From positions 1 to 64,000 of IMG/VR virus record IMGVR_UViG_3300032268_001483: a stretch of 64,000 nt of DNA. The stretch is one strand, 5' to 3'. Below, one piece after another: positions 1 through 64,000 of the stretch. A program made the translations under genes and the position numbers. Positions within the stretch are counted from its first letter, which is position 1, and each line of letters opens with the position of its first letter. The notes beneath the pieces are model-generated. The model made no database searches and had not been told where the DNA came from. It saw only the letters and a program-made list of their open reading frames with translations. Origin of the DNA: a virus.

Positions 1-4
1 TATT

Positions 5-2167
5 TTATTTAAATGATTTCATAATTTCTTCTAGTGATTCATTGAAATCTTTCAAATCTGCACCAAATTCACCCATACCTCCATAAAATCCTTCACCTTT
101 GAATTGTAAACTTCTTTTTGCAAATCGAGCTATTTTTTCTGCTACACCTGATCTCCCAGCGCTTGTGGATATTGAGGATAAACCTTCTTTGTAAAGCGGA
201 CTAACTGATAGAGTTTTTGAGTATTTACCATATAAAAATTCATAAATTTCTTTATATAATTCTATTATGTATTCTTTTACTTTTCTATGATCGTGACCCT
301 CATTTTTTTCTAGATTCTTACCCTTTACACTAACTCTATCTAATATTGGATCTAAGAAATCAGTATCAATGGCAATACCTTTCTCCTTTGAATCTTTTAG
401 TATTGTCATAGCCTTTTGTATGTTTTTGAAAGCTTGGATTAGATGTTTTTCATCTGACATAATTTCTGCTCTCCTTGTTGTACCAAATCTCTTTTCAAAA
501 ATCATAAAGCTATCAATAAAAGCTCCATGATTTCTTCTTTCTTTAACAGTAACTGAATCAACTGTTACCATAGCACTTCTTAGAGCTTTTAGATTTTTAA
601 CCATTAGATAATATAGTTTGGAGTCTACTTTCTTATCGTCCTCTTTGTCATCTGTTTTATCCTTATCAATATTTTTTCCTCTATCATCACCATCCGGTGT
701 ACCACCTTCTTTACCAGAGTCATCAGAATAATCTTCTTCGTCATCAATATCTTTCTCATCCACTTCCACAGGTAATAATGATTGATATAAATCGTTCAAT
801 ATTTTTGCCCTGGAACTTCTCAGACCCTTCATCCTTGCCAATTTAAGTGTGACAGCACCAACAATTAAAGATATTCCAATAGTCGCTAAAACTGGTGCGA
901 GTGCGATGATTTTAGCACCCAATGCAGTTGTAACGACAGTCTTTCCGCCTTGTTTTATAATAACCTTTCTTGTTTCAGTAAAAAGCTTTTTAGCAATTGC
1001 GGTTGTAGCACCACCATTTTGATTATATAGAAATCCGTCACCCCAAGTTCCTTCAAGTCGATTAAAAATATCCCCGACGTTTTTGTTAGTTGGATCTGAT
1101 AATTGTTTCAATAAATCTTCTGCTGATACCCCTCTAGCATTTGGATTTATGAATTGTAACATTGCCTCAGCACCCTTTTTTTCATCACCACCACCATAGA
1201 ATTTGAAAGCTTCTTTCAAATTACCAACAGGTTGGTCGAAATTTAATGACTTGCCGGTTTCCTCCATGAATCCATTATTTTGAATAGTATAAGACCATCC
1301 GTTCGGGTCTACTTTGACATTTCTATCTACAATAGATTTAAAAGTTTTTTCGCCAAATTGATCTGGCTCTTCAATTACCTTAGTAAAGAATTCTTTGAAC
1401 CATTCAGTTTGTGCAATCCAACCTAAAATACCAAGTGTCGCGCCAAGACCAGCTAAAATCAATGGTAGTTTATTAGACTCCAATCCTTTAATTCTATCAC
1501 TTGCGAAATTCTTTTCACCAGAAGTTTTCTGAAATTTAGATGATTGAGTATTAGATGTTTTTTGTTCCCTATCAGACCCTTTTCTAGCACCAAACAACTT
1601 ATCACCAATCCATCCGATTATTTCTTCCTCTTCTTCATTAATTGACTGGTAATCAGAATATAAGCTTTGTTGGAGTTCATTAACTTCTTCTTCCGTAATT
1701 TCATCTCTTCTTGATTCAAAAGTTGTGTAAATTGCTTTTAAATCAACATCTAAATGTTTTTTAACAACTTTTCTCAAATCACCAATTATTTCATTGACAA
1801 CATCTGGAGCCAAATATCCTTCTTCTTTCGGATCTTTTTTAGCTGCAGCTACAAGTGAATCATAAAATTGTCCATACATTAAAACACCTTTCAAAAAAGT
1901 GAATTTTTTTCTATCATTTGGAAATTCGGGTGCCTCAATCAAAACCTCACCATATACTTTCTTTAGAAGTTCATTGGATTTTTTTGACATGATTTTCTTG
2001 ATTTCTTCTCTAGATTGAGCATCAACTTTCTTTTTACCGAATATCTTTCCACCAGCTTTATATCTACCAAGTTTAGATAGACCATATTTTATATCCTCCC
2101 AAAAATTTTCATTTAGAGAATCCAAATTTTGATTATCAAATTCGGAAAATTTTACTAATTTATTCAT
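5..2167 (-). CDS. Tagged large protein with two hydrophobic segments; possible internal/ejection protein
   Basis: A 720-residue protein I cannot assign to a family. The N-terminus (MNKLVKFSEFDNQNLDSLNE) is a divergent CTS-like tag ending in L-N-E. A hydrophobic segment lies near residues 233-256 and a second near 425-443, followed by a very acidic Asp/Glu/Lys linker around 470-515 and a helical C-terminal third. The layout (tag, amphipathic region, hydrophobic helices, charged linker) resembles the tagged genes at 37004 and 60740. A phage-type promoter element lies about 20 bases upstream of the ATG. The inference that it is packaged and acts on the cell membrane rests on the tag and hydrophobic helices only. 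Confidence 0.6.
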   Translation of the reverse strand: MNKLVKFSEFDNQNLDSLNENFWEDIKYGLSKLGRYKAGGKIFGKKKVDAQSREEIKKIMSKKSNELLKKVYGEVLIEAPEFPNDRKKFTFLKGVLMYGQFYDSLVAAAKKDPKEEGYLAPDVVNEIIGDLRKVVKKHLDVDLKAIYTTFESRRDEITEEEVNELQQSLYSDYQSINEEEEEIIGWIGDKLFGARKGSDREQKTSNTQSSKFQKTSGEKNFASDRIKGLESNKLPLILAGLGATLGILGWIAQTEWFKEFFTKVIEEPDQFGEKTFKSIVDRNVKVDPNGWSYTIQNNGFMEETGKSLNFDQPVGNLKEAFKFYGGGDEKKGAEAMLQFINPNARGVSAEDLLKQLSDPTNKNVGDIFNRLEGTWGDGFLYNQNGGATTAIAKKLFTETRKVIIKQGGKTVVTTALGAKIIALAPVLATIGISLIVGAVTLKLARMKGLRSSRAKILNDLYQSLLPVEVDEKDIDDEEDYSDDSGKEGGTPDGDDRGKNIDKDKTDDKEDDKKVDSKLYYLMVKNLKALRSAMVTVDSVTVKERRNHGAFIDSFMIFEKRFGTTRRAEIMSDEKHLIQAFKNIQKAMTILKDSKEKGIAIDTDFLDPILDRVSVKGKNLEKNEGHDHRKVKEYIIELYKEIYEFLYGKYSKTLSVSPLYKEGLSSISTSAGRSGVAEKIARFAKRSLQFKGEGFYGGMGEFGADLKDFNESLEEIMKSFK

Positions 2168-2185
2168 AAAATAAAGTTTTTATTT

Positions 2186-2198
2186 CTATATATTAAAA
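2186..2198 (-). promoter_or_regulatory. Phage-type promoter element for the gene ending at 5
   Basis: Reads TTTTAATATATAG on the minus strand, followed by AAATAAAAA and the ATG at 2167. It matches the element seen upstream of over 20 other genes. Confidence 0.6.
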
Positions 2199-2288
2199 AA
2201 ATTATTTATTTTTTAATTTTTGAGTCGAAAAAAAAATTACTAAACTTTATTTGATTTTATCTTAAAATTTAAATCAAATCTATACCAA

Positions 2289-3518
2289 ATGGACTTCAAT
2301 ACGATTTTAAATACCGGCTTAATATTTTCAGCTATCACCTACTTGGGATATCAATTAAGAACAATTCCCGAACTAATATGGAGTTTCATCAAAAGAAAGA
2401 TTACCTTCAACTTAACAATAGTAGAAACTGATGAACTCTACATCTATATGGAAAGATGGCTTCTACACAATCATAAAAATTCATATAGAAATGTAGAAGC
2501 TTCACTTTCTCCACAAAAGTTCAATTCAATGGACATATCACATGAAGAAACATCCGACCCAACAAAAGATGAAGATAAGCTACATCTTTGGCAATTTTCT
2601 GATAATTTCTTTATTCACTATCGCAATAGAAGAATCCTAATATCAAAAGGTAGAGAAAAATTAGAAGGGGCAAAAGATTTAAGAAATGCCTTTCTAAATA
2701 GCTTCACTATCAGTGGTATCTTCGCTAAAAAATCTATACTAAAGTTAATAGAAGAAGTAATACAATTCAACCAACAATTCAAAAAAGAAAGATTCCCAAG
2801 AATCTATACAAATACAGATTGGGGTGAATGGCAATTCTCTGGTGACAATTACTCTAAAAGTTTTGATAACATCTTCTTTAAAGATAAAGAACTTCTTATA
2901 TCAGACATAAATAACTTTTTAGAGAATAAGACGTGGTATCAGAAAAGAGGTATACCCTATAAAAGAGGTTATCTTTTTTATGGTCTTCCAGGAAATGGCA
3001 AAACTGCCATCGTTCAAGCTATTGCTAGGCACTTCAAAAAAGACATCTATTATATCTCACTTGGTAATATAGAAAGTGATTCTAATTTATCAAGACTTTA
3101 TTCAAATATGAAGTTTGGTTCCCTAGTAGTATTTGAAGATGTAGATGCTTACTTTGAAGGTAGAAAAAACAATAAAGAAAAGGGAATTTCTTTTTCGATG
3201 CTACTTAATTGCCTAGATGGTATATTTTCACAATCTGGGACAATTACGATTATGACTACTAATCATCCAGAGAAATTAGATCCTGCCTTAATCAGACACG
3301 GTAGAATAGATGTTAAAATGGAAATTACTAATCCGAATGGTGAGGAAGTTAAAAAGTATCTTCAAAACTTTTATGAAGTTGAATCTATCCAAGATTTAAG
3401 TTATTTAGATGGTAGTTTATCTATGGTGCAAATTCAAGATATTTGTTTATTGAATAAAGACTCATTAGAAAATACCCTAAATACAATCAACCAAATGATT
3501 GTCGCAGAATTGGTTTAG
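2289..3518 (+). CDS. BCS1-like AAA ATPase
   Basis: The protein has an N-terminal hydrophobic segment (about residues 6-26), a middle region unlike other proteins here, and a C-terminal AAA module. Walker A is GLPGNGKT at 232-239, Walker B is LVVFEDVD at 279-286, and a C-terminal RHGRID carries the arginine finger. The order membrane anchor, BCS1-type region, AAA domain matches the BCS1/AAA family, whose mitochondrial member is a membrane translocase chaperone. Related AAA proteins occur in large phages, where their role is not settled. It has no CTS-like tag. It may remodel phage or host protein complexes at the membrane (inference). Confidence 0.85.
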   Translation: MDFNTILNTGLIFSAITYLGYQLRTIPELIWSFIKRKITFNLTIVETDELYIYMERWLLHNHKNSYRNVEASLSPQKFNSMDISHEETSDPTKDEDKLHLWQFSDNFFIHYRNRRILISKGREKLEGAKDLRNAFLNSFTISGIFAKKSILKLIEEVIQFNQQFKKERFPRIYTNTDWGEWQFSGDNYSKSFDNIFFKDKELLISDINNFLENKTWYQKRGIPYKRGYLFYGLPGNGKTAIVQAIARHFKKDIYYISLGNIESDSNLSRLYSNMKFGSLVVFEDVDAYFEGRKNNKEKGISFSMLLNCLDGIFSQSGTITIMTTNHPEKLDPALIRHGRIDVKMEITNPNGEEVKKYLQNFYEVESIQDLSYLDGSLSMVQIQDICLLNKDSLENTLNTINQMIVAELV

Positions 3519-3521
3519 TTA

Positions 3522-3534
3522 TTTTTATATATAG
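3522..3534 (+). promoter_or_regulatory. Phage-type promoter element for the operon starting at 3578
   Basis: TTTTTATATATAG just after the ATPase stop, followed 44 bases later by the ATG of a run of three tagged genes. Confidence 0.55.
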
Positions 3535-3577
3535 ATGTATGAAATAGATAAATTTCACCATAAAAATAAAAATACAA

Positions 3578-3883
3578 ATGAAAAAAATAAAAGATTGGAA
3601 AAAATTCAATGAATCTTTTGAATCCGATGAATTAGATGAGTTATATGACCAGGGAGCTGAAGCAATTAGTGCTGCCGCTGATTACTTAGCCACTCAAGGC
3701 ACTGAGGAATGGAACGATATAAATAATGGTGATCCATTCATTGTGATAAATATGTTAAGAGAGGATGGATCGGAGGAAGCTTTAAGTATTGCTGACGAGA
3801 TTGAATCTATTAATAATCAAATAGCAGAGATAGAGGGAAATTTGGATGATGATTATTATGATGAAGATTATGATAATGAATAA
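3578..3883 (+). CDS. Small acidic tagged protein
   Basis: A 101-residue unknown protein. It opens with MKKIKDWKKFNESFES, a clear CTS-like tag, and the rest is strongly acidic, ending in an Asp/Glu/Tyr-rich tail. The next tagged gene starts 16 bases after its stop, and a third overlaps that one, so the three form one operon. Small acidic proteins with such a tag resemble T4 internal proteins in layout but no sequence family was recognised. Confidence 0.65.
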   Translation: MKKIKDWKKFNESFESDELDELYDQGAEAISAAADYLATQGTEEWNDINNGDPFIVINMLREDGSEEALSIADEIESINNQIAEIEGNLDDDYYDEDYDNE

Positions 3884-3898
3884 CTATTTTGTAAATAT

Positions 3899-4342
3899 AT
3901 GAAACACTTAAAACTATTCGAAAGTTTTGAACAAACGATTTTTGAATTAAGGGATGTGAATGTAATTATGCACATCAATGGAATTATCAAGCTAAGTGTA
4001 GAAAAAGATCCATCTATCAATATCTACAATACAACGACTCAAGGAAGACATTGTATTGTTACTTTCAGACAAACTAATTTAGATGAATTCAAACCGATTT
4101 TAGAACCACTTGGTTATAAAATTAATCCTTCAATTACAGGATGTCCGTTCGAAAAAGAAGAAGAAAATTATAGCAAAATTAACCTGAGAAAGAAAATGTT
4201 GTTTATACATGATATAGGTGACTATTGGTATATACTCAGTTATTATGATTTAAATAAACTAATTCAACTACACTTTTTAATAGATGAAAAAGTCAATCTA
4301 ATAGATAAAATAAAAGAACTGACATCGGATGAGATTTATTAA
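3899..4342 (+). CDS. Tagged protein of unknown function
   Basis: A 147-residue protein beginning MKHLKLFESFEQ, the most typical form of the tag. The body is a mixed alpha/beta sequence with no motif I recognise. The downstream gene starts 14 bases inside its 3' end, which suggests translational coupling. Confidence 0.65.
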   Translation: MKHLKLFESFEQTIFELRDVNVIMHINGIIKLSVEKDPSINIYNTTTQGRHCIVTFRQTNLDEFKPILEPLGYKINPSITGCPFEKEEENYSKINLRKKMLFIHDIGDYWYILSYYDLNKLIQLHFLIDEKVNLIDKIKELTSDEIY

Positions 4343-6242
4343 ACTATATGAGCAGTTTAGAAGTGGTAGCAATCTTTCACTACTTTTAGAAGCTGTTCTT
4401 AACTTAGATGTAAATATACAAAATGCCTTAAAGTCTATCAAAGATGATAAGACATCAGATCCTACTTTTGCAAAATTATCTGAGTTAATTCTTAACTCTA
4501 TTCAAAAAGAGTTTCCAAAATTAAAATACGATAATGTCTATCTGAACCCTGAGAAGAAGAAAGATTTCCCACTCAAGGGTAAGATTGGTAAACAGGAAAC
4601 CGAACAGAGTGTTACAAGAGTAATCAATAATGTAATATCAAGTATTTACGATAATAATAAAATCCTACCGAAATACTTAATCAAAAAGGATGGTGGTAAT
4701 TCCAATATTCCAGCACCAAATACATTTTTAAGAGAAGATGAGTATTTGCAAATCATGTCAAAATTTTCAAAAGAAGAAATCGAATCTAATAAGAAAAAAA
4801 ATTCACAAGAAAAATCAAAATTTATTATTGATAATTTAACTGGTGGTGCAATTATAGATGAATTCTCAAGAATTTTAGGTGTTAAACTTTCTGAATCAAC
4901 GGTAGTGTCGACTGATACAATAAAATTAGTTTCTGGTGGTGAAATATTGAAGTGGTATAATAGTGATAATACAGAAACTGCAGAGCATACAACCTTGGCT
5001 AATTCTTGTATGAGAGGGGATGATAAAAATAACTATATGAAACTTTATTCAGATAATCCTGAAAAAATTAAGTTAGTAATTAAATTAAATAGTGATGGAA
5101 AATTGGTTGCAAGAGCTTTAGTTTGGAAGCTTGATTTTTCTCAAGGTGAATTTGATTATTATATGGATAGATGTTATTATAATGTAGAAGAAGATGTAGA
5201 AATTCTCTTTACTTGGCTAAGAAAACAACCAGGATACCAAAATTCAAATCGAGCAAGTAATCCTGAGAATATGATTGTTAAACTTGAAAAAGTGAATTTC
5301 AAATATTATCCGTATGTCGATACTTTTAAGAATTTATTCATAGAAACTAAATTGGTTGAAAGAGCTAATACGCCAGAAAATTTGAAACTACCAAATATCC
5401 CGGATTGGGAAAAGAACTCTTGGTTCTATCAAGATATAGTTTTGTCTAACAAAGGATTTCTTTCAAACTTAACATTTGCTGAAATATTAGCTGATAAAAA
5501 TCTGGTTAGCAGTTTAGAGAATATAGACATAATAATTAAAGATTACTATCTAAGAAGTAATAAAGAGCCTATATTCGCTCAGACATATCTTGATTTCAGA
5601 CTTCAGAGTACACTTGGTGAAAGAAAGGCAAACAAGGAAAACTTTAAAAATTTTGACATAGGTCCTGAAGTAGACGTGGTTACACTGAAGTCAAAATTAA
5701 ACATTTCACCAAGTACAAATTATTTAGTGGAATTAGATAATTTATATAAAATCAGTAAATTAGCACACCGAGATGGTACTCCTGAAGACATTTTTGATAT
5801 AGAAAAAAAGCAGATTAATGATAATTATATAAGAATTTTAGGAAAATATATGATTAGTAAAGATTTAACTTCTGATGTCAAGGATTGGGGCGGATTGGAA
5901 GTAATAAATGGTTGTAGATTATTTTTCTATAATGTCAAAAATAAATTAGGTATAAAAGAAGTATCAGATAAATTGAACCCATCAGAATATTCTTTTTATA
6001 GATATCGCAATTGGAATGATTCCTCACTTGATTATTTTGTTTCCGCACTAGATTTAGATATACTTGGAATTTTACATCATTTCAAAAAAATGAAACCAAC
6101 ATATTTTAGTTTCTCAACAGCAAAAGAATTTTTAGAAAAAAATTCTGAATTCATATCAGAATCTTTAGAGGGGCAAGAACTCACAACATCCAAGAAGGAA
6201 TTATTAGAAAGAAGAAAACTTTTTGTTTCAGATGAGGATTAG
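4329..6242 (+). CDS. Tagged protein of the Ser-Cys-Met paralogue family
   Basis: A 637-residue protein starting MRFIKLYEQFRSG, a CTS-like tag. Residues about 198-285 hold a module shared with the tagged proteins at 46308 and, more distantly, 40171: a GGEILKWY-like start, a Ser-Cys-Met motif (NSCM), a YSDNPE turn, a RALVW strand and YMDRCYY. The conserved Cys, Arg and Asp-Arg pairs could be catalytic, but no known enzyme family was recognised. The C-terminal half is helical. It overlaps the upstream gene by 14 bases. Its 3' end meets the minus-strand gene ending at 6239, overlapping by 4 bases. Confidence 0.65.
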   Translation: MRFIKLYEQFRSGSNLSLLLEAVLNLDVNIQNALKSIKDDKTSDPTFAKLSELILNSIQKEFPKLKYDNVYLNPEKKKDFPLKGKIGKQETEQSVTRVINNVISSIYDNNKILPKYLIKKDGGNSNIPAPNTFLREDEYLQIMSKFSKEEIESNKKKNSQEKSKFIIDNLTGGAIIDEFSRILGVKLSESTVVSTDTIKLVSGGEILKWYNSDNTETAEHTTLANSCMRGDDKNNYMKLYSDNPEKIKLVIKLNSDGKLVARALVWKLDFSQGEFDYYMDRCYYNVEEDVEILFTWLRKQPGYQNSNRASNPENMIVKLEKVNFKYYPYVDTFKNLFIETKLVERANTPENLKLPNIPDWEKNSWFYQDIVLSNKGFLSNLTFAEILADKNLVSSLENIDIIIKDYYLRSNKEPIFAQTYLDFRLQSTLGERKANKENFKNFDIGPEVDVVTLKSKLNISPSTNYLVELDNLYKISKLAHRDGTPEDIFDIEKKQINDNYIRILGKYMISKDLTSDVKDWGGLEVINGCRLFFYNVKNKLGIKEVSDKLNPSEYSFYRYRNWNDSSLDYFVSALDLDILGILHHFKKMKPTYFSFSTAKEFLEKNSEFISESLEGQELTTSKKELLERRKLFVSDED

Positions 6243-6604
6243 ACTTTTACCGAAGAATTTAAAGGTATAATATTTCTCCTTTCATCGAAGTAAATTTCTA
6301 AATCCAATATGAATAGATAAGGTTCAAAATAATCTTTTTTAACTTTCTTTGGAAGTTTATAACCAGCTAACTTGACATCTTCAATAAACTCATCAATTAA
6401 TTTCTGTTTGAATTCTGGATCGTTATAGATTTTACCTACACCTAAATTAAAGTAAGCAGAAAGTCCCTGCTCAAGTTGATACACTTCACTTGTCTCTTCA
6501 CCTATCATTTGTCTAAGTGAGGCATAAGTTGGTTGTGACTGAGTTTGTGACTTTACTAAAAAGTTGATACTGAGTAAAAAAAGTAGAATAATAAATTTTT
6601 TCAT
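6239..6604 (-). CDS. Secreted protein of unknown function
   Basis: A 121-residue protein with a clear signal peptide: a KK start, a hydrophobic core of Leu/Ile/Phe, and a probable cleavage after VKSQ near residue 20. The mature part is short and charged with no recognised domain. Bacteroidota exported proteins commonly have a Gln right after signal cleavage, as here. A TATATTTG box lies at 6643-6650 on the minus strand without a clear -33 box. Confidence 0.6.
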   Translation of the reverse strand: MKKFIILLFLLSINFLVKSQTQSQPTYASLRQMIGEETSEVYQLEQGLSAYFNLGVGKIYNDPEFKQKLIDEFIEDVKLAGYKLPKKVKKDYFEPYLFILDLEIYFDERRNIIPLNSSVKV

Positions 6605-6663
6605 AATTTGTGATTTTTTTAAAGTTATAAAATATATATCAACAAATATATGAAAAGAGACTT

Positions 6664-6710
6664 AAAAAAGATATGACTTAAATCCTATTTTCGAGTGATT
6701 TAAGTCATAT
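6664..6710 (-). terminator. Intrinsic terminator of the lipoprotein gene
   Basis: A 13-bp inverted repeat (ATATGACTTAAAT at 6671-6683 with its complement at 6698-6710). On the minus strand it is followed by CTTTTTT. It lies directly after the stop codon at 6715. Confidence 0.8.
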
Positions 6711-6714
6711 TAAT

Positions 6715-6954
6715 TTAATTTTTATTTCGATTTACACAAAATTTACAATTGCCTTTGTGTGTGATAACAGCCGAGTTGAAACCTATATTACTGACTACAT
6801 ATTCACAACTATCAATCTCGTAGATTTCGAATCTACCAATTATATTAGTGATTTTTGGTTGTTCCCGATTTTTGTACTCATTTATATCAATTTCACTCGG
6901 ATTTACACAGCTTGTAAATAAAAATATCAACGATAGAAAACAAAGATTTTTCAT
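6715..6954 (-). CDS. Small lipoprotein
   Basis: A 79-residue protein with a signal peptide ending in a lipobox (FLFTSC, Cys at residue 16). The mature part has three further Cys residues (a CEY and a CKFC-like pair), which could form disulfides or bind metal. Surface lipoproteins on phages may alter the host envelope or block superinfection; here that is only inference. Confidence 0.65.
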   Translation of the reverse strand: MKNLCFLSLIFLFTSCVNPSEIDINEYKNREQPKITNIIGRFEIYEIDSCEYVVSNIGFNSAVITHKGNCKFCVNRNKN

Positions 6955-6972
6955 TGTAGTTTTATTTTGGTG

Positions 6973-7092
6973 TTAAAAAATGTCTGACTGTTGAATATAG
7001 AGTTCTTCCCAGACTAATTCTTCTTGTCGTTGATAAATAAATTCATCACTTTGAACATATTCATTGTGTAGTCTTTCGAGTAGTTCTTCCAT
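6973..7092 (-). CDS. Tiny acidic protein (39 aa)
   Basis: ATG at 7092 and TAA at 6973. The sequence is Glu-rich with a Trp and several Tyr residues. Its start codon lies 2 bases downstream of the TGA of the basic 42-residue ORF at 7095, so the two are probably translated together. A purine-rich AAAAAGAAAAAGAAA stretch precedes the start. Confidence 0.45.
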   Translation of the reverse strand: MEELLERLHNEYVQSDEFIYQRQEELVWEELYIQQSDIF

Positions 7093-7094
7093 AA

Positions 7095-7223
7095 TCATTT
7101 CTTTTTCTTTTTAGAGATTCTTTTTAGTAAAATTCTTTTTCTTCGTTTACGAAGATTCCATTTTAATTGGTCTTCAAATCGCCTTCTTGTCTTTTTTGAA
7201 AACTCAAATCGTCTTCTTTTCAT
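7095..7223 (-). CDS. Tiny very basic protein (42 aa)
   Basis: ATG at 7223 and TGA at 7095. Over half of the residues are Lys or Arg, with MKRRRFEFSKKTRRRFED at the start and a poly-Lys end. It could bind nucleic acid or the acidic partner encoded 2 bases downstream. It sits 19 bases after the stop of the small gene at 7243, so the three may form one transcript. Confidence 0.45.
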   Translation of the reverse strand: MKRRRFEFSKKTRRRFEDQLKWNLRKRRKRILLKRISKKKKK

Positions 7224-7242
7224 TATATAATGATAGTAATTT

Positions 7243-7428
7243 TTATTTAGAATTCAAATTATTTTTGATTAATTCTTCGATATAAGATTTCATTGTTTGA
7301 TTTTTAGTTAATTTATCTTTGAGTTCATTAATCAATTCCCTGTTCAATTGAACATTTACATTTTCCTTATTATACTTATCACCATAAATTCTTTTGGACT
7401 CATAGACTTTTTTATCATTTTTATTCAT
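7243..7428 (-). CDS. Small ribbon-helix-helix-like protein (61 aa)
   Basis: I place the start at the ATG at 7428, because the longer reading frame upstream of it lies antisense to the endonuclease gene. The protein has a charged N-terminus, then VNVQLNRELINELKDKL, which reads like the beta strand and first helix of a ribbon-helix-helix DNA-binding domain. A phage-type promoter region at 7440-7460 lies between it and the divergent endonuclease gene. Confidence 0.5.
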   Translation of the reverse strand: MNKNDKKVYESKRIYGDKYNKENVNVQLNRELINELKDKLTKNQTMKSYIEELIKNNLNSK

Positions 7429-7441
7429 AGGGAAAATAATA

Positions 7442-7457
7442 TTTTTTATATATATTA
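7442..7457 (+). promoter_or_regulatory. Phage-type promoter element for the endonuclease gene
   Basis: TTTTTTATATATATTA lies upstream of the ATG at 7478, in the gap between two divergent genes; the mirror-like sequence could serve both. Confidence 0.45.
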
Positions 7458-7477
7458 TTATAGTTAAAAATAAAGTT

Positions 7478-8776
7478 ATGTTTATGAATAATAGTAGAAT
7501 AACATACATATATGGATTATATGAAGTTGGAAAAGAGGATGAAATAAGGTATATTGGTAAAAGTGATAATCCTAAAACTAGAATATGTTCACACATAAGT
7601 GTTAGTAAAAAGAGCAAATCAAAGCCAACACACAAAGAATGTTGGATAAGAAAAGTTATAGATAGTAAAGGCGAGATAGGATGTAAAATATTAGAAGAGG
7701 TAACTTACGAAAATTGGTCAGACCGAGAAAGATATTGGATATCTAAAACGGAAAACTTAACTAATACATCACCCGGTGGTGAGACTGGTATAACTGGAAA
7801 ACTATTTGAAATATCATATAATGACTATAAAACTTGGATTAATAATAACTATCCAAACTTAAAAAGTATCAAAGATTTCAGAGAAGTAAATAAATATTTT
7901 CCCGATTTTATACCAAAATCGCCTAATACCGTTTTTAAAAATTATGGTTGGACTAGTTGGCAAGAACTTCTTAATACTGATTTTGTAACATCCAAACAGA
8001 AAAACAAAAAATACTTATCTTACATGGATTGTAAAAAATGGATTAATGATAATTATCCAAGTATAAGTTCATGGAATAGAGTTAAGGAGAACTTACCATG
8101 TTTTATACCAAAAAGACCTTATATTGTATATAAAAATTCGGGTTGGACTAATTGGTTTGATTTTATTGGAGTTGATTTGTCACCAAAAGAAAATTATTTA
8201 GATTTTACAGAGGCTAGAAATTATGTTAGAGATTTGAAATTATCATGTTCAAAAGAGTGGTTTAATCACTATAAGTTAAATCATAAAAAATCAGAGTTTC
8301 CAAACATACCAAAAAATGCAAATTCATTTTATCGAAAAAGTGGTTGGATTAATTGGACAGACTTTTTGGGATCGAGTGTAAAACCAACCGATATAAACAG
8401 AAATAAACTATCATATGATGAATTAGTTAAATATGTTAGTAATAATTTGAGTCATGTTAAAAATAAAAGACAATGGATTGAATATATAAAAAACAATATA
8501 TCCGTTCAGATACCCAAACATCCAGATATTGTCTATGTAAATGAATGGGTTAGTTGGAATTCATTTTTAAATAAAAAAGAATACAAAAGAAATAAACAAT
8601 TTTACACATTCATAGAGTGTAAGGAAATCATTAAAAGAAATAATATAAAATCAAATAAACAATGGAGAGAGTGGGTAAAAGGTGTAGAAGGAATACCAAA
8701 GAATCCTGAAAGTTACTTCAAAGATGAGTGGATAGACTGGTATGATTGGTTAGGAAAACAAAAGAGTGTGAACTAG
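7478..8776 (+). CDS. GIY-YIG endonuclease with phage-integrase-type repeats
   Basis: Residues 10-100 form a GIY-YIG nuclease domain: YIYGLY at 10-15, RYIG at 24-27, Arg35, and the catalytic Glu84 in RERYWI. Then come five or so copies of a roughly 55-70 residue unit with a GW-x-x-W-x-[DE]-[FWL] signature (GWTSWQELL, GWTNWFDFIG, GWINWTDFLG, EWVSWNSFL, EWIDWYDWLG). That unit resembles the phage-integrase repeat. The repeats probably bind DNA. A free-standing homing endonuclease is the most likely role. The ATG at 7484 is an alternative start. The stop codon lies inside a palindromic terminator. Confidence 0.85.
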   Translation: MFMNNSRITYIYGLYEVGKEDEIRYIGKSDNPKTRICSHISVSKKSKSKPTHKECWIRKVIDSKGEIGCKILEEVTYENWSDRERYWISKTENLTNTSPGGETGITGKLFEISYNDYKTWINNNYPNLKSIKDFREVNKYFPDFIPKSPNTVFKNYGWTSWQELLNTDFVTSKQKNKKYLSYMDCKKWINDNYPSISSWNRVKENLPCFIPKRPYIVYKNSGWTNWFDFIGVDLSPKENYLDFTEARNYVRDLKLSCSKEWFNHYKLNHKKSEFPNIPKNANSFYRKSGWINWTDFLGSSVKPTDINRNKLSYDELVKYVSNNLSHVKNKRQWIEYIKNNISVQIPKHPDIVYVNEWVSWNSFLNKKEYKRNKQFYTFIECKEIIKRNNIKSNKQWREWVKGVEGIPKNPESYFKDEWIDWYDWLGKQKSVN

Positions 8777-8795
8777 TTCACACTCTTTTGTTTTT
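8758..8795. terminator. Bidirectional palindromic terminator
   Basis: A perfect 34-base palindrome (8758-8791) centred on CTAG, flanked by T runs in both directions. It contains the stop codon of the endonuclease gene and ends 4 bases before the stop of the convergent clpP gene. Confidence 0.85.
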
Positions 8796-9535
8796 TACTT
8801 CTTAAGAACTTCTTTTGTGTAATAATCTTCGAATCCATCCAAGTAGTTACTAATTGATTTATCTCTATCTACACCAATAATCTCATCAATTAGTCCGAAT
8901 TTCAAAGCTTCGTCACTAAAGAACCACTTATCATTTCTTGATATTTCAAATACTTCATCGAATGTTTTACCACAATTTTCTGCTAGTATTTTAAAAAGCA
9001 TATAATTATACTTTTCAGCCTCAATCTGATTAATCCTTGTATCTTGAATATTTCCCTGTGATCCGTGTGAAACCATATGAGTCATAATTTTTGAAAAAAT
9101 CAATGAAGATCTCTTTCCTTTACATCCGCTTGAAACGAGAATACTTCCCATACTCGCGCACATACCAACATTAATAGTAGCAATATCACAACTTACATAG
9201 TTCATAACATCTCTTATACCCAATCCAGCTAAAACAGAACCACCTGGTGTATCTAGATGTATTGTAATGTCTCTCTTTTTATCAACCGAATCTAGAAAAA
9301 TTAATTGCGCTTGAACAACCGATGACATTCTCCCATCGACAGGTCCCGAAACCCATAATATCCTATCCATCATGAGTCTATCAAATACTGACATTTGTGT
9401 AGCTCTGAGTTCTCTTTCTTCCAATACCATTGGTGTTAAAGATGACTGATAATCAATAACAGCATCAACCGTTGTTCCATTTATGCCCTTATGTTTTGTT
9501 GCATATCTTCTAAATTCCTTCCCTAAGTTTTCCAT
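8795..9535 (-). CDS. clpP: ClpP-like serine protease
   Basis: A 246-residue ClpP-family protease. The catalytic Ser128 sits in GMCASMGS, His153 in IMTHMVSHG and Asp202 in RNDKWFFS, with the DTPGGS substrate-loop motif at 95-100. The N-terminal 60 residues are longer than in typical ClpP. ClpP homologues in phages can be housekeeping-like proteases or capsid maturation proteases. The window has many proteins with a probable cleavable tag, so a maturation role is worth considering, but nothing here proves it. The next gene upstream ends 3 bases before its ATG. Confidence 0.9.
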   Translation of the reverse strand: MENLGKEFRRYATKHKGINGTTVDAVIDYQSSLTPMVLEERELRATQMSVFDRLMMDRILWVSGPVDGRMSSVVQAQLIFLDSVDKKRDITIHLDTPGGSVLAGLGIRDVMNYVSCDIATINVGMCASMGSILVSSGCKGKRSSLIFSKIMTHMVSHGSQGNIQDTRINQIEAEKYNYMLFKILAENCGKTFDEVFEISRNDKWFFSDEALKFGLIDEIIGVDRDKSISNYLDGFEDYYTKEVLKK

Positions 9536-9538
9536 ATT

Positions 9539-9910
9539 TTAACTTTTTTTAATTTTACTATATTCTTCATCAGACAGAGTTCTTATCCATCCAATATCAT
9601 TTCTTAGCTTACCGGGTTCTCCAGTAACTTCGCAGATTGTATAACTTTTTTCTTCTGACTCGCCTATTCTTTTGAAAACTTCATCAGAAGATTCGTTAAT
9701 ATAAAATCTTAGTCCGCCAAATTTTTCTTTGACTTGACAAACTTCCTTATTCCAACCCAATTCAATTATGTCTTCAATTAAGTCTTTGATTAATTGATTC
9801 CAACCAATACTTGTGTCAAAAAAATCAGAACTAAGGATTCTATCCCCAGTCCAACCATTAATTAATCCACCGATTGATTCAAGATAAATATCTAATTCCC
9901 TATTGCTCAT
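9539..9910 (-). CDS. Conserved hypothetical phage protein
   Basis: A 123-residue protein of a type widespread in phages and bacteria, recognised by W-N-Q-L-I, then QVKEKFGGLRFYI at about 58-70, then a Cys (TICEVTGEPG) and a closing GWIRTLSDEE. In relatives the last part often has more Cys residues; here it keeps one, so metal binding is doubtful. Function unknown. It is coupled to clpP (3-base gap) and preceded by a candidate structured RNA. Confidence 0.6.
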   Translation of the reverse strand: MSNRELDIYLESIGGLINGWTGDRILSSDFFDTSIGWNQLIKDLIEDIIELGWNKEVCQVKEKFGGLRFYINESSDEVFKRIGESEEKSYTICEVTGEPGKLRNDIGWIRTLSDEEYSKIKKS

Positions 9911-9922
9911 GTTTTTTTATTT

Positions 9923-10003
9923 TAAAAAAGTAGTCAGTGGCATCGGGTATCACTCCTTAATGATAGACATTCGCGACTGCTATTAAACGTGCTTGACTAC
10001 TCT
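9923..10003 (-). ncRNA. Candidate structured RNA or leader element
   Basis: The stretch between two minus-strand genes is less AT-rich than its surroundings and is closed by an 8-bp stem: AGTAGTCA at 9929-9936 and TGACTACT at 9994-10001 (plus strand). Inside, ATCA/TGAT at about 9951-9966 can pair. On the minus strand the closing stem is followed by TTTTTTA, then the ATG at 9910. It could be a small RNA with its own terminator or an attenuator for the downstream gene and clpP. It is not a tRNA: no T-arm or anticodon arm was found. Confidence 0.5.
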
Positions 10004-10030
10004 ATGTTATATAATATTAGAAAGGGAAGT

Positions 10031-10348
10031 TTAATAACGATCCCTCCAAAAATTGAAATACGGTTCTTCTGCTATATCACATAATTTTTGGTAAGGGCAA
10101 TCATCATCACCTGCTTTTTCCCAAGTCCAATTATCTATGAAGGCATTTTGTTCATCGGTATATTTGGACTTATCCCATTGAAGTTCTTCAAGATGTAGGT
10201 AGTCAGCACCAGCGTCGTAGCTTTTAGCACCCCACCATTCATATTCTCCGATTCCATCGTTTTCGACTTTGAAATCTGATAGGTTTGCAAATATTTCTAC
10301 TTCACCGATAGTTGAAATTTCAACAAAAGTCTTGATTTGCGTATTCAT
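10031..10348 (-). CDS. Hypothetical protein, 105 aa, Trp- and acid-rich
   Basis: Not recognised. The sequence is acidic and rich in Trp/Tyr (EYEWWGAKSYDAG, NWTWEKAG, YFNFWRDRY), with two Cys in the last third. It lies upstream of the candidate RNA and may share its transcript. Confidence 0.45.
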   Translation of the reverse strand: MNTQIKTFVEISTIGEVEIFANLSDFKVENDGIGEYEWWGAKSYDAGADYLHLEELQWDKSKYTDEQNAFIDNWTWEKAGDDDCPYQKLCDIAEEPYFNFWRDRY

Positions 10349-10360
10349 AGTTTTTTAATT

Positions 10361-10372
10361 GTTTATATATAG
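10361..10372 (+). promoter_or_regulatory. Phage-type promoter element
   Basis: GTTTATATATAG, 22 bases upstream of the ATG at 10395 of the secreted-protein gene. Confidence 0.5.
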
Positions 10373-10394
10373 ATTACTAAACAACACAAATGTA

Positions 10395-10754
10395 ATGAAA
10401 GTTCTCGTAATTCTGCTTTTATTTATAACAAATTTTTGCTATTCTCAGTCTTTTTATTTTGACTGTTATAGTCACACATCAAAGTCTAGCTATAGCGATT
10501 ATAGTAGATCTATGATAGGTATAGATGGTAAAATTTGGATAGACACCACAAAAAAGACTATACATATACAATCTGGTAACGTAATTAAGAATTTTGGAAT
10601 AACTAAGTGGGATAGATCGGAAGAATTTATAGAATGTGGTGATACTTATTTCTGGTTTAAAGATGAAGAGATAATAGTTAGAAAATGGATTGATGACAAA
10701 TATAGTTTGGGATTTATACAATTACATTTTATTTCAAAGGGATATAACTTGTGA
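10395..10754 (+). CDS. Secreted protein of unknown function
   Basis: The start at 10395 is chosen because it begins a textbook signal peptide (MKVLVILLLFITNFCYSQ) and lies just after a promoter element; the in-frame start 36 bases upstream would bury it. The mature protein of about 100 residues is Tyr/Ser-rich with no recognised domain. It converges on the TonB-domain gene with only 3 bases between the stops. Confidence 0.6.
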   Translation: MKVLVILLLFITNFCYSQSFYFDCYSHTSKSSYSDYSRSMIGIDGKIWIDTTKKTIHIQSGNVIKNFGITKWDRSEEFIECGDTYFWFKDEEIIVRKWIDDKYSLGFIQLHFISKGYNL

Positions 10755-10757
10755 TTT

Positions 10758-11192
10758 TTAATATTCATCAAATCTAATTGGAACTATCATTTTAACGCTT
10801 GTTTCTACACCATTTGAAAAACCAGGAGTCCATCTTAAGGTGGATTCGGCGATGGATTTAATCACTCTTAGTGCTTCTTCTTTTAGTCCACACCCATCTG
10901 TATTATCTTTGACTAGGGTTATGTCAGCCATTGTGCCGTTTGGTCTTATTATAAAACTGATTTCAACGATACCTTGGCAACCCATTTCTTGTGCCTGTCT
11001 CGGATATTTGATATTATTTTGAATAAGTTGTACGAATTGTGAGTTAGTACAGTTTAGTTGGTCGAATTTATCTATCAACATTTCACATCCGGGAAATATT
11101 GGCAATTGGTTTATATTGGTCAATTCCTGGTTGGTTTGAGCTGATAAATTAATAGTGAGTCCTAAAAGTGTGAGTAGTGTAATTTTTTTCAT
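10758..11192 (-). CDS. Secreted TonB C-terminal-domain protein
   Basis: A 144-residue protein with a signal peptide (LLTLLGLTINLSAQ) and no transmembrane anchor. Its body is a TonB C-terminal domain: IKYPRQAQEMGCQGIVEISF, then a PNG turn, then ALRVI and a final RWTPGFSNG and VKMIVPIRF. In TonB this domain contacts the TonB box of outer-membrane transporters. A free periplasmic copy could compete with host TonB. The FPGC and NCTN segment before the domain adds a Cys pair, as in Bacteroidota TonB-domain proteins. Probably acquired from a host. Confidence 0.8.
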   Translation of the reverse strand: MKKITLLTLLGLTINLSAQTNQELTNINQLPIFPGCEMLIDKFDQLNCTNSQFVQLIQNNIKYPRQAQEMGCQGIVEISFIIRPNGTMADITLVKDNTDGCGLKEEALRVIKSIAESTLRWTPGFSNGVETSVKMIVPIRFDEY

Positions 11193-11211
11193 AGACTTTT
11201 TTGTTTAGAGG

Positions 11212-11817
11212 TTAAAAAATAAGTGAGTTTGGTAAGTAAAGCAAAGTTGGATTCTTCTTTTGTATATCTACTTTAGGATATTTCTTTTGAAATTCCATAA
11301 CATCGAATCTCTTGGTGATAAGGTGAAAACCATTTTTAGTAGGTATTTCTGCAATTATTTTATCTTCGCCAAAAGGTTGGCAACTATCAATCTGTAATTT
11401 GATATCTAAGAGTTCTTTAGTATCTTTGGTATCAACATCTACAATCCACCTTTTCTCATAAGTTTTGAGTTGACCTACAACAGAGTCAAATAAACCTTTT
11501 TGATTATGATTGCCATTCTTTATACGTTCTGCTAAAGCCATCATCATTTCTAGTGAAACATCGTGATGATTTTGTTTTTGTATATGAATATAGGCACGAG
11601 CCTTAAACATTTCACACAAATCAACAATCTCATTGAATCTTTTGTCTAAGTATTCTAAACTTTCAACAGTATAGGATTTAATAGTTCTAACTGATTGATG
11701 ATTATCTCTTTCATCTTCTGGTTGGTCTTTTTTACGTTTAAAAACATAAAGCATGTAGAAGTCACCAGGTTTTGAGAAATCTAATAGTGGTTTGATTAAG
11801 TCTATATTATTTATCAT
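11212..11817 (-). CDS. Hypothetical protein with primase-like motifs
   Basis: A 201-residue protein. It has RWIVDVDTKD followed 30 or so residues later by IPTKNGFHLITKRFD. An acidic D-x-D strand followed by a TKNGFHLI-like strand is reminiscent of the archaeo-eukaryotic primase fold. The match is by eye and weak; other key primase residues were not located. It has a host-type promoter, which suggests early expression. Confidence 0.45.
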   Translation of the reverse strand: MINNIDLIKPLLDFSKPGDFYMLYVFKRKKDQPEDERDNHQSVRTIKSYTVESLEYLDKRFNEIVDLCEMFKARAYIHIQKQNHHDVSLEMMMALAERIKNGNHNQKGLFDSVVGQLKTYEKRWIVDVDTKDTKELLDIKLQIDSCQPFGEDKIIAEIPTKNGFHLITKRFDVMEFQKKYPKVDIQKKNPTLLYLPNSLIF

Positions 11818-11835
11818 TTGTTTTTAATTTGAATA

Positions 11836-11867
11836 CAAATATAGGTAAATTTTTTGATTCAAACAAA
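11836..11867 (-). promoter_or_regulatory. Host-type (Bacteroidota) promoter
   Basis: On the minus strand TTTG (11864-11867), 20 bases, then TATATTTG (11836-11843). It lies 19 bases upstream of the ATG at 11817. This fits the known Bacteroidota consensus TTTG-N19-TAnnTTTG. Confidence 0.7.
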
Positions 11868-11880
11868 TTTAATATATAAA
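11868..11880 (+). promoter_or_regulatory. Phage-type promoter element
   Basis: TTTAATATATAAA followed by an A-rich leader and the GTG at 11899. It abuts the host-type promoter that fires in the other direction. Confidence 0.6.
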
Positions 11881-11898
11881 TAAAAATAAAAATATTTT

Positions 11899-12681
11899 GT
11901 GAGAAGAATAAAAAATTGGAAAACTTGGATTACAGAATCTTTAGAACAGAATCCACTTACAAATTTACCAGATGGTGTCACATTGTATACTAATCGAATA
12001 GAAGCAACTGAAAAAAAAGAACAACTCTTTTTTGACAAAAGACAAAATAAAAAAGATAAGAGAGAAGAGTGGAATACATCACAAAGTGACTACTTGGGAA
12101 TATTGAAACTTTCAAAAAAATATAATCTGAAGCTAAGAATTGATAAATACACGTTATATGTTGAATCAAATGTAGGCGTCTTTTCAATAATCAAAATATC
12201 AGATTATTTTTATTGGTTAGAAAAACTTTCAAATTTTTTTGGTGCTAAATTACTTTCTTTTGAAATAGATCAATATGATTCATTAATATCATTAATAATA
12301 CAAATTTTAGAATCGGGTGATACATCACCAGAAATTTCCAAAGAGATATTTGATGAGGCAGAGATTGCTCAATATCATAATGTAGCTTGGCAAGAAAGAC
12401 AAGCAGATAATATCGATGATTGGAAAGGAAATTGGACTGATGAAGAAATTGAAAAATTATCTAATGTTTCTGGAGAATTAAGAGAAATATTTACAAATCA
12501 TTATAATTTCTTTAATGGGATTTTTCAAATATATGCAAGAAATAATACATTTATTTTAACTAAACTATCGAACAATGAATATTGGATAGAAAAAGATGCG
12601 TCTGGGAATGAAACGAAAGATAGATACTTTTTAGTTACAGGGATAAATAGTCTAGTATCATTTATCAAGACAATAATTTAA
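11899..12681 (+). CDS. Tagged protein with GTG start
   Basis: A 260-residue protein of unknown function. The GTG start gives MRRIKNWKTWITESLEQ, a CTS-like tag ending in T-E-S-L-E; no ATG alternative would keep the tag. The body is charged, with Trp-rich stretches (WQERQADNIDDWKGNW) in the middle. No family recognised. The gene ends at a strong bidirectional terminator. Confidence 0.6.
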   Translation: MRRIKNWKTWITESLEQNPLTNLPDGVTLYTNRIEATEKKEQLFFDKRQNKKDKREEWNTSQSDYLGILKLSKKYNLKLRIDKYTLYVESNVGVFSIIKISDYFYWLEKLSNFFGAKLLSFEIDQYDSLISLIIQILESGDTSPEISKEIFDEAEIAQYHNVAWQERQADNIDDWKGNWTDEEIEKLSNVSGELREIFTNHYNFFNGIFQIYARNNTFILTKLSNNEYWIEKDASGNETKDRYFLVTGINSLVSFIKTII

Positions 12682-12712
12682 AAAAAACACTCATTTGAGT
12701 GTTTTTTTTTTA
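12681..12712. terminator. Bidirectional terminator
   Basis: ACACTC-ATTT-GAGTGT hairpin (12687-12702) flanked by an A run on the left and a T run on the right, between two convergent genes. Confidence 0.85.
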
Positions 12713-13408
12713 TCTTTTTACTTTAACTTTTACACCGAAATCTTTTTTACTACTATTTCGGTAACTACTTTTTTGTTCATTTACTTTAACAGTTACCTTT
12801 TTAGAAACCTTTACTTTAAATTTATCTTCCCAAGGAACAAATAGATTTCCTTCAGCAATAACTTCAAGTCTAATGTCACCAACTTGACCTTCTTTCAAGA
12901 TACTTAGTTTTTTAAGTGGTATAATACATTTACCACCTTTTAACTCACCATAAAACATAAGTGTCCAATCTCCTGATTCCACAACAAGTCTGGCTTGAGT
13001 TTGTTTTGGATCGGCACCTTGAATTGAAATATCACAGATAAAATTTTCTGATTTATCTGCATACAAATTATAGAAGTTCTCATTTTTCGATTCATCAAGG
13101 AATTCTTCTTCCGTTACTTCCTCCTCTTCCTCTTCTATTTTTTCGTAACTAGGTTCATAATCAATTTCTTGTTCTGAGTCCTCATATGAATCTTCTTCAC
13201 TTTCTTCTGAGTCTTCTATATTGTCAGCCATAAATGATTCATAGATTGAAGTTTCCTCTTCTTCAGAACTTTCTTCTGTTTCGTTAGAATACTCTTCAAT
13301 TTCTTCTTCCTTTTCTTCTGATTCTAATACAGAATATTTCTTTTTTGAGATTTTATTGAATTTATCTTCATTAAGAAAATCACCGAATTTAAAAATATTA
13401 TCTTTCAT
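12710..13408 (-). CDS. Tagged protein with Glu-rich linker and beta-rich C-terminal domain
   Basis: A 232-residue protein opening MKDNIFKFGDFLNED, a tag variant ending in L-N-E, close to the T4 style. Residues about 25-105 are an extremely acidic Glu/Ser linker. Residues about 110-215 look like a beta-sandwich domain, ending in a basic tail. The acidic linker recalls scaffold or core proteins, but no family match is claimed. A phage-type promoter element lies at 13411-13424. Confidence 0.6.
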   Translation of the reverse strand: MKDNIFKFGDFLNEDKFNKISKKKYSVLESEEKEEEIEEYSNETEESSEEEETSIYESFMADNIEDSEESEEDSYEDSEQEIDYEPSYEKIEEEEEEVTEEEFLDESKNENFYNLYADKSENFICDISIQGADPKQTQARLVVESGDWTLMFYGELKGGKCIIPLKKLSILKEGQVGDIRLEVIAEGNLFVPWEDKFKVKVSKKVTVKVNEQKSSYRNSSKKDFGVKVKVKR

Positions 13409-13410
13409 AG

Positions 13411-13424
13411 AAATATATATTTTA
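13411..13424 (-). promoter_or_regulatory. Phage-type promoter element, very close to the ATG
   Basis: AAAATATATATTTC immediately before ATG on the minus strand; spacing suggests a very short or absent leader. Confidence 0.4.
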
Positions 13425-13426
13425 TT

Positions 13427-13762
13427 TTAAAAGTCAACTTTGACATTTATTGATTCTTTTATAAATCTTTCAAATTCATTTGTAGAAATTTTGATATTAT
13501 TATCATCTACTTCTCTTGATTCATCAAATTCTAAGTTATTCAATTTACAATATACACTGATTACTTTTTTGGTTTTTTCTTTACCAATTTCTTTATTTAG
13601 TTGTTTCCAGGGGTTGTTATCTACATATTCTTTATAACCATAACCGCCCCCACCTCTGATAACTTTTTCTACTTCAATTAGCAAAACAATTTCTTCCCAA
13701 AGTAAGTCAATATTTTCCCAATTAACATTCAAATCTTCCCATTTTATGTAAATTTTTGACAA
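13427..13762 (-). CDS. Hypothetical structural-neighbourhood protein, 111 aa
   Basis: Begins MSKIYIKWEDLNVNWENIDLLWEE and has a Gly-rich GGGGYGYKEYVDNNPW segment at about 37-52, then a helical charged C-terminus. I believe similar short proteins occur near tail or virion genes of large phages but cannot name a family. It lies upstream of the tagged beta-domain gene (18-base gap) and divergent from the fibre gene. Confidence 0.5.
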   Translation of the reverse strand: MSKIYIKWEDLNVNWENIDLLWEEIVLLIEVEKVIRGGGGYGYKEYVDNNPWKQLNKEIGKEKTKKVISVYCKLNNLEFDESREVDDNNIKISTNEFERFIKESINVKVDF

Positions 13763-13805
13763 TTTAGTAACTTATTATTTTTTGAGATATTTCAACAAAA
13801 CGATG

Positions 13806-13820
13806 TTTCATATATATTAA
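13806..13820 (+). promoter_or_regulatory. Phage-type promoter element for the fibre gene
   Basis: TTCATATATATTAAA upstream of the short leader ORF and the fibre gene. Confidence 0.5.
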
Positions 13821-13826
13821 ATAAAT

Positions 13827-13856
13827 ATGGCTTTGCTAAAAAAACTTAAAGCTTGA
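13827..13856 (+). CDS. Nine-codon leader ORF (MALLKKLKA)
   Basis: ATG directly after the promoter element, nine codons, TGA at 13854, and the fibre ATG 11 bases later. It may be a leader peptide coupling translation, or the remnant of a gene start left after recombination of the fibre gene. Confidence 0.3.
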
Positions 13857-13867
13857 TATATAAAATT

Positions 13868-15352
<1,485 letters not shown>

Positions 15353-15393
15353 AAAAAACTTTAAAAAAATTATAAAGTTTGGAACAAAATCAA

Positions 15394-15401
15394 TATATTT
15401 G
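15394..15401 (+). promoter_or_regulatory. Possible host-type -7 box
   Basis: TATATTTG 26 bases before the ATG at 15427. A TTTG lies only 12 bases upstream of it, so the -33 element is poor. Supports the downstream start. Confidence 0.4.
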
Positions 15402-15426
15402 TAGTTTTAAAAACAAAAACTTATTT

Positions 15427-16716
15427 ATGATAAAGCCAGTAGAAATTGTAACAATCTCAAAATTAACACCTATCTTCAAAGATGGACAAGAAGCAAATTC
15501 AATCGCCGTTGCAAATTTCAACTTCGAAAACGGAGATGAATGCGCCTATAATGTAATCTGTCAAAAATCATTCTATAAAATCGGTGATAAGGCAATCTAT
15601 ATTCAACCTGATTACTGCCTAAGTGAACTCACAATTTTTGATAGCTTCACAAAACCAGAGGACAATCCAAAGAAATCTAAATTAGGTGCACACAACAGAA
15701 TTAGAGCAATCAAATTCAATTTCTCTTTCTCCGATAGTAGCGACCCTATTTACTCTTTTGGTATCTTAATGCCTATTTCTGAAGTTAAAGAATTCCTAGG
15801 TGATAATTATGATGATACCAATCTTGTTGACTTACTACAAATCAAGAAATTTGAAGAACCCGAAACAGGTGGATCTGGTTTGACTGCTGGTGACTTTCCA
15901 AGTTTTATGTATAAAACTGACGAAGAAAACTCCGCAAATCTAAAAACTAAAATCAGTCAACTTTGTGATGGTCAAACCGATATGGGATTCACTATCAAGA
16001 GAGATGGTTCTAGTATCACAGTCTACTTCAAAAGAGATGAAAATGATGAATGGACCTGGGGTGTTTGCTCAAGAACAATGGAAAAAAAGAAGGAACAATC
16101 TTATGTCAGCAAATATATTAGTGAAAGTATGACTTTGACTAAATATTTGAATAGTGAAACTAAAGAAATGGGTTGGTTTGATAATGAAACTAAAACTTTC
16201 TATACTCAATCCCAAGTTGATTCTCTTGTTGAGGGAGGTGAAGTTTTAGAAGAAAGAACTGAAGTTAAAGATTCTTGGATTGAATTAGCTAAGAATTCTG
16301 GACTTATTGAAAGAGGTATGAAATATTGCCAAGACAATAATGTTCAGTTAGCATTCAGAGGTGAGATTTACGGACAAGGTTTGAAAGGTTCTGGAAACAA
16401 ATTAAATCCAGACTCTAATGGAAAACAATCTATCTTAATTTTTGGTATAGATTCATTGGATGGTGGTTTTTCTCTTCGTCAAAACTATGGAGATAAACAT
16501 AACTTACAATGGGTTTGTGAGGCTATTGAAATCAACTATACCAAGTCTATTTGGGCGAGACCTACTTCTTATGAACACTTCGGACAAATTTGTGATGAGA
16601 TTATTAGTTTGGAAAAAACTTGTGGTAGAGTAATCGAAGGTGTTGTAGTTAGAACAAGATTTAGTAACAAACTTTCTTGTAAATGGATGAACTCAGAGTA
16701 TGATGCAAAAAAGTAA
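15427..16716 (+). CDS. RNA ligase, Rnl5-like
   Basis: About 429 residues from the ATG at 15427, chosen over an in-frame TTG at 15379 because a promoter box lies between them. An N-terminal OB-like region (residues 1-120) precedes a nucleotidyltransferase domain. Motif I is IKRDGSS with Lys191, motif III is RGEIYG with Glu313, motif IV is IEGVVVR at 403-409 and motif V is SCKWMN with Lys419. An N-terminal OB domain before the ligase core is the layout of the Rnl5 family. It probably seals RNA nicks, for example tRNAs cut by host defence nucleases. Confidence 0.85.
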   Translation: MIKPVEIVTISKLTPIFKDGQEANSIAVANFNFENGDECAYNVICQKSFYKIGDKAIYIQPDYCLSELTIFDSFTKPEDNPKKSKLGAHNRIRAIKFNFSFSDSSDPIYSFGILMPISEVKEFLGDNYDDTNLVDLLQIKKFEEPETGGSGLTAGDFPSFMYKTDEENSANLKTKISQLCDGQTDMGFTIKRDGSSITVYFKRDENDEWTWGVCSRTMEKKKEQSYVSKYISESMTLTKYLNSETKEMGWFDNETKTFYTQSQVDSLVEGGEVLEERTEVKDSWIELAKNSGLIERGMKYCQDNNVQLAFRGEIYGQGLKGSGNKLNPDSNGKQSILIFGIDSLDGGFSLRQNYGDKHNLQWVCEAIEINYTKSIWARPTSYEHFGQICDEIISLEKTCGRVIEGVVVRTRFSNKLSCKWMNSEYDAKK

Positions 16717-16730
16717 TATATAATAATGAT

Positions 16731-16934
16731 ATGGAAGAAAAAGATAAAATAGATTTAACTTTCCGAGAATTGAAGATGAATATCAATTCAATGTATGGTA
16801 ATACAGGAAGAAATGGTCGTGTATATAATCAAATAGATATTGCAGCTGAAATCGAAAAATTCAAGAAACTGAGAAACTCTTTGATGATACAAACAGAAAG
16901 AGCAGAAAAAATTGATATCATTCTAAAAGATTAA
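16731..16934 (+). CDS. Small helical protein, paralogue of the next gene
   Basis: A 67-residue charged helical protein ending in ERAEKIDIILKD. The following gene ends in RDEKIDIILDGMD after a similar layout, so the two are probably duplicates. Function unknown. It follows the RNA ligase by 14 bases, likely in the same transcript. Confidence 0.5.
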   Translation: MEEKDKIDLTFRELKMNINSMYGNTGRNGRVYNQIDIAAEIEKFKKLRNSLMIQTERAEKIDIILKD

Positions 16935-16945
16935 ACATAAATAAA

Positions 16946-17161
16946 ATGAGAGAAGAAAAAAACTTTGACCACGAAATAAACAAGGATCACATCAATACGA
17001 TCAAAAATATAATGGACAAATTGTCCGGTGAAAGAGTTACTACTGAGACTTACAGGGAGTCATTAAAAATGCTTGACTCTTTGTATCAAGAAAGACTAAG
17101 TTTAAAAAATTCTTTGAACCGTGATGAAAAAATTGACATTATATTAGATGGAATGGATTAG
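16946..17161 (+). CDS. Small helical protein, paralogue of the previous gene
   Basis: A 71-residue charged helical protein sharing the [E/D]KIDIIL end with the gene at 16731. The DUF551 gene starts 14 bases inside its 3' end, so translation is probably coupled. Confidence 0.5.
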   Translation: MREEKNFDHEINKDHINTIKNIMDKLSGERVTTETYRESLKMLDSLYQERLSLKNSLNRDEKIDIILDGMD

Positions 17162-17378
17162 TGTAAAAGAAAGGTTACCTGACTGCACTTCTCAACATAG
17201 AAACCACTATGGTAGTGGATATCTACTTGGTTATACAAAGTATAATGAAGTAGAAATTACACAACTTTGGAAAGTATATACCGAAGATTCAGTGATATAT
17301 GAATGGGAAGGGCAAGATGGCGAAGATGATTATATTACACATTGGATGCCGATGCCGAAATCTCCACTAAAAGATTAG
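17148..17378 (+). CDS. DUF551 protein
   Basis: A 76-residue protein with the DUF551 signature: MEWISVKERLPD at the start and THWMPMPKSP at the end. DUF551 proteins are common in phages and their function is not known to me. The stop codon is inside a terminator hairpin. Confidence 0.8.
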   Translation: MEWISVKERLPDCTSQHRNHYGSGYLLGYTKYNEVEITQLWKVYTEDSVIYEWEGQDGEDDYITHWMPMPKSPLKD

Positions 17379-17390
17379 TGGAGATTTTTT
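17362..17390 (+). terminator. Intrinsic terminator
   Basis: CTCCACT (17362-17368) pairs with AGTGGAG (17377-17383), followed by six T. The T run merges with the promoter element of the next gene. Confidence 0.8.
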
Positions 17391-17398
17391 ATATATAG
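17385..17398 (+). promoter_or_regulatory. Phage-type promoter element, leaderless configuration
   Basis: TTTTTTATATATAG ends 4 bases before the ATG at 17403, so transcription would start at or next to the start codon. Confidence 0.6.
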
Positions 17399-17402
17399 AT
17401 TC

Positions 17403-18113
17403 ATGAAATATCTTAAAACATTTGAATCTCACTCAAATAATTATTTTGATTTAGACTTTTCGAAAATAGAAACCACTGATACAAGAGGGTATTACTCTAT
17501 ATTGGAAATTCTCAAAACTAAAGAATTAGACCTACAAGAATTTTTGAGTGATGTTCGTTTTAACCTACTTCAATTCGGTCTAATAACAGAATCAACTAAT
17601 TTTAAATTAATAGGTACTGGACAATATGGTATCGCCTTTTCATTCTATGACAAAGTTTTAAAAGTTACTACTTCCAAAAAAGAATTTGATACTTCTTATG
17701 AATTCATTGATATGGAATATGAAGGAGCTGTTAGATACTATTTAGCCTTTCAGTATTTGAATTTACCATTATGGATTATTATCCAAGATAAGTTGAGTAC
17801 ATTACCTAAAATGGAGAGAGATATTTATACAACACTCTATTATTTAGGGGCGAACGATATGGATAACCCTGAATTTAGTAGTGTAGAAGAGTTGATATCT
17901 GCACTACAAAGACGATTAAAAAATCCAAACGAAGAAGATGAGCTACCATCTTATGAAATTAGAAAGCGTGATTTAAGAGAATATTTTAGAAAATATTCTG
18001 AACTTAGAGATAAATTGATAGCAAATGGTATATCAGTAGATGATTTACACGGAGAAAATATTGGATTGAAAGATGGACAAATAGTTCACTTTGATATAAT
18101 GAAAGTTGATTAG
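17403..18113 (+). CDS. Tagged protein-kinase-like protein
   Basis: A 236-residue protein. The tag is MKYLKTFESH. A compact kinase-like fold follows: a glycine loop GTGQYGIAF at 71-79, a candidate ATP-binding Lys87 in KVLKVT, a catalytic-loop-like DDLHGENIG with Asp214, His216 and Asn219, and a metal-binding Asp231 in VHFD. The segment after Asp231 is very short, so there is almost no activation loop or C-lobe tail. This resembles small aminoglycoside-kinase or lipopolysaccharide-kinase-like phosphotransferases more than classic Ser/Thr kinases. With the tag, an injected kinase is plausible. Substrate unknown. Confidence 0.7.
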   Translation: MKYLKTFESHSNNYFDLDFSKIETTDTRGYYSILEILKTKELDLQEFLSDVRFNLLQFGLITESTNFKLIGTGQYGIAFSFYDKVLKVTTSKKEFDTSYEFIDMEYEGAVRYYLAFQYLNLPLWIIIQDKLSTLPKMERDIYTTLYYLGANDMDNPEFSSVEELISALQRRLKNPNEEDELPSYEIRKRDLREYFRKYSELRDKLIANGISVDDLHGENIGLKDGQIVHFDIMKVD

Positions 18114-18532
18114 TTTATTACACCAAAACCTCTCATTATGTTTAGTAATTCCTCATGTAGATTTCCGATTTTTCTCGGTGTACTTTTAGATAAATAAAGT
18201 TCTACGTTATTTGGTGAAACCCAAGGTGTTACACCATTATCATCAATTTGTAATACATATTTTATTTTTGAAAGAGCCTCTGCAATTTTCCTTTCATCTC
18301 TTGAGTTTGCAGCATTTTTCAAAAGTTTGAGATGTATAGTTAGTGCTTCTACTTCTTTTTCAAACTTACTTAGAAACATGGTTTTAATTACATTTCTATA
18401 GAATACAAATAACTTGTCTGAATTTAGTTTATTCGTGGTAACATCTATATTCATAAGGAATTTCTCCAGATTAAAAACTTTATTATCTGACATAAAATCT
18501 TCGAATAGTTTAATATAATTTGTTTTTTTCAT
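18110..18532 (-). CDS. Tagged helical protein, 140 aa
   Basis: Begins MKKTNYIKLFEDFMSD, a CTS-like tag shifted by three residues. The rest is mostly helical and basic. Function unknown. Its 3' end overlaps the kinase-like gene by 4 bases in convergent orientation. It lies 8 bases downstream of another tagged gene. Confidence 0.6.
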   Translation of the reverse strand: MKKTNYIKLFEDFMSDNKVFNLEKFLMNIDVTTNKLNSDKLFVFYRNVIKTMFLSKFEKEVEALTIHLKLLKNAANSRDERKIAEALSKIKYVLQIDDNGVTPWVSPNNVELYLSKSTPRKIGNLHEELLNIMRGFGVIN

Positions 18533-18540
18533 AAGTGTTA

Positions 18541-18801
18541 TTATTTTTTCTTATTGATAAATTCTTCTACTTTACCTTTTATATCTTGGTTTTTCAGTTT
18601 TCCACTAATAACACTTGATGCAATAGAAAATAGTGGGTCTTTTTGATAACGAATTGCCCATTTTTTTCTATCTTCCTTCATTACTTTATAGTTTTTGAGC
18701 ATATCATTTACTTTCTTAACCATATCAATAACTTCTTGTGAATCCTTTTTTGATTCAAATATATCTCCGGAGAAATTTTCAAATAATTTTAAATGTTTCA
18801 T
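18541..18801 (-). CDS. Tagged helical protein, 86 aa
   Basis: Begins MKHLKLFENFSGD. The remainder is a short Lys-rich helical protein without recognised motifs. It is first in a two-gene operon read from the element at 18817-18830. Confidence 0.6.
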   Translation of the reverse strand: MKHLKLFENFSGDIFESKKDSQEVIDMVKKVNDMLKNYKVMKEDRKKWAIRYQKDPLFSIASSVISGKLKNQDIKGKVEEFINKKK

Positions 18802-18816
18802 AATTAATTTTATTTT

Positions 18817-18830
18817 TATATATTAAATTT
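18817..18830 (-). promoter_or_regulatory. Phage-type promoter element
   Basis: AAATTTAATATATA on the minus strand, followed by AAATAAAA and the ATG at 18801. Confidence 0.6.
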
Positions 18831-18838
18831 CTAAAACT

Positions 18839-20824
18839 TTAATTAACAGTTACTGTCCATCCGAGTCCGACTAAGTTCGTTTTTGCAGTTTCTCCCGCAC
18901 CAGTCGGTGCTTGATTTGTACCACCACTTAAATCTAAAGTAGTTGGTGTTACACCGGAAGATTCAAGAGCTATCAGTATATTGTTTACTGTGGTTTCAGA
19001 TAGTGCATTATTGGCAAAATTATAAGTTGCCGCAGCAAATCCAGAGGCTCCTATGACTAAATCTGTCAAAGAAGTATTTGAATTAATTCCACAATTCCCA
19101 ACTACCGTTTGTAGAGCTGAGAGATTCAAAGCTGTCAATCCAGCTAAGGTATATAATTCTAAATCATCTCCGACTGTTGTCAAAGAATTTAAATCAATAG
19201 TAACTAAATTGTTTTGACCGTTCATATTTAATTCTCCACTAACTGTTCCTAATAACGGTAAATTTACAGTCGTTAAACTAGTATTTGAATAAATTTGACA
19301 ATCACCGACTATATTTACTAAAGAAGGGAAATCTAATAAAGTTATATTTTCATTCGAATAAATATTGTTGCTCGAACCAATAGTTTGTAAAGAGGAAAAA
19401 TCCACTGATGTCAAAACACCATTCGAATAAATGTAATTATCAGAATTGATTCCAGTTAATTGTGGTAAACTAATTGTCTCTAATGAAGGATTGTTATTAA
19501 TAGTGCTATAACTATTTATTATTTCTAATAATGGAAGACTCAATGCTGTTAGACCTACATTATAAATTTCATTCGCTCCTTGAATATACTTCAAATTTGA
19601 AATACTCAAATTCAACAAATTTGGATTATCGTAAAGTCCATTATTATTACTAACTGTACCTAAACTTGATAAATCTATTGATACAAGTGCAGGATTATTA
19701 AAGATACTATTATTGGAATCAACAAATAATAAATTTGAAAAATCTACTGTTTCTAAGTAAGTGTTTTCATACACGGAATTTTCACCAACGACTACTTCTA
19801 AAGATGGCATACTTAGTGCTGTTAATCCAAGATCTCTAATTTTATTTTCTCCACCAATATATTTCAAATTTTGAACATTGAGAGTTGTTAATAGTGGATT
19901 CGTAAAAATTTGATTGTTTGAACTTACAGTTCCTAAAATGGATAAATCTATAGATATAAGTGATGGATTATCATTAATTACATTAAGTCCTACATTTTTT
20001 AACGCAGATAGATTTATCGTCTGTAAATTTGCATTTCCATATATTTGATTATCAGTGTTCAGTGACTCCAAAGACGATAAATTTAAATCCGTTATCGAAT
20101 TAGAATATATTGCATTACTATCAGCAATTTTTAGATTCGATAGATTCAAATTCGTAAGTGATGAATTGGTATAGATACTATTGCTCGTTCTAACATATTC
20201 AAGCGAAGATAAGTCTAAATCTGTTAGATTTGTTTCAAATATAGTATTACTACCATCTACACGCTGAAGAGATCCAATTAGTAAATTAGATAAGTCACTT
20301 ATTGCATTACTACCTACATACAATAATGATGATAAATCAACAGATAAAGAAGCATTATTATCAGCAAATGAATTGTCTGAACTAATATATTTCAAAGAGC
20401 TTAAATCGATTGTTGTTAGTTCGGTATTTCCTATAATGAGGCTATCGTGTCCGATTGATTCTAAGTTTGATAAATTCAAATTAGTCAGAGATAGGTTATT
20501 TTGAATAGAAATCAAATCTCCACAAGTTTTTAAGTTAGAAATATCCAAATCTGTAATCTCTGTGTATGAAGCCTCAATTTTATTAATTACGGTTTGAGTT
20601 GTAGAATCTGAAATTGAACCAGTTCCAAAAATTTTGTAATTTATTACAACCTGGCTATCTGTACTATCATTAAATTTATTAGGTATTGGTAAAGTGACAA
20701 CCGAACTAACAGTAGCACCAGATTTCACTGAAGCTGAATTATTTTCTATTCCAAAATATTTATATCCTGATGGTGCGTTTCCTGTACTTGTCAATCCGTT
20801 CTCTTTCAAAATAATCTTTCTCAT
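18839..20824 (-). CDS. Leucine-rich-repeat (BspA-like) protein
   Basis: A 661-residue protein made almost wholly of about 22-23-residue repeats of the form LxxIDLSSLxxIxxxNxIxxNxx, starting near residue 75 and running to about 620. This is the leucine-rich-repeat type seen in BspA-like and receptor-L-like surface proteins. There is no signal peptide or CTS-like tag. The N-terminal 70 residues look like a beta domain and the C-terminus ends in a GWTVTVN strand. A virion surface binding protein is the most likely role. Repeats run in the minus strand only and are protein repeats, not DNA-level tandem copies. Confidence 0.75.
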   Translation of the reverse strand: MRKIILKENGLTSTGNAPSGYKYFGIENNSASVKSGATVSSVVTLPIPNKFNDSTDSQVVINYKIFGTGSISDSTTQTVINKIEASYTEITDLDISNLKTCGDLISIQNNLSLTNLNLSNLESIGHDSLIIGNTELTTIDLSSLKYISSDNSFADNNASLSVDLSSLLYVGSNAISDLSNLLIGSLQRVDGSNTIFETNLTDLDLSSLEYVRTSNSIYTNSSLTNLNLSNLKIADSNAIYSNSITDLNLSSLESLNTDNQIYGNANLQTINLSALKNVGLNVINDNPSLISIDLSILGTVSSNNQIFTNPLLTTLNVQNLKYIGGENKIRDLGLTALSMPSLEVVVGENSVYENTYLETVDFSNLLFVDSNNSIFNNPALVSIDLSSLGTVSNNNGLYDNPNLLNLSISNLKYIQGANEIYNVGLTALSLPLLEIINSYSTINNNPSLETISLPQLTGINSDNYIYSNGVLTSVDFSSLQTIGSSNNIYSNENITLLDFPSLVNIVGDCQIYSNTSLTTVNLPLLGTVSGELNMNGQNNLVTIDLNSLTTVGDDLELYTLAGLTALNLSALQTVVGNCGINSNTSLTDLVIGASGFAAATYNFANNALSETTVNNILIALESSGVTPTTLDLSGGTNQAPTGAGETAKTNLVGLGWTVTVN

Positions 20825-20839
20825 TACGACTTTTTTTAT

Positions 20840-20860
20840 TTATATATATTAATATATAAA
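20840..20860. promoter_or_regulatory. Divergent pair of phage-type promoter elements
   Basis: The near-palindromic stretch carries TTAATATATATAAA on the minus strand (for the repeat protein) and TTAATATATAAA on the plus strand (for the membrane protein genes), sharing the central TTAA. Confidence 0.6.
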
Positions 20861-20878
20861 TAAAAATAAATCTTATTT

Positions 20879-21085
20879 ATGAATCTAAAAGATAAATTTC
20901 TATGGATCTTAGCTTTCATCTGGACAAATATCCTTCCACTTCTACTTGTTGTTGGATTTTGTATTGGAGTATTTTTCAATCTTGCTTATGTACAAAATCT
21001 ATCATTCACCTTATCATTGATTATTACAATCGTTGGTGGTGTCGGATTAATATTCGGATTTGGAAAATTATTACAAAAATGGTAA
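20879..21085 (+). CDS. Small membrane protein, two transmembrane helices
   Basis: A 68-residue protein with hydrophobic segments at about 8-35 and 41-62. Its stop overlaps the start of the next membrane-protein gene (ATGGTAA). Size and layout would fit a holin, but there is no lysis gene next to it. Confidence 0.5.
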   Translation: MNLKDKFLWILAFIWTNILPLLLVVGFCIGVFFNLAYVQNLSFTLSLIITIVGGVGLIFGFGKLLQKW

Positions 21086-21471
21086 TCTTATTTATTCTTT
21101 CAGCAATTCTCATATCACTTGGTAAAGCTATTGCTGATATTGTTTCAGACGAATCAAATTGGCAAAAATCTATTTTTTCAACTTATAAAATAGAGAGTTT
21201 CTTCGGTTGCAAAGACAATACTTGGAAAAGAAAATACAGAGAAGATAAGTTATGGAATTATCTATTCTCAACGATATTGGTTTTCACAACTGATATATGG
21301 CACTTTGCAAATACAATATCTAAGATTGGATACTATTTAGGTTTATTAACAATATTGTTTTTGTCTCCTAATATACTTGCGAATATATTACTTATTTTTG
21401 TACATTTAGTTTTGAATACTTCTCTTTTTCATATTTTTTACCACCACATTTTGAGAAAACCGAATAACTAA
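21079..21471 (+). CDS. Membrane protein, 130 aa
   Basis: The start at the ATG 21079 overlaps the stop of the preceding gene; an overlapping longer frame from 20902 is out of register with that gene and is rejected. Hydrophobic segments lie at about 1-20, 60-80 and 85-115, with a charged cytoplasmic-type loop containing WKRKYREDK between. Function unknown; probably works with the upstream membrane protein. Confidence 0.5.
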   Translation: MVILFILSAILISLGKAIADIVSDESNWQKSIFSTYKIESFFGCKDNTWKRKYREDKLWNYLFSTILVFTTDIWHFANTISKIGYYLGLLTILFLSPNILANILLIFVHLVLNTSLFHIFYHHILRKPNN

Positions 21472-21576
21472 TTTACATCACCATTATTGTGAATCTAAGT
21501 CATCACGATTTTCGTCTACTTTTTATACTTTTGTGAATATATAATTTATATTCAAAAATTAAAAAATCACAAAATT

Positions 21577-22050
21577 ATGAAAACAAATTTATTTTTACTC
21601 GCAGCAACAATCTTTACTCTTCTTTTCACAAGTTGTAAAAAAACAGAAGAAATCACACCACTACAAAAAAACTTAACTACACTACAACAAACCTCGTGGC
21701 AAGTTATCTCAGTAACTTCACCAGAAAAAGAAGTCGAAATTACTTGGGAAACAAAATTTCCAAAATTCAATTTCGGTAGTGATTATGTAGAAATGAAACT
21801 CGGTAGAGATATTTGTACAAAATATTTCTCAAACAACTCAAGTCAAATACAAGTAAATAATTTAGGTACTTGCCAAATCACAAATCCAGATCATCAAATG
21901 TTATCAAATTTACTTGAAGGGGAATTCACAGTTAATACCACCGCTTCTGGGGATATAATTCTCAAAAATAATTTAGATACAGAGATTCTACTTAGACGTA
22001 TAAACCAAATAAATACGACCACAACACAAGGTACAAATATTATCTTGTAA
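21577..22050 (+). CDS. Lipoprotein, 157 aa
   Basis: Signal peptide with lipobox TLLFTSC (Cys near residue 20) followed by KK, then a beta-rich domain with WQVISVTSPE, a lipocalin-like arrangement common in Bacteroidota lipoproteins. Followed by a strong terminator. Probably exported to the outer membrane of the host. Confidence 0.6.
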   Translation: MKTNLFLLAATIFTLLFTSCKKTEEITPLQKNLTTLQQTSWQVISVTSPEKEVEITWETKFPKFNFGSDYVEMKLGRDICTKYFSNNSSQIQVNNLGTCQITNPDHQMLSNLLEGEFTVNTTASGDIILKNNLDTEILLRRINQINTTTTQGTNIIL

Positions 22051-22080
22051 AAAAAAATCCTCTTTTCAGAGGGTTTTTTT
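22051..22080 (+). terminator. Intrinsic terminator
   Basis: TCCTCT-TTTC-AGAGGG hairpin with A run before and seven T after, directly behind the lipoprotein stop codon. Confidence 0.8.
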
Positions 22081-22087
22081 CATAAAA

Positions 22088-22099
22088 TTTTATATATAG
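22088..22099 (+). promoter_or_regulatory. Phage-type promoter element
   Basis: TTTTATATATAG followed by AAATAAAAG and the ATG at 22114. Confidence 0.55.
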
Positions 22100-22113
22100 A
22101 AATAAAAGTTAAA

Positions 22114-22515
22114 ATGAAACACATAAAAAAATTCGAATCATTTGAACCAGGACCCGCTCCAGAAATAGATATTAAGACATCTCAAATAACTGGGAAGATA
22201 AATTATGTTAAAGGTATCTATTCACAAAAATTAAGAGATATATTAAATGAGTTAAAATCTAAGGGAGATGAAGTTGCTTATTTTCTACTATGGGTAGAAG
22301 ACGAGTTACAAAATGATGGTTACGAATTGATCGACATTGACACTGACTCGGTTCGACCATACTATCTTGAGATAGAAATTGATGAAAAGAAGACTTGGAA
22401 GAAAATTGATGAGTGGACTAATCAAATATATAGTGAGAAAAGAGATGGTAGATTCGGTAGTATAGAAATGGATAAATTTATGAAAAATTATGTTTCTTTG
22501 ATTAAAGAACTTTAA
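22114..22515 (+). CDS. Tagged protein, 133 aa
   Basis: Begins MKHIKKFESFEPG. The body is acidic, helical at the start and the end, with no recognised family. Confidence 0.6.
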   Translation: MKHIKKFESFEPGPAPEIDIKTSQITGKINYVKGIYSQKLRDILNELKSKGDEVAYFLLWVEDELQNDGYELIDIDTDSVRPYYLEIEIDEKKTWKKIDEWTNQIYSEKRDGRFGSIEMDKFMKNYVSLIKEL

Positions 22516-22541
22516 TTAGATCCCATAGTATAATTTGTACT

Positions 22542-22745
22542 ATGAAAGAAAAAAAACCATTTCAATTTAAATTAGAAACAGATCCACTGATGCACTTTTT
22601 TTCAATTTGTTCATCAGTGGTTTTTTCATATTTTTATTTTCCCGGGAATTTAGCTTCTCCTGTTACATTAGTTGCACTACTCATCAGTAATTTTATTTCT
22701 GTAAACATCGTGAGTAATTTTATGAGATATATAAAAGGAGAATAA
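22542..22745 (+). CDS. Small membrane protein, 67 aa
   Basis: A basic, charged N-terminus followed by two hydrophobic segments at about 18-36 and 41-60. A TATAATTTG box ends 3 bases before the ATG, so it may be transcribed without a leader. Confidence 0.45.
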   Translation: MKEKKPFQFKLETDPLMHFFSICSSVVFSYFYFPGNLASPVTLVALLISNFISVNIVSNFMRYIKGE

Positions 22746-22752
22746 GAAAGAT

Positions 22753-22947
22753 TTATTTCAAAATAAACCCATCCACGACAATAATTCTATCGAATTTCAG
22801 AATAGAAATGTCTTTCAAATATTTACTTTCTAATCTATCATATTCTTCAACTGATAAATTACTAAACTCAAGTTCATCATTCAGCTTATCCAAATCCTTT
22901 CTACTTTCTTGAGCTTTTTTTACCATTTCTTGATACAGTTTTATCAA
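22753..22947 (-). CDS. Small helical ORF lying in frame behind a stop codon
   Basis: Charged coiled-coil-like sequence (AQESRKDLDKLNDELEF). There is no good start: a TTG at 22947 or an ATG at 22926. The frame is open all the way up to the TAA (22987-22989) of the preceding gene and is in the same frame as that gene, so this could be the second half of a split or read-through protein. Confidence 0.4.
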   Translation of the reverse strand: MIKLYQEMVKKAQESRKDLDKLNDELEFSNLSVEEYDRLESKYLKDISILKFDRIIVVDGFILK

Positions 22948-22986
22948 ATCTTCTGCTTTATCTGATAAGTAACATATATCTATTGT

Positions 22987-23253
22987 TTAAGCTATTACAA
23001 AATCATTAAAATAAAAACAAGCAGTTTCAACTAATTCATCATATCTTGAATCAACCCAAATATCAACAACTAACCCAAAGTTGTCATCACTTACTTTAAC
23101 ATCTACGATGTTTCCTGGTTCAGCAATATCATTAATAAAATCATTTACGCAATCAACAAAGAATAGTGATTCGGTTTTATCATTATCTAAGTTTGTGATG
23201 ATTGTATTATCAAAAAATAAATTACCTTTTTGTATAGTTAAGAAGTTGCTCAT
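22987..23253 (-). CDS. Hypothetical early protein, 88 aa
   Basis: Acidic protein, not recognised. It has a near-perfect host-type promoter and probably is expressed early. The frame continues open after its TAA for 78 codons. Confidence 0.5.
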   Translation of the reverse strand: MSNFLTIQKGNLFFDNTIITNLDNDKTESLFFVDCVNDFINDIAEPGNIVDVKVSDDNFGLVVDIWVDSRYDELVETACFYFNDFVIA

Positions 23254-23275
23254 AGTATTTGTATTTTTAGTGATA

Positions 23276-23306
23276 CAAAGATAAGGCTAAAAATTGAAAA
23301 ATCAAA
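23276..23306 (-). promoter_or_regulatory. Host-type (Bacteroidota) promoter
   Basis: On the minus strand TTTG (23303-23306), 19 bases, TATCTTTG (23276-23283); the ATG at 23253 is 22 bases further. Confidence 0.8.
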
Positions 23307-23320
23307 TATTTTTTGAGTTT

Positions 23321-23839
23321 TTAATTAGAAATTTTCAAAAATTCTTCAATCAATTCATCTTGTCCATAAAAGGTAAACAAATTATTCTCCTTTAAGAAAT
23401 TTTTAATTTCTTCTTTAGCTTCAACTTTTGAAAAAAATTCACTCATATATAAATCTATTAGTTTGTCTAAACAAGCAGTTACACACTCTGGATGTGTATG
23501 AAAGTATTCACTATAAAATATAGTTGCCTTTGATTCAATAATGAATTGCCAATTACTATCATCCTCTTTTTTGACATCATTATGGTAACCATTATCAATG
23601 AAGAATTTAAAAGCTTGTTGTAAAAGTGGAGCACTAACAACGACATCTAAATCTGGTTCCCACATATCAATATATTGAGACTTTGTCCACTTTGAAATTG
23701 ATTCATCGGATTTGACTCTTACCACATTTTGTTGATTGTTTGAATTGTAATAACCCAAGCACGGTTTATCAAATCCGATTTTTTCGAGATTGTAAGATTG
23801 ATTGTAGTTACAGAATTCTGAGTCAAAATTATAGTACAT
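23321..23839 (-). CDS. Hypothetical protein, 172 aa
   Basis: Not recognised. Tyr/Asn-rich N-terminus, central WQFIIESKATIFYSEYFHTHPE, helical C-terminus. It is followed in the same direction by the small early gene at 22987. Confidence 0.45.
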   Translation of the reverse strand: MYYNFDSEFCNYNQSYNLEKIGFDKPCLGYYNSNNQQNVVRVKSDESISKWTKSQYIDMWEPDLDVVVSAPLLQQAFKFFIDNGYHNDVKKEDDSNWQFIIESKATIFYSEYFHTHPECVTACLDKLIDLYMSEFFSKVEAKEEIKNFLKENNLFTFYGQDELIEEFLKISN

Positions 23840-23868
23840 TCTAAGTAAATTTATTTGTATATCTATTA

Positions 23869-24099
23869 TTAAAGATTATGTTTAGATAAGAGATAATCGG
23901 TAGCCCTGATTTCTCTATCAAACCATTCACCCGGAAATTTTTCTTCAGATTTTAATATATCTAACCTATTCCTCCAATCCAATAGTTCATCAATCGTAGG
24001 TAATATTGAAGTATGGATATAAGTAATGTATAAAATACTAGAATCAATATCTAATTCTCTAGCAATTTTATCTTCTTCAGCACTTTTCAATCTAAGCAT
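23869..24099 (-). CDS. Hypothetical protein, 76 aa
   Basis: Small charged protein without recognised motifs, 29 bases upstream of the next gene in the same direction. A TATATATAG-type element lies just upstream at about 24113-24123. Confidence 0.4.
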   Translation of the reverse strand: MLRLKSAEEDKIARELDIDSSILYITYIHTSILPTIDELLDWRNRLDILKSEEKFPGEWFDREIRATDYLLSKHNL

Positions 24100-24136
24100 A
24101 AAAAAATCTCCTATACTATATATAGAAAATTTTCTA

Positions 24137-24214
24137 TTATTCTGTGTCTAAAAACCCTAAAAAATAAAAAATTAATAACATTGCTAAGAGCACAAATAAA
24201 AGACTTGTTGTCAT
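24137..24214 (-). CDS. Single-pass membrane microprotein (25 aa)
   Basis: ATG at 24214, TAA at 24137. One hydrophobic helix (LLFVLLAMLLIFYFLGF) and a short acidic tail. Second of two similar tiny membrane ORFs in this gap. Confidence 0.35.
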   Translation of the reverse strand: MTTSLLFVLLAMLLIFYFLGFLDTE

Positions 24215-24298
24215 AATCGATTTGTAATTTTTTTAATTATTTCTATTTCCACATTCCCAATTTTTTTACTATTACAATTTTCATGTTCCTATTATTCT

Positions 24299-24409
24299 TT
24301 AGACAAATGGAAGAATAATTAAACAAATTAAAATGATTAAAAGAGAGAATCCAATAATTCTCGCTGAATCAACATATTGTTTTTCTTCCCTACTCAATCT
24401 CTTTTTCAT
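24299..24409 (-). CDS. Single-pass membrane microprotein (36 aa)
   Basis: ATG at 24409, TAA at 24299. A basic start (MKKRLSREEKQYVD) precedes one long hydrophobic helix. Layout fits a small holin-like or membrane-modulating protein; no family recognised. Confidence 0.4.
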   Translation of the reverse strand: MKKRLSREEKQYVDSARIIGFSLLIILICLIILPFV

Positions 24410-24432
24410 TATTTTTTTGATTTGGTTAAAGT

Positions 24433-24462
24433 AAAAAAAACCTCACCTGAGATTCCGGTGAG
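24433..24462 (-). terminator. Intrinsic terminator closing the RNA block
   Basis: On the minus strand CTCACC, 9-base loop, GGTGAG, then G and eight T. Confidence 0.8.
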
Positions 24463-24464
24463 TA

Positions 24465-24715
24465 GATTTTAGCTGGTTTGTTTGCTTTCAAAAAACCAAT
24501 TAGTGTCTTACCACATTTAAAACAGTCAAGCTACTGGGAGACTCTGCTACCTGCCTTATTTCCCAAGACCCCGTTTATAAGACCTGTTCGGGGTTCCAGC
24601 CACACCTTTTTTTAGTAACGGTGCCAAATCTTTAGGTATCTCTTACCTATCAAAAAAAGATTCACACCTATCCTTGCTTTATTTCTAACCTGGGGAGTTT
24701 CAGTGTGAATTCTAC
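24465..24715 (-). ncRNA. Block of candidate structured RNA
   Basis: About 250 bases without an ORF, richer in G and C than the surroundings. Paired segments: GTGTGAA/TTCACAC (24703-24709 with 24661-24667, followed on the minus strand by a T run), AGGTA/TACCT near 24634-24648, CGGGGT/ACCCCG (24589-24594 with 24568-24573) and TCCCA/TGGGA (24561-24565 with 24535-24539). It starts just after the stop of the gene at 24725 and ends at a terminator. It may be one or more small RNAs cut from the operon transcript. No tRNA could be fitted. Confidence 0.5.
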
Positions 24716-24724
24716 AATTATATT

Positions 24725-24973
24725 TCAATCTAAAATTTTGTTTATTGAATTCTCTCTATTTTCTATGATTTGTTCCAATTCCCATTCTTCTTTATGAAAA
24801 ATCTTATTTGCTAAGTCGACAATACGCTCCAAAGCATCATCTGGGTGAATCATACCACCCCAATATTTATCAATATCATCTCTATCTATAGAAGTCAGAA
24901 TGCCGATAGCCGCGATTAATATTTTTCCTTCATCAGAATTATTAATATCACATATTTTTTTAAAATTAATCAT
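24725..24973 (-). CDS. Hypothetical protein, 82 aa
   Basis: Acidic helical protein with an IAAIGILTSIDRDDIDKYWGG segment; not recognised. Its ATG overlaps the stop of the upstream gene, so the two are coupled under a host-type promoter. Confidence 0.45.
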   Translation of the reverse strand: MINFKKICDINNSDEGKILIAAIGILTSIDRDDIDKYWGGMIHPDDALERIVDLANKIFHKEEWELEQIIENRENSINKILD

Positions 24974-25230
24974 TAGAAAAGAAAAAATTTAGATGAATTA
25001 AAAGTGTATTTTGATTTTCTTTTTTGGTGAAATTGATAACATTTATTTTTCTTCTCTGATTCAAAAACTTTGGTAAAGGTTTCAATGTGCGCATTTGACA
25101 TTGATTCCTTATTTTGTTTCATAAAGTTGTTGAAAAGATTATGGCAGGTATCAAGTTGCACAGTAGTCTGACAAGAATCGAGCACTTTAAGAACCCAGCA
25201 ATATTGATTTAGTATTTTTCTTTCTAACAT
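24973..25230 (-). CDS. Hypothetical early protein, 85 aa
   Basis: Small helical protein with three Cys (YCWVLKVLDSCQTT, TCHNLF) and a basic C-terminus. It heads the operon read from the host-type promoter at 25249. Confidence 0.45.
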   Translation of the reverse strand: MLERKILNQYCWVLKVLDSCQTTVQLDTCHNLFNNFMKQNKESMSNAHIETFTKVFESEKKNKCYQFHQKRKSKYTFNSSKFFLF

Positions 25231-25248
25231 AGTTTTTATATTTAGCTA

Positions 25249-25279
25249 CAAATATAATACAAAGCTTTGAAACCACAAA
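25249..25279 (-). promoter_or_regulatory. Host-type (Bacteroidota) promoter
   Basis: On the minus strand TTTG (25276-25279), 19 bases, TATATTTG (25249-25256); ATG at 25230 follows. Confidence 0.75.
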
Positions 25280-25312
25280 ATTTTTTAAATAAAAAAAACA
25301 CAAATTGTGGTT

Positions 25313-26665
25313 TTATTTAAGTATGGTTATAATTTCTGTATACCATTCACAAACTTCTTCTATCTTTTCTGGATATCTAAATTGCGAAAGCACATATCTT
25401 ATCGCATTTAATCTACCAATCTTTTTATCATTCGAGTTAACAATTATCCAAGGAGCCTTCCTTGTCGATGTCTTATTAAACATTTGAATTTTATATTGAG
25501 TAATAAGGTCATATTTAGTAAGGACCTTAGCATCATTTGGCGAAAATTTCCAAAACTTAAGTGGACTAGTTTGTCTTAACTTAAATCTTTCTTTTTGCTT
25601 TTCTTCTGTTATAGAAAACCACAATTTTATCAAATGTATACCAGAATCAATTAAGGAAGCTTCCCAATCATTTACACCTTCCATAAAAGTCATATATTCT
25701 TCTTCAGTACAATAACCATTTACTGGCTCAACTACTGCTCTGTTGTACCAACTTCTATCAAAGAAAACAATTTCTCCTTCTTTTGGCATGTATTGTTCAT
25801 ATCTTCCGAACCAATTTGCTCTTTCTTCTGGTGTTGGAATCGGTAAACCAGCTACAATTCTCGATACTCCAGGTATCCCAAAAGTAGTAAATCTTTTAAT
25901 AGCTGAACCTTTACCGGCAGCATCTCTACCTTCGAAGACAATAGCTAATTTTTGTTTTTTAGCACCTGGAACAATTTCAAATTGATAGATTTGAGTAGTG
26001 TCTAAACCTTCAACTTCCTTTAAAAATCTACGACGAGTACCTTCACCTGGACTCGTATTTTTACCCAATGCTCTTTGTTCTTGTTGCCAATCCTTTATTT
26101 TTTGTCTATATGCCTCATTAGCTTGAGAAGTTTTAACCCTTCTCCCTCCCTTAACCCAACATTGTAGTTTGATTAGTTCATCTTGTAAGGCTTCTTCTTC
26201 AGGATTATAAACGGAAGCTTTTATTAGGGAAGCTTCTCCTTCTTCAATATCAAAGTGTTCCCATTCTTGTCCACGCACACCACCTTGACTAATTTTGTCT
26301 ACACGTTCATCTAAATTGTCTAAATAATCAGAAAACTCTCTCTTAATAAGTTTAGCTGTATCTTTTCTTTGAAAGTCCAAGATGTGACTAATCTTAACGA
26401 GGAAAGTTTTCAAATTTAAATCAATTACTACATCCCTACCGAATTCTGATTCTAATTCAGATAATACATCAATAAAAGTAAAAATTGATTCGTCTTTATA
26501 CTTGACACTATCTGATTTCTGTATAATGTTATCAAGAATTTGATTCTTGTAACTTAGAAATTTTGAGCGCAAATTGACTTTTAAGTCCTCTATGTTTTGA
26601 GGTTGCATTTCCTCAATTCTGAGCTCTTCGTTGATAAATCTGATATAATCTAATAATCTTTTCAT
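25313..26665 (-). CDS. ppk2: Tagged polyphosphate kinase 2 (PPK2)
   Basis: A 450-residue protein. Residues about 165-440 are a PPK2 domain: Walker A GRDAAGKG at 246-253, the lid-type RRVKTSQANEAY region before it, FDRSWYNR at 302-309 and WKFSPNDAK near the end. PPK2 transfers phosphate between polyphosphate and nucleotides. The N-terminal extension of 150 residues is absent from ordinary PPK2 and starts MKRLLDYIRFINEEL, a CTS-like tag ending in I-N-E. So the enzyme may be packaged and delivered to regenerate NTPs at the start of infection. A phage-type promoter in leaderless position precedes it. Confidence 0.9.
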   Translation of the reverse strand: MKRLLDYIRFINEELRIEEMQPQNIEDLKVNLRSKFLSYKNQILDNIIQKSDSVKYKDESIFTFIDVLSELESEFGRDVVIDLNLKTFLVKISHILDFQRKDTAKLIKREFSDYLDNLDERVDKISQGGVRGQEWEHFDIEEGEASLIKASVYNPEEEALQDELIKLQCWVKGGRRVKTSQANEAYRQKIKDWQQEQRALGKNTSPGEGTRRRFLKEVEGLDTTQIYQFEIVPGAKKQKLAIVFEGRDAAGKGSAIKRFTTFGIPGVSRIVAGLPIPTPEERANWFGRYEQYMPKEGEIVFFDRSWYNRAVVEPVNGYCTEEEYMTFMEGVNDWEASLIDSGIHLIKLWFSITEEKQKERFKLRQTSPLKFWKFSPNDAKVLTKYDLITQYKIQMFNKTSTRKAPWIIVNSNDKKIGRLNAIRYVLSQFRYPEKIEEVCEWYTEIITILK

Positions 26666-26669
26666 ATAT

Positions 26670-26684
26670 CTATATATAAAAAAG
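26670..26684 (-). promoter_or_regulatory. Phage-type promoter element, leaderless configuration
   Basis: CTTTTTTATATATAG ends 4 bases before the ATG of the PPK2 gene. Confidence 0.6.
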
Positions 26685-26691
26685 CTATCTT

Positions 26692-27201
26692 TTAAAAATC
26701 ATCATCTTCATCTTCATCATAATCTTCTATATCAATTATTCTAATATCATAAGAACTTAAGGCAACAACTACATCTGATTCAAATGTATCTAAAATAAAA
26801 TCAAAGTCATCAGTTGATAATTTCATTTTCTGATCTGAAAATACCTTTAATAAATCAACTTGATTTGAAAAAAGTTTAGGGGGTTGCATGTCCTCAAGTG
26901 TACCTTCTATTTCTAATTTCGTGAAATTCTTATAGAAAATATTATCTTTGACAATTATGTCTTGCTCATCCCAATCTACTATGACTTGCAAAATAAATGT
27001 TTTGAGTCCTAAATTGATAGCTTGTCGATAGTCACTATATTGTTCAGAAAAAGGAATTTCACCCTCAACCTCATCAAGTTCACCACCTTCTTCAAGAATT
27101 TCGGCATCTTCCATTTCGAAATCATCGATTATTTGTAGAGCTAATTCTTTTAGTTTATTCCAATCAGTTGAATATTTCTTATAAAAATTTAATTCAATCA
27201 T
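26692..27201 (-). CDS. Acidic hypothetical protein, 169 aa
   Basis: Strongly acidic, ending in a run of Asp/Glu. Not recognised. It has no CTS-like tag. It lies upstream of the PPK2 gene in the same direction with 26 bases between. Confidence 0.45.
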   Translation of the reverse strand: MIELNFYKKYSTDWNKLKELALQIIDDFEMEDAEILEEGGELDEVEGEIPFSEQYSDYRQAINLGLKTFILQVIVDWDEQDIIVKDNIFYKNFTKLEIEGTLEDMQPPKLFSNQVDLLKVFSDQKMKLSTDDFDFILDTFESDVVVALSSYDIRIIDIEDYDEDEDDDF

Positions 27202-27248
27202 TTTATTAATTTTGTTTTTAGTTATAGTTTTTAGATTCGATTAAGTTT

Positions 27249-27479
27249 CTAATTTTTGAAATCTGTTACGAATTGAAACGCTTCTTCTAATTCGGTAAAA
27301 CCTAATTCAGTAAAATCTTTTGATTCTCCGGTTTTAGAATTAGTTGCTTCTATTCGCCATTTAAAACTCTTTCTAAAAATTGAAAATTGAAATCCCAATT
27401 TTTTTGATTTCCAAACATTATCTTTAAAATTTTTTGGATTTCTCGTAAATGTAGTACCATTCCAAACTTTTTTATCCAT
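27249..27479 (-). CDS. Hypothetical protein, 76 aa
   Basis: Small basic beta-rich protein (FSIFRKSFKWRIEATNSK). Could be a small nucleic-acid-binding fold, but no family is recognised. Confidence 0.4.
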   Translation of the reverse strand: MDKKVWNGTTFTRNPKNFKDNVWKSKKLGFQFSIFRKSFKWRIEATNSKTGESKDFTELGFTELEEAFQFVTDFKN

Positions 27480-27584
27480 GATTTTTTATTTCATATAATA
27501 TATATTTATAATAAAGTTGAAAAATTTATACTTTTTTAGTTTATATACAAAATAAAATTATTCGGAGGTTGATGTAGCCGACTT

Positions 27585-27600
27585 GTTTTAATATATAAAG
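27585..27600 (+). promoter_or_regulatory. Phage-type promoter element, leaderless configuration
   Basis: GTTTTAATATATAAAG ends one base before the ATG at 27602. Confidence 0.6.
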
Positions 27601-27601
27601 T

Positions 27602-28660
27602 ATGAAAAAGCAACAAATTATATCAAAAGAAGAAAAAGATCGTAAATTAAATTTTTTAATTAACTTGGGTTATACATGCGAAGAATCTCAATCAATGCAT
27701 AGAAAAATATCATCTTGCAACTCATACTTATACTGGATGTATAAATATGAATTATCAGAGGAAGAAGCAAAAATAAAAGTATCAAATTTTCAAAAATTGA
27801 AATCCCCAAGATGTTTGGAATATTGGACACATAGAGGATTCGAAATAGAAGAAGCTAAATTGAAAGTTTCTAAGCATCAAGATAAGGTTTCCTTCAAAGA
27901 GGGACAAGATATAGAAGAATATTCAAAAAAATGTGAAAATAGAAGAATAAACAAAGAAAAATACATCAAGCTTTATGGAGAGGAAATTGGCTTAAAAAAG
28001 TGGTTAGATAAAAAAGAAAAGTCCAAAGTGACTTTAGAAAACATGATAAGAGTTTATGGTATCGAAATAGGTGAGATAAAATGGAATAATTATATAGAAA
28101 ATCAAAAAATTAGTCAAAGTGAAAATAAATTAATAGAAAAACATGGAACAGAAAAAGCAAATCAAATTATAAGCCATAGAAAAAATTTAAATAAGTTTTG
28201 TGTTGATAAATATAAAATGACAGGAGATAATAAATATCTCAACAACAGTTATTCTAAATCTTCTCAAAAACTATTTTGGTCCATTTATGAAAAATTACCT
28301 CAAAAATTGAAAGATAAATGTTACTTCAAAGAACTCAACAATGAATTTGTATTAATTTTAAATTCTGGTTTATGTTATTTGTTTGATTTTGTAATATCGA
28401 ATATTGATTTTTGTATAGAGTTTAACGGTGATATTTGGCATGCTAATCCCAAAAAATATAGCTCGGAAGATTTGATATTTGAAAGAAAAGCATCAGAAAT
28501 ATGGAAAAAAGACAAAGAAAAAATTGAAGCCTTGAAAGAAATGAGAGGAATAGATACTATAGTTGTGTGGGAATCTGATTGGATAAAGAATAAACTAGAG
28601 GTTGAAAAAAATTTAATAGACTACATAAATAATAGGTTTGAAAATCTAAGCACTGAATGA
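27602..28660 (+). CDS. PD-(D/E)XK homing endonuclease
   Basis: A 352-residue protein. The N-terminal two thirds carry repeats with YGxExGxxKW (LYGEEIGLKKWLDKKE, VYGIEIGEIKWNNYIE), known as DNA-binding modules of phage homing endonucleases. The C-terminal domain has a DFVISNIDFCIEFNGDIWHANP core and IDTIVVWESDW, as in Vsr/EDxHD-type nucleases. A free-standing mobile endonuclease is likely. Its 3' end overlaps the convergent IscA-like gene by 15 bases. Confidence 0.8.
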   Translation: MKKQQIISKEEKDRKLNFLINLGYTCEESQSMHRKISSCNSYLYWMYKYELSEEEAKIKVSNFQKLKSPRCLEYWTHRGFEIEEAKLKVSKHQDKVSFKEGQDIEEYSKKCENRRINKEKYIKLYGEEIGLKKWLDKKEKSKVTLENMIRVYGIEIGEIKWNNYIENQKISQSENKLIEKHGTEKANQIISHRKNLNKFCVDKYKMTGDNKYLNNSYSKSSQKLFWSIYEKLPQKLKDKCYFKELNNEFVLILNSGLCYLFDFVISNIDFCIEFNGDIWHANPKKYSSEDLIFERKASEIWKKDKEKIEALKEMRGIDTIVVWESDWIKNKLEVEKNLIDYINNRFENLSTE

Positions 28661-28972
28661 TATGCCGCAAGAACAACTTCTTGTGGCATTCGGATTCTCC
28701 CACTGAAAACCTTTACCATTCAATCCGTCGGAAAATGTTAACTCAGTACCGAATAAATATAATATGCTTATTTTATTACATAAAATTCTCACACCTTTAT
28801 CCTCAAACTCCTCATCATCTGAGTTTTTTATGTTTGTAAACTCCATCAAATATTGAATTCCAGCACATCCACCTCCCTTGACACCAACTCTCAAAAAGTA
28901 AGAATTGTCTAATTTTTCATGTTCCATTAAAGACAAAATTTTTTCCTTTGCCTTTTCTGAAATTGTTATCAT
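28646..28972 (-). CDS. IscA/HesB-type iron-sulfur carrier
   Basis: A 108-residue A-type carrier. The three ligand cysteines are all present: Cys36 in GGGCAG, and Cys100 and Cys102 in RSCSCG. Such proteins hand Fe-S clusters to target enzymes. It precedes no Fe-S enzyme here, but a flavodoxin-fold protein gene lies 17 bases upstream in the same direction, so the two may serve redox needs during infection. Confidence 0.9.
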   Translation of the reverse strand: MITISEKAKEKILSLMEHEKLDNSYFLRVGVKGGGCAGIQYLMEFTNIKNSDDEEFEDKGVRILCNKISILYLFGTELTFSDGLNGKGFQWENPNATRSCSCGISFSA

Positions 28973-28989
28973 ATCAAAAAGTTTAGTTT

Positions 28990-29724
28990 TTATTTAAAAA
29001 AGTCTGCAAATTTAATAATACTTTCTTTTACTATTCTGATAAAATCAAATTCATCATCAAAATCTTTACCGTCTTTTTTATATCCAGCTAAAGACTCATC
29101 TTCTGCTTCTTTAGTCCACTGATAAGACCAAAATAGTTCATTAGGTGTTTTGAATCCATAGAAGTCCATTACTTTCTTTTCTAATTTTATAGCTTCTTCA
29201 CCATTCCAATTATGTCCCACTGATATAACACCAATATCAATATTTTCTACGATATTTTTTTCACCTAAAGCATTATGTCTATTTTCTATCCAAGTGAGTC
29301 TTTCCATTAATTTGGCATAAACCGCATTTAACTTACCCCATCTAATTGAACCAAATATAACAACAGCATCAGAGAGTAACAATTCATTAGTAACCTTCCA
29401 CAGTTCATCATCAGGATGGTTATAAGAAGCCCAACATCTCAATTCTCCTGTTTTATCATTCCCGTTTTTTAGTAAGGCACCTTTTACACCACAGTTATTA
29501 CCGTTTCTACCTGAGACATTACCTTCACATTCATAAATTTTGAGCTTAGATACATCTATAATAGTGACAGAGGTGTTACCGAGTTCTTCTTGCATTTTAT
29601 AAGCAAGTAGTGAAGATTTAGGAATTTCATTTTGACCTTCCCAACGATTAGAGGTTGTCAAAAAAAGAATTTTATTTTTCTTTTTTAGATACTCTATTGT
29701 TTTATCAAATTTCTTTTTAGACAT
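28990..29724 (-). CDS. NAD(P)H-dependent FMN reductase-like flavoprotein
   Basis: A 244-residue flavodoxin-fold protein: KILFLTTSNRWEGQNEIPKSS is the phosphate-binding loop area, SDAVVIFGSIRWGKLNAVYAKLMERL is the second flavin loop. It carries CEGNVSGRNGNNCG, a Cys pair in an insertion. Related by fold to the gene at 41928. Probably reduces quinones or small molecules; substrate unknown. Followed by the IscA-like gene. Confidence 0.75.
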   Translation of the reverse strand: MSKKKFDKTIEYLKKKNKILFLTTSNRWEGQNEIPKSSLLAYKMQEELGNTSVTIIDVSKLKIYECEGNVSGRNGNNCGVKGALLKNGNDKTGELRCWASYNHPDDELWKVTNELLLSDAVVIFGSIRWGKLNAVYAKLMERLTWIENRHNALGEKNIVENIDIGVISVGHNWNGEEAIKLEKKVMDFYGFKTPNELFWSYQWTKEAEDESLAGYKKDGKDFDDEFDFIRIVKESIIKFADFFK

Positions 29725-29730
29725 ATAAAT

Positions 29731-29744
29731 TATATATTAAAAAA
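29731..29744 (-). promoter_or_regulatory. Phage-type promoter element
   Basis: TTTTTTAATATATA ends 6 bases before the ATG at 29724. Confidence 0.6.
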
Positions 29745-29807
29745 TTTTTTTGTCTATTTCTAAACTTATTAATTAAAACTATATATACAAGCAGAAAATT
29801 AAAATTC

Positions 29808-29855
29808 TGAAACTGACAATTTGTCACAAAAAATTTCTGGCACAGAATTAGATTA
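29808..29855 (+). promoter_or_regulatory. Inverted-repeat upstream element, stress-promoter-like
   Basis: ACTGACAATTTGTCAC forms an inverted repeat (TGACA/TGTCA) followed by TGGCACAGAATTAG. Arrays of this kind are, to my recollection, found upstream of chaperone and Hsp20 genes in Flavobacteria. The TGGCAC resembles a sigma-54 -24 box, but no -12 GC follows at the right distance. Confidence 0.35.
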
Positions 29856-29883
29856 TTTAACAATAAAAAAAATTATTAAAACT

Positions 29884-30309
29884 ATGAGTATGAAAAACTT
29901 TTTTGACGAATTTGAATCATTCTTTAATGAATTCGACCACTATTTCAAATTTAAACCACTTAAAGTCGTTGGTGAAACTAAAACTGAAAAAGGGAGTGAC
30001 GAAAACGGTGAGTGGATAAAACAAACTTTCACATCCAAAGATGGTAATTATCAAGTTTCTACTTTCTATAGAACTTCTTCTAAAAAAACAACTTCATCGG
30101 AAACTAAAGATTTACAGAAAGAACTAGAGGATTGTATAGAAAAACAAGAGTTTGAAAAGGCTGCTCAACTTAGAGATAAAATCAAAGCTCTCAAAGAAAA
30201 TCAGAAACATATTGATTCTTTGAAAAAACAAATGGAAGAAGCAGTTAAGAATCAAGAGTTTGAAAAGGCTGCAGAACTTAGAGATAAAATCAAAAGTTGT
30301 CAGAACTAA
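29884..30309 (+). CDS. Protein with two UVR motifs (McsA-like)
   Basis: The start is set at ATG 29884; an in-frame TTG at 29821 would translate the inverted-repeat element. The first half has a FFDEFESFFNEFDHYF helix and a beta region. The second half has two UVR motifs, LEDCIEKQEFEKAAQLRDKI and MEEAVKNQEFEKAAELRDKI, separated by 36 residues. UVR motifs mediate protein contacts in UvrB, UvrC, ClpC adaptors and McsA. A stress-protease adaptor role is possible. Ends in a terminator. Confidence 0.7.
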   Translation: MSMKNFFDEFESFFNEFDHYFKFKPLKVVGETKTEKGSDENGEWIKQTFTSKDGNYQVSTFYRTSSKKTTSSETKDLQKELEDCIEKQEFEKAAQLRDKIKALKENQKHIDSLKKQMEEAVKNQEFEKAAELRDKIKSCQN

Positions 30310-30315
30310 AAAAAA

Positions 30316-30344
30316 AATATCACCTTTTGGTGATATTTTTTTTT
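30316..30344 (+). terminator. Intrinsic terminator
   Basis: AATATCACC (30316-30324) pairs with GGTGATATT (30329-30337) and is followed by a run of T. Confidence 0.85.
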
Positions 30345-30350
30345 AAAGAT

Positions 30351-30381
30351 TTTGAATTATTAAAAAATAGCCATATATTTG
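30351..30381 (+). promoter_or_regulatory. Host-type (Bacteroidota) promoter
   Basis: TTTG (30351-30354), 19 bases, TATATTTG (30374-30381). A phage-type element AATAATATATAAATAAAA follows at about 30389-30404, so this gene seems to have tandem early and late promoters. Confidence 0.75.
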
Positions 30382-30413
30382 TATTATTAAATAATATATA
30401 AATAAAAAAAACT

Positions 30414-30944
30414 ATGAGAAACTTAGTCACAACAATCTTTTTATTTTTTGTTATCGTCAATACATCGTTTTCTCAAACTATTACTGCATATTCAGAATTA
30501 GAACAAAAGTCCTTTGAAGTAGAAATTCCAGATTCTCTTTTTGTAGTTTTTGGTGAAAGAATCGAAGGTACAAATAATAGCTACATAGACCAAACTGAAA
30601 TTAGTTTAGGTTTCGATATACTTCTTATGAATGAACCTTTGACTCGCATCAAATATTTCGAAACTCAAGATGGTATGTCAACTGAAAAAAGAATCGATTT
30701 AGAATCTGTGACTGAGGCATTTTTTGGTGAAGATTTTACACAGGATTTCAAATTGAAGAGTGAGTCAGAGATAAATAGAATGTTATCAAAACAAGTTTCT
30801 ACTAAATTTGGTATAATTGAAACGTTTGAAATCAAGACTATAAAATTAATTTTTTTAGACATCTATGGTCGCAGAATATCTGACTTCGATTATTATGACA
30901 ACAAGTTTCTACTAAATAAAATAATCAAATTAGCCAATAATTAA
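30414..30944 (+). CDS. Secreted protein, 176 aa
   Basis: Signal peptide of about 20 residues ending in TSFSQ, then a beta-rich mature part of unknown family. Two promoters, one of each type, precede it. Ends at a bidirectional terminator. Confidence 0.6.
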   Translation: MRNLVTTIFLFFVIVNTSFSQTITAYSELEQKSFEVEIPDSLFVVFGERIEGTNNSYIDQTEISLGFDILLMNEPLTRIKYFETQDGMSTEKRIDLESVTEAFFGEDFTQDFKLKSESEINRMLSKQVSTKFGIIETFEIKTIKLIFLDIYGRRISDFDYYDNKFLLNKIIKLANN

Positions 30945-30973
30945 AAAAAAGAGGATTTAAAATCCTCTTTTTT
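30945..30973. terminator. Bidirectional terminator
   Basis: AAAGAGGATT (30948-30957) pairs with AATCCTCTTT (30961-30970), with A run and T run outside, between convergent genes. Confidence 0.9.
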
Positions 30974-32510
30974 TATTTTGTCTGAAATTTTCAAAAGTTC
31001 TTAAATATTTCAAAGATTCCTTTTTTATTGTAATACCTCTACGAAGGTTTGGATCGGATAAATCAGTTTTAGTTTCTACTTCAGCAGTTTTAGTTCTGAT
31101 TTTATATTTAGTTTCACCAACTTTTACTCTAGTCTCACCAGTTTCTACTTTTTTGATTGGTTTTTTCACATCTAATTCCTTTCCTGGAAGACTTCCTGTT
31201 CCGTGAACCGCGGATTTTTTGGGTTTGAAGTTATCTACAAAATCTTGTACTTTTTCATCTATATTAAATTCTTCTAAAATTTGTTCCTTTGATACTCCTG
31301 TTTTCTTAGTAATACCGTCAACAAAATTTAGAAAACTTTCTTTATAATCACTCATCGCCTTTTCAACAAATTCTTTCATAACACTTTGTCTTTCGTCCTC
31401 TGTTTTAGCTGATTTGAATTTATTTAAGTATGATTTAATTTCATCTTTGTTCATTTTTTTTACTTTAATATCCATGTCTTTTATAGAAGAACTTAAATCT
31501 TTCGGTATCAATAAGAAATCATACAAAAGATATAGTTGACCGTCAACTATATCTATAATGTTCTGTTCTCTAGCCTCACCCAAATTAGTAGCCTTTCTGA
31601 GTCCAGATCCACCAATAATTATATCATTCATATTTGTTAAATTGTCGACATGCACACCGTCTTTAATTACTGGAGAATTTTTCCCAAAAATTCCTTGAAA
31701 TAAGAATAAATCCGCATCACCTGGTATTTTACCACTTTTGATAATATTTTCATAGTGTTCGGTACCTAATTGAAATGCAACGTGTATAGTTTCAAATTTC
31801 AATTCTTTATCCGCTGTAGTTCTAATCGAAACATAATCCGTATCTTTGAAATTTCCCTCACTATCTACAGCCGCACTCTTCATTTCAAGTACATTAAGTT
31901 TAATAAAATTTTTATTGCCTTTATCCAAATGAGATTGATTATTGGCAGCAGTTCTTACCAATAAGTATAATCCATTTCCAGAGGCAATAATTTTTTTATT
32001 TTTCCCATCTCCTAAAGTCAATGATATTTTACCAGATTCATTTACAACCTCACCATCTATACTTATGAAGTCAGTAATATCAGTTCCCAAGTTATTAACC
32101 TTCTTTTTAGCACCAGCTTTTTTCGCCTCTGCTTCTGATATATATTTGCCTTTTCCAACAACTTCTGACGAAGTGCGTATAGCCTCCTCAATATCTTTTT
32201 GATAAATTTCTACATAGTGAGTTGGTACACCAGCTTCTGGTGATGTGGGTAGATTTTCTTGTATATCTTTTATATTATGAGCCGGATTGGGTAAATTATA
32301 ATAAACCTCATGATCCGATGTTCTCGCAACTCCAAATTCAATAGTTAATGTAGATTGTTGCATTGCTTGTTGAAGACTAATTGTGTATGGTGATGCTACT
32401 TGACCAGTTGCTGTAATTGCCTGCATTATGAGCGCAATTTGCTCCATTGATACTTCTTCATTTATCATTTCACTTTCGAACTTTTTCAAGTGTTTCAATT
32501 CTTTTTTCAT
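30957..32510 (-). CDS. Tagged protein with tag-like motif at both ends
   Basis: A 517-residue protein. It begins MKKELKHLKKFESEMINEE, a tag with both F-E-S and I-N-E, and it ends with LKYLRTFENFRQ plus a basic tail, a second tag-like sequence at the C-terminus. The middle is beta-rich with KTGVSKEQI and a region describing no known family; near the end lies VKVGETKYKIRTKTAEVETKT. Possibly a fusion or recombination with the start of another tagged gene. A phage-type promoter element lies at 32531-32543. Confidence 0.6.
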   Translation of the reverse strand: MKKELKHLKKFESEMINEEVSMEQIALIMQAITATGQVASPYTISLQQAMQQSTLTIEFGVARTSDHEVYYNLPNPAHNIKDIQENLPTSPEAGVPTHYVEIYQKDIEEAIRTSSEVVGKGKYISEAEAKKAGAKKKVNNLGTDITDFISIDGEVVNESGKISLTLGDGKNKKIIASGNGLYLLVRTAANNQSHLDKGNKNFIKLNVLEMKSAAVDSEGNFKDTDYVSIRTTADKELKFETIHVAFQLGTEHYENIIKSGKIPGDADLFLFQGIFGKNSPVIKDGVHVDNLTNMNDIIIGGSGLRKATNLGEAREQNIIDIVDGQLYLLYDFLLIPKDLSSSIKDMDIKVKKMNKDEIKSYLNKFKSAKTEDERQSVMKEFVEKAMSDYKESFLNFVDGITKKTGVSKEQILEEFNIDEKVQDFVDNFKPKKSAVHGTGSLPGKELDVKKPIKKVETGETRVKVGETKYKIRTKTAEVETKTDLSDPNLRRGITIKKESLKYLRTFENFRQNKKRGF

Positions 32511-32530
32511 ATTAATGGTTTATTTTATTG

Positions 32531-32543
32531 TATATATTAAAAA
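32531..32543 (-). promoter_or_regulatory. Phage-type promoter element
   Basis: TTTTTAATATATA followed by CAATAAAATAAACC and the ATG at 32510. Confidence 0.6.
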
Positions 32544-32577
32544 TAAATTTCATTTTTTAATTTTTTTTTTTTTAATT

Positions 32578-32593
32578 ATTTTAATATATATAA
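32578..32593 (+). promoter_or_regulatory. Phage-type promoter element
   Basis: TTTTAATATATATAAA, 16 bases upstream of the ATG at 32609. Confidence 0.6.
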
Positions 32594-32608
32594 AAAAAAG
32601 AAAACAAA

Positions 32609-33631
32609 ATGCGTTTAAAATCATTTGAAAACTATTTAATAGATGAAGAATTAATCTATAATCCCGAAGGCGTTAAACCAACAGGTACTGAGACTTCAAC
32701 TTTTTCGAACAGACTTGTTTATTGGAATAACTTACCTAAAAAATTTAAACAAGAAACTCTAACAGAAGAAGAGAAAAAAGATTATAATAGAATTCTTAAT
32801 GCGAGAACTTGGTGGTTGATGACTGATTTGGAAAATTCAAATATAGACGAAAAGAAAAAGAAAGAATATCAAAAACGTTTCAAAGATTTTGAGGAGGCTT
32901 TGGATAGAGCATACAAACAAATACCCGATGATTTCTTTGTTAGAAAAAATAAAAAACACATATCAAGTTCACTAAGAAGAAGTTCTTTAAAAGGACCTGA
33001 AAAAAACATGAAATTTGAACCGACTTCATATAGCAAAATCAAGGTGAAAAGTTTTGCTAATGAAAAATTGAACTACACAGCACCTGTAAGACCAAAACCA
33101 AAAGAAGTTTCAGAAGTTTTACAAAAATTTAACGATTGGTTAGAAACTGTAGAGATGCCTTGGAATGAAATATCTTCATATTTGGGTGTAATAACAAAAA
33201 TAGATCAAAAAGAGAATCCAAGCTATGATACTGGCGAGATACCCAAATTAGTTGGAAAAACACTAAACATGCTAACAGATTTAGTACAATATTCTTCTGA
33301 ATTGGCTGTTGGAGATGATTTTAATATGTCAAAAAGCGAATATGAGGAAGCCAAATCACCTTTTGGTAGAGCAAAAAATGATGCGATGACTAAAATTGAA
33401 AAAATTGAAGAATACCTATATAGTGACTATTATATACCAAGAGGCGGTGAAAAGTATCGAGGTTTGATAGAAAATAAAATAAGAGAAATAGAAAGAACAT
33501 TCAAAACAAAAGATGCGGATTCCGTATTGAAATTAACCGAAGAACTTAAGAAATTAATCAATGAAGCCGACTTTAGATTCAAACAAAATGAAAGTTTGAA
33601 TAACATACTTAGATTTAATCAATTCGGGTAA
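32609..33631 (+). CDS. Tagged helical protein, 340 aa
   Basis: Begins MRLKSFENYLIDEEL, a CTS-like tag ending in I-D-E. The rest is Lys/Glu-rich and mainly helical with a long coiled-coil-like C-terminus ending ILRFNQFG. Function unknown. Convergent with umuC, 2 bases between the stops. Confidence 0.6.
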   Translation: MRLKSFENYLIDEELIYNPEGVKPTGTETSTFSNRLVYWNNLPKKFKQETLTEEEKKDYNRILNARTWWLMTDLENSNIDEKKKKEYQKRFKDFEEALDRAYKQIPDDFFVRKNKKHISSSLRRSSLKGPEKNMKFEPTSYSKIKVKSFANEKLNYTAPVRPKPKEVSEVLQKFNDWLETVEMPWNEISSYLGVITKIDQKENPSYDTGEIPKLVGKTLNMLTDLVQYSSELAVGDDFNMSKSEYEEAKSPFGRAKNDAMTKIEKIEEYLYSDYYIPRGGEKYRGLIENKIREIERTFKTKDADSVLKLTEELKKLINEADFRFKQNESLNNILRFNQFG

Positions 33632-33633
33632 TA

Positions 33634-34839
33634 TCAAAAAACTAGAGGTAATTCTTCCCAGGAAGTAGTATAATTCTTTGAAAGAAAATCTCTTCTTGTC
33701 ATCCATTTTTGAGATTCTACTTTTGGGACTATTGCCTCCTCAAAACTTTCATAGATTAAACTTTCCTGTTTAATTTCCTGTGGACTTAAACTATGTAAGT
33801 TGATACCTGCCTTATAATACAATCTAAGTGGCATAGAATCTAAATAATAAGAAATTTGATTCCATATTTCCTTTATATCCGAGGTTTGTTCTAATAGTCT
33901 GAGTGTTACACTCCAAACAAAGTAATTTTCATCAAAACGATTAGTAGTTGCAAATAAAGTAACTTTATACGATGTTAAATTTTCTCTTACTAATTTTAGA
34001 TGACAATTTTCTAAGAATGTCCAAAAGGCATTTTTAACTTGTTCGTGCTCCCAAACTGTGCTACCGAAAGTTCTTGATGAAGTAATCATCTTTGGTTTTT
34101 TAAAGTTTGTTTGTACATCATAACAAAGACCACCATTTAACTCAAGCCAAGTTCTTAGTCCAGTAACGTGTAAAAACTTTCTGACTATACCTGGATCTAA
34201 TTTAGTAAAATCTACAACATTAATTACCTCTAACTTTTGCAATCTTTTCTTATAGTTCCTACCAATACCCCAGACTTCATCTATATCAATTTGTTTAAGT
34301 AATTGTATATCTATATCATAGTAAGAACAAACACCACCATATTCTTCTCTTTTCTTTTTAGAAATGAAATTGCAAAGTTTAGCTAAGGTTTTATTAGGAG
34401 CAACACCAATAGAAACTGGTATTCCAGTTTGTTTTTGAATTGTATCTTTAATTTTTTGACACTCTTCCCAAACTTTATCATCTGAAATATGACTTAAATC
34501 TAAAAAGGATTCATCAATAGAATATACTTCAACTTTTGGAACCAATCTTTTTAAGATAGTTGCAATTCTATCAGAGATATCACCATAAAGTGTATAGTTA
34601 GAAGAGAATTTTTTTATTTTGTCTTTGATGGTTTTATCTAATTTAAAAAGTGGCTGGCCCATCTTAATACCCATATCTTTTACTTCTTGACTTCTGGCAA
34701 TAATACAACCGTCATTATTAGATAATACGACGGTTGGTTTGGTGTCAAATTGAGGATCGAAAAGTCTTTCACAGGAGCAATAAAAATTATTGGCGTCGAT
34801 TATTGCTATTTTTTTATTTGATTTTATATGCTCAAACAT
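33634..34839 (-). CDS. umuC: Y-family DNA polymerase UmuC
   Basis: A 401-residue translesion polymerase. DANNFYCSCERLFDP at the start contains the catalytic Asp and the Phe-Tyr steric gate; NDGCIIARS is the next motif and YSIDESFLDLS the two-acid catalytic motif near residue 105. A helix-hairpin-helix thumb and little-finger domain complete it. Its start overlaps the umuD stop (TAATG), so the two are coupled as in cellular umuDC operons. Confidence 0.95.
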   Translation of the reverse strand: MFEHIKSNKKIAIIDANNFYCSCERLFDPQFDTKPTVVLSNNDGCIIARSQEVKDMGIKMGQPLFKLDKTIKDKIKKFSSNYTLYGDISDRIATILKRLVPKVEVYSIDESFLDLSHISDDKVWEECQKIKDTIQKQTGIPVSIGVAPNKTLAKLCNFISKKKREEYGGVCSYYDIDIQLLKQIDIDEVWGIGRNYKKRLQKLEVINVVDFTKLDPGIVRKFLHVTGLRTWLELNGGLCYDVQTNFKKPKMITSSRTFGSTVWEHEQVKNAFWTFLENCHLKLVRENLTSYKVTLFATTNRFDENYFVWSVTLRLLEQTSDIKEIWNQISYYLDSMPLRLYYKAGINLHSLSPQEIKQESLIYESFEEAIVPKVESQKWMTRRDFLSKNYTTSWEELPLVF

Positions 34840-35147
34840 TACTTTTTAATTTGTGATAATACCCAGGTGACTACTCCCCATACATTAGTTTGTGAATTAA
34901 ATTTTTCTAAAATAATATTATCTTCTTTAATTAGGACTAAATCATCTTGTGAGGGATTTAAGGATTTGTCTACTACTAAAATATCACCGGTTTTTGCACC
35001 ATATTTTGAGGTACCTTCATATTTAAAATAGTAAGTAGTGATAATATCTTTTGGAATTAATCGATTTAAGTCCAATCGATTTTGAACATAGTTTTCTGCG
35101 GGAGACCCAAATCCTGTTGTTTTAGTTTTGACTTCTAATTGTTCCAT
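34839..35147 (-). CDS. umuD: UmuD-like self-cleaving protein
   Basis: A 102-residue S24-type protein. GFGSPAENYVQNRLDLN at 12-28 matches the region after the UmuD cleavage site, Ser47 in EGTSKYG is the nucleophile and Lys82 in ILEKF the general base; TGDILVVD is the following strand. The Asp of the usual GDSM motif is a Thr here. The N-terminal arm is shorter than in E. coli UmuD. It overlaps umuC downstream and a helical gene upstream. Confidence 0.9.
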   Translation of the reverse strand: MEQLEVKTKTTGFGSPAENYVQNRLDLNRLIPKDIITTYYFKYEGTSKYGAKTGDILVVDKSLNPSQDDLVLIKEDNIILEKFNSQTNVWGVVTWVLSQIKK

Positions 35148-35347
35148 TTTTGTAATAATTGATCGATGTTGGTAATACAGTCATTAGCAAAAGCAAGTTC
35201 TTCGATTTGCTTTCTAAGTTCTTCCATAACCTGTGGATGCTCACCGATACCAGCAGCATTTGTAAGATAAACTTGAATTGTTTCTTCAGCTTCCGCAACT
35301 CTGGCTTCGTAGTGTTTTTTGGCGGCTTCTAATCTACTTAATTTCAT
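35135..35347 (-). CDS. Small coiled-coil protein upstream of umuD
   Basis: A 70-residue Ala/Glu-rich helical protein. Its last codons overlap the umuD start by 13 bases. Unknown; it heads the umuDC transcript, so it could modulate mutagenic repair or simply share the operon. Confidence 0.5.
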   Translation of the reverse strand: MKLSRLEAAKKHYEARVAEAEETIQVYLTNAAGIGEHPQVMEELRKQIEELAFANDCITNIDQLLQKWNN

Positions 35348-35448
35348 TTTTAATAAAGTATTTTCTTTTTTTTATAATACTGACACATTAAAGTTTAATA
35401 AATAAGGAGAGTTTTAGTATGATTTAATAAAAATAACCTTGAATTTTT

Positions 35449-35781
35449 ATGACAATTATTAGACTAATAAGCTATTTAGAGGATACCTCTAGAACACTAA
35501 GTGAATTTGGTGTAAACGTGGAAAGAATACCGATTAATACTGGAACAAGATTTCATAATAAATTAGGCGTCTCTTTCAATATTAAAATATTTAATCAAGA
35601 CTATTCAATTGGATTTTATCAAGAGACTATCGATAAAGAGAATTGGAAATTTTCAGAGACTAAGTTAAAATCTTGGTGCAAAAGAAATTCTGAAAAATAT
35701 TCATCAAAATCTTTATATTACTTATTGGAAAACTTCAAGACAATTAGTAGAAATCGAAAGATTAATCAAATATTGAAATGA
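35449..35781 (+). CDS. Hypothetical protein, 110 aa
   Basis: Basic protein with a beta-rich middle (VSFNIKIFNQDYSIGFYQE) and Lys-rich helical end. No family recognised. Followed by a hairpin terminator. Confidence 0.45.
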   Translation: MTIIRLISYLEDTSRTLSEFGVNVERIPINTGTRFHNKLGVSFNIKIFNQDYSIGFYQETIDKENWKFSETKLKSWCKRNSEKYSSKSLYYLLENFKTISRNRKINQILK

Positions 35782-35783
35782 AA

Positions 35784-35813
35784 AAAATCCATCTTTTTAT
35801 CGATGGATTTTAG
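35784..35813. terminator. Hairpin terminator, strongest for the minus strand
   Basis: AAAATCCATC (35784-35793) pairs with GATGGATTTT (35802-35811). The A run on the left gives a T run for minus-strand transcripts. Confidence 0.65.
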
Positions 35814-35830
35814 AGAGAAAAAAAAAATAA

Positions 35831-35851
35831 ATGAAACACTTAAAACCTTAA
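35831..35851 (+). pseudogene. Remnant start of a tagged gene (MKHLKP, then stop)
   Basis: ATG AAA CAC TTA AAA is identical in sequence to the first five codons of the tagged gene at 3899, but is followed by CCT TAA. It looks like the stub of a deleted tagged gene, overlapping the end of the dehydratase gene on the other strand. Confidence 0.4.
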
Positions 35852-36102
35852 ATCTTTTCGATTTCTTCAACAAGTTCGAAATCTTTTTTTGTAATTATAT
35901 CACCTCTATCGTGAGTTGTTGTTTTTACTTCAACAGTATTATAATTAATTATTATAGTTGGATGATGTTTTAATTCGCTAGCAATTTTAGCTACTTTATT
36001 TACAAAGTCGATTGATGAGTCAAAATCTCCAAATTCAAATTTTTTATAAAGGTAGTTATTAATTTCTAACCAATCGTTTTGGATTTGTGAAAATCTTTTC
36101 AT
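35848..36102 (-). CDS. Pterin-4a-carbinolamine dehydratase
   Basis: About 84 residues from the ATG at 36102; the frame upstream to 36204 is AT-rich, hydrophobic and unlike the family. WLEINNYLYKKFEF, then ELKHHP at 43-48, then VEVKTTTHDRGDIITKKD match the PCD/DCoH family, whose usual length is about 95-105. PCD dehydrates 4a-hydroxy-tetrahydropterin, and relatives may serve molybdopterin or folate metabolism. In the phage its role is unknown. GG before the last motif is GD here. Confidence 0.85.
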   Translation of the reverse strand: MKRFSQIQNDWLEINNYLYKKFEFGDFDSSIDFVNKVAKIASELKHHPTIIINYNTVEVKTTTHDRGDIITKKDFELVEEIEKI

Positions 36103-36222
36103 ATCTTTATATATTGAAATATAAAAGGTCACAATATCTATTTTGAAAAATAAATTATAAAAAATTTCGATTTTATAAAGTATTTTATTATCTTTACATA
36201 ACAAACATTAAAACAAAAAAAT

Positions 36223-36573
36223 ATGAACTTAATATTAATCGATTTGAAACAATATAATCATCCTAAATTAAAGGAATTAGCTGAACATTTTGATTTTAAT
36301 GCTGAATCTTTAGTTTTGTTCAAAGATAATGGTGTTGCAAAAATATGGGTTGATTTAGATACTAAAGATGTAGTTACTTTTACTATAAAAAAAGATAACA
36401 CTATTAGATTGGGTGACCAGTTTATGGAAAAACTTCTCTCTTTGAAAGCCTTTGAATTACCAAAAAAACCTAAATCCCTTTCTTTAGATTCTATATTAGA
36501 AAAAATATCTAATCTTGGAATTAACTCACTAACAACTGATGAGAAAAATTATCTCGATAATTTAAATAAATAA
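36223..36573 (+). CDS. Hypothetical protein, 116 aa
   Basis: Beta-rich N-terminal half, helical C-terminal half with two predicted short helices. Not recognised. TATCTTTA, similar to a host -7 box, lies about 30 bases upstream, so it could be early. Confidence 0.4.
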   Translation: MNLILIDLKQYNHPKLKELAEHFDFNAESLVLFKDNGVAKIWVDLDTKDVVTFTIKKDNTIRLGDQFMEKLLSLKAFELPKKPKSLSLDSILEKISNLGINSLTTDEKNYLDNLNK

Positions 36574-36594
36574 AAATAAAAAATCAGTAAAAAA

Positions 36595-36625
36595 TTGTTT
36601 AATTAAATTTTAATCACTATATTTG
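36595..36625 (+). promoter_or_regulatory. Host-type (Bacteroidota) promoter
   Basis: TTG (36595-36597), 20 bases, TATATTTG (36618-36625), 28 bases upstream of the ATG at 36654. Confidence 0.7.
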
Positions 36626-36653
36626 TACTATTAAATTGTAAAAAAAAAAAATT

Positions 36654-36845
36654 ATGAAATCAATAAAATTCACCAATCGCGAAAAACTTTTACTACACAT
36701 TACTAATTTAGTAATTGGATTCTTTATATTCTACTTAATGGGTATATTAACTATATCTGGCTCTTTTTTATTGTTAGTAACCGTTTTATTGAGTACGGAA
36801 TTGGGATTTTTTTTACTTCAAAAAAATAAAAAAATGAATCAGTAG
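36654..36845 (+). CDS. Small membrane protein, 63 aa
   Basis: Basic start then two hydrophobic helices (about 13-32 and 34-54) and a Lys-rich tail. Host-type promoter and terminator make it an independent, probably early, unit. Function unknown. Confidence 0.5.
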   Translation: MKSIKFTNREKLLLHITNLVIGFFIFYLMGILTISGSFLLLVTVLLSTELGFFLLQKNKKMNQ

Positions 36846-36880
36846 ACACCCAACAAATAAAAAAAAAATTAAAAATCAAA

Positions 36881-36915
36881 AAAAATCAAAAAATCAATTT
36901 TTTGATTTTTTTTTT
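36881..36915 (+). terminator. AT-only hairpin terminator
   Basis: A 14-bp inverted repeat (36881-36894 with 36897-36910) made almost only of A/T, ending in a T run. Weak thermodynamically but well placed. Confidence 0.5.
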
Positions 36916-36926
36916 GTTATATATAG
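36913..36926 (+). promoter_or_regulatory. Phage-type promoter element with long leader
   Basis: TTTGTTATATATAG; the next ATG is 78 bases downstream at 37004, so this transcript has an unusually long untranslated leader. Confidence 0.5.
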
Positions 36927-37003
36927 ATTATAAACCTTCAGGGAGAATTTAAAAATTTATTATCTTGAAAGTTTAATAAAATAACAAAAAAAAAAATTAT
37001 ATC

Positions 37004-37711
37004 ATGAAACATCTAAAAACCTATGAATCATTTAATTATGATGTTTATTCATTGAATGAAGAGGAAGAAATACTCGGTTTTCTTAAAAAAGTTGGATCTA
37101 CGATTGCTAGCGCATTCTCTTCTGTCGTGAATTTTTTCAAGAAAATGTTTAGTAAACTATTCACTTTCAACGTATCTGCTTATAAAGCAAAAGCAGAAAA
37201 ACTTGTAGAAGACGTTCAAAAGACTGAACAGTGGAAAAAATTCATCGAATCTATGGTCGGTAAATTAAGTTCTGAGCAAGTAGCAAATCTTGAGTCAACT
37301 GTCAAAACTACACAATTTTCAGAGACAGAATGTGAAAATATGGGAGAGGCAGTTAAATCACTCACAGGCGCACAAGAAAAAGTTGAAGAAGTAACAGAAA
37401 AATTGAGATCTGGGCTCATCACAGAAAGCAGAGGATATTATTTGCTTAGAGAGGCACAAGAACAAAAAGAAGATGCTGAAAAACAATTGAGACAGGAAAT
37501 TGAGAAAAAGATGGGTAAACTTCAGGCTGGTGTCTTCATAACTGGTCTTTCAGCTTTCATTGTGACTACTATTGGTCTTTTATCAGGTAGTTTTGCAGTT
37601 GCGGTAATCGGAGCAGGTGTATTAGTTGCTGGTCTTATAGCTGCAGCTATAGCTGCTGTTGCAATTGTAGCAAAGGGCGCAAAAACAGGTGAGTTACCAA
37701 GAGGTTTGTAA
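37004..37711 (+). CDS. Tagged membrane-active protein, 235 aa
   Basis: Begins MKHLKTYESFNYD, then an acidic EEEE patch, then an amphipathic stretch (GFLKKVGSTIASAFSSVVNFF, continuing to residue 50), a helical coiled middle and a long hydrophobic pair of helices near 175-225 (AGLIAAAIAAVAIVAKGAK at the end). This layout would suit a protein that inserts into a membrane after delivery. Ends at a very strong terminator. Confidence 0.65.
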   Translation: MKHLKTYESFNYDVYSLNEEEEILGFLKKVGSTIASAFSSVVNFFKKMFSKLFTFNVSAYKAKAEKLVEDVQKTEQWKKFIESMVGKLSSEQVANLESTVKTTQFSETECENMGEAVKSLTGAQEKVEEVTEKLRSGLITESRGYYLLREAQEQKEDAEKQLRQEIEKKMGKLQAGVFITGLSAFIVTTIGLLSGSFAVAVIGAGVLVAGLIAAAIAAVAIVAKGAKTGELPRGL

Positions 37712-37749
37712 ATTAATTTGACTTTAATAATAAATTAATTACAGTAAAT

Positions 37750-37786
37750 AAAAAGAATAAAAGGGAATTACCCTTTTATTCTTTTT
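37750..37786. terminator. Strong bidirectional terminator (16-bp stem)
   Basis: Positions 37750-37765 pair perfectly with 37771-37786 around a 5-base loop; A run before, T run after. Confidence 0.9.
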
Positions 37787-37796
37787 AATTTAAAAT

Positions 37797-37811
37797 TTAA
37801 ATATATAATAA
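37797..37811 (+). promoter_or_regulatory. Phage-type promoter element
   Basis: TTAAATATATAATAAA-like sequence, about 17 bases upstream of the ATG at 37828. Confidence 0.5.
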
Positions 37812-37827
37812 AATTATATGTTTAATA

Positions 37828-38346
37828 ATGAATTTCCTAAACTTTCTCTTAAACAACTCAGTTTTTTTGCTAGGATTAGCCACTTTGACAAAAGCTGTAT
37901 GGGAATATTCTCAAAAAAGAAGATTCGAAAAGGATCTTTTTCTACACCAACAGTTAGAAAGATTCTTCGCCATTGAAGAAGTTCAAGTTGTACATAGAAT
38001 TTTAGATTGGAACTCTATGAAAGTCACCTATCAATGCACTGACTACTATTTAGATGATGCAATTATCCTTGAAGGTATCAAAACTCACGATAAGAAAAAT
38101 AAGTTCAGTGAGAGGGAAGTCATGATTAGAAAAATATTCGATAGATACTTTGACGAATTGAATCACCTTATTATTCTTAAAGACTGTAATTTAATAGATG
38201 AAAAAAATCTTAGAAGATTCTTAAGATATTGGATTGATATACTTAGAGGTTCTAAGAAAAACAAATCGGACATAGTTATAACTTCTATACACCAATATTT
38301 AACATTCTATGATTATAAAGAAGTTAAAAAATTTATTCTAAAGTAA
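37828..38346 (+). CDS. Membrane-anchored hypothetical protein, 172 aa
   Basis: An N-terminal hydrophobic anchor (residues 3-22) followed by a basic-acidic helical cytoplasmic domain. The layout recalls DUF4760-type membrane proteins, but I am not certain. No tag. Convergent with a small tagged gene with no gap. Confidence 0.45.
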   Translation: MNFLNFLLNNSVFLLGLATLTKAVWEYSQKRRFEKDLFLHQQLERFFAIEEVQVVHRILDWNSMKVTYQCTDYYLDDAIILEGIKTHDKKNKFSEREVMIRKIFDRYFDELNHLIILKDCNLIDEKNLRRFLRYWIDILRGSKKNKSDIVITSIHQYLTFYDYKEVKKFILK

Positions 38347-38529
38347 TTAATTCTTTCCGAGTTTTTCCTGAGCCATTTCTATAAGTTCAGGAAGTGAGTA
38401 ACCGTCATAATGACCGCTTTCTTGCCACCCATAAGCTAATTCAAGTACCTCTTTTGATGGTTCTTTTTTTGATGACCTCTTTTTTTCTTGTTCGTTTTCA
38501 AATACTTTAAATGATTTCAAATTTTTCAT
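38347..38529 (-). CDS. Small tagged protein, 60 aa
   Basis: Begins MKNLKSFKVFENEQEKKR. The rest contains ELAYGWQESGHYDGYSLPEL and is mainly helical. It is last in a minus-strand run of three tagged genes. Confidence 0.6.
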   Translation of the reverse strand: MKNLKSFKVFENEQEKKRSSKKEPSKEVLELAYGWQESGHYDGYSLPELIEMAQEKLGKN

Positions 38530-38545
38530 ATTTTTATAATTTTTA

Positions 38546-40174
38546 TTAACTTATAAATCTTATAACAAAAGTTCTAAACATTTCTAAGTCACTATTCAAT
38601 TTTCCCAAATCTTCACTCATTATTGAGTTTATAAAACTATCAGTATGATAAGTATATCCACACAAATTGTTAATTACACGTCTTATATATGCAAATTTTC
38701 GACTACCGTTAAATCCTGCTCTGATAGAATTAATTTTATAAAACAAAAATTCAGTATCATCAAAGGTATTTATTTCCTTCTTTTTAAGAATTTCATAAAA
38801 TTCGTTGAAAACTGCTTTCAATTTATCAACAAACTCGATATAAACTTTAGGATTATTTTCATTTGGCGAAGGCAACGAATTATTTGATGCCCTTTCCTTA
38901 ACAGATTTCTTGAATGTGTCAATACAATTTTCAAATTCTAAACTAAAGTTATTATTATTAGATATTCTAGTTTTGATAAGATTTATTAAATACCTTTGAT
39001 AATATTCTTTATCATCATCATCGATGAATAAATATAAATAATTTACGAATTGATTGAAATCATTAGTACTACCTGAGAGTGCAAAAGCTAATGCCTTTGG
39101 ACCACCACACATTTTTAGGACCGCACCTTTAAGATTCTTCAACTCTGGGTCGATTTGGACTCTTTTAGAAATTTCTTCGATGTATCTATTAATGTTTTTA
39201 GATTTAATCTGTTGGTCAGTCATAAGAGCAAGTGCTCCCTTTTTTCCAACTTCTCTTTCTTTTGAAGTATCACTCTTTTTTTTGTAGTCAGACTTTTGCA
39301 AATCTAGGTAATTCAAGACAATAGCAAAACTAGCTTTTTTGATTAGTGGTTCTATGTCACGATGTATTTCGACTTTCAAATATTGGTTCAAAATTCCATT
39401 CCATAGATAAGGATTCACTTCTTTGACAATATTTTCTTTAGTTTTTATTGGCTTAACTAGATAGGGTTCACCCGAATAATTATTAGTACTTGAAATTTGC
39501 CAACTACAATTACCATATTTTTTCCACTCATATCCAGAGGGTGACGAACCACAATATGAATTCTGTATCATATAAACACCATATTCTCTGTATACGGTTG
39601 CTATAAGGAGACTACCCCCGTTTTCTAATTTTATCAAAACTTTATCTCCAGTTTTCAACTCACTTAAGTCCATTAAACTAAGTGTTTTTACTTTTGTATA
39701 GTTTTCTATATTATCAGTGTTCTGAGCTTCCCTTATACTTCCATCAACACCAGTATATGTGATATAATTACCTTTAGTGTCAAACCAAAATTTTATCCAT
39801 TTCAAATTTTTTACTGATGACGGCTGAACACCGGTTCCTTTACAATTAGGGCACTCTACCATTCTTGTGCCGCTACCCCAGTTTCTTTTAATCTTACCCT
39901 GTTGACAGAATTCTCCCCTAATACCATTCTCGAATAACCCGAAACTTTCTGCTTCACAAGGCTCATCCTCATAGTTGATATTTAATTCGAGTGCCTTTTT
40001 AAAAGGTAAATATTGAAAAAAATCATCAGAAAATTGTGACATAGGAAAATCTATCCTACTTGCAATATTTTTTAGTTGATATAGGAATTGTTCCTTTCCG
40101 GTTGGAGAAAGAAATTTCATTGTTTTTCCTAAAATCTGAGATTCAAATGCTTCAAATAACTTTAAATATTTCAT
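38546..40174 (-). CDS. Tagged protein, 542 aa, with Cys pair
   Basis: Begins MKYLKLFEAFESQ. Around residue 110 lies ECPNCKGTG, a single DnaJ-like Cys-x-x-Cys-x-Gly-x-Gly repeat that may bind metal with the nearby Cys of EFCQQGK. After it comes a beta region and a long helical C-terminus. Start overlaps the stop of the upstream tagged gene (ATGA). Function unknown. Confidence 0.6.
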   Translation of the reverse strand: MKYLKLFEAFESQILGKTMKFLSPTGKEQFLYQLKNIASRIDFPMSQFSDDFFQYLPFKKALELNINYEDEPCEAESFGLFENGIRGEFCQQGKIKRNWGSGTRMVECPNCKGTGVQPSSVKNLKWIKFWFDTKGNYITYTGVDGSIREAQNTDNIENYTKVKTLSLMDLSELKTGDKVLIKLENGGSLLIATVYREYGVYMIQNSYCGSSPSGYEWKKYGNCSWQISSTNNYSGEPYLVKPIKTKENIVKEVNPYLWNGILNQYLKVEIHRDIEPLIKKASFAIVLNYLDLQKSDYKKKSDTSKEREVGKKGALALMTDQQIKSKNINRYIEEISKRVQIDPELKNLKGAVLKMCGGPKALAFALSGSTNDFNQFVNYLYLFIDDDDKEYYQRYLINLIKTRISNNNNFSLEFENCIDTFKKSVKERASNNSLPSPNENNPKVYIEFVDKLKAVFNEFYEILKKKEINTFDDTEFLFYKINSIRAGFNGSRKFAYIRRVINNLCGYTYHTDSFINSIMSEDLGKLNSDLEMFRTFVIRFIS

Positions 40175-41856
40175 ATTACTGGTCCAATTGTTTCTATTTT
40201 AATTCCCTTAGATTTAAGTGAATTAATATAATTCTTGTTTTCTTTTCCTGATGCTAAATCACCAGAAATAACTATTTTCTTAAGTTTCAATCCTTCAACA
40301 ATACCTTTGAATTCAATGAAATCTACCGTATAAATTAAGTGTAATTCCTCTAAATTTTTGAATACCGAAATATCTCTTCCTTCCAGTTCACAATTTATAA
40401 ATTCTAGTGATTTTATATTTGGGCAATTTTGATTCAGATCAGATAAAATTTCATTTTTAAATTGACATTTATCAAATGAGAATGTATTTGATTTCAAGTT
40501 TTTGAATGGATCTAAACTATTTAATTTCAAATATCTAAATCGGGTAATTTTTGGATCCAATTTCAAATCAAAAAAGTTTTGAGGCAACATAGTTGTATCT
40601 ATATTCATTTCCTCAATTCTTGCTTTTGGTGATATAATACATTGTGACCAATCTGAATCTTGAGCGAATGTTATTGATTTTGCATTAATACCAATTAGTT
40701 TTCTTCTTTTGATTCCGAGTCTGTCCATATAAGGATCATCTATATAATTTATATCTTCTGGTATATCAGGTGAGAATATATACGTATCGGCTCCTCCTCC
40801 TGTTGATGACTCCATTCCTGTGTACTTTTGAATTATCTCATTCATCAATAACTGCATTCTATCCGGATAAGCTCTATCAAAATATAATCGAAACTTTTTA
40901 TCATCTTTAGATTGAGGCATATCGATATTTCTAATCATCATTCTACTCAAAGGCAATTGTTCAGAAATCAGTACACCTTTAGAATCCAAAATTGGACTAT
41001 CAAAAATTAAGAAAGCCGGAACAGAATTTGGATCGAAGACATTTCCCATAACTTGAGTTCTATATCCACCTCTATACAAATGTTGACAAGAACCATAAAA
41101 TCTCGAAACAGACATATTTAAAATATCTTTTGCATTATGTTTAATAGAAAGGAACATATCTCTAGCATATACATCGACTTCTACAAGGTAACTATCACCA
41201 CCAAAATCTTCCTTAGAAGCAGAAATTACTCTCAACACTTCGCCAGAAGAGAATTTGAAAGCATCAACTGTTTTATCAGGATATAATCTATTATAATCTT
41301 CTACAAATCCATTAATATTTACTAAGTTTTTCGAGAAAATAATCTCATCTTTCTCTCTTTTTCTTTTTATTGGTTTCTTAGTTTCTTCATCAAGTATAGG
41401 TCTACCACTTTCATCTCTAATCATGATTTCGTCAGCTTGAGTTTCACTCATAGATATTTTTTTAAAAATATTTTCTGAAAGAACTGAGATTTGATTAATT
41501 GTTGGTTTATGTATATCAAAATTATTTAAAATTTTTCTAAACTTATCATTATCGTTTTTGATTAAGTCTAAATCTATAGATTTTTCTAAACACTGTTTGA
41601 ATTGATTCGGTAGTCCACCAAAGAATTCATATACAACATCTAATCTAGCACTAAAAAAGGTAGAAAGAGCTTTGATCTTATCTTCTTCTGTCAATTTCCA
41701 TTTACCTTGTATAATATTATCGGTTGCTTCGATTTCTTCTAAATCTAAAATCCTTTCACCCCAGAGAGCTTTCACTACTTCTTTTTGTGGTGGTAAAATA
41801 GAATCTCCGATTTTAGCCTCGCTTAAAAATTTTTCTCGAGATTTAATCCACTTCAT
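40171..41856 (-). CDS. Tagged protein with Ser-Cys module and leucine-rich repeats
   Basis: A 561-residue protein. The start MKWIKSREKFLSEAK is a tag ending in L-S-E-A. Residues about 197-330 hold a divergent copy of the module seen at 4329 and 46308: FSSGEVLRVI, a GSCQH motif in place of NSCM, SRMMIRNID and RLYFDRAYPDR. The last 130 residues look like leucine-rich repeats (LKSLEFINCELEGRD, NLEELHLIYTVD). The combination could be a catalytic module with a binding domain. First gene of the three-gene tagged operon. Confidence 0.6.
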   Translation of the reverse strand: MKWIKSREKFLSEAKIGDSILPPQKEVVKALWGERILDLEEIEATDNIIQGKWKLTEEDKIKALSTFFSARLDVVYEFFGGLPNQFKQCLEKSIDLDLIKNDNDKFRKILNNFDIHKPTINQISVLSENIFKKISMSETQADEIMIRDESGRPILDEETKKPIKRKREKDEIIFSKNLVNINGFVEDYNRLYPDKTVDAFKFSSGEVLRVISASKEDFGGDSYLVEVDVYARDMFLSIKHNAKDILNMSVSRFYGSCQHLYRGGYRTQVMGNVFDPNSVPAFLIFDSPILDSKGVLISEQLPLSRMMIRNIDMPQSKDDKKFRLYFDRAYPDRMQLLMNEIIQKYTGMESSTGGGADTYIFSPDIPEDINYIDDPYMDRLGIKRRKLIGINAKSITFAQDSDWSQCIISPKARIEEMNIDTTMLPQNFFDLKLDPKITRFRYLKLNSLDPFKNLKSNTFSFDKCQFKNEILSDLNQNCPNIKSLEFINCELEGRDISVFKNLEELHLIYTVDFIEFKGIVEGLKLKKIVISGDLASGKENKNYINSLKSKGIKIETIGPVI

Positions 41857-41877
41857 TTTTATTATTTGAATTTAATT

Positions 41878-41889
41878 CTATATATTAAA
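41878..41889 (-). promoter_or_regulatory. Phage-type promoter element
   Basis: TTTAATATATAG followed by AATTAAATTCAAAT and the ATG at 41856. Confidence 0.6.
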
Positions 41890-41910
41890 TTATTTTTTTC
41901 AAAACTTGTA

Positions 41911-41922
41911 TTTTTATATATA
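41911..41922 (+). promoter_or_regulatory. Phage-type promoter element, leaderless configuration
   Basis: TTTTTATATATA ends 5 bases before the ATG at 41928. Confidence 0.6.
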
Positions 41923-41927
41923 CATCT

Positions 41928-42743
41928 ATGAATATTAGAAAACTATCAGATAAAAAACCTAAAATATTATTATTTCAGGGTTCTCCAAGGAAAATTGATT
42001 CCTGCGCAAATCAAAAATCTAAATCAGAACGAGTTATAGAATACATTTTAGATAAATGGATGCCCTTTGTAAACTTCCAAGTCATTGATTTAGGTATCAG
42101 TGATGTCAGAATACAACCCTGTAAAGGTTGTGTATCAACTGCTAACGGAATGCATTGTCATTGGCACTGTGATTGCTTTGCCAAAGGAATGGAAGAAAAT
42201 CCGGATTTAATGCACGAAGCTGATATCTACACCAAATTAGAGGAATGTGATGGATTCATCGTTGTTTCACCAGTTCACTGGTATTCAGTATCTTCACAAG
42301 TAAAAGCTATGTTTGATAGATTAGTTTGTGCTAACTTAACTTTGACTAAAGAACAAGCTAGAGAAATATTCGGAAAAGGTAATACCAAAAATTCAGATTT
42401 AACTGGTAGAGCAGAATTATCAGGTAAATATAAACACTTACTAAAAAATCATTTAGAAGGGAAATGGGCAGGATTCATAGTTCACGGTGATAATGGAGCC
42501 AATGATTATGGTAATAATCCGCCTGATATTGGAGACCAGTTTTGGTCTGTGAGAAATAATGTAATGCCACTTGTTTATCAATGTAGATTTTCGGGAATCA
42601 ATTGTCCAGATGACCTAGTTGAGGCAATTTATATGAATGAGGGAATGCCTTATTATCAAGCTAATTTGTCACCATTGGATCAGTTATTTGAATTATCAGA
42701 TGGTGTTGTAGAGAGAATGATAGATTATATTAATAATTTTTAG
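41928..42743 (+). CDS. NAD(P)H-dependent oxidoreductase-like flavoprotein
   Basis: A 271-residue flavodoxin-fold protein. FQGSPRKIDSCANQKS near the start is the FMN phosphate loop, IQPCKGCVSTANG is the Cys-rich segment typical of NADPH-dependent FMN reductases, and VVSPVHWYSVSSQVKAMFDRL is the second flavin loop. It has an insertion with MHCHWHCDCF, an unusual Cys/His cluster that may bind metal. Second flavodoxin-fold gene in the window, on its own leaderless-type promoter. Substrate unknown. Confidence 0.8.
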   Translation: MNIRKLSDKKPKILLFQGSPRKIDSCANQKSKSERVIEYILDKWMPFVNFQVIDLGISDVRIQPCKGCVSTANGMHCHWHCDCFAKGMEENPDLMHEADIYTKLEECDGFIVVSPVHWYSVSSQVKAMFDRLVCANLTLTKEQAREIFGKGNTKNSDLTGRAELSGKYKHLLKNHLEGKWAGFIVHGDNGANDYGNNPPDIGDQFWSVRNNVMPLVYQCRFSGINCPDDLVEAIYMNEGMPYYQANLSPLDQLFELSDGVVERMIDYINNF

Positions 42744-42751
42744 TTTACTAA

Positions 42752-42764
42752 AATAATATATACT
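42752..42764 (+). promoter_or_regulatory. Phage-type promoter element
   Basis: AATAATATATACT, about 20 bases upstream of the ATG at 42785. Confidence 0.55.
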
Positions 42765-42784
42765 TAAAATTAAATATTTAAATT

Positions 42785-43360
42785 ATGGCTTTAGATTTAG
42801 CAAACGGTTACATAAGAAAAGACGGCTCATCTGCCTCAAACGTTTATTTTGGTTATAGTTATAACCAAAATGCTGGTGATAATGATAAAGTCTTCGCAAT
42901 AAGAAAAGTCTCAACAGTTGCTGGTGTAGAAACAATAACTTGGACTAATGGTACGCAACAATCATACATAAATGATTGGTCAGGTAGAACTTATAGTTTT
43001 TCGGCACCTGCTGGAAGTCTTGGTTTGACTTATGCAACAACTACATTAACAGAAACTGTTACTTCTGGTTCTTATTCATTTACATTTGCTAAGTCAAGGT
43101 TTGCATCTTTTACTTGGTCAACTATAAATGGTGTTAGTAAATATTTAATTACATCAAAAGACGGATCCGGTAACCTCCTGAATGTGGATGGGGCTCCCTT
43201 AAGAGGTCAATATGTAACAAGAAATTACACAACAGAAGTATTCAATTTAACGAGTTATTCACAGGGATATTTAGATGCAGGTACTTATACCTTGACAGTA
43301 ACAGCAGTTAATGTCGCAGGTTCAATTTCTTCTACGGCTACTTTTAATTTTGCGCTATAA
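42785..43360 (+). CDS. Probable virion structural protein, Ig-like fold
   Basis: A 191-residue, Ser/Thr/Tyr/Gly-rich beta protein without signal peptide. The last 90 residues (FTWSTINGVSKYLITSKDG to AGTYTLTVTAVNVAGS) read like a fibronectin-III or Ig-like domain. Such domains decorate capsids, tails and fibres. The tagged gene at 43363 follows after 2 bases. Confidence 0.6.
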   Translation: MALDLANGYIRKDGSSASNVYFGYSYNQNAGDNDKVFAIRKVSTVAGVETITWTNGTQQSYINDWSGRTYSFSAPAGSLGLTYATTTLTETVTSGSYSFTFAKSRFASFTWSTINGVSKYLITSKDGSGNLLNVDGAPLRGQYVTRNYTTEVFNLTSYSQGYLDAGTYTLTVTAVNVAGSISSTATFNFAL

Positions 43361-43362
43361 AT

Positions 43363-43911
43363 ATGAAATATATTTTACTATTCGAAAACTTTTCTGATAA
43401 TACAATTTATGGAGAAGATTGGAAAAAATTTGTACCCGATAGCTTAGTAGTCATCAAAGGAGATACTACAGATCTAAATGGTTATATCTTAGATGCAAAA
43501 ACAAGAAAACCAACAAATCAATTGTGTAAGTATAAGCTCGGTAATTTAATGGCAAATCAAGTATATCAGATTACTTACGACAGAGATTTTGATATTTTAG
43601 GAATACCCGATACACTTGAAATGGATGTCTCAATATTAAACTCAGATGATGGAAAATTTAAACTTTCGGTTGAAATTACTTTTGGTGACTTAGTCGCATC
43701 AGGATTCACAGTCCAAAAACCGAATAAAGTTGATATTTTTGAGTATACATCATATCACTCACAAGGCGATCCTAGCGATACAGTTTTCGCCTTCAGTGAA
43801 AGTAGTCTAAAAAAGTTAATTCCGTTCATAAATCATTTTGATGGATTAAACGTTACAAGAGCTGATTTGAACTTTTTAGATAATAGAAGATTTAGTTATC
43901 GACCTAAATAG
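43363..43911 (+). CDS. Tagged protein, 182 aa
   Basis: Begins MKYILLFENFSDN. The body is beta-rich and acidic with no recognised family. It is in an operon with the Ig-like protein and its end overlaps the convergent nucleotidyltransferase gene by 8 bases. Confidence 0.6.
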   Translation: MKYILLFENFSDNTIYGEDWKKFVPDSLVVIKGDTTDLNGYILDAKTRKPTNQLCKYKLGNLMANQVYQITYDRDFDILGIPDTLEMDVSILNSDDGKFKLSVEITFGDLVASGFTVQKPNKVDIFEYTSYHSQGDPSDTVFAFSESSLKKLIPFINHFDGLNVTRADLNFLDNRRFSYRPK

Positions 43912-45166
43912 GAAGATCATCACAATCTATACTAACCCATCTAATATCATTTTCACTTCTAAAAATTTTACCAACTTTATTTCTTGAATCAGTTATTATA
44001 TTTTTTCTAACAGATAACTCTAACAATAATAAATTCATATCATCATCCAAATCTAAATCTAAATCAAGTTTATTTTTTTCCAAAACTGAAATAGCAATGA
44101 TTGGATCATTCTTGAACTTGTCGATAATAGTATTTACCCATTCAAATTGTTGTGAAATTGTAAATCCTTTTATATTTTTAACTATCAGTGGTGCGTGATG
44201 TATTAATCTCGCTAGTAAATAAATCTCATCGTTACTTACTCCCTTATCTAAGTATTCACTAATTGAAAATTTTTTATCAATGATAAGATTCAAATTCAAC
44301 CAAATCAATTTTTTTGTATCTTCATTTTGAATGTTTCTATAATAATACATAAAGTCATCTGGCATGAATCCACTATTTTTCTTAAAATCCATTATTTCAC
44401 CGATTGGCTCTAAACAATAAATATTATCTTCAACACCATAGAGTGATTTTATATTTTTTTCTGAGTCTAAATCTCTATCTAATTTAAATTTATCTCCTAA
44501 AATATCGGAGAATTTTTCAAACTCGAGTTTATACTTCTCCTTGAATCTATACTTTTGAACATTCATTATATTTTTATATTTTAGGACATATTTTGCTATC
44601 CCAAATTCATCTTCATTGACATTTGCCCCTAATTCAACTTTCTTTTTAGCTAATCTGATTGCTGTATGAGCAGGTGTTCGTAAATCAATTATTTTGATTT
44701 CTCCTGTATTTAAAAATTCAATGAATTCTTTCGACCAATAAAATTTATTTTCAGATAAATCATATCCAACTTGGCAACAATTCAAATCAAATGAATCAAT
44801 TATAATTTGAGGACTTTTTGTATCTGAACAGTAATAGATTTTATTAAAAATGTCTTCTCTAACTGAATCCTCTATGTAATATTTGATTTGATTCCTATAA
44901 CCGAATCTAATACCGTTATAGTCCTCTGAAACTTCTTTGGTGACAGTCTTAGCTGTAAATTTATTATAAAGGTACATATTACTCATATTAGTTTGTAATT
45001 CCTTTAAAATAAAAATATCAATATCATTAATAATAGCTTCTTTACCAGAAACTTCTTCCCAAATTAGGTTTGCGATTGAACCACCAGCTAAAAATCCTTC
45101 AGTGGGTAAAGTGAATTTTGATTTTAGTTTTTCTAAAGCTTTTGAAAAAATTAGATTTGTATCCAT
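43904..45166 (-). CDS. Pol-beta-type nucleotidyltransferase-fold protein
   Basis: A 420-residue protein. GGS at 28-30 and the D-x-D of NDIDIF (Asp48, Asp50) mark a nucleotidyltransferase fold, with a second DLNCCQVGYD region nearby. The C-terminal 250 residues are helical. It could act on tRNA ends, nucleotides or proteins; related phage proteins are called nucleotidyltransferases without proven substrate. No tag. Confidence 0.65.
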   Translation of the reverse strand: MDTNLIFSKALEKLKSKFTLPTEGFLAGGSIANLIWEEVSGKEAIINDIDIFILKELQTNMSNMYLYNKFTAKTVTKEVSEDYNGIRFGYRNQIKYYIEDSVREDIFNKIYYCSDTKSPQIIIDSFDLNCCQVGYDLSENKFYWSKEFIEFLNTGEIKIIDLRTPAHTAIRLAKKKVELGANVNEDEFGIAKYVLKYKNIMNVQKYRFKEKYKLEFEKFSDILGDKFKLDRDLDSEKNIKSLYGVEDNIYCLEPIGEIMDFKKNSGFMPDDFMYYYRNIQNEDTKKLIWLNLNLIIDKKFSISEYLDKGVSNDEIYLLARLIHHAPLIVKNIKGFTISQQFEWVNTIIDKFKNDPIIAISVLEKNKLDLDLDLDDDMNLLLLELSVRKNIITDSRNKVGKIFRSENDIRWVSIDCDDLPI

Positions 45167-45203
45167 GACTTTTTTGATTTAGTTGTCATGATATTTAGAA
45201 AAG

Positions 45204-45626
45204 TTAAGAAGTTGGTAATTCCAGTAAAGTTTTTGAAGATAAATATCCTAACACTTCTTCCCATTCATCAGCTTCATAATATTTGTATTGAGGGTCTTCC
45301 GGAAAATCATCTTCATCATATAGCCTTAATATTTGAGTTATGATGTAACGATCGTCACCTAATTTTCTTATCAAGATTTCTTCTGGTATATCCGAATTTA
45401 GTGACAAAATTGACATCCACATTTCACTTGGGCTAAAGCCTAAACCATCTTTGGGATAAAGATAATCATCTACTAATCTTCTATTTTTTTCCACTAATTG
45501 TACAAAAAAATTTTTCTCAGTTTCTAAAAATTCCTCTCTACCAAATAAATTCAATTTTGTTCCTACTTCACCACTGGTGATCTGACTTGGTTGCCTAAAA
45601 GATTCAAATAATTTCAAGTATTTCAT
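45204..45626 (-). CDS. Tagged protein, 140 aa
   Basis: I set the start at the ATG at 45626, which gives the tag MKYLKLFESFRQPS; the frame runs 51 bases further but that would hide the tag and cross the promoter. Body acidic with Trp and Tyr, unknown function. Confidence 0.6.
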   Translation of the reverse strand: MKYLKLFESFRQPSQITSGEVGTKLNLFGREEFLETEKNFFVQLVEKNRRLVDDYLYPKDGLGFSPSEMWMSILSLNSDIPEEILIRKLGDDRYIITQILRLYDEDDFPEDPQYKYYEADEWEEVLGYLSSKTLLELPTS

Positions 45627-45627
45627 A

Positions 45628-45642
45628 TTAATATATATTAAA
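45628..45642. promoter_or_regulatory. Shared bidirectional phage-type promoter element
   Basis: TTAATATATATTAAA is near-palindromic and lies between two divergent tagged genes, 2 bases from one ATG and 18 from the other. Confidence 0.5.
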
Positions 45643-45659
45643 TAAATTAAATTAAAACT

Positions 45660-46022
45660 ATGATAAGATTTACACAAATTTTAGAAAACAATAACTCCTA
45701 CGTAGAAGTAAAATCTCAACCACTCAATACTGAGCTAGTTTATATCTGTGAGTCAGGTGGACAAGTTGGTAGTCTTCTACTTGTTTTCAATGGTAGAGAA
45801 GCTTCTATCTATTCAGTAGAAGTCCTTCCTACACATAGAGGTAAAGGATATGGTAAAAGATTAGTTGAAAGTGCTATTGAAGCTTGTAAACAAAAAAGCT
45901 GCAACTTTATTGAATTGAATACAGAAGTAGATAATACTGTAGCAAATAATCTCTACCAATCTCTGGGATTTGAATTGATGGGAAATAAATTTACATTTAA
46001 TAACTATAGAAAATATTTATAG
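45660..46022 (+). CDS. Tagged GNAT acetyltransferase
   Basis: A 120-residue GNAT-fold protein. Motif A is VLPTHRGKGYGKRLVE with the acetyl-CoA loop RGKGYG at 60-65; motif B is NNLYQSLGFELMG. The start MIRFTQILENNN looks like a tag grafted onto the GNAT domain and ends in L-E. Substrate unknown. An injected acetyltransferase that modifies host proteins or a toxin would be plausible. Its stop overlaps the convergent gene by 6 bases. Confidence 0.75.
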   Translation: MIRFTQILENNNSYVEVKSQPLNTELVYICESGGQVGSLLLVFNGREASIYSVEVLPTHRGKGYGKRLVESAIEACKQKSCNFIELNTEVDNTVANNLYQSLGFELMGNKFTFNNYRKYL

Positions 46023-46247
46023 TAATTTATCTATCTTAAAGTCTCTTAATTCAACAGTCAAATAATCAATAATTTCTTGACTATTCCTCGATGAAATTAT
46101 GACTTTATCAGATGAGTCAGTTATTAGTATTTTACCACTCATTGTAGATGATGCTTTATATAGAATTTCTCCTCTAAATGAAAATGTCCATATATCAGAC
46201 CAGCCTAATCCATAAAGTTTAAAACCAAGTGGTTCAAGGAAATTCAC
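46017..46247 (-). CDS. Hypothetical protein, 76 aa
   Basis: Small mixed protein with WSDIWTFSFRGEILYKA and no recognised family. Confidence 0.4.
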   Translation of the reverse strand: MNFLEPLGFKLYGLGWSDIWTFSFRGEILYKASSTMSGKILITDSSDKVIISSRNSQEIIDYLTVELRDFKIDKLL

Positions 46248-46286
46248 AAAAAACTTTTTCTTTTTATACTAAAATTTAATACTTAG

Positions 46287-46302
46287 TTTTTTAATATATA
46301 CT
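46287..46302 (+). promoter_or_regulatory. Phage-type promoter element, near-leaderless
   Basis: TTTTTTAATATATACT ends 5 bases before the ATG at 46308. Confidence 0.6.
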
Positions 46303-46307
46303 CTATT

Positions 46308-47729
46308 ATGAATAAAATATTCAACTTCCAATCATTTTTAGAATCGGTATCTTCTGGTAAATCTCACCTCTTTTATTCAGAGAGATTTAGAAATCTAATC
46401 GGCAAAATAGCAATGTCAAAAGATCCAGTTGCACAATTCCTAAGACAAAGTGAGTGCAGGGAGGACTTTGAAGATGATATCACTTTTATTGATATTACAG
46501 ACAAAGAAGATATGGTATCTTTTATTCAAGTAAATAGATTAGATAGATTACGCCAAAGTGACAGAAATTTTTACAAAAATATTGTATATCATAGTTCTGA
46601 TAAATATGACTTAACACCGATACCAGAGCTCGATAAATATATTCAGAGAGTTTGGAAGGCAACACAGAAAAATTTAGAGCATGATAGCTGGAAAAAACAG
46701 AGAACTGAAATAGGAATTGGTAGATTTGTAAATAGAGTTTCTTCTTTACAATTAATTACTATTAAATCCGAACAATTAGAAAAGTTTGTTAATTCTTATA
46801 AAGCGCATTGGAAACAATTAAATAAAATAGAAGAGAATTTTGAATTGGTAAGTGGAGAAGAAATTAGAAGGTGGTATCACCAACAAAATTATCAAGAGTC
46901 TAAAGGACAATTATTTTCTTCTTGTATGAAATATCCGGATTGTCAACCTTATTTTAATATCTATGTTGAAAATCCAGAAGTTTGTCAACTTTTAATATTG
47001 AAAGACAAAGATCCGGATAAAATTTCTGGAAGAGCCTTAATATGGACACTTACATCTGGTGAAAAATATATGGATAGACCCTATACTAATCACGACGCTG
47101 ATATAAATTTATTTAATGATTACGCTAGGAAACATAAAATTAAAACCAATGCTTACGATTTAGAAGTAAAAGTAAAAGCTAAAGATTATGGACAATATCC
47201 ATATATGGATTCTCTTCATTATTTTAACCCTAAGACTGGGATTTTAACTACTGATGATGATGTTTATCCACATCCTGATTGGATTATGTTAAAGAAGACT
47301 GATGGTTCATATCAATCTGGTGAATGTGTTTTCTCTAAATACCTTGATAGATATATTCTTGAGGAAGAAGCGGTGTGGGCAGAAGATTTAGAGGACTGGA
47401 TTACTAAGGATGATGCAGTCTATGTTGATTCGGAGGATGCATGGTATTCAGAAGAATACATGGATAATTCAAAATCTAATGTAGTCTATTGTAGTTGGGC
47501 AGATGTAAATGAATTTGAAGATAAGTGTATTTATTCAACCTATTTGAATAGTTGGTTGATTAAAGATGATTCAAAAGAAGTTTGGGTAAATAGAAGTCAA
47601 GAAGAGTGGGTACCAAAAACTGCAAGAAGATATCTGTCAACAGTGGTAGAAATAGATGGTGAAATGAAAGATTGTTTGGTTAGTGCAATAATTCAGGATG
47701 AAAATGGTAAATGGAAATTTAAATCTTAA
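46308..47729 (+). CDS. Tagged protein of the Ser-Cys-Met paralogue family
   Basis: A 473-residue protein. The tag is MNKIFNFQSFLESVSS. Residues about 178-275 match the module at 4329: SGEEIRRWY, SSCM, YVENPE, GRALIW and KYMDRPYT. The C-terminal 170 residues are rich in Trp, Asp and Glu and contain repeated W-x-x-x-x-D units (AVWAEDLEDWITKDDAVYVD, SEDAWYSEEYMD). Unknown activity. Confidence 0.65.
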   Translation: MNKIFNFQSFLESVSSGKSHLFYSERFRNLIGKIAMSKDPVAQFLRQSECREDFEDDITFIDITDKEDMVSFIQVNRLDRLRQSDRNFYKNIVYHSSDKYDLTPIPELDKYIQRVWKATQKNLEHDSWKKQRTEIGIGRFVNRVSSLQLITIKSEQLEKFVNSYKAHWKQLNKIEENFELVSGEEIRRWYHQQNYQESKGQLFSSCMKYPDCQPYFNIYVENPEVCQLLILKDKDPDKISGRALIWTLTSGEKYMDRPYTNHDADINLFNDYARKHKIKTNAYDLEVKVKAKDYGQYPYMDSLHYFNPKTGILTTDDDVYPHPDWIMLKKTDGSYQSGECVFSKYLDRYILEEEAVWAEDLEDWITKDDAVYVDSEDAWYSEEYMDNSKSNVVYCSWADVNEFEDKCIYSTYLNSWLIKDDSKEVWVNRSQEEWVPKTARRYLSTVVEIDGEMKDCLVSAIIQDENGKWKFKS

Positions 47730-47781
47730 TAAAAAGTAAACTTTTCTATAGACTTTTTATATGTATTTAAATTTAAAAAAA

Positions 47782-48012
47782 ATGAAATACCTATTAGTAA
47801 CTCTATCTTTACTGACTTTGTCTTGCACTCAAAAAGAATTCAAGTATAAAATCCACAATCCCAAATACTTGGATTATAATAACTCTGCCACTTTTTTTAC
47901 AGATACAGTCCAATTCAAATCTGATACTGCCTTCTACATTAACTCAGACAACTCAATTGTTATCATTTCAATTGATAGTTTAAAAGATTGTAAAATTGAC
48001 ACTTTAAAATAA
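47782..48012 (+). CDS. Small lipoprotein, 76 aa
   Basis: Start at the ATG 47782, which begins a signal peptide ending in the lipobox LLTLSC (Cys at residue 15); a start 21 bases upstream would precede it needlessly. Mature part short, unknown. Followed after 6 bases by the NADAR gene. Confidence 0.55.
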   Translation: MKYLLVTLSLLTLSCTQKEFKYKIHNPKYLDYNNSATFFTDTVQFKSDTAFYINSDNSIVIISIDSLKDCKIDTLK

Positions 48013-48018
48013 TTAAAT

Positions 48019-48441
48019 ATGCAAAATAAAATTAATGGTTTTTTTGGAAAGTGGCGATTCCTATCTAACTTTTGGGAATGCCCTATAACATTCGAGGGTC
48101 TTGAGTATCCATCAGTTGAAAATGCTTATCAAGCAGCAAAAACTTTGGATATAGAAGTTAGAAAACAATTTCAAAATATCACACCTAAAGAATCAAAATC
48201 TTTAGGAAAAAAAATAGGAATTAGAGGGGATTGGGAAATGGTAAAACTTGATATAATGTTGAATTTATCATTAGAAAAATTTACAAGACATCCCCACTTA
48301 GGCACACAATTAATCGAAACAGATGATTCCTATTTAGAGGAATCTAACTGGTGGCGAGACACCTTCTGGGGAACACATAATGGTATTGGTGAAAACAATT
48401 TAGGAAAAATACTTATGAAAGTAAGAGATATTATAAAATAG
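48019..48441 (+). CDS. NADAR (YbiA-like) ADP-ribose N-glycosidase
   Basis: A 140-residue NADAR-domain protein. FFGKWRFLSNFWECPITFEG and SVENAYQAAK form the N-terminal signature, and NWWRDTFWGTHNGIGENNLG the C-terminal one. NADAR proteins remove ADP-ribose from guanine and from NAD-derived intermediates, and some counter DarT-type defence toxins. In a phage this is a plausible anti-defence enzyme, but NAD metabolism is an alternative. Confidence 0.9.
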   Translation: MQNKINGFFGKWRFLSNFWECPITFEGLEYPSVENAYQAAKTLDIEVRKQFQNITPKESKSLGKKIGIRGDWEMVKLDIMLNLSLEKFTRHPHLGTQLIETDDSYLEESNWWRDTFWGTHNGIGENNLGKILMKVRDIIK

Positions 48442-48449
48442 TAAATGAA

Positions 48450-48662
48450 ATGAACGCACAAGTAATAAATAAAATAGAGGATTTGATACAAACATTGAAT
48501 CAAAAACAACAGATGATTGCTAATAAAATTAAGTTAGAAAAAAATTATCGTTTTTTTGAATCATTAGTTAGGGGCAATTCAGAAATATTTTTTGAGGATT
48601 TATCTACAAAGAATATTTATCATTTAGTAACGCACATAAAAAACACCTGTCAGTGTGATTAA
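48450..48662 (+). CDS. Small helical protein, 70 aa
   Basis: Coiled-coil-like start (INKIEDLIQTLNQKQQMI) and a CQCD end. Unknown. It follows the NADAR gene by 8 bases. Confidence 0.45.
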   Translation: MNAQVINKIEDLIQTLNQKQQMIANKIKLEKNYRFFESLVRGNSEIFFEDLSTKNIYHLVTHIKNTCQCD

Positions 48663-48718
48663 AAACAAAACTCTTTTTTTTTAATATAATTTTTATCAAA
48701 AAAATAATAGAAAAATAA

Positions 48719-49207
48719 ATGAGAATTTTTATAACACCAGAAGACATAGTCAAAAGATGTCTCTACGATAGTTGGGCATACTATATTGTTGGTTCGGATA
48801 AAGAGGCAGAAAGACTATTGAAAGAGAATACCGAGTTTGAACTAAGTGAAAGAGATGCTATTGTAATTGGACTACTCAAAGTAATTGAAACAGATAACCT
48901 AATTCATAGATTCAATGACTATCTAACTCACTTCTTAACTGTAAGAGCAGTAAAAGAAAAAGAAACTTTCTTAATTAGAAAGAAATCTGTAGAAACAAGT
49001 ATTGAAAAATTTCTTGATAAATTCCCAGAAAGTTGGGAAGCAGAAATGTCTTATAAAAATGCCCTAAAAGATTTGAAAGTGTATGTTGAGGAACTTAACA
49101 AGAATCTTTTAAAATTAGACATTATTAAACTTACTATTCAAAACATTAATTATGAATTTTATAATGCAAATAATATAAAAAAACTTCTAAATTTTAATAA
49201 CTACTAA
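48719..49207 (+). CDS. Hypothetical helical protein, 162 aa
   Basis: Charged, mainly helical, not recognised. It is immediately upstream of grpE (1 base between stop and start), so it may act with the chaperone system. Confidence 0.45.
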   Translation: MRIFITPEDIVKRCLYDSWAYYIVGSDKEAERLLKENTEFELSERDAIVIGLLKVIETDNLIHRFNDYLTHFLTVRAVKEKETFLIRKKSVETSIEKFLDKFPESWEAEMSYKNALKDLKVYVEELNKNLLKLDIIKLTIQNINYEFYNANNIKKLLNFNNY

Positions 49208-49208
49208 T

Positions 49209-49682
49209 ATGGAACAAGAAGAACTATTCGAAAATTCAGATAAAAACAATATTGAACCTACTAAAATCTATACACAAGAACAATTTGACGAAGTAAAGAA
49301 GGAGGGGGAAGATAAATACCTCAGACTTTTAGCCGAATTCGATAACTATAAAAAAAGAATTTCTAAAGAAAAGGAGGATTTAAAAATTAATACAAAGACT
49401 CAAATGCTTTCTACAATCTTGGATATGGATTCTGATTTAGCACTGGCTAAAAAGAATATTAAAGAAGAAAATGAAGGGTTGAATCTAATTCTTTCTAAAT
49501 TTGATAGTTTTCTAAAATCTTTAGGTGTGGAACCTATTCAAACCGAAACTTATGATTCTGATTTACACGAAGTAATATCCGTCATTGAAATCGGTGAAGA
49601 AAAAATCGTCGATGTTATATCAAAAGGATATACGATTAATGGTAAACCATTCCGATATCCAAAAATTATCTTGGGTAAATAA
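49209..49682 (+). CDS. grpE: GrpE-like nucleotide exchange factor
   Basis: A 157-residue GrpE. YLRLLAEFDNYKKRISKEKED is the long-helix signature and the C-terminal KIVDVISKGYTINGKPFRYPKIIL is the beta-wing. GrpE releases ADP from DnaK. With DnaJ at 51617 the phage encodes two Hsp70 co-chaperones; no DnaK is in the window. Ends in a terminator. Confidence 0.9.
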   Translation: MEQEELFENSDKNNIEPTKIYTQEQFDEVKKEGEDKYLRLLAEFDNYKKRISKEKEDLKINTKTQMLSTILDMDSDLALAKKNIKEENEGLNLILSKFDSFLKSLGVEPIQTETYDSDLHEVISVIEIGEEKIVDVISKGYTINGKPFRYPKIILGK

Positions 49683-49687
49683 AATAA

Positions 49688-49712
49688 AAAGTCCGATTTA
49701 GTCGGACTTTAT
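49688..49712. terminator. Bidirectional terminator
   Basis: AAAGTCCGA (49688-49696) pairs with TCGGACTTT (49702-49710) around a 5-base loop, between convergent genes. Confidence 0.85.
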
Positions 49713-49719
49713 CTATTTT

Positions 49720-50361
49720 TTAATATCTGTTAAATTTTTTGTATCGGTATCCGATAGACTCATTACTTTTTTGGTATTCGTTAAATAAATCTTGCACTAT
49801 TTGTTTACCTTCTTCTTTAACTTCATTTACATCAGTCAACTCTCCATATCTCAAGTAGTCACGAGTTTTTCCCTTTTCTTGTAAACGGTTTAAAATTCTT
49901 GCAGATAAATCATCCGCAGCACCTACTAATTTATCTAGTTGCCTAAAATCTAAATCCTCCCCAAATTTTGATTTAAGATACCTTTCAATATCTTCTGCCT
50001 TCACACCCTTTAATAGTAAAGACTTATAAATTGTAGCTGGTTTACCATATTTTTGACACCAATCCATCCACATTTTGAAATTGGCATCATCAGTCGGAGC
50101 GTTTTTGAGAGCATACCTGTCGTAGCCACGATTCAACATCCAAACCACAAAAAAGTCGATGTCCGCTAAATTTATTTTAGAGTTACTTATTGTTTGTTCA
50201 ATCGGATCTTTATCATTCACCACATCTTGTGCAATTGTATTTGCAACGGGACCCATTAATCCAACTGATAATGCTGCTCCGATTAGCCATTGTTTTAGAC
50301 CCTCGTCTACCGATTCAAAATCTTGATAGGAAAAATTCTCATACGTTTTTAAATGTTTCAT
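49720..50361 (-). CDS. Tagged protein with hydrophobic segment, 213 aa
   Basis: Begins MKHLKTYENFSYQDFESVDE, then a hydrophobic segment WLIGAALSVGLMGPVANTIA at about 25-44, then an acidic and helical body. A short tagged protein with one membrane-like segment; function unknown. It is downstream of the endolysin gene in the same direction (14-base gap). Confidence 0.6.
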   Translation of the reverse strand: MKHLKTYENFSYQDFESVDEGLKQWLIGAALSVGLMGPVANTIAQDVVNDKDPIEQTISNSKINLADIDFFVVWMLNRGYDRYALKNAPTDDANFKMWMDWCQKYGKPATIYKSLLLKGVKAEDIERYLKSKFGEDLDFRQLDKLVGAADDLSARILNRLQEKGKTRDYLRYGELTDVNEVKEEGKQIVQDLFNEYQKSNESIGYRYKKFNRY

Positions 50362-50375
50362 GTAATTATTTTTTT

Positions 50376-51176
50376 TTAGGCTAATAAAGCTATAAATTTT
50401 TTAAATTCCGATTGTCTGTGAGCCAAACCATTTGTACCACCATTTACTCTTTTTGTAAGAGCCAACACGTTTTCATCAGATGATCCCGCATCACAAATTG
50501 GCCAAAGCTTGTTGCTATCAAAGAAGTATGCAGCTGATGATAAGGGATATTTAGTAGCTACTAAATCGGGATTCGAAACTAAGTCAACTCCAAGAAAAGC
50601 ACCAAGTCTTTTATAATTCTCTTTTCCGGTGGTTTGTAGATAACCTCTTCCTCGGAATTTCCAACCTTCTTTTGAAGTCTCATCACCATTACCTATTCTA
50701 TTACCATAAACACGAGAAGCAATCATCTCTGGTTTGAAAGCATATGATTCAGCCAAATTACCCGGAAAATATCCACCAAAAATTTTCATTAATCCATCTT
50801 TCGAATAATTCAAATTTTCAACAACAGCTTTGAAATTACCAGATTCGTGGGAACACTGAGAGAGGAAATGCGCCAAACGAAGGTTTGTAATTAGATTGAA
50901 TTTCTCAGCAATTATCCCAATTTCTGCAATTACTGAATCAGGAATATGTCCCTTTAATTTATCAGTTTTTAGAACCTCTTTTTCTACTTTTGGTAGAGAG
51001 ATTCCTAATTTTGCCATTGTGGCTTCACCTACAATACCATCAGCAATCAATCCATTTTTTGATTGCCATTCTTTTACAGCCCCTTCAGTACCAGGCCCAA
51101 AATTACCATCAGCACTAATACCGAGTTTTTGTTGAAGTAGCCTAACTAATTCACCTTTAGAACCTATTTTTAACAT
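50376..51176 (-). CDS. Endolysin: peptidoglycan-binding and GH19 domains
   Basis: A 266-residue protein. Residues 1-57 are a PG_binding_1 domain (GSKGELVRLLQQKLG, DGNFGPGTEGAVKEWQ). Residues about 78-262 are a GH19 chitinase-like lysozyme: Glu111 in CSHESGNF is the catalytic acid candidate and FRGRGYLQTTGKENY at 174-188 the family signature. No signal peptide, so a holin or spanin would be needed for export. Cleaves peptidoglycan at lysis. Confidence 0.9.
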   Translation of the reverse strand: MLKIGSKGELVRLLQQKLGISADGNFGPGTEGAVKEWQSKNGLIADGIVGEATMAKLGISLPKVEKEVLKTDKLKGHIPDSVIAEIGIIAEKFNLITNLRLAHFLSQCSHESGNFKAVVENLNYSKDGLMKIFGGYFPGNLAESYAFKPEMIASRVYGNRIGNGDETSKEGWKFRGRGYLQTTGKENYKRLGAFLGVDLVSNPDLVATKYPLSSAAYFFDSNKLWPICDAGSSDENVLALTKRVNGGTNGLAHRQSEFKKFIALLA

Positions 51177-51191
51177 AATTTTTTATTTTTA

Positions 51192-51204
51192 TTTATATAT
51201 TAAC
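51192..51204 (-). promoter_or_regulatory. Phage-type promoter element for the endolysin
   Basis: GTTAATATATAAA followed by TAAAAATAAAAAA and the ATG at 51176; it overlaps the stop region of the preceding gene. Confidence 0.55.
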
Positions 51205-51543
51205 TACCGTAATCAATATTTTTCTAAATTTACCACACTTTAACTCAAGAGCCATCTGTGCAGACTCCCAAGATATCAAAATATTTCTTTCAAAGTTCGT
51301 CGAGTTCGTAACTATCCAAATCTTAGTGTCTAAAAAATCTACTCCATCTGTAATTTTGTCATATTTTAAAAAGAATATTTTACCAGAATATCTCTCTATT
51401 CTGAAATCTAATATCTTAGTCAAGGAGTTGGATTCAATTGCTAGTTTGTGACCCTTATAGATGACATCTCCTTCAAAATCCACACCTTCTTTATAAAGTC
51501 TAATCTCCTGTCTACCTTCGGCTTTTAAAATTATATAATTCAT
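51193..51543 (-). CDS. Hypothetical protein, 116 aa
   Basis: Beta-rich protein without recognised family. Lies between the divergent dnaJ gene and the endolysin. Its end contains the endolysin promoter element. Confidence 0.4.
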   Translation of the reverse strand: MNYIILKAEGRQEIRLYKEGVDFEGDVIYKGHKLAIESNSLTKILDFRIERYSGKIFFLKYDKITDGVDFLDTKIWIVTNSTNFERNILISWESAQMALELKCGKFRKILITVVNI

Positions 51544-51573
51544 AAATTTTTTAACTTCAACAAAAGTTGTTTT

Positions 51574-51592
51574 TTTTAATATATTTATATAT
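51574..51592 (+). promoter_or_regulatory. Phage-type promoter element for dnaJ
   Basis: TTTTTAATATATTTATATA about 25 bases upstream of the ATG at 51617. Confidence 0.5.
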
Positions 51593-51616
51593 CAAAAAAA
51601 TTTTTACATCATTTAT

Positions 51617-52657
51617 ATGGATTATTATGACATTTTAGGAGTAACCAAGGGAGCGTCACCCGATGAAATAAAACGGGCTTTTCGAAAAAAAGCTGTTGAA
51701 CATCACCCGGATAAGGGCGGAGACGAGTCTAAATTCAAGGAAATATCAGAAGCTTACGAAACTTTATCCGATGAAACAAAACGTGGAGAGTATGATAGAT
51801 TCGGAAAATCTGGAAATCCATTCTCAGGGAGAGGTGGGGGACACGGGTTCAACATGGATGATATCTTTAGTCAATTCGGAGACATGTTTGGCGATGGATT
51901 TGGAAGACAACAACATCAACACCCACCAAAAAGGAGGGGTAATGATTTAAGAGTACAGATTCAAGTCACCATCGAAGATATACTTTTTGGATCTTCTAAA
52001 AAATTAAAATTTAAAAGACAAACACCCTGTCAACCTTGTGGTGGAAAGGGTGGCACTGGTAAAAAATCTTGCCCACATTGTAATGGATTCGGTAGAAAAA
52101 ACATCACACAACATACACCCTTTGGTGTAATCACTTCTACCCAACTTTGTAATAATTGTGAAGGCACTGGACAAGTGATTTCAAATCATTGCCAAACCTG
52201 TAAAGCTTCTGGTACAAATGCAGTCGAAGAAACAATCGATATTAATATACCAAAAGGTGTTAGTAATGGAATGTCATTAATCATGGATGGTTATGGTAAC
52301 CACGTAAGAGACGGTATACCTGGAAATCTACAAGTGATTATTAGTGAGGTTCCGGATCAGAAATTCAAACGCGAAGGGAATGATATAGTCTATGAACATT
52401 CAATTACAGTACCTCAAGCCGTTTTGGGTTCTAAAGAAACTATCCAAACATTAGAAGGCAATTTATCAGTAGATGTAAATCCAGGATGTGAAAGCGGTAA
52501 AGTATTTAGTTTTCCTGGAAAAGGAATTCCAATTTTATTAAACAATGGAACAAATAGTGGTAGAGGCGCTCTCTATGTGAAGGTAAATGTTAAAATTCCT
52601 AAAAATATTTCAGAAGAACAAAAGGCACTTTACCTACAATTAAGTAAATTTGACTAA
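51617..52657 (+). CDS. dnaJ: DnaJ co-chaperone
   Basis: A complete DnaJ of 346 residues. J domain at 1-65 with HPD at 30-32, a Gly/Phe-rich linker (GRGGGHGF), four Cys-x-x-Cys-x-Gly-x-Gly zinc repeats (CQPC, CPHC, CNNC, CQTC) around 125-190 and a C-terminal beta-sandwich substrate domain. It stimulates DnaK ATPase. Together with GrpE it may redirect the host DnaK to phage protein folding. G/F linker is short. Confidence 0.95.
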   Translation: MDYYDILGVTKGASPDEIKRAFRKKAVEHHPDKGGDESKFKEISEAYETLSDETKRGEYDRFGKSGNPFSGRGGGHGFNMDDIFSQFGDMFGDGFGRQQHQHPPKRRGNDLRVQIQVTIEDILFGSSKKLKFKRQTPCQPCGGKGGTGKKSCPHCNGFGRKNITQHTPFGVITSTQLCNNCEGTGQVISNHCQTCKASGTNAVEETIDINIPKGVSNGMSLIMDGYGNHVRDGIPGNLQVIISEVPDQKFKREGNDIVYEHSITVPQAVLGSKETIQTLEGNLSVDVNPGCESGKVFSFPGKGIPILLNNGTNSGRGALYVKVNVKIPKNISEEQKALYLQLSKFD

Positions 52658-52671
52658 AAGAGATTTAAAAA

Positions 52672-52683
52672 GTTAATATATAC
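52672..52683 (+). promoter_or_regulatory. Phage-type promoter element for a small RNA
   Basis: TTAATATATACT with no ORF behind it before the terminator at 52743-52771. Transcription should start near 52688-52692. Confidence 0.55.
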
Positions 52684-52689
52684 TTTATA

Positions 52690-52771
52690 TCTAAAACCAC
52701 ATTTTAGGACCGTGGTTACGCACCGGGCAGGTGTCAGCTAAAAACCCAGACTTCGCTCCTCTGGGTTTTTT
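52690..52771 (+). ncRNA. Small RNA with H-type pseudoknot and terminator
   Basis: Stem A: AACCAC (52695-52700) with GTGGTT (52712-52717). Stem B: TTTTAG inside its loop (52702-52707) with CTAAAA (52738-52743), making a pseudoknot. Hairpin C: GCACC (52720-52724) with GGTGT (52730-52734). Terminator: AACCCAG (52743-52749) with CTGGGTT (52761-52767) and seven T. CTAAAA also occurs at 52691-52696, so TTTTAG has two possible partners. Promoter at 52672. It may be a free small RNA or a riboswitch-like leader for the gene at 52836; the terminator makes the first simpler. Confidence 0.7.
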
Positions 52772-52835
52772 CATTTTAAAACTTTTTTAAATTTATAAAT
52801 ACATTTAGTACTATTATTAACTTAAATATTATTTT

Positions 52836-53144
52836 ATGAAACACGAATTGAAAATTGAATTCAAAGAAAAGAGTCAACTCGAAGAAGTAATCCAAGGTTC
52901 CTACTTTAACGAATCCAACAACGGTAAACTAATTGGAAAAAAACACTCAATTAATATAAACCAAGAAGATCCACTTTTTATAGCCTTTAAAGGGCTAAAC
53001 AATAACACTGTCAAACTAATTAATGAAGAAATGATTGAGGGTTCTATGCGATGTATAGTAGTACAAGAAAATGACTCCTACATCGAATTATTTCCAATCA
53101 ATAACTACTGCATCATTCAAGAAAAAAAATACTCATTCTATTAA
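52836..53144 (+). CDS. Hypothetical protein, 102 aa
   Basis: Starts MKHELKIEFKEKSQL; the first residues look like the tag but the F-E-x-F core is absent, so I do not count it as tagged. Beta-rich. Followed directly by the GMP reductase gene. Confidence 0.5.
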   Translation: MKHELKIEFKEKSQLEEVIQGSYFNESNNGKLIGKKHSININQEDPLFIAFKGLNNNTVKLINEEMIEGSMRCIVVQENDSYIELFPINNYCIIQEKKYSFY

Positions 53145-53151
53145 AAAAATT

Positions 53152-54090
53152 ATGAAATTCGATTTTAACGACATTAACCTAAAACCAAGAAAGAGTATAG
53201 TTGACTCCAGAAGCCAATGTGATACATCTCTAAAACTTGGTAAATACACGTTTCAATTACCAATTGTTCCTGCAAATATGCAAGCCATAATTGATGAAGA
53301 TATTGCTATTAAACTATCTGAAGGGGGATATTTTTATATACTACATAGATTTGATATTGATGTAGTTGAATTCATCAAGACAATGAAATCATATAACTAC
53401 CCAACATCTATATCAATTGGTGTAAATAGTGATTCATACGAACTAATTAACCAATTAGTAGAATTGGATTTAATACCAGATTTTATTACCATAGATATAG
53501 CACACGGACATTCCATCAAGATGGAAAAAATGTTGCAGTTTCTAAAAGAAAAATTACCACAAACATTCTTAATTGCTGGAAATATTTCCACACCAGAAGG
53601 GGTAGAAGATTTACAAAATTGGGGAGCAGACGCACTGAAGATAGGAATTGGCCCGGGGAGCTCCTGTACAACTTATCCAGCAACCGGTTTTGGTTCAAGA
53701 AATTGTCAAGCTTGGACTATCTATGAATGCGCAAAAATAGCTAAAGTTCCAATTATCGCCGATGGTGGAATAAAAGTACCTGGGGATATCACTAAATCAC
53801 TTGTCTTAGGTGCAACTATGGTAATGGTAGGTGGAATGTTAGCTGGTCAGTTAGATTCTCCAGGCAAAACTGTACAGATTGATGGTAAACCCCACAAAGA
53901 GTTTTGGGGAAGTGCTTCATCACATCAGTCGGGTAAGAAAAATAGAATTGAAGGAAAGAAAAATTTAATACCACTAAAAGATAAGACAATTTCACAAGAG
54001 ATGAATTATCTAAAGGAGTGTTTACAGTCTTCTATATCTTATGCAGGTGGAAAAAACTTAACTGTTTTTGAAGAAGTAAGTTGGTTTTAA
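53152..54090 (+). CDS. guaC: GMP reductase / IMP dehydrogenase family enzyme
   Basis: The start at the ATG 53152 gives the family N-terminus (MKFDFNDINLKPRKS); an in-frame start 81 bases upstream lies inside the previous gene. 312 residues, close to the usual 325-350 of GMP reductases. The catalytic Cys172 is in GPGSSCTTYPATGFG, the phosphate loop is ADGGIKVPGD, and FWGSAS precedes the C-terminal region. No CBS domains, so GMP reductase is favoured over IMP dehydrogenase. It turns GMP into IMP and would rebalance purines in a very AT-rich phage. Confidence 0.9.
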   Translation: MKFDFNDINLKPRKSIVDSRSQCDTSLKLGKYTFQLPIVPANMQAIIDEDIAIKLSEGGYFYILHRFDIDVVEFIKTMKSYNYPTSISIGVNSDSYELINQLVELDLIPDFITIDIAHGHSIKMEKMLQFLKEKLPQTFLIAGNISTPEGVEDLQNWGADALKIGIGPGSSCTTYPATGFGSRNCQAWTIYECAKIAKVPIIADGGIKVPGDITKSLVLGATMVMVGGMLAGQLDSPGKTVQIDGKPHKEFWGSASSHQSGKKNRIEGKKNLIPLKDKTISQEMNYLKECLQSSISYAGGKNLTVFEEVSWF

Positions 54091-54094
54091 AAAT

Positions 54095-54487
54095 ATGGAA
54101 AGTATGATATTACCAGAAAACACAGAAGAGAAATTTCTATTTATGAAGGAGAAAATTGAAGAAAGATTTTCCAAAGTAAATGCCTCATTTCCATTCACAA
54201 AGCCCGAGATTGATGAAGAAACATCAAATACATTAAAGTATATATCTAATTTCTGGCAAGTCTATTATTATACAGATAGACCTTTTATTCAAGATTCAAT
54301 TAACGATCGAATTCTATCTTGCTCAACACTCCCAATTGGTGGTTTTGAATTTCTTATAAACAAAAATAAAGATAAGTTATTTGTTTTTTATTCGTCTACA
54401 GGTAGTTATATACGTGGTGAATTTATCCAATCACCCGAAGTAATAAATAGACATAGAGATGTGACTATTGATAAATTATTGGATTAA
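54095..54487 (+). CDS. Hypothetical protein, 130 aa
   Basis: Not recognised; Phe/Tyr-rich mixed protein with a helical N-terminus. It follows guaC after 4 bases and its end overlaps a convergent gene by 4 bases. Confidence 0.45.
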   Translation: MESMILPENTEEKFLFMKEKIEERFSKVNASFPFTKPEIDEETSNTLKYISNFWQVYYYTDRPFIQDSINDRILSCSTLPIGGFEFLINKNKDKLFVFYSSTGSYIRGEFIQSPEVINRHRDVTIDKLLD

Positions 54488-54975
54488 ATTTTTCTAGCTT
54501 CTAATGAATATGTAGTCTTGCACTCATAAACTGAATTCCAAGCAAATCTTCTTATCTCGTAACCAAATCGCTCTATTTTTTGTAAAGTCAATTCTAAGTC
54601 TTCTTCGAATTGACTTTTATCTTTATTGTCAAATTCTTCAGTTAATTGTAAACCAATATGTATTGCATATGAAAACTGGACTGATACATGGCCTTTTCTA
54701 TCTTCACTACCATAACTACCACTTATTAAATCATAGACACTCAGATAATATTTGTCAGCTAGTTCAACCATCAAATCCTCAATCAAGTCCCTATTATCTT
54801 CGGAGAGATTTTCATTTATGAATTCTTCAAATCTAAGTATGACAGACTCTTTCTCTAAATGAGTCCATTCTTCACCCCAAACCCATTTCCATTTTTTTGG
54901 TGTCTTAGATTTGGTTTTATATTTTCTTCTGATTGCCCAAATCAATCTTAATTGTTTTTCACTTTTTGCTGGCAT
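54484..54975 (-). CDS. Protein with DUF3008-like start and internal tag-like motif
   Basis: Begins MPAKSEKQLRLIWAIRRKY, close to the MPAKSKAQQR start of DUF3008 proteins. Then RFEEFINENLSED at about 49-61 looks like a CTS-like tag in an internal position, and from there the sequence is similar to the tagged gene at 56536 (SEDNRDLIED and FEEDLELTLQKIERFGYEI versus TEDDRLQIED and FEKELTLVIERIKRFGYYI). So this may be a DUF3008-like segment fused in front of a tagged gene. Confidence 0.55.
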   Translation of the reverse strand: MPAKSEKQLRLIWAIRRKYKTKSKTPKKWKWVWGEEWTHLEKESVILRFEEFINENLSEDNRDLIEDLMVELADKYYLSVYDLISGSYGSEDRKGHVSVQFSYAIHIGLQLTEEFDNKDKSQFEEDLELTLQKIERFGYEIRRFAWNSVYECKTTYSLEARKI

Positions 54976-55731
54976 TTACTTTAACAATTTTATTATTTGA
55001 TTTATAATTGCCGATTTACTTCTTCTTGCATCAGTTTTTGTAAATACTTCTATGATATTATCAGTTAAACTTCTATTGATTTTATCATGACTTTTCGTAT
55101 AGTAATTTTTATATTTAGTCCAGCCCTCTGCCCAATGTGTACCACCTTTTACTTGGTCACCAAGTTTTTTTACTGTTTTCTTAGGTATATCAGTCCGTTT
55201 TAATTTACCACCACTACCACCAATCATAGCTTCTACTAACTCTATCAACCTCCTCTTTTTTGATTCAGAAAACTCACAATCTTCACTTTTCAAATCTTTT
55301 AATATTTGTTCCAAAGGTTTTATCCCATGATAATCAATTCTTCTTTCATGTGACTTCTTCAATAGTTCTTGACTTTTCTCAAAGTCATTTGATGGTACAA
55401 GGACAAAAACATTTTTATAATCCTTAATTAATTTTTTTACATCACCTTGATAGATGTGTCCTCCACCGAAATCTAATATACTCGGTTTATTATATTTTTC
55501 AAAATCTTCTGATAGAACATGCTCCACACATTTGATTTCATTTTCGTTACCATACCCGAAATCTGGTTGTAGTCTATCTAAAGATATTACTTCTAAACCA
55601 AGTTTTTCACCTAATTCTTTTGAAATAGTTGATTTTCCAATAGTTGGCGCACCTAAAAGAATAATTCTATCTTTTTGGCAATATTTCTGATTTTTTGACT
55701 CAAATACTCTGTATGATTGTAAATATTTCAT
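54976..55731 (-). CDS. Tagged P-loop kinase, shikimate-kinase-like
   Basis: A 251-residue protein. MKYLQSYRVFESKN is the tag. Then RIILLGAPTIGKSTISKEL with Walker A GAPTIGKS at 27-34, an EVISLDRLQPDFGYG segment and KYNKPSILDFGGGHIYQGD, the order of motifs seen in shikimate and other small-molecule kinases. The C-terminal part is Lys-rich with KGGTHWAEGWTKYKNYYTKSHDK. Substrate unknown. It has no gap to the downstream DUF3008-like gene. Confidence 0.7.
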   Translation of the reverse strand: MKYLQSYRVFESKNQKYCQKDRIILLGAPTIGKSTISKELGEKLGLEVISLDRLQPDFGYGNENEIKCVEHVLSEDFEKYNKPSILDFGGGHIYQGDVKKLIKDYKNVFVLVPSNDFEKSQELLKKSHERRIDYHGIKPLEQILKDLKSEDCEFSESKKRRLIELVEAMIGGSGGKLKRTDIPKKTVKKLGDQVKGGTHWAEGWTKYKNYYTKSHDKINRSLTDNIIEVFTKTDARRSKSAIINQIIKLLK

Positions 55732-55777
55732 TTTTAATAATTTTTTTTTAAACTATATAATTCGAATGTTTCACTTC

Positions 55778-56539
55778 TTAGATTTCGAAATCATCATCAT
55801 CATCCTGTGTCTGCTCGTTTATAAAATTGATTAGTTTTATAAAATCACTCTTTAATTGACTATCAAATAAAATTTCATTAAATTTATCAACGGCTATATT
55901 TACAGCTGGTAATAATTTATCATAGTCAAATTCATTTCCCTCAAATTTATACTTCTTACTATATCCACTCACAATTCTTTTATTAAAATCACCAACATTA
56001 AAGAACATCTCAGGAATAATACTAATCTCATTTATTTCTTCATCCATCGAATTTTCACTAACAAACAATATTAATGAGAAGCGTATATAAATATTATCCG
56101 AATTTATTTCTCTAATGAATTTATATGAACCATCTTCAAAAGACCCAATACTCTTATTTTGACGCACAGGAATCAAAGGACTACTAATTTGTCTATATTT
56201 AGGTATGTCCATCTTAAAATCTATATCAGAAAAATTAGAGAAATTTTCAACCTTTAAATGATTTATAATTAAATCAATTAGTTCTTCTAATGTAATAGAA
56301 GAACATCTCAAAATATTATTTATGTTATTAACAATTAAAGTATATCCACTTCTTTTATCACTCACATCATAATAATCTTCACTTCCAATCATGTTCAAAG
56401 CCAGTTCAATACTTTCTTGGTTTTCGGATAAAAATAGTTTGAACAAGTTTTCTACCTCATACTTATCAAATTTTTCATCTCCATCAAAAGATTCAAACAG
56501 CAAAAAATCTTTAAAATTTTTAATCTTTTTCATTTTCAT
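55778..56539 (-). CDS. Tagged protein, 253 aa
   Basis: Begins MKMKKIKNFKDFLLFESFDG, a long form of the tag with two acidic steps (L-L-F-E). Acidic and helical body, acidic C-terminal tail. Its ATG overlaps the stop of the upstream tagged gene (ATGA). Function unknown. Confidence 0.6.
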   Translation of the reverse strand: MKMKKIKNFKDFLLFESFDGDEKFDKYEVENLFKLFLSENQESIELALNMIGSEDYYDVSDKRSGYTLIVNNINNILRCSSITLEELIDLIINHLKVENFSNFSDIDFKMDIPKYRQISSPLIPVRQNKSIGSFEDGSYKFIREINSDNIYIRFSLILFVSENSMDEEINEISIIPEMFFNVGDFNKRIVSGYSKKYKFEGNEFDYDKLLPAVNIAVDKFNEILFDSQLKSDFIKLINFINEQTQDDDDDFEI

Positions 56540-56916
56540 ACATTATTTTTTTTGTTTATATAAATCGAATATAACATATTTTTTTCTTCACTAAAATCAA
56601 AAGGATTCACAATTTTTTTTAAATAACCCCAAGTATTTATCTCTATATAATACCCAAATCTTTTAATTCTCTCAATTACTAATGTTAATTCCTTTTCAAA
56701 TAAAGTCATATCTATATTGGTATTTGTTATTCTAATAACAGTAATAATCCCAGTATCATATAAGGATATATTTATATGACCATTTTTATCTAATTCTGAA
56801 TCTAAACTGAAATTAAAATCATCAGAAAGAAAAACAAAGGTATCCTCTATTTGCAACCTATCATCTTCTGTCAAAGATTCATTTATTCTGTAATATTCCA
56901 AATATTTCATTTTCAT
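56536..56916 (-). CDS. Tagged protein, 126 aa, paralogue of the gene at 54484
   Basis: Begins MKMKYLEYYRINESLTED. The body is similar over about 100 residues to the C-terminal part of the 54484 product. Both end in a beta-rich part after an IERIKRFGYYI helix. Function unknown. It lies 2 bases after the homing endonuclease gene. Confidence 0.6.
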   Translation of the reverse strand: MKMKYLEYYRINESLTEDDRLQIEDTFVFLSDDFNFSLDSELDKNGHINISLYDTGIITVIRITNTNIDMTLFEKELTLVIERIKRFGYYIEINTWGYLKKIVNPFDFSEEKNMLYSIYINKKNNV

Positions 56917-56918
56917 TT

Positions 56919-58076
56919 TTATTTATATTTCCAAATAAATCCATTTGAATGTTTATATTTACCCACACAACACATTTGAATACAACTACCTCTACTTCCT
57001 GTTTTTTTAGCAGCCTCTACAATTGAATCAAATTCCATTATGAAGTTACCATCTAAATCATACTGACAAACAGATTTTAAAGTCTTATTTGAATATTTTT
57101 TAGGTGGATTATCACCATAATATCTCCATATATATTTACCTGCAGATTTGTATTTTCCTCTACAACACTCACCTATATTACCATGATTTATACCAGTAAC
57201 TTCCGAAGCCCCAAACATTGAATCAAAATCTCTAATCCAATTACCATCTAAATCATACTGACTAACCTTTTTAGAATTTTCATCTAACTTATCCAGATTT
57301 AAATCAAACCACTCATCCTTATATCTCCAAATAAATCCACCACAAGTTTTTTGTTTTCCAATACAACAACCAGAAACATAGAGATTCAAATCTTTTTGAA
57401 TCCTTTCCGCACTCTCCCACTCACCTACTAAATTACCCACTAAATCATACTGTAAGACTACCTTTTGACCAGTAGCGAGCTGTTTCATCCACTCAGATTT
57501 ATCTTTCTCTATTCCCCATTCCTTTAAACTTCTGAATACTTTTGTCTCACTACAATTTAACTTCTCTGATATCTTTGGCATTGATAAGTTTTCCACAATG
57601 TAAAGTTCATATAATAAATCTTTATCAATAAATGTTTTTGGTCTATTATTATAGCCAGGTGTTTCTAAATATTTTTCTTTTAACTTTTCAGAAATTTTTT
57701 TCTTATGTTCATCAGAAAGTTTTACACCTCTTTTAGATTCACTCATTCTTTTCTTGGTTTCTTCGGTGTGTGAATATCCATTACCACCTTGTCCACCCTC
57801 AGTGAGATTTGTGAGATTACATCCTTCATTTCTCAATTTTTCTATCCAATATTTTTCCCAGTATTCCCAATTATCCTCTTCAACAGTATCCAATGTAGAT
57901 ATTATGGGTCGCTTTTCATTTTTTAATAGTGATTTGATCCATGATATTTTATGTGACTTTCTACCTGAATAACACTCTTTTATGTGGGAATATAATCTCT
58001 GTTTCAAATATTGTTTTGTCTTACCCACATATCTTATTTCACCAGATTCATCTGATAGTGCATAAATAATTACCAT
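56919..58076 (-). CDS. GIY-YIG homing endonuclease with NUMOD repeats
   Basis: A 385-residue protein. GIY-YIG domain at 1-95 (VIIYALSDESGEIRYVGKT, catalytic Glu in WEYWEKYWI, NLTEGGQGG). NUMOD3-type HTEETKKRMSESKRG and SDEHKKKISEKLK follow, then a helix-turn-helix (SMPKISEKLNCSETKV), then three NUMOD1-like repeats of QYDLDGNxxxxFDS followed by IxxCCxGKYKxxxGxIWRY. SegG-like free-standing mobile endonuclease inserted in a run of tagged genes. Confidence 0.9.
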   Translation of the reverse strand: MVIIYALSDESGEIRYVGKTKQYLKQRLYSHIKECYSGRKSHKISWIKSLLKNEKRPIISTLDTVEEDNWEYWEKYWIEKLRNEGCNLTNLTEGGQGGNGYSHTEETKKRMSESKRGVKLSDEHKKKISEKLKEKYLETPGYNNRPKTFIDKDLLYELYIVENLSMPKISEKLNCSETKVFRSLKEWGIEKDKSEWMKQLATGQKVVLQYDLVGNLVGEWESAERIQKDLNLYVSGCCIGKQKTCGGFIWRYKDEWFDLNLDKLDENSKKVSQYDLDGNWIRDFDSMFGASEVTGINHGNIGECCRGKYKSAGKYIWRYYGDNPPKKYSNKTLKSVCQYDLDGNFIMEFDSIVEAAKKTGSRGSCIQMCCVGKYKHSNGFIWKYK

Positions 58077-58091
58077 AATATAATATAATAT

Positions 58092-58106
58092 TTTTATTTA
58101 TATATT
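58092..58106 (-). promoter_or_regulatory. Phage-type promoter element
   Basis: ATTTAATATATAAAT followed by AAAAATATTATAT and the ATG at 58076. Confidence 0.55.
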
Positions 58107-58118
58107 AAATATGGTAAC

Positions 58119-58877
58119 CTATCTTTTTATCATTACAAAAAACGACGAAGTCGACATCGCTTTTATATCCTCTTCTACCTTCCCCATTTCTTCTTTCCCA
58201 TCTGACACCAAATCAGCACTATTGTAGGTAATTCCACCGGGAAGTGTAAAATTAAATTGACCTAATAATCTACCTTGTTGCATCTTAGCCCACCCAGTAC
58301 AATATCTCAGAAAATAATGATCAGCCATTAAAGTCTCCAAAGGAATATTGACATAAGCTTCTAATATTAAGTGGTGTTCTACATTTGTTAAAATATTCAA
58401 TCTATGAGTTAATTGATTGAAGTGAAATTTAGTAGTATATAAATTCAATTGATTCAACATATCCGCCATTGAGTCAATCTGTGTTTTGTAAATACCCAAC
58501 TCACCGATAGTTGTTATATAGGATGAAAGATATGGTTGATTTGTAACTCCCAGATTTACAGACAAGTTAGGAACATTGATGCCCAGCTGTAAAAGATTTT
58601 GATTGCTTAATTTGTAAATCCAAGTTACCGATTGAATTTCACAAGGTAACTCTATATACTTATAGTTGACGTATTCAGCAGTCGAAAAAGCTGTTTTGTC
58701 AATGAAATAATACATTTTACCTACTGCATATTGGTAGTTTTGCCAAAACCATTTTGCGGCTCTTGTTTCTACGAATTGTCTGATTGAATGATCTGGTAGA
58801 TTTTTTGGAAGAGCTCCCCCAACCGTAACATCGGTTTGAACTAAATCTATAAATTCTTCGATAGTAATTTGACTCAT
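58119..58877 (-). CDS. Probable virion structural (neck/connector) protein
   Basis: A 252-residue protein with no signal peptide or tag. Helical N-terminus, then beta-rich middle (YKYIELPCEIQSVTWIYKL), then FLRYCTGWAKMQQGRLLGQFNFTLPGG, a type of sequence I associate with head-tail connector or neck proteins of large phages. I cannot name a T4 gene for it. Own phage-type promoter at 58896. Confidence 0.4.
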   Translation of the reverse strand: MSQITIEEFIDLVQTDVTVGGALPKNLPDHSIRQFVETRAAKWFWQNYQYAVGKMYYFIDKTAFSTAEYVNYKYIELPCEIQSVTWIYKLSNQNLLQLGINVPNLSVNLGVTNQPYLSSYITTIGELGIYKTQIDSMADMLNQLNLYTTKFHFNQLTHRLNILTNVEHHLILEAYVNIPLETLMADHYFLRYCTGWAKMQQGRLLGQFNFTLPGGITYNSADLVSDGKEEMGKVEEDIKAMSTSSFFVMIKR

Positions 58878-58895
58878 AAAATATTTTTAATTTAT

Positions 58896-58910
58896 AGTAT
58901 ATATTAAAAA
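58896..58910 (-). promoter_or_regulatory. Phage-type promoter element
   Basis: TTTTTAATATATACT about 18 bases upstream of the ATG at 58877. Confidence 0.55.
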
Positions 58911-58933
58911 ATTAAAGTAACATAAACTCCAAT

Positions 58934-58946
58934 TTTAGATATATAG
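58934..58946 (+). promoter_or_regulatory. Phage-type promoter element, leaderless configuration
   Basis: TTTAGATATATAG ends 4 bases before the ATG at 58951. Confidence 0.55.
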
Positions 58947-58950
58947 TAGT

Positions 58951-60759
58951 ATGAATACGATACTTCAAGATATAACTAACAGAACTTCCAATATAGGGTC
59001 ACTTGTACTCCTGGTAAAAAATAATTCTGAATACTTAGATTTTATTAATCATAATGTTCCAGAATCTATTTTAGATAGACAGCTATCTGAAAAAATTTAT
59101 TATTTAGTTAATAATATAAACACACCTCAGTTATGTAGATGTGGAAAACATCTATCTTTTATTGGCTTTAAAAATGGTTATAGAAAGAGTTGTGGTGATA
59201 GGGAATGTTATGTGAGTTCAAGAAAAGAAACTTGTATTGAAAAGTTTGGTGTAGATAATCCAAAAAAATCTAAAGAAATTTTGGAGAAAGAAAAAGAGAA
59301 CATTCGTAAAAAATGGAATGGTGAACATTTCATGCTGAATAAAGACATAAAAGATAAGTTTAAGAAAACAATGATTGATAACTGGGGAGTTGAATGGGCT
59401 CAACAAAACAAATCTATTAAAGATAAATCCCTAGAAACTTGGAATAATAATCCAGAAAAGGTGAGTGTAATAGAATCGAGAAAAAATAAATTATTGAAAA
59501 AATCCGATGAGGAGAAAAGTATCATAGAAAATAAAAAAAGAGCAAAGATAATTGATAAATTCAGTACCTATGAAAACTTCATAAATTTCAGAAAAGAAAA
59601 GATTGAAGAGGCTTCTATAGAAAAGTATGGAACTCAACACCATCTTTCTTCTCCAGAAGTAATTAAATTGAGAATTGATAAATATAAAGAAAAAATCACC
59701 CAAAAGATTTTAGAGAAATTACCCAATACTTTAACTTATTTAGATAGGTTTCATAATAAGAATCTTACTGACCACTACATTAAATTGCATTGTCAAAATT
59801 GTGATAGTGAATTTTCTATAACAAGACAATTATTAGTAAATCGAATTAACTCCGGAATAGAAGTGTGTTTGAATTGTAATCCAATATTAGTTGGTAAGTC
59901 TAAAGGAGAAGAAGAAGTATTTGAATTTATATCATCAATTTATAGTGGACAAATTTTACAGAGATATAGAATTGATGGAAAAGAAATTGACATTTACTTA
60001 CCGGATTTGAAAATAGGATTTGAATATAATGGACTATTTTGGCATTCTAACTTACACAAAAGCTCACAATTTCATTTAGAAAAAACAAAATTTTTTGAGG
60101 AAGTTGGAATTAAATTAATTCATATTTGGGAAGATGATTGGTTATATAAAAGGGAAATTATAAAATCAATAATATCAAATAAGATAGGTGCTACTAAAAA
60201 TAAAATCTTTGCAAGAAAATGTCAGGTAAGAGAAGTTGATAATAGTCAAGTTCGTAGTTTCTTGGAAAGTAATCACATACAGAGCTTTGTGGGCTCACGA
60301 GTTAAACTTGGACTTTTTTATAAAGATGAATTAGTTAGCATAATGACTTTCGGTAGTCTTAGAAAATCTTTAGGTTATAACAATGTCGAAGGCAATTGGG
60401 AATTGTTGAGATTTTGTAATAAATTAGATTGTTCTGTAGTCGGTGGTGCCTCTAAATTATTCAATTATTTCTTGAAAGTATGGAAGCCAAGTCAAGTCAT
60501 AAGTTTTTGTGATTATAGTAGATCAGATGGGAATATCTATAAAACTTTAGGATTCGAGTTACAACATCTTTCAACTCCTAACTATTACTACATCGTAGAT
60601 AGTGTTAGAAGACATAGATTCAATTATAGAAAGGACAAATTAGTTACTAATGGATCTGATTCTAATCTAACAGAATCACAAATTATGCAAAATTTAGGTA
60701 TAAATAAAATTTATGACTGTGGTATGCAGAAATGGATTTTTATCCGAATTGAAAGTTAG
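58951..60759 (+). CDS. EDxHD-type homing endonuclease (I-Bth0305I-like)
   Basis: A 602-residue protein. A zinc-ribbon-like LCRCGKHLSF with CGDREC lies near residue 75. Repeats with NUMOD-like YGTQHHLSSPEV and FGVDNPKKSKEI follow, then CQNCDSEF with CLNC, then a nuclease core: IDGKEIDIYLPDLKIGFEYNGLFWHS and KLIHIWEDDWLYKRE. A C-terminal domain (GLFYKDELVSIMTFGS to SFCDYSRSDGNIYKTLGF) is a common partner in this family. Free-standing homing endonuclease. Its end overlaps the convergent tagged gene by 20 bases. Confidence 0.85.
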   Translation: MNTILQDITNRTSNIGSLVLLVKNNSEYLDFINHNVPESILDRQLSEKIYYLVNNINTPQLCRCGKHLSFIGFKNGYRKSCGDRECYVSSRKETCIEKFGVDNPKKSKEILEKEKENIRKKWNGEHFMLNKDIKDKFKKTMIDNWGVEWAQQNKSIKDKSLETWNNNPEKVSVIESRKNKLLKKSDEEKSIIENKKRAKIIDKFSTYENFINFRKEKIEEASIEKYGTQHHLSSPEVIKLRIDKYKEKITQKILEKLPNTLTYLDRFHNKNLTDHYIKLHCQNCDSEFSITRQLLVNRINSGIEVCLNCNPILVGKSKGEEEVFEFISSIYSGQILQRYRIDGKEIDIYLPDLKIGFEYNGLFWHSNLHKSSQFHLEKTKFFEEVGIKLIHIWEDDWLYKREIIKSIISNKIGATKNKIFARKCQVREVDNSQVRSFLESNHIQSFVGSRVKLGLFYKDELVSIMTFGSLRKSLGYNNVEGNWELLRFCNKLDCSVVGGASKLFNYFLKVWKPSQVISFCDYSRSDGNIYKTLGFELQHLSTPNYYYIVDSVRRHRFNYRKDKLVTNGSDSNLTESQIMQNLGINKIYDCGMQKWIFIRIES

Positions 60760-62246
60760 CCAAACTACAAATCTTACCTTTTACAAGTCCTTTTTCACAA
60801 CAAGTTCTAACTAGTTGAATTGAGGCTACAACTAAAAGTGTATATTTCAAAATAGTTAAAACTGGGCCGATTTGTGTTTCTAAAATTGCTACCAAACTTG
60901 CACCTATAATTGGAGCAACTACTTTAGCAAATCCGCTAAAAATAGACTTTAATTTTTGATTTTTATTTATCGATACTTCACCAGCCTGTTCAATCGATTC
61001 CTGTGCTTGTTGAGTAGGATCACCCTCATCTTCTGCCTCTCCCGAAATAATTTCATCTACTTTAGGCAAAACTTTACCAAATGCTTTATATTTATATGCT
61101 TTATCTAATCCCCTTCTAGCAACTCCTGATATTAGATATAGAGCGCCATTTGTTCCATACTTCAAAGCCTTCAAAACAAGATAGTCTATAGGTCTAATAA
61201 TTAATTTAAAACATTCTAAAACCCAACCCATTACACCCATTCTACCTTTAACTGCCTTTTCTTCACCACCCTTTTCACCAGATGATTTTGAAACTATATC
61301 ACCTTTCTCTTTGTAGAATTCATTTTCTTCTTTATCTTTAAAATAGAATTTATCACCTTCTATCTTTGTTATTTCTTTTTCTATTTCTTCTCCAGTTTTA
61401 GATTTATATTTTACTTTATCACCAACATTATATTCTTGAGCTTCTTGTACCTCATTTATTATCATATCAACATCACTCAGATTACCACCTTCAACTAAAA
61501 AACCTTTGAGTGAATAGTAAACTCTTTCGAAATTAAATTTACTATAAAGATTGAATGAGTCCTTAACTAAATCTTCAATTTTATCTAAATCATCAACTGC
61601 ATCATATTCTGATGCCTCCTCTTCTAATTTCTTTTTTACTTCATCAGAGGTGTTACCTATCTCACCTTTTGAAAATCTACTTTTGATACCGTTCAAGTCT
61701 GATACAACTTCACCTGTTTCAGTTGAGAAAGTTTCATCTAAAATAATTTCAGATAAGGCTTCTACTGATGGATTTTTTTGATTTTCTATTATCCATCCAC
61801 CTACACTTTTAACTAATGTGATCCCGGCAGTTTTTGTGATTTCCCAAAGAGCTATAAATACTTGACTTATTTTTTTAAAGATATTTGATATGGTATCTTT
61901 TATATTTTTTAAAAATTCAGTAAAACTATTATAAGCTTTTCCAACAATATTAATACCGCCTTCCCAAGCATTTTTTGTTGCGTTCCATATTTTACCAAAA
62001 ATATTTTCTTCTTCTAAAATTGAACTATCACTATTTAAAAAACTTCCATAAATTTCTTTAATGATAATTTTATCTAATTTTTTAAAATTTATATTTTTTT
62101 TTGAATTGTGTCACGTCAATTCTTTCTGATATAAGACAACTTTCAAAAATTGATTTATTCGATTCTCTACCTATATTATAAAAATAGTATAGATTATCAA
62201 CCTTTCTACTTTGACTAAAACTTGAATAATTTTTTATATATCTCAC
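60740..62246 (-). CDS. Tagged 501-residue protein, interrupted by a frameshift at an A9 run
   Basis: GTG at 62246 opens [13 protein letters not shown], a CTS-like tag; the first frame stops at 62082. A second open frame runs from about 62110 to 60740 with no start codon of its own near its beginning. Both meet at nine A (62094-62102 on the minus strand); dropping one A joins them into a 501-residue protein. The second part has amphipathic helices ([31 protein letters not shown]), a [21 protein letters not shown]3-like segment and C-terminal hydrophobic helices, like the tagged proteins at 5 and 37004. The GTG overlaps the paaA stop (GTGA). Confidence 0.65.
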
Positions 62247-63178
62247 GCCTTTTTCATTCTTTTTTTCTCTGCAAATACACTCGCAGCTTCTCTAACCCAT
62301 TCACCTTCATCATATGCCCTCTTTCTTGTCTTTAGTCTTTGTTTATTACAAGGTCCGTTTCCCCCAACGACTTTCCAAAATTCATCCCAATCAATATCTC
62401 CGAAGTCATAGTGTCCCCTTTCTTCATTCCACTTCAACTTTTCATCTGGAAGTTCAACTCCTAAATAATCAGCTTGTTTAACGGTTGCATCTACAAAATC
62501 CTGTCTTAACTCATCGTTGGATTTTCTTTTTATTTTCCAATCCATAGATTTTTGAGAATGCACCGATTGGGAATCATTAGGACCAAACATCATTAAGGCA
62601 GGCCACCACCATCTATCAACAGCATCCTGTAACATCCCCCTTTGTTCTTCATTACCTTGACTCAATTTTACAAGAATTTCATAACCTTGCCTTTGATGAA
62701 AACTTTCTTCTTTACAAATTCTAACCATTGCCCTTGCATAGGGCCCATAGGAAGTTCTACATAACATGACTTGATTCATAATGGCAGCGCCGTCAACTAA
62801 CCAACCAATTGCACCAATATCTGCCCATGTTAGGGTAGGATAATTAAAAATACTTGAATACTTTGCTGAGCCATTTAGGAGTTGTTTATAAAGTTCATCT
62901 CTACTTATGTCTAATGTTTCTGCTGCACTATAAAGATATAGTCCGTGACCAGCTTCATCTTGAACTTTGGCTAATAGACCGACTTTTCTTCTGAGAGTTG
63001 GTGCTCTAAGTATCCAGTTTGCTTCTGGTTGCATCCCAATGATTTCAGAATGTGCGTGTTGGGATATTTGACGAATTAGATTCCTTCTATATTCGTCTGG
63101 CATCCAATCTTTTGGTTCTATTTTTATGTCAGCATCAATCTTTTTTTGAAAAATTAATTCGGTAGATTTTGTTTCCAT
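62243..63178 (-). CDS. paaA: PaaA: catalytic subunit of phenylacetyl-CoA epoxygenase
   Basis: A full-length 311-residue PaaA. The di-iron ligands are all there: Glu45 (HAHSEIIG), Glu75 and His78 (DEAGH), Asp129 (LVDG), Glu158 and His161 (KEESFH). From memory, the E. coli enzyme has the same six spaced identically, with numbers 3 lower. The surrounding [20 protein letters not shown] and [10 protein letters not shown] are also PaaA-like. In bacteria PaaA works with PaaC, PaaB and the reductase PaaE; none of these is in the window. It sits between two tagged genes with 2-3 base junctions, so it is part of the phage operon and not a stray fragment. It has no tag. Confidence 0.95.
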
Positions 63179-63180
63179 TT

Positions 63181-63906
63181 TTAAATCTTCTTTAATTGAA
63201 CTACAACTTGATTATCACCACCAGTGAGTTCACATCTAAATCCACCTTGTGTCACTCTTGTTGCCCACTGAATTAGATCAGCATCTCTGGTAGCATCTAA
63301 TTGATTATTAAAAGATCTCCTAATTTTTTGATTAAGTGCATAATCGTTTCCATACAATCCACCACCTTTTACAGGTGTTCTTATTTCTAACCAATTAGAA
63401 CGTTTTAGATTTACTTTTTTGTAATTATATTTTGTTTTCAAAATTATTTCTAATTCTTTCAGAAAATTTTCTATTTGTTCTTTTACATCAAATTCAGAAC
63501 TTTCTACAAGTCCACCAACTATGTAAAATTTTATTTCTAAATCTTCCCAACTTGGTTTAACTCGGAAGTTTGGAGACTCACCGCTTCGATGATAAAATTG
63601 TTCGATTTCTGATAAAATTTTGGAAAGTACTTTAATATCGGTCAAACATCTACCACCACCACTATGAGGCTGGATACCATCAGCTACACCTTTTAAATTA
63701 ATTGTAATTTCTTTACATTTTTTTGTATCTTTTTTTACATTAGCAACATCAGTAAAAAATCTATTATCAGAAGAAACAAATCCTTCTACAAGTCTAAATT
63801 GTTTATTGTCAACGTAGTCGATAAATAGATCTTCTATATCTTCGTTATCTAATTTGAAACTTTCAAATAGACTTTCAAAGTTGTTAAATTTTTTTAATTT
63901 TTTCAT
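63181..63906 (-). CDS. Tagged protein, 241 aa, upstream of paaA
   Basis: Begins [20 protein letters not shown], with the core of the tag repeated (NFESLFESF). The body is alpha/beta; [17 protein letters not shown] near residue 80 and [17 protein letters not shown] near 190 look conserved but fit no family I know. Its ATG overlaps the stop of the next gene upstream (TCATGA) and paaA follows after 2 bases. Confidence 0.6.
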
Positions 63907-64000
63907 GACTTATATTTTCCTCCTCTTTTTTTCCTTTTACAATATTGCCTTTGAGAAAAGCCTAAATTAGGGTTACTACAATTTATTGATTTTTTGTATT
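63903..64000 (-). CDS. C-terminal end of a gene running off the window
   Basis: The frame is open from the window edge to a TGA at 63903-63905. The visible part, about 31 codons, contains NCSNPNLGFSQ and [13 protein letters not shown], a basic end with two Cys. Stop overlaps the ATG of the tagged gene. Function cannot be told. Confidence 0.45.
   Translation of the reverse strand, partial: YKKSINCSNPNLGFSQRQYCKRKKRGGKYKS

Follow-up and report, generated by a model that had tools for sequence, protein, structure and literature searches.

A short kinase-like protein with an exchangeable N-terminal tag in an uncultured phage

What does a protein of 236 residues with the marks of a kinase do for a phage, and is it made in the infected cell or carried into it by the virion? 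This question is raised by a gene in the window, i.e., the whole stretch of 64,000 nucleotides that was analysed (positions 1 to 64,000 of IMG/VR record IMGVR_UViG_3300032268_001483), which has a G+C content of 30% and comes from an incomplete virus record of 117,129 bases, where the gene is present as a single copy. Given the low G+C content and the TonB-receptor-like neighbour in three of the relatives (L016-L018), the host of the phage is probably a member of the Bacteroidota. Our reading, to which we give a probability of roughly 0.5 on the basis of sequence, structural models and analogy, is that the protein is an active minimal phosphotransferase bearing a tag of the type of the T4 capsid targeting sequence (CTS), which would be packed in the virion, injected and would then phosphorylate host proteins.

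The tag, the glycine loop, Lys87, the H-x-E-N loop and Asp231, with five residues left after it, all named in a first-pass annotation of this DNA, are present where that annotation had placed them. The features of the gene and of the domain that it encodes are as follows.

17403..18113, + strand: minimal kinase-like protein, whole open reading frame, 236 residues, intact (relatives and dN/dS)
17448..17582, + strand: helical segment preceding the N-lobe, residues 16-60 (helices 28-38 and 44-57 in the model)
17613..17630, + strand: glycine-rich loop G71-TGQY-G76, flanked by strands 68-72 and 76-81 (sequence, alignment, model)
17661..17663, + strand: Lys87, the ATP-positioning lysine in the third strand (84-89), invariant (alignment, model)
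17682..17684, + strand: Glu94, invariant, at the start of helix 92-100 after Lys87, a candidate salt-bridge partner (alignment, model)
17787..17789, + strand: Asp129, invariant, at the end of the hinge strand (124-129) (alignment, model)
17808..17939, + strand: family-specific two-helix segment from the hinge to the catalytic loop, residues 136-179 (alignment, model)
18042..18065, + strand: catalytic loop D214-L-H-G-E-N219-I-G221, in register with FDMHSGNIM of T7 gp0.7 (sequence, alignment)
18093..18095, + strand: Asp231, the metal-binding Asp of the DFG type, followed by five residues only (sequence, alignment)

The glycine loop and Lys87, the latter sitting in VLKVT, lie on adjacent strands of the N-lobe, and the catalytic Asp, the Asn and the metal Asp are spaced as in the kinase superfamily, with 5 residues from D214 to N219 and 17 from D214 to D231. 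The two-helix segment carries the motifs DIYTT and RLxNPxxED, and F230-D231 stands near the C-terminus, the protein ending in HFDIMKVD with residue 236 as the last. The His and Arg of the HRD motif are not kept, the corresponding residues being V212-D213-D214, and the activation segment with APE and helices F-I are absent from this protein and from all its relatives, which stop after the Asp. In most protein kinases the activation segment and helices F-I serve in holding the substrates. The protein is thus not a member of a classical protein kinase family; its version of the kinase fold is unusually short, whether or not the protein is packaged.

The kinase-like fold put forward in the first-pass annotation is also what structure prediction returns. 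The AlphaFold2 model of the window protein, made with a small family alignment, is a confident kinase fold (pLDDT 84.7, pTM 0.80) in which pLDDT falls below 50 solely at residues 1-15, i.e., in the tag, and a second prediction, led by the relative L012, gives a pLDDT of 79.1 and a pTM of 0.72. Foldseek finds GCN2, ASK1 and APH(4) at E ~4e-4, and the PDB matches listed for both models are only protein kinases and aminoglycoside phosphotransferases. The window model is aligned with PKR (6d3k) at Z 9.3 (143 residues, 3.4 A), with HIPK2 at Z 8.9 (149 residues, 3.6 A), with CDKL1 at Z 8.6 (132 residues, 3.5 A) and with APH(2'')-IVa at Z 8.1 (148 residues, 3.2 A), while the L012 model is aligned with PKR 6d3k at Z 9.4 (143 residues, 3.6 A) and with APH(4)-Ia at Z 9.3 (137 residues, 3.5 A); Z values of 8-9 are modest when taken alone, and for these predicted models the listed matches all belong to one superfamily and the alignments span the whole domain. 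In the PKR alignments of both models, the last model residue falls a few residues beyond the DFG/DxD Asp of the target. In BFVD the top matches are uncultured phage proteins (E 6e-11, 25% identity), followed by T7-type kinases at E 3.7e-6 and weaker. On the evidence of sequence and prediction, the protein very probably contains a kinase-like domain.

Relatives were found through DNA patterns of the catalytic loop, DLHGENIG and then a longer version, on seven other phage contigs, which give six distinct sequences (two being identical) with 32-40% identity to the window protein. Single-sequence searches with the protein gave no relatives among viral contigs or phage records, profile searches returned the same seven contigs and none further, and the pattern search, within its limits, gave no relative in 84,980 bacterial and archaeal species genomes. 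In the alignment of the eight sequences (A2), 49 columns are invariant, including all the expected kinase active-site residues, and G71, G73, G76, K84, K87, D129, D214, L215, H216, G217, N219, G221, H229, F230 and D231 are the same in 8/8. The Lys and Asp residues on which the first-pass annotation had built its proposal are therefore kept throughout, and its further remark that the protein lacks a C-terminal extension applies to the family as a whole. Neither of the two outcomes that it had named as refuting, a confident model without a kinase fold and relatives devoid of these residues, was thus obtained. All the relatives stop four residues past the equivalent of Asp231, with endings HFDVMAF or HFDVMDF; as every one of them ends at the equivalent Asp, the short C-terminus characterises the family, and a frameshift or truncation as its source is rejected. 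Moreover, dN/dS among close relatives is 0.08-0.21, indicating purifying selection, which argues that the protein is functional. It is also noted that two relatives (L013:2683-3750 and L014:2619-3686, both on the - strand) have about 100 extra residues between their tag, MRNLIRRILREE, and the kinase domain, for which no family was found.

Known protein families add little to this. Pfam, including Pkinase, gives no match to the protein at E <= 10, NCBIfam gives nothing meaningful, and a profile search of PDB sequences gives weak matches to the glycine loop only. Among PHROGs, the best match is phrog_4301, a family annotated as of unknown function (E 2.5e-4, residues 60-231), the others being weaker; the match to phrog_15752, the T7 kinase, is weak (E 0.08) and covers residues 64-99 only. 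A tblastn match to the mycobacteriophage 'kinase' gp15 at E 9, in register and confined to the catalytic loop, proves little. That the protein belongs to a known defence system is rejected, PADLOC giving none.

The closest characterised protein in profile comparison is T7 gp0.7. With hhalign, E is 3e-5 with the single sequence, 7e-4 with the seven-member profile and 8e-5 when the comparison was repeated under different settings, as compared with 0.014 for the best of 40 column-shuffled controls and 0.44 for the reversed one. The alignments are in register over about 80-157 columns, pairing glycine loop with glycine loop, VLKV with VIKV, PGIVNYYD of the relatives with PGIPNVYD, and GISVDDLHGENI with GIASFDMHSGNI. 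The sequences thus appear to be homologous beyond chance, and only distantly so. T7 gp0.7 is a Ser/Thr kinase whose targets include host RNA polymerase beta', RNase III, RNase E and translation factors (PMC4858673). Based on the match to gp0.7, protein phosphorylation is the likelier chemistry despite the distance of the homology, and we moderately favour a protein over a small molecule as the substrate.

The N-terminus is considered next.

17403..17447, + strand: N-terminal tag and disordered leader, residues 1-15 (MKYLKTFESHSNNYF) (model disorder, tag statistics)

Residues 1-8 read MKYLKTFE, with Leu4 and Phe7 at the two positions on which targeting in T4 chiefly depends, and this tag is common to about 30 other proteins of the phage. 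A wider tag pattern is found in 34 of the 146 open reading frames of the record as compared with 3.7 +/- 1.9 in shuffles; this pattern was built after the tags had been seen, and hence a simpler test on positions 4 and 7 was added, in which [LIMV]4 with [FYW]7 is found in 22 of the 50 reading frames that start with MK or MR versus 1.6 expected from internal windows. One of these 22 resembles a signal peptide. At position 10 the kinase tag has His, versus Phe in 20/34 tagged reading frames. The N-termini of the relatives differ (MKIIITESQYKILNEQ, MTNRTIIKQILNQFLTEQ, MKLHEQINRIQEMM and, as mentioned above, the tag of L013 and L014), and the genes neighbouring the relatives bear the same kinds of N-termini, each tag type recurring there. 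The clearest case is that of the relatives L002 and L003, where only 5/18 residues are identical in the tag versus 235/265 (89%) in the body. At the level of sequence, the tag is thus a separate, swappable module, and since it changes as a unit with the enzyme unchanged, it is best explained as a sorting signal, a role that we consider probable.

Similar N-termini are seen on other putative enzymes. The protein encoded at 25313-26665 (- strand) of the window has a polyphosphate kinase 2 domain (PPK2, E 4.4e-66) and begins with MKRLLDYIRFINEE, in agreement with the tag pattern, so that it is possibly a packaged polyphosphate/nucleotide kinase. At 54976-55731 (- strand), the tag MKYLQSYRVFES is followed by a Walker A of the P-loop kinase type (SKI, E 5.8e-5, profile positions 3-26), so that, as judged from its sequence, the product is one more small kinase with a tag, built on a different fold. 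At 55-639 of L024 (104055-104639 of the record, + strand), the tag MRYIKPFKIFESST is followed by LYHGN, a start that by eye looks like that of an ADP-ribosyltransferase, with no match in Pfam or PHROG. An uncultured phage of 634,780 bases (LR745206.1, L035) has, near a tag match, genes that start with MKYLKTFENYRIVEA, MKHIKKYNEA, MKYLKAYKIFES and MKHLKIFEKF, and this huge phage appears to have the same tag system.

The reading that the kinase is delivered comes from the resemblance of its tag to the T4 CTS. The latter has 10 residues, among which 4 and 7 account for most of the targeting, and 8 and 10 for processing; T4 packs and ejects CTS cargo, including the host-modifying enzyme Alt, and fusions to the CTS are packed and delivered as well (PMC9026906). 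When the tag is used as a query, the best-annotated matches are internal virion proteins of T4-like phages at E ~5, which is not significant; among those reached by these non-significant matches are the internal virion protein gp71 (MKTYEDFINEA) and the internal head protein gp70.1 (MKTYEEFINES) of the T4-like phage S16. Unlike the T4 CTS, the kinase tag has T-F-E, without a clear (L/I)xE cleavage site; several other tags of the record have L-F-E. No match to the Pfam models of the T4 prohead protease (PF03420) and gp23 was found in the 8 records, which are possibly all fragments. Judged by sequence features, the kinase tag thus shares some, not all, of the properties of the CTS, and of the delivery tag claimed in the first-pass annotation the modular tag stands, by the swap between L002 and L003, while the link to T4-type delivery stands only in part, as no clear cleavage site and no match to the T4 protease and capsid models were found in these records. 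By analogy with T4, we consider the chance of packaging and injection to be slightly better than even.

Whether the timing of expression bears on this can be seen from the region upstream.

17357..17388, + strand: hairpin resembling a terminator, belonging to the upstream gene and lying immediately ahead of the kinase gene
17387..17397, + strand: TTTTATATATA, a copy of TTTWATATATA, 5 bp upstream of the ATG (motif counts)

The hairpin overlaps the motif copy. The motif occurs in 20 copies in the window versus 1.04 expected, and 36 of the 38 copies of the record lie 4-74 bp ahead of the start of a reading frame on the same strand, so that it appears to be a phage-wide promoter-like motif. It precedes the tail-tube and head-tail-adaptor genes, and also non-structural genes, including one whose sequence was recognised by eye as RecA-like; as it stands before the RecA-like gene, it is compatible with early as well as with late expression. 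The idea that tagged genes have a promoter class of their own is rejected, for the motif is found before untagged genes as well. Further copies in the window are at 18817-18827, 22088-22098, 32531-32541 and 46290-46300. The distances to the start are mostly either 4-7 bp or 15-28 bp, and if the motif is a -10 box, the mRNAs of the genes with the shorter distance would be leaderless. Note also that upstream of this region a gene for a 499-residue protein with long collagen-like Gly-x-y repeats (13853-15352, + strand) adjoins an RNA-ligase-like gene (15379-16716; PF09414, E 4.7e-5, below the curated cut-off).

We now describe how the protein would work. It would consist of two modules, with the first ~15 residues being a packaging tag and residues ~28-236 a kinase domain cut to the essentials. 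The tag would pull the kinase into the prohead, the virion would carry it, and the kinase would enter the host along with the DNA, where at the start of infection it would move the gamma-phosphate of ATP onto host proteins. It is noted that in this scheme packaging, injection and the protein substrate are what we infer.

Another scenario is that the protein is a gp0.7-like protein kinase that is made in the infected cell and is not packaged, with the leader having another role, such as localisation in the infected cell or stability, or being simply inherited. The early expression of T7 gp0.7, the closest characterised relative, is in line with this, as are the missing T4-type protease and capsid gene in the 8 possibly fragmentary records and the occurrence of the promoter-like motif ahead of the RecA-like and non-structural genes, by which late expression is unproven. 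However, a tag that is common to about 30 proteins and is swapped between close relatives implies a sorting function, and its residues 4 and 7 follow the pattern of the T4 CTS. We consider this scenario unlikely, albeit one to be taken seriously.

Returning to the active, protein-directed kinase of our reading, its chemistry could alternatively be that of an aminoglycoside-phosphotransferase-type enzyme acting on a nucleotide, a sugar or another metabolite. The scores of APH(2'')-IVa and, with the L012 model, APH(4)-Ia are near those of the protein kinases, a helical segment lies between the hinge and the catalytic loop, and the domain is without an activation segment of the eukaryotic type and without helices F-I after Asp231. 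Against this, the C-terminal helical subdomain that completes the substrate pocket of APH enzymes is absent, and the nearest sequence relative of known activity, T7 gp0.7, phosphorylates proteins, which makes a metabolite kinase rather improbable. That the protein is a pseudokinase or a nucleotide-binding scaffold without transfer activity, as the stop right past Asp231 and the loss of the HRD His/Arg (V212-D213-D214) might indicate, is very improbable, for K87, D214, N219 and D231, the residues for ATP, Mg and transfer, are invariant in the 8 sequences, whereas pseudokinases usually lose one or more of the catalytic residues.

If the protein is packaged as we propose, it would be a head-delivered bacteriophage kinase, a kinase counterpart of T4 Alt, no case of a virion-packaged phage kinase having been found in the literature searched, and the swapping of tags would let this phage group re-route the same enzyme. 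More tentatively, the family could be a new one of virion-delivered phage kinases, made of an N-lobe and a catalytic loop with exchangeable head-packaging tags, where the injected kinase would phosphorylate proteins of the bacterium ahead of all phage gene expression and where the phage group would package whole sets of tagged enzymes. The tag, with its 4/7 pattern and several interchangeable types, offers a handle for listing proteins that are likely to be injected by large uncultured phages, probably infecting Bacteroidota.

Finally, we compare the protein with known systems. Like APH(2'') and APH(4), it has a kinase-like N-lobe and catalytic core (Z 8-9); unlike them, it has no C-terminal helical substrate-binding subdomain after the Asp, with nothing beyond residue 236. 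Like the bacterial minimal effector kinases HopBF1 and OspG/NleH, which are delivered into the eukaryotic host cell by type III secretion, it has a very small kinase fold (PMC9950578); no sequence relation to HopBF1/OspG was seen, and they are absent among the structural matches listed. With the N-terminal ~30 kDa domain of T7 gp0.7 (phrog_15752), it shares being phage-encoded and divergent, the glycine loop, the Lys, the D-x-H-x-x-N loop and the short stretch from the catalytic loop to the metal Asp, and a gp0.7 relative in Klebsiella phage phi1_146013 likewise ends soon after the Asp. By contrast, gp0.7 is untagged, reads ITDPVS around its metal Asp and bears a C-terminal host-shutoff domain, whereas the present family reads HFD[IV]M there, carries DIYTT and RLxNPxxED in its two-helix segment and stops four or five residues past the metal Asp. 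As in the CTS cargo of T4 (IPI-III and Alt), a short N-terminal module is found on many otherwise unrelated proteins, with a hydrophobic or aromatic residue at position 4 and an aromatic one at position 7; Alt itself, unlike the present protein, is an ADP-ribosyltransferase. In our reading, the protein would thus combine delivery as in T4 Alt with chemistry as in T7 gp0.7.

Follow-up and report, generated by a model that had tools for sequence, protein, structure and literature searches.

A small structured RNA of a huge phage is a candidate antisense RNA against the helix 69 to helix 71 region of host 23S rRNA

We analyzed a 64,000-nucleotide stretch of viral DNA (the window; positions 1 to 64,000 of IMG/VR record IMGVR_UViG_3300032268_001483, a 117-kb virus record). 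By sequence comparison, a 100-base unit in the window is a genuine RNA gene of ~83 nt that has a phage-specific promoter and a strong terminator, and its complementarity to one region of bacterial 23S rRNA is beyond chance. The unit probably encodes a small, structured, trans-acting antisense RNA that would bind host 23S rRNA at the intersubunit bridge region of the 50S subunit (helix 69 [H69] to H71). 23S rRNA is well supported as the target; transcription, binding, the effect, and its timing are what we infer from there.

RESULTS

The unit is an independent small RNA gene

The unit sits between dnaJ and a gene for a 102-amino-acid (102-aa) protein (Table 1), and no open reading frame (ORF) of ≥40 aa covers it. 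Its promoter element carries the motif TTAATATATA, found 23 times in the 117-kb record. Twenty of these sites lie ≤70 nt upstream of a gene start, compared with 34% of shuffled 10-mers, and the small-RNA unit is one of the three that do not. The motif is also found 5′ of most of the RNA homologues described below and of many genes in related phages. The expected start of the RNA was placed by comparison with those genes that have their ATG 14 to 18 nt past the start of the motif. Some of the 23 sites are merely 14 nt from the ATG, and mRNAs made from such sites are possibly leaderless.

The fold of the unit is better than that of shuffled sequences (z = −2.4). A search of the window against Rfam 15 gave no family at the gathering score and no riboswitch. 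When the unit was compared with phages by BLAST, the only matches resembled promoters and terminators. The original prediction, made from the letters of the window, was of an ORF-free small RNA with a phage promoter element, an inner hairpin (hairpin 2 in Table 1), and a strong terminator; each of these features is supported by the statistics above or by the homologues.

Table 1. Features of the small RNA unit and its neighbors (positions in the window; 23S rRNA positions in E. coli numbering)
Feature	Position	Strand	Description or basis
dnaJ	51617-52657		Pfam DnaJ
Phage promoter element	52673-52689	+	TTAATATATACTTTATA; motif TTAATATATA, statistics over genomic sites
Expected transcript	about 52686/52690 to 52771	+	start inferred
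RNA gene	52688-52772	+	extent by family covariance model R1, E = 1e-11, window in training set
Hairpin 1	52695-52717	+	AACCAC/GTGGTT, 11-nt loop ATTTTAGGACC; predicted fold, homologues
Antisense block 1	52704-52713	+	TTAGGACCGT; exact complement of bacterial 23S 1919-1928 (H69 3′ strand and flank)
Antisense block 2	52715-52719	+	GTTAC; complement of 23S 1910-1914 (H69 5′ strand)
Antisense block 3	52720-52737	+	GCACCGGGCAGGTGTCAG; complement of 23S about 1826-1843, just 5′ of H68
Hairpin 2	52720-52734	+	GCACC/GGTGT, loop GGGCA; also within antisense block 3
Hairpin 3/intrinsic terminator	52740-52770	+	11-bp stem AAAAACCCAGA/TCTGGGTTTTT
Terminator loop (9 nt)	52751-52759	+	CTTCGCTCC; consensus N-UUCGCU(A/C)C
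102-aa protein gene	52836-53144	+	associated with the RNA; homologue ≤ about 1 kb from the RNA in relatives

Homologues in related huge phages conserve the hairpins and not the pseudoknot

Homologues of the RNA are present in about ten related huge phages. The sequence TTAGGACCGGTATAGTTTAG occurs in a similar unit of two of them, and further homologues came up when the terminator loop TTCGCTCCT was used as a query. A covariance model, R1, was built from seven sequences, the window included. R1 recovered several members that had not been used to train it: G005 (E = 4.9e-14), LR756502 (4.4e-12), LR745206 (7.1e-12), G011 (5.3e-11), and, more weakly, LR756501 (1.6e-4). No R1-type RNA was detected among 61 Bacteroidota genomes in a search that carried no positive control.

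Eleven distinct sequences fold alike: hairpin 1, which has UUAGGA or UUGGGA within or next to its loop, is followed by hairpin 2 and by a terminator whose 11-bp stem closes a 9-nt loop. The stem of hairpin 1 is ACCGG/CCGGT, TCCG/CGGA, or ACCG/CGGT in homologues, flanking the same UUAGGA segment. In the terminator stem, all 77 of 77 cells are paired across seven sequences, with five pairs changed on both sides, a result matched by none of 500 shuffles. The terminator loop is constant in length and nearly so in its letters in all members, while its stem varies. Changing stems with conserved loops are the mark of a target-binding RNA.

An H-type pseudoknot had also been predicted, formed by AACCAC (52695-52700) with GTGGTT (52712-52717) and TTTTAG (52702-52707) with CTAAAA (52738-52743). 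These letters are present, but the pseudoknot as a structure is not supported. The CTAAAA/TTTTAG pairing is missing from the ten homologues, all of which have lost the pseudoknot. The pseudoknot helix is broken among relatives by substitutions without compensation, the pattern that the prediction itself had named as counting against it, whereas hairpins 1 to 3 are compensated. Pseudoknots of this kind (6 + 6 bp) are not rare: 17 of 2000 shuffles contain one, as do 54 of 1559 stretches taken from the same window. The 3′ strand of this one overlaps, and so conflicts with, the terminator stem. A second CTAAAA (52691-52696), proposed as an alternative partner in a two-state switch, does exist, but the switch falls with a pseudoknot that is neither conserved nor rare. 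A kissing interaction between loop 1 (GGA) and loop 3 (UCC) of one molecule was considered separately and rejected, because five members have UAC instead and still match 23S rRNA.

The core of the RNA is complementary to 23S rRNA domain IV

What the original prediction missed is that the core of the RNA, TTAGGACCGTGGTTACGCACCGGGCAGGTGTCAG, is the reverse complement of blocks of 23S rRNA domain IV (E. coli numbering, anchored by GGTCC at 1921). The three blocks are collinear with the rRNA and skip the loop of H69 (about 1915 to 1918) and the whole of H68 (about 1844 to 1908). Block 3, GCACCGGGCAGGTGTCAG, is exactly complementary over 18 nt to CTGACACCTGCCCGGTGC, a form shared by many Bacteroidota 23S genes. 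It is the sole rRNA match of >15 nt in the 117-kb record, the next longest being 15 nt. The sequence TTAGGACC, with A or G as its third base, is kept in homologues. The GC content of the core is 61%, compared with 29.7% for the genome.

A chained alignment of the RNA to 23S rRNA scored 30.8, compared with 17.2 ± 1.8 for shuffles (maximum, 25.9; n = 1000). Given its 18-mer, a test of the flanks on the window alone was modest (z = 2.0). Joint folding of the RNA with 23S rRNA predicted pairing on both sides of a closed H68. The complement lies on the strand of the promoter, the terminator, and the neighboring gene, and the transcript would therefore be antisense to the rRNA. The 18-mer has two exact matches in viral contigs, L001 and L002, and both are coincidences in coding sequence.

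Across the family, the best pairing run against H69 to H71 averages 15.7 nt; shuffles give 10.4 nt, and 57 other windows along this rRNA locus average 11.1 nt (maximum, 12.6 nt). A loop form present in five members, UUCGCUAC, is the exact complement of 23S 1930 to 1937. In four of the 11 sequences (G006, G001, G004, and LR756502), the contiguous run is weak (12 to 13 nt), and some of these runs are outside the core loop, so the antisense evidence rests on the family rather than on each member.

Other phages carry elements antisense to the same region

Viral contigs were searched with the seeds CACCGGGCAGGYGTCA and GAATTTCGCTACCTTA, and phage genomes were searched with the complement of H69 to H71. 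We collected 55 noncoding loci antisense to the same 23S region, which form 22 sequence clusters, this window included; all seeds came from domain IV, so the target preference of these loci is read within that domain. Most elements found with the second seed have a terminator downstream on the antisense strand, and some elements are located in tRNA clusters. Several join two or more 23S blocks in order with rRNA hairpins skipped, as in L143, which combines 13 nt of 1965 to 1977 with 20 nt of 1924 to 1943. Elements were found in the isolates Roseobacter phage CRP-7, Vibrio phages PWH3a-P1 and R16F, Rhodococcus phage Trina, and Staphylococcus phage SpP. Against Rfam 15, the class B and L092 loci and the other elements gave no match except to tRNA and tmRNA genes nearby.

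R1 recognized none of the elements of these other phage classes, which are accordingly best read as analogous elements, from repeated origins of one target choice, or as very distant kin. Across the window RNA and the other elements, the variable bases fit the presumed host group: GGTGTCAG agrees with Bacteroidota, GGCGTCAGA in the roseophage with alpha, and GGCGTCACAC in L092 with beta/gamma, the hosts of the window phage, L092, and the metagenomic phages being presumed. Because H69 to H71 hardly varies, such host-matched changes are few and covariation of RNA and target is not measurable; the matched bases could also reflect a recent origin from host rRNA.

The searches also returned matches that were set aside. 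L105, L107 to L111, and L114 to L116 are chance matches in unrelated sequence, as are most of the CACCGGGCAGGYGTCA matches located in long ORFs. Many INPHARED matches (H119 to H138, Paenibacillus phage Pd_22F among them) are contamination with host 23S sequence. L058 and L059, matches in genome contigs, are 23S genes rather than homologues of the RNA; they come from a Prevotellaceae MAG and a Firmicutes MAG, and H68 is wholly missing from them (L058:4000-4060, also L120, and L059 about 3660 to 3720), through either a natural deletion or an assembly fault.

Some observations concern the surroundings of individual elements. The CRP-7 element is immediately upstream of the terminase gene, and the annotated start of the terminase large subunit overlaps it (MK613349.1 54353; L117:2597); this start is probably annotated too far upstream. 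The anti-23S contigs L141 (7531-7734) and L172 (6539-6864) also carry a tmRNA, permuted in L141, and L172 has a large tRNA array. In L162 (9675-9850), an anti-23S element, GAATTTCGCTACCTTAG, that has a CCACCGGGCCGGTG hairpin is directly upstream of an apparent tRNA gene.

A gene for a 102-aa protein accompanies the RNA

Each RNA-bearing relative that was examined also has a homologue of the 102-aa gene about 1 kb or less from the RNA, mostly in divergent orientation. Since the gene is transcribed away from the RNA in most relatives, the RNA cannot be its 5′ leader. One phage (L023/G020) has the 102-aa gene with no RNA detected. The protein has a confident predicted fold (pLDDT of 90) and belongs to no known family. 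In a fold search, its one clear match was an unnamed marine-phage protein; solved structures matched weakly, several RsmE rRNA methyltransferases among them (E = 0.25 to 0.8, not significant).

In related phages, the RNA is some 3 to 10 kb from dnaJ. The position between dnaJ and an early-type gene, which had been offered as a clue to function, is not conserved. A regulatory role, as predicted, is still probable, but ligand binding or control of guaC is not borne out, given the lack of an Rfam riboswitch in the window and the divergent orientation of the RNA and the conserved gene in most relatives. Elsewhere (L051:9003-10850 and window positions 2289-3518 and 58951-60759), the phage encodes an SIS/GATase enzyme similar to glucosamine-fructose-6-phosphate aminotransferase, an AAA ATPase of the BCS1-like type, and a homing endonuclease.

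DISCUSSION

Intersubunit bridges B2a and B3 are formed by H69 to H71, elements of the subunit interface that also touch tRNA in the A and P sites; H69 itself forms bridge B2a and touches both tRNAs. In the mechanism that we propose, the hairpin loops and single strands of the phage RNA would present the complement of domain IV from H69 to H71, with the loops UUAGGACC and UUCGCU as the presumed 23S-contacting parts and, in the window phage, a third block that would pair just before H68. The RNA would pair loop to loop and loop to strand with H69 to H71, exposed either on free 50S subunits or on 23S rRNA during assembly, and H68 would stay closed, as a three-way junction. Formation of 70S ribosomes or assembly of the large subunit would then be blocked, and host translation would be lowered or redirected during infection. 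Mutations in H69 block translation or 70S assembly (PMC1190176), and a peptide nucleic acid (PNA) against H69 inhibits growth of E. coli, according to a passage in PMC7038079 that cites Kulik 2017; we therefore propose that the phage RNA may limit subunit joining or assembly. Phages themselves need ribosomes, so a general inhibitor would have to act late, locally, or selectively.

Pairing with 23S rRNA could instead serve protection or remodeling, with the RNA shielding H69 to H71 from an antiphage nuclease or toxin or aiding rRNA folding. We consider this unlikely, although the evidence for the target is the same as for an antisense inhibitor and the frequent location of elements of large phages in tRNA/tmRNA clusters suggests support of translation. 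A bacterial nuclease that attacks H69, Ribocin, has been described, acting on eukaryotic ribosomes (PMC13189344). If the RNA paired with H69 on both strands and across the base of H68, however, it would disrupt the active fold.

A single system uniting the RNA with the 102-aa protein, in which the 23S complementarity would be a guide or sensor, is slightly more doubtful; it would be either a ribonucleoprotein or a control pair. The constant proximity of the gene to the RNA and the faint resemblance of the protein to RsmE rRNA methyltransferases would fit such a system, but the fold matches lack significance and the gene is found in L023/G020 with no detected RNA.

A relic at the DNA level, either a captured rRNA fragment or a homing endonuclease target of the I-CeuI type without RNA function, is very improbable. 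The I-CeuI site, which we take to span about 23S 1911 to 1937, would fall in the same stretch, and homing endonuclease genes are nearby in some phages. Such a relic would not account for a conserved promoter and terminator, compensated stems with constant loops, blocks that skip rRNA hairpins, or recurrence in unrelated phages, there too on the antisense strand. We give still less credence to a plain dnaJ transcription terminator with a chance likeness to rRNA: the terminator is real and is downstream of dnaJ, but the unit has its own promoter and an 18-nt exact match with collinear flanks, and homologues with the same loops lie kilobases away from dnaJ. Last comes the ligand-binding pseudoknot or two-state switch acting on guaC or the early gene, whose paired segments exist in the window sequence but which the homologues largely refute, the structure being unconserved, common by chance, incompatible with the terminator stem, and without an Rfam match; in most relatives, moreover, the RNA and the conserved gene point away from each other.

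We therefore return to the antisense RNA as the preferred reading and compare it with known systems. As in trans-acting antisense small RNAs (sRNAs), the unit is an independent noncoding transcription unit (promoter, terminator, and no ORF of ≥40 aa) with complementarity beyond chance to a target encoded elsewhere (23S domain IV); the conserved aptamer in the 5′ leader of a controlled gene that defines a riboswitch is not found. DicF and the sRNAs of lambdoid phages are trans-acting antisense sRNAs of bacteria and phages. The phage RNA resembles them as a short structured RNA with its own promoter, a Rho-independent terminator, and target pairing by exposed loops. To our knowledge, however, the antisense sRNAs of bacteria and phages target mRNAs or other sRNAs, whereas this RNA appears, by its sequence, to be aimed at 23S rRNA.

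Small nucleolar RNAs and archaeal C/D guide RNAs, themselves small, likewise carry elements antisense to rRNA, in some cases to H69. In contrast to these, the phage RNAs occur in phages of bacteria and are complementary to both strands of an rRNA hairpin, which is unlike the guiding of modification, and the window gave no match to the C/D or H/ACA guide families included in Rfam. T4 RNAs C and D are also small, stable phage RNAs beside a tRNA cluster; their pairing energy with 23S rRNA, a blunt measure, was no better than that of shuffles. A natural antisense RNA to an rRNA is known in chloroplast AS5, which is directed against 5S rRNA and destabilizes that rRNA when overexpressed (PMC3017836); AS5 is chloroplast encoded, whereas the phage RNAs would act in trans from phage genomes on 23S domain IV. 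The synthetic anti-H69 PNA that, in the passage of PMC7038079 cited above, inhibits E. coli growth binds the same helix, and the phage RNAs would be its natural counterpart. Neither in Rfam 15 nor among the open-access papers searched did we find a natural RNA family, phage or bacterial, that targets rRNA by antisense pairing.

From the sequences of these loci, we lean slightly toward the view that small RNAs antisense to the H69 to H71 bridge have arisen repeatedly in the phages of many groups of bacteria and would control large-subunit assembly or subunit joining. If so, phages of Bacteroidota, Roseobacter, Vibrio, Rhodococcus, and Staphylococcus would have a direct point of attack or control on the ribosome at the RNA level, which would help to explain phage takeover of translation. 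Part of the orphan noncoding RNA in huge phages and in the tRNA clusters of phages would gain a name, and the RNAs would offer a natural design for antisense agents against H69. These findings suggest that viruses may use RNA to grip the host ribosome and disable or reprogram it.
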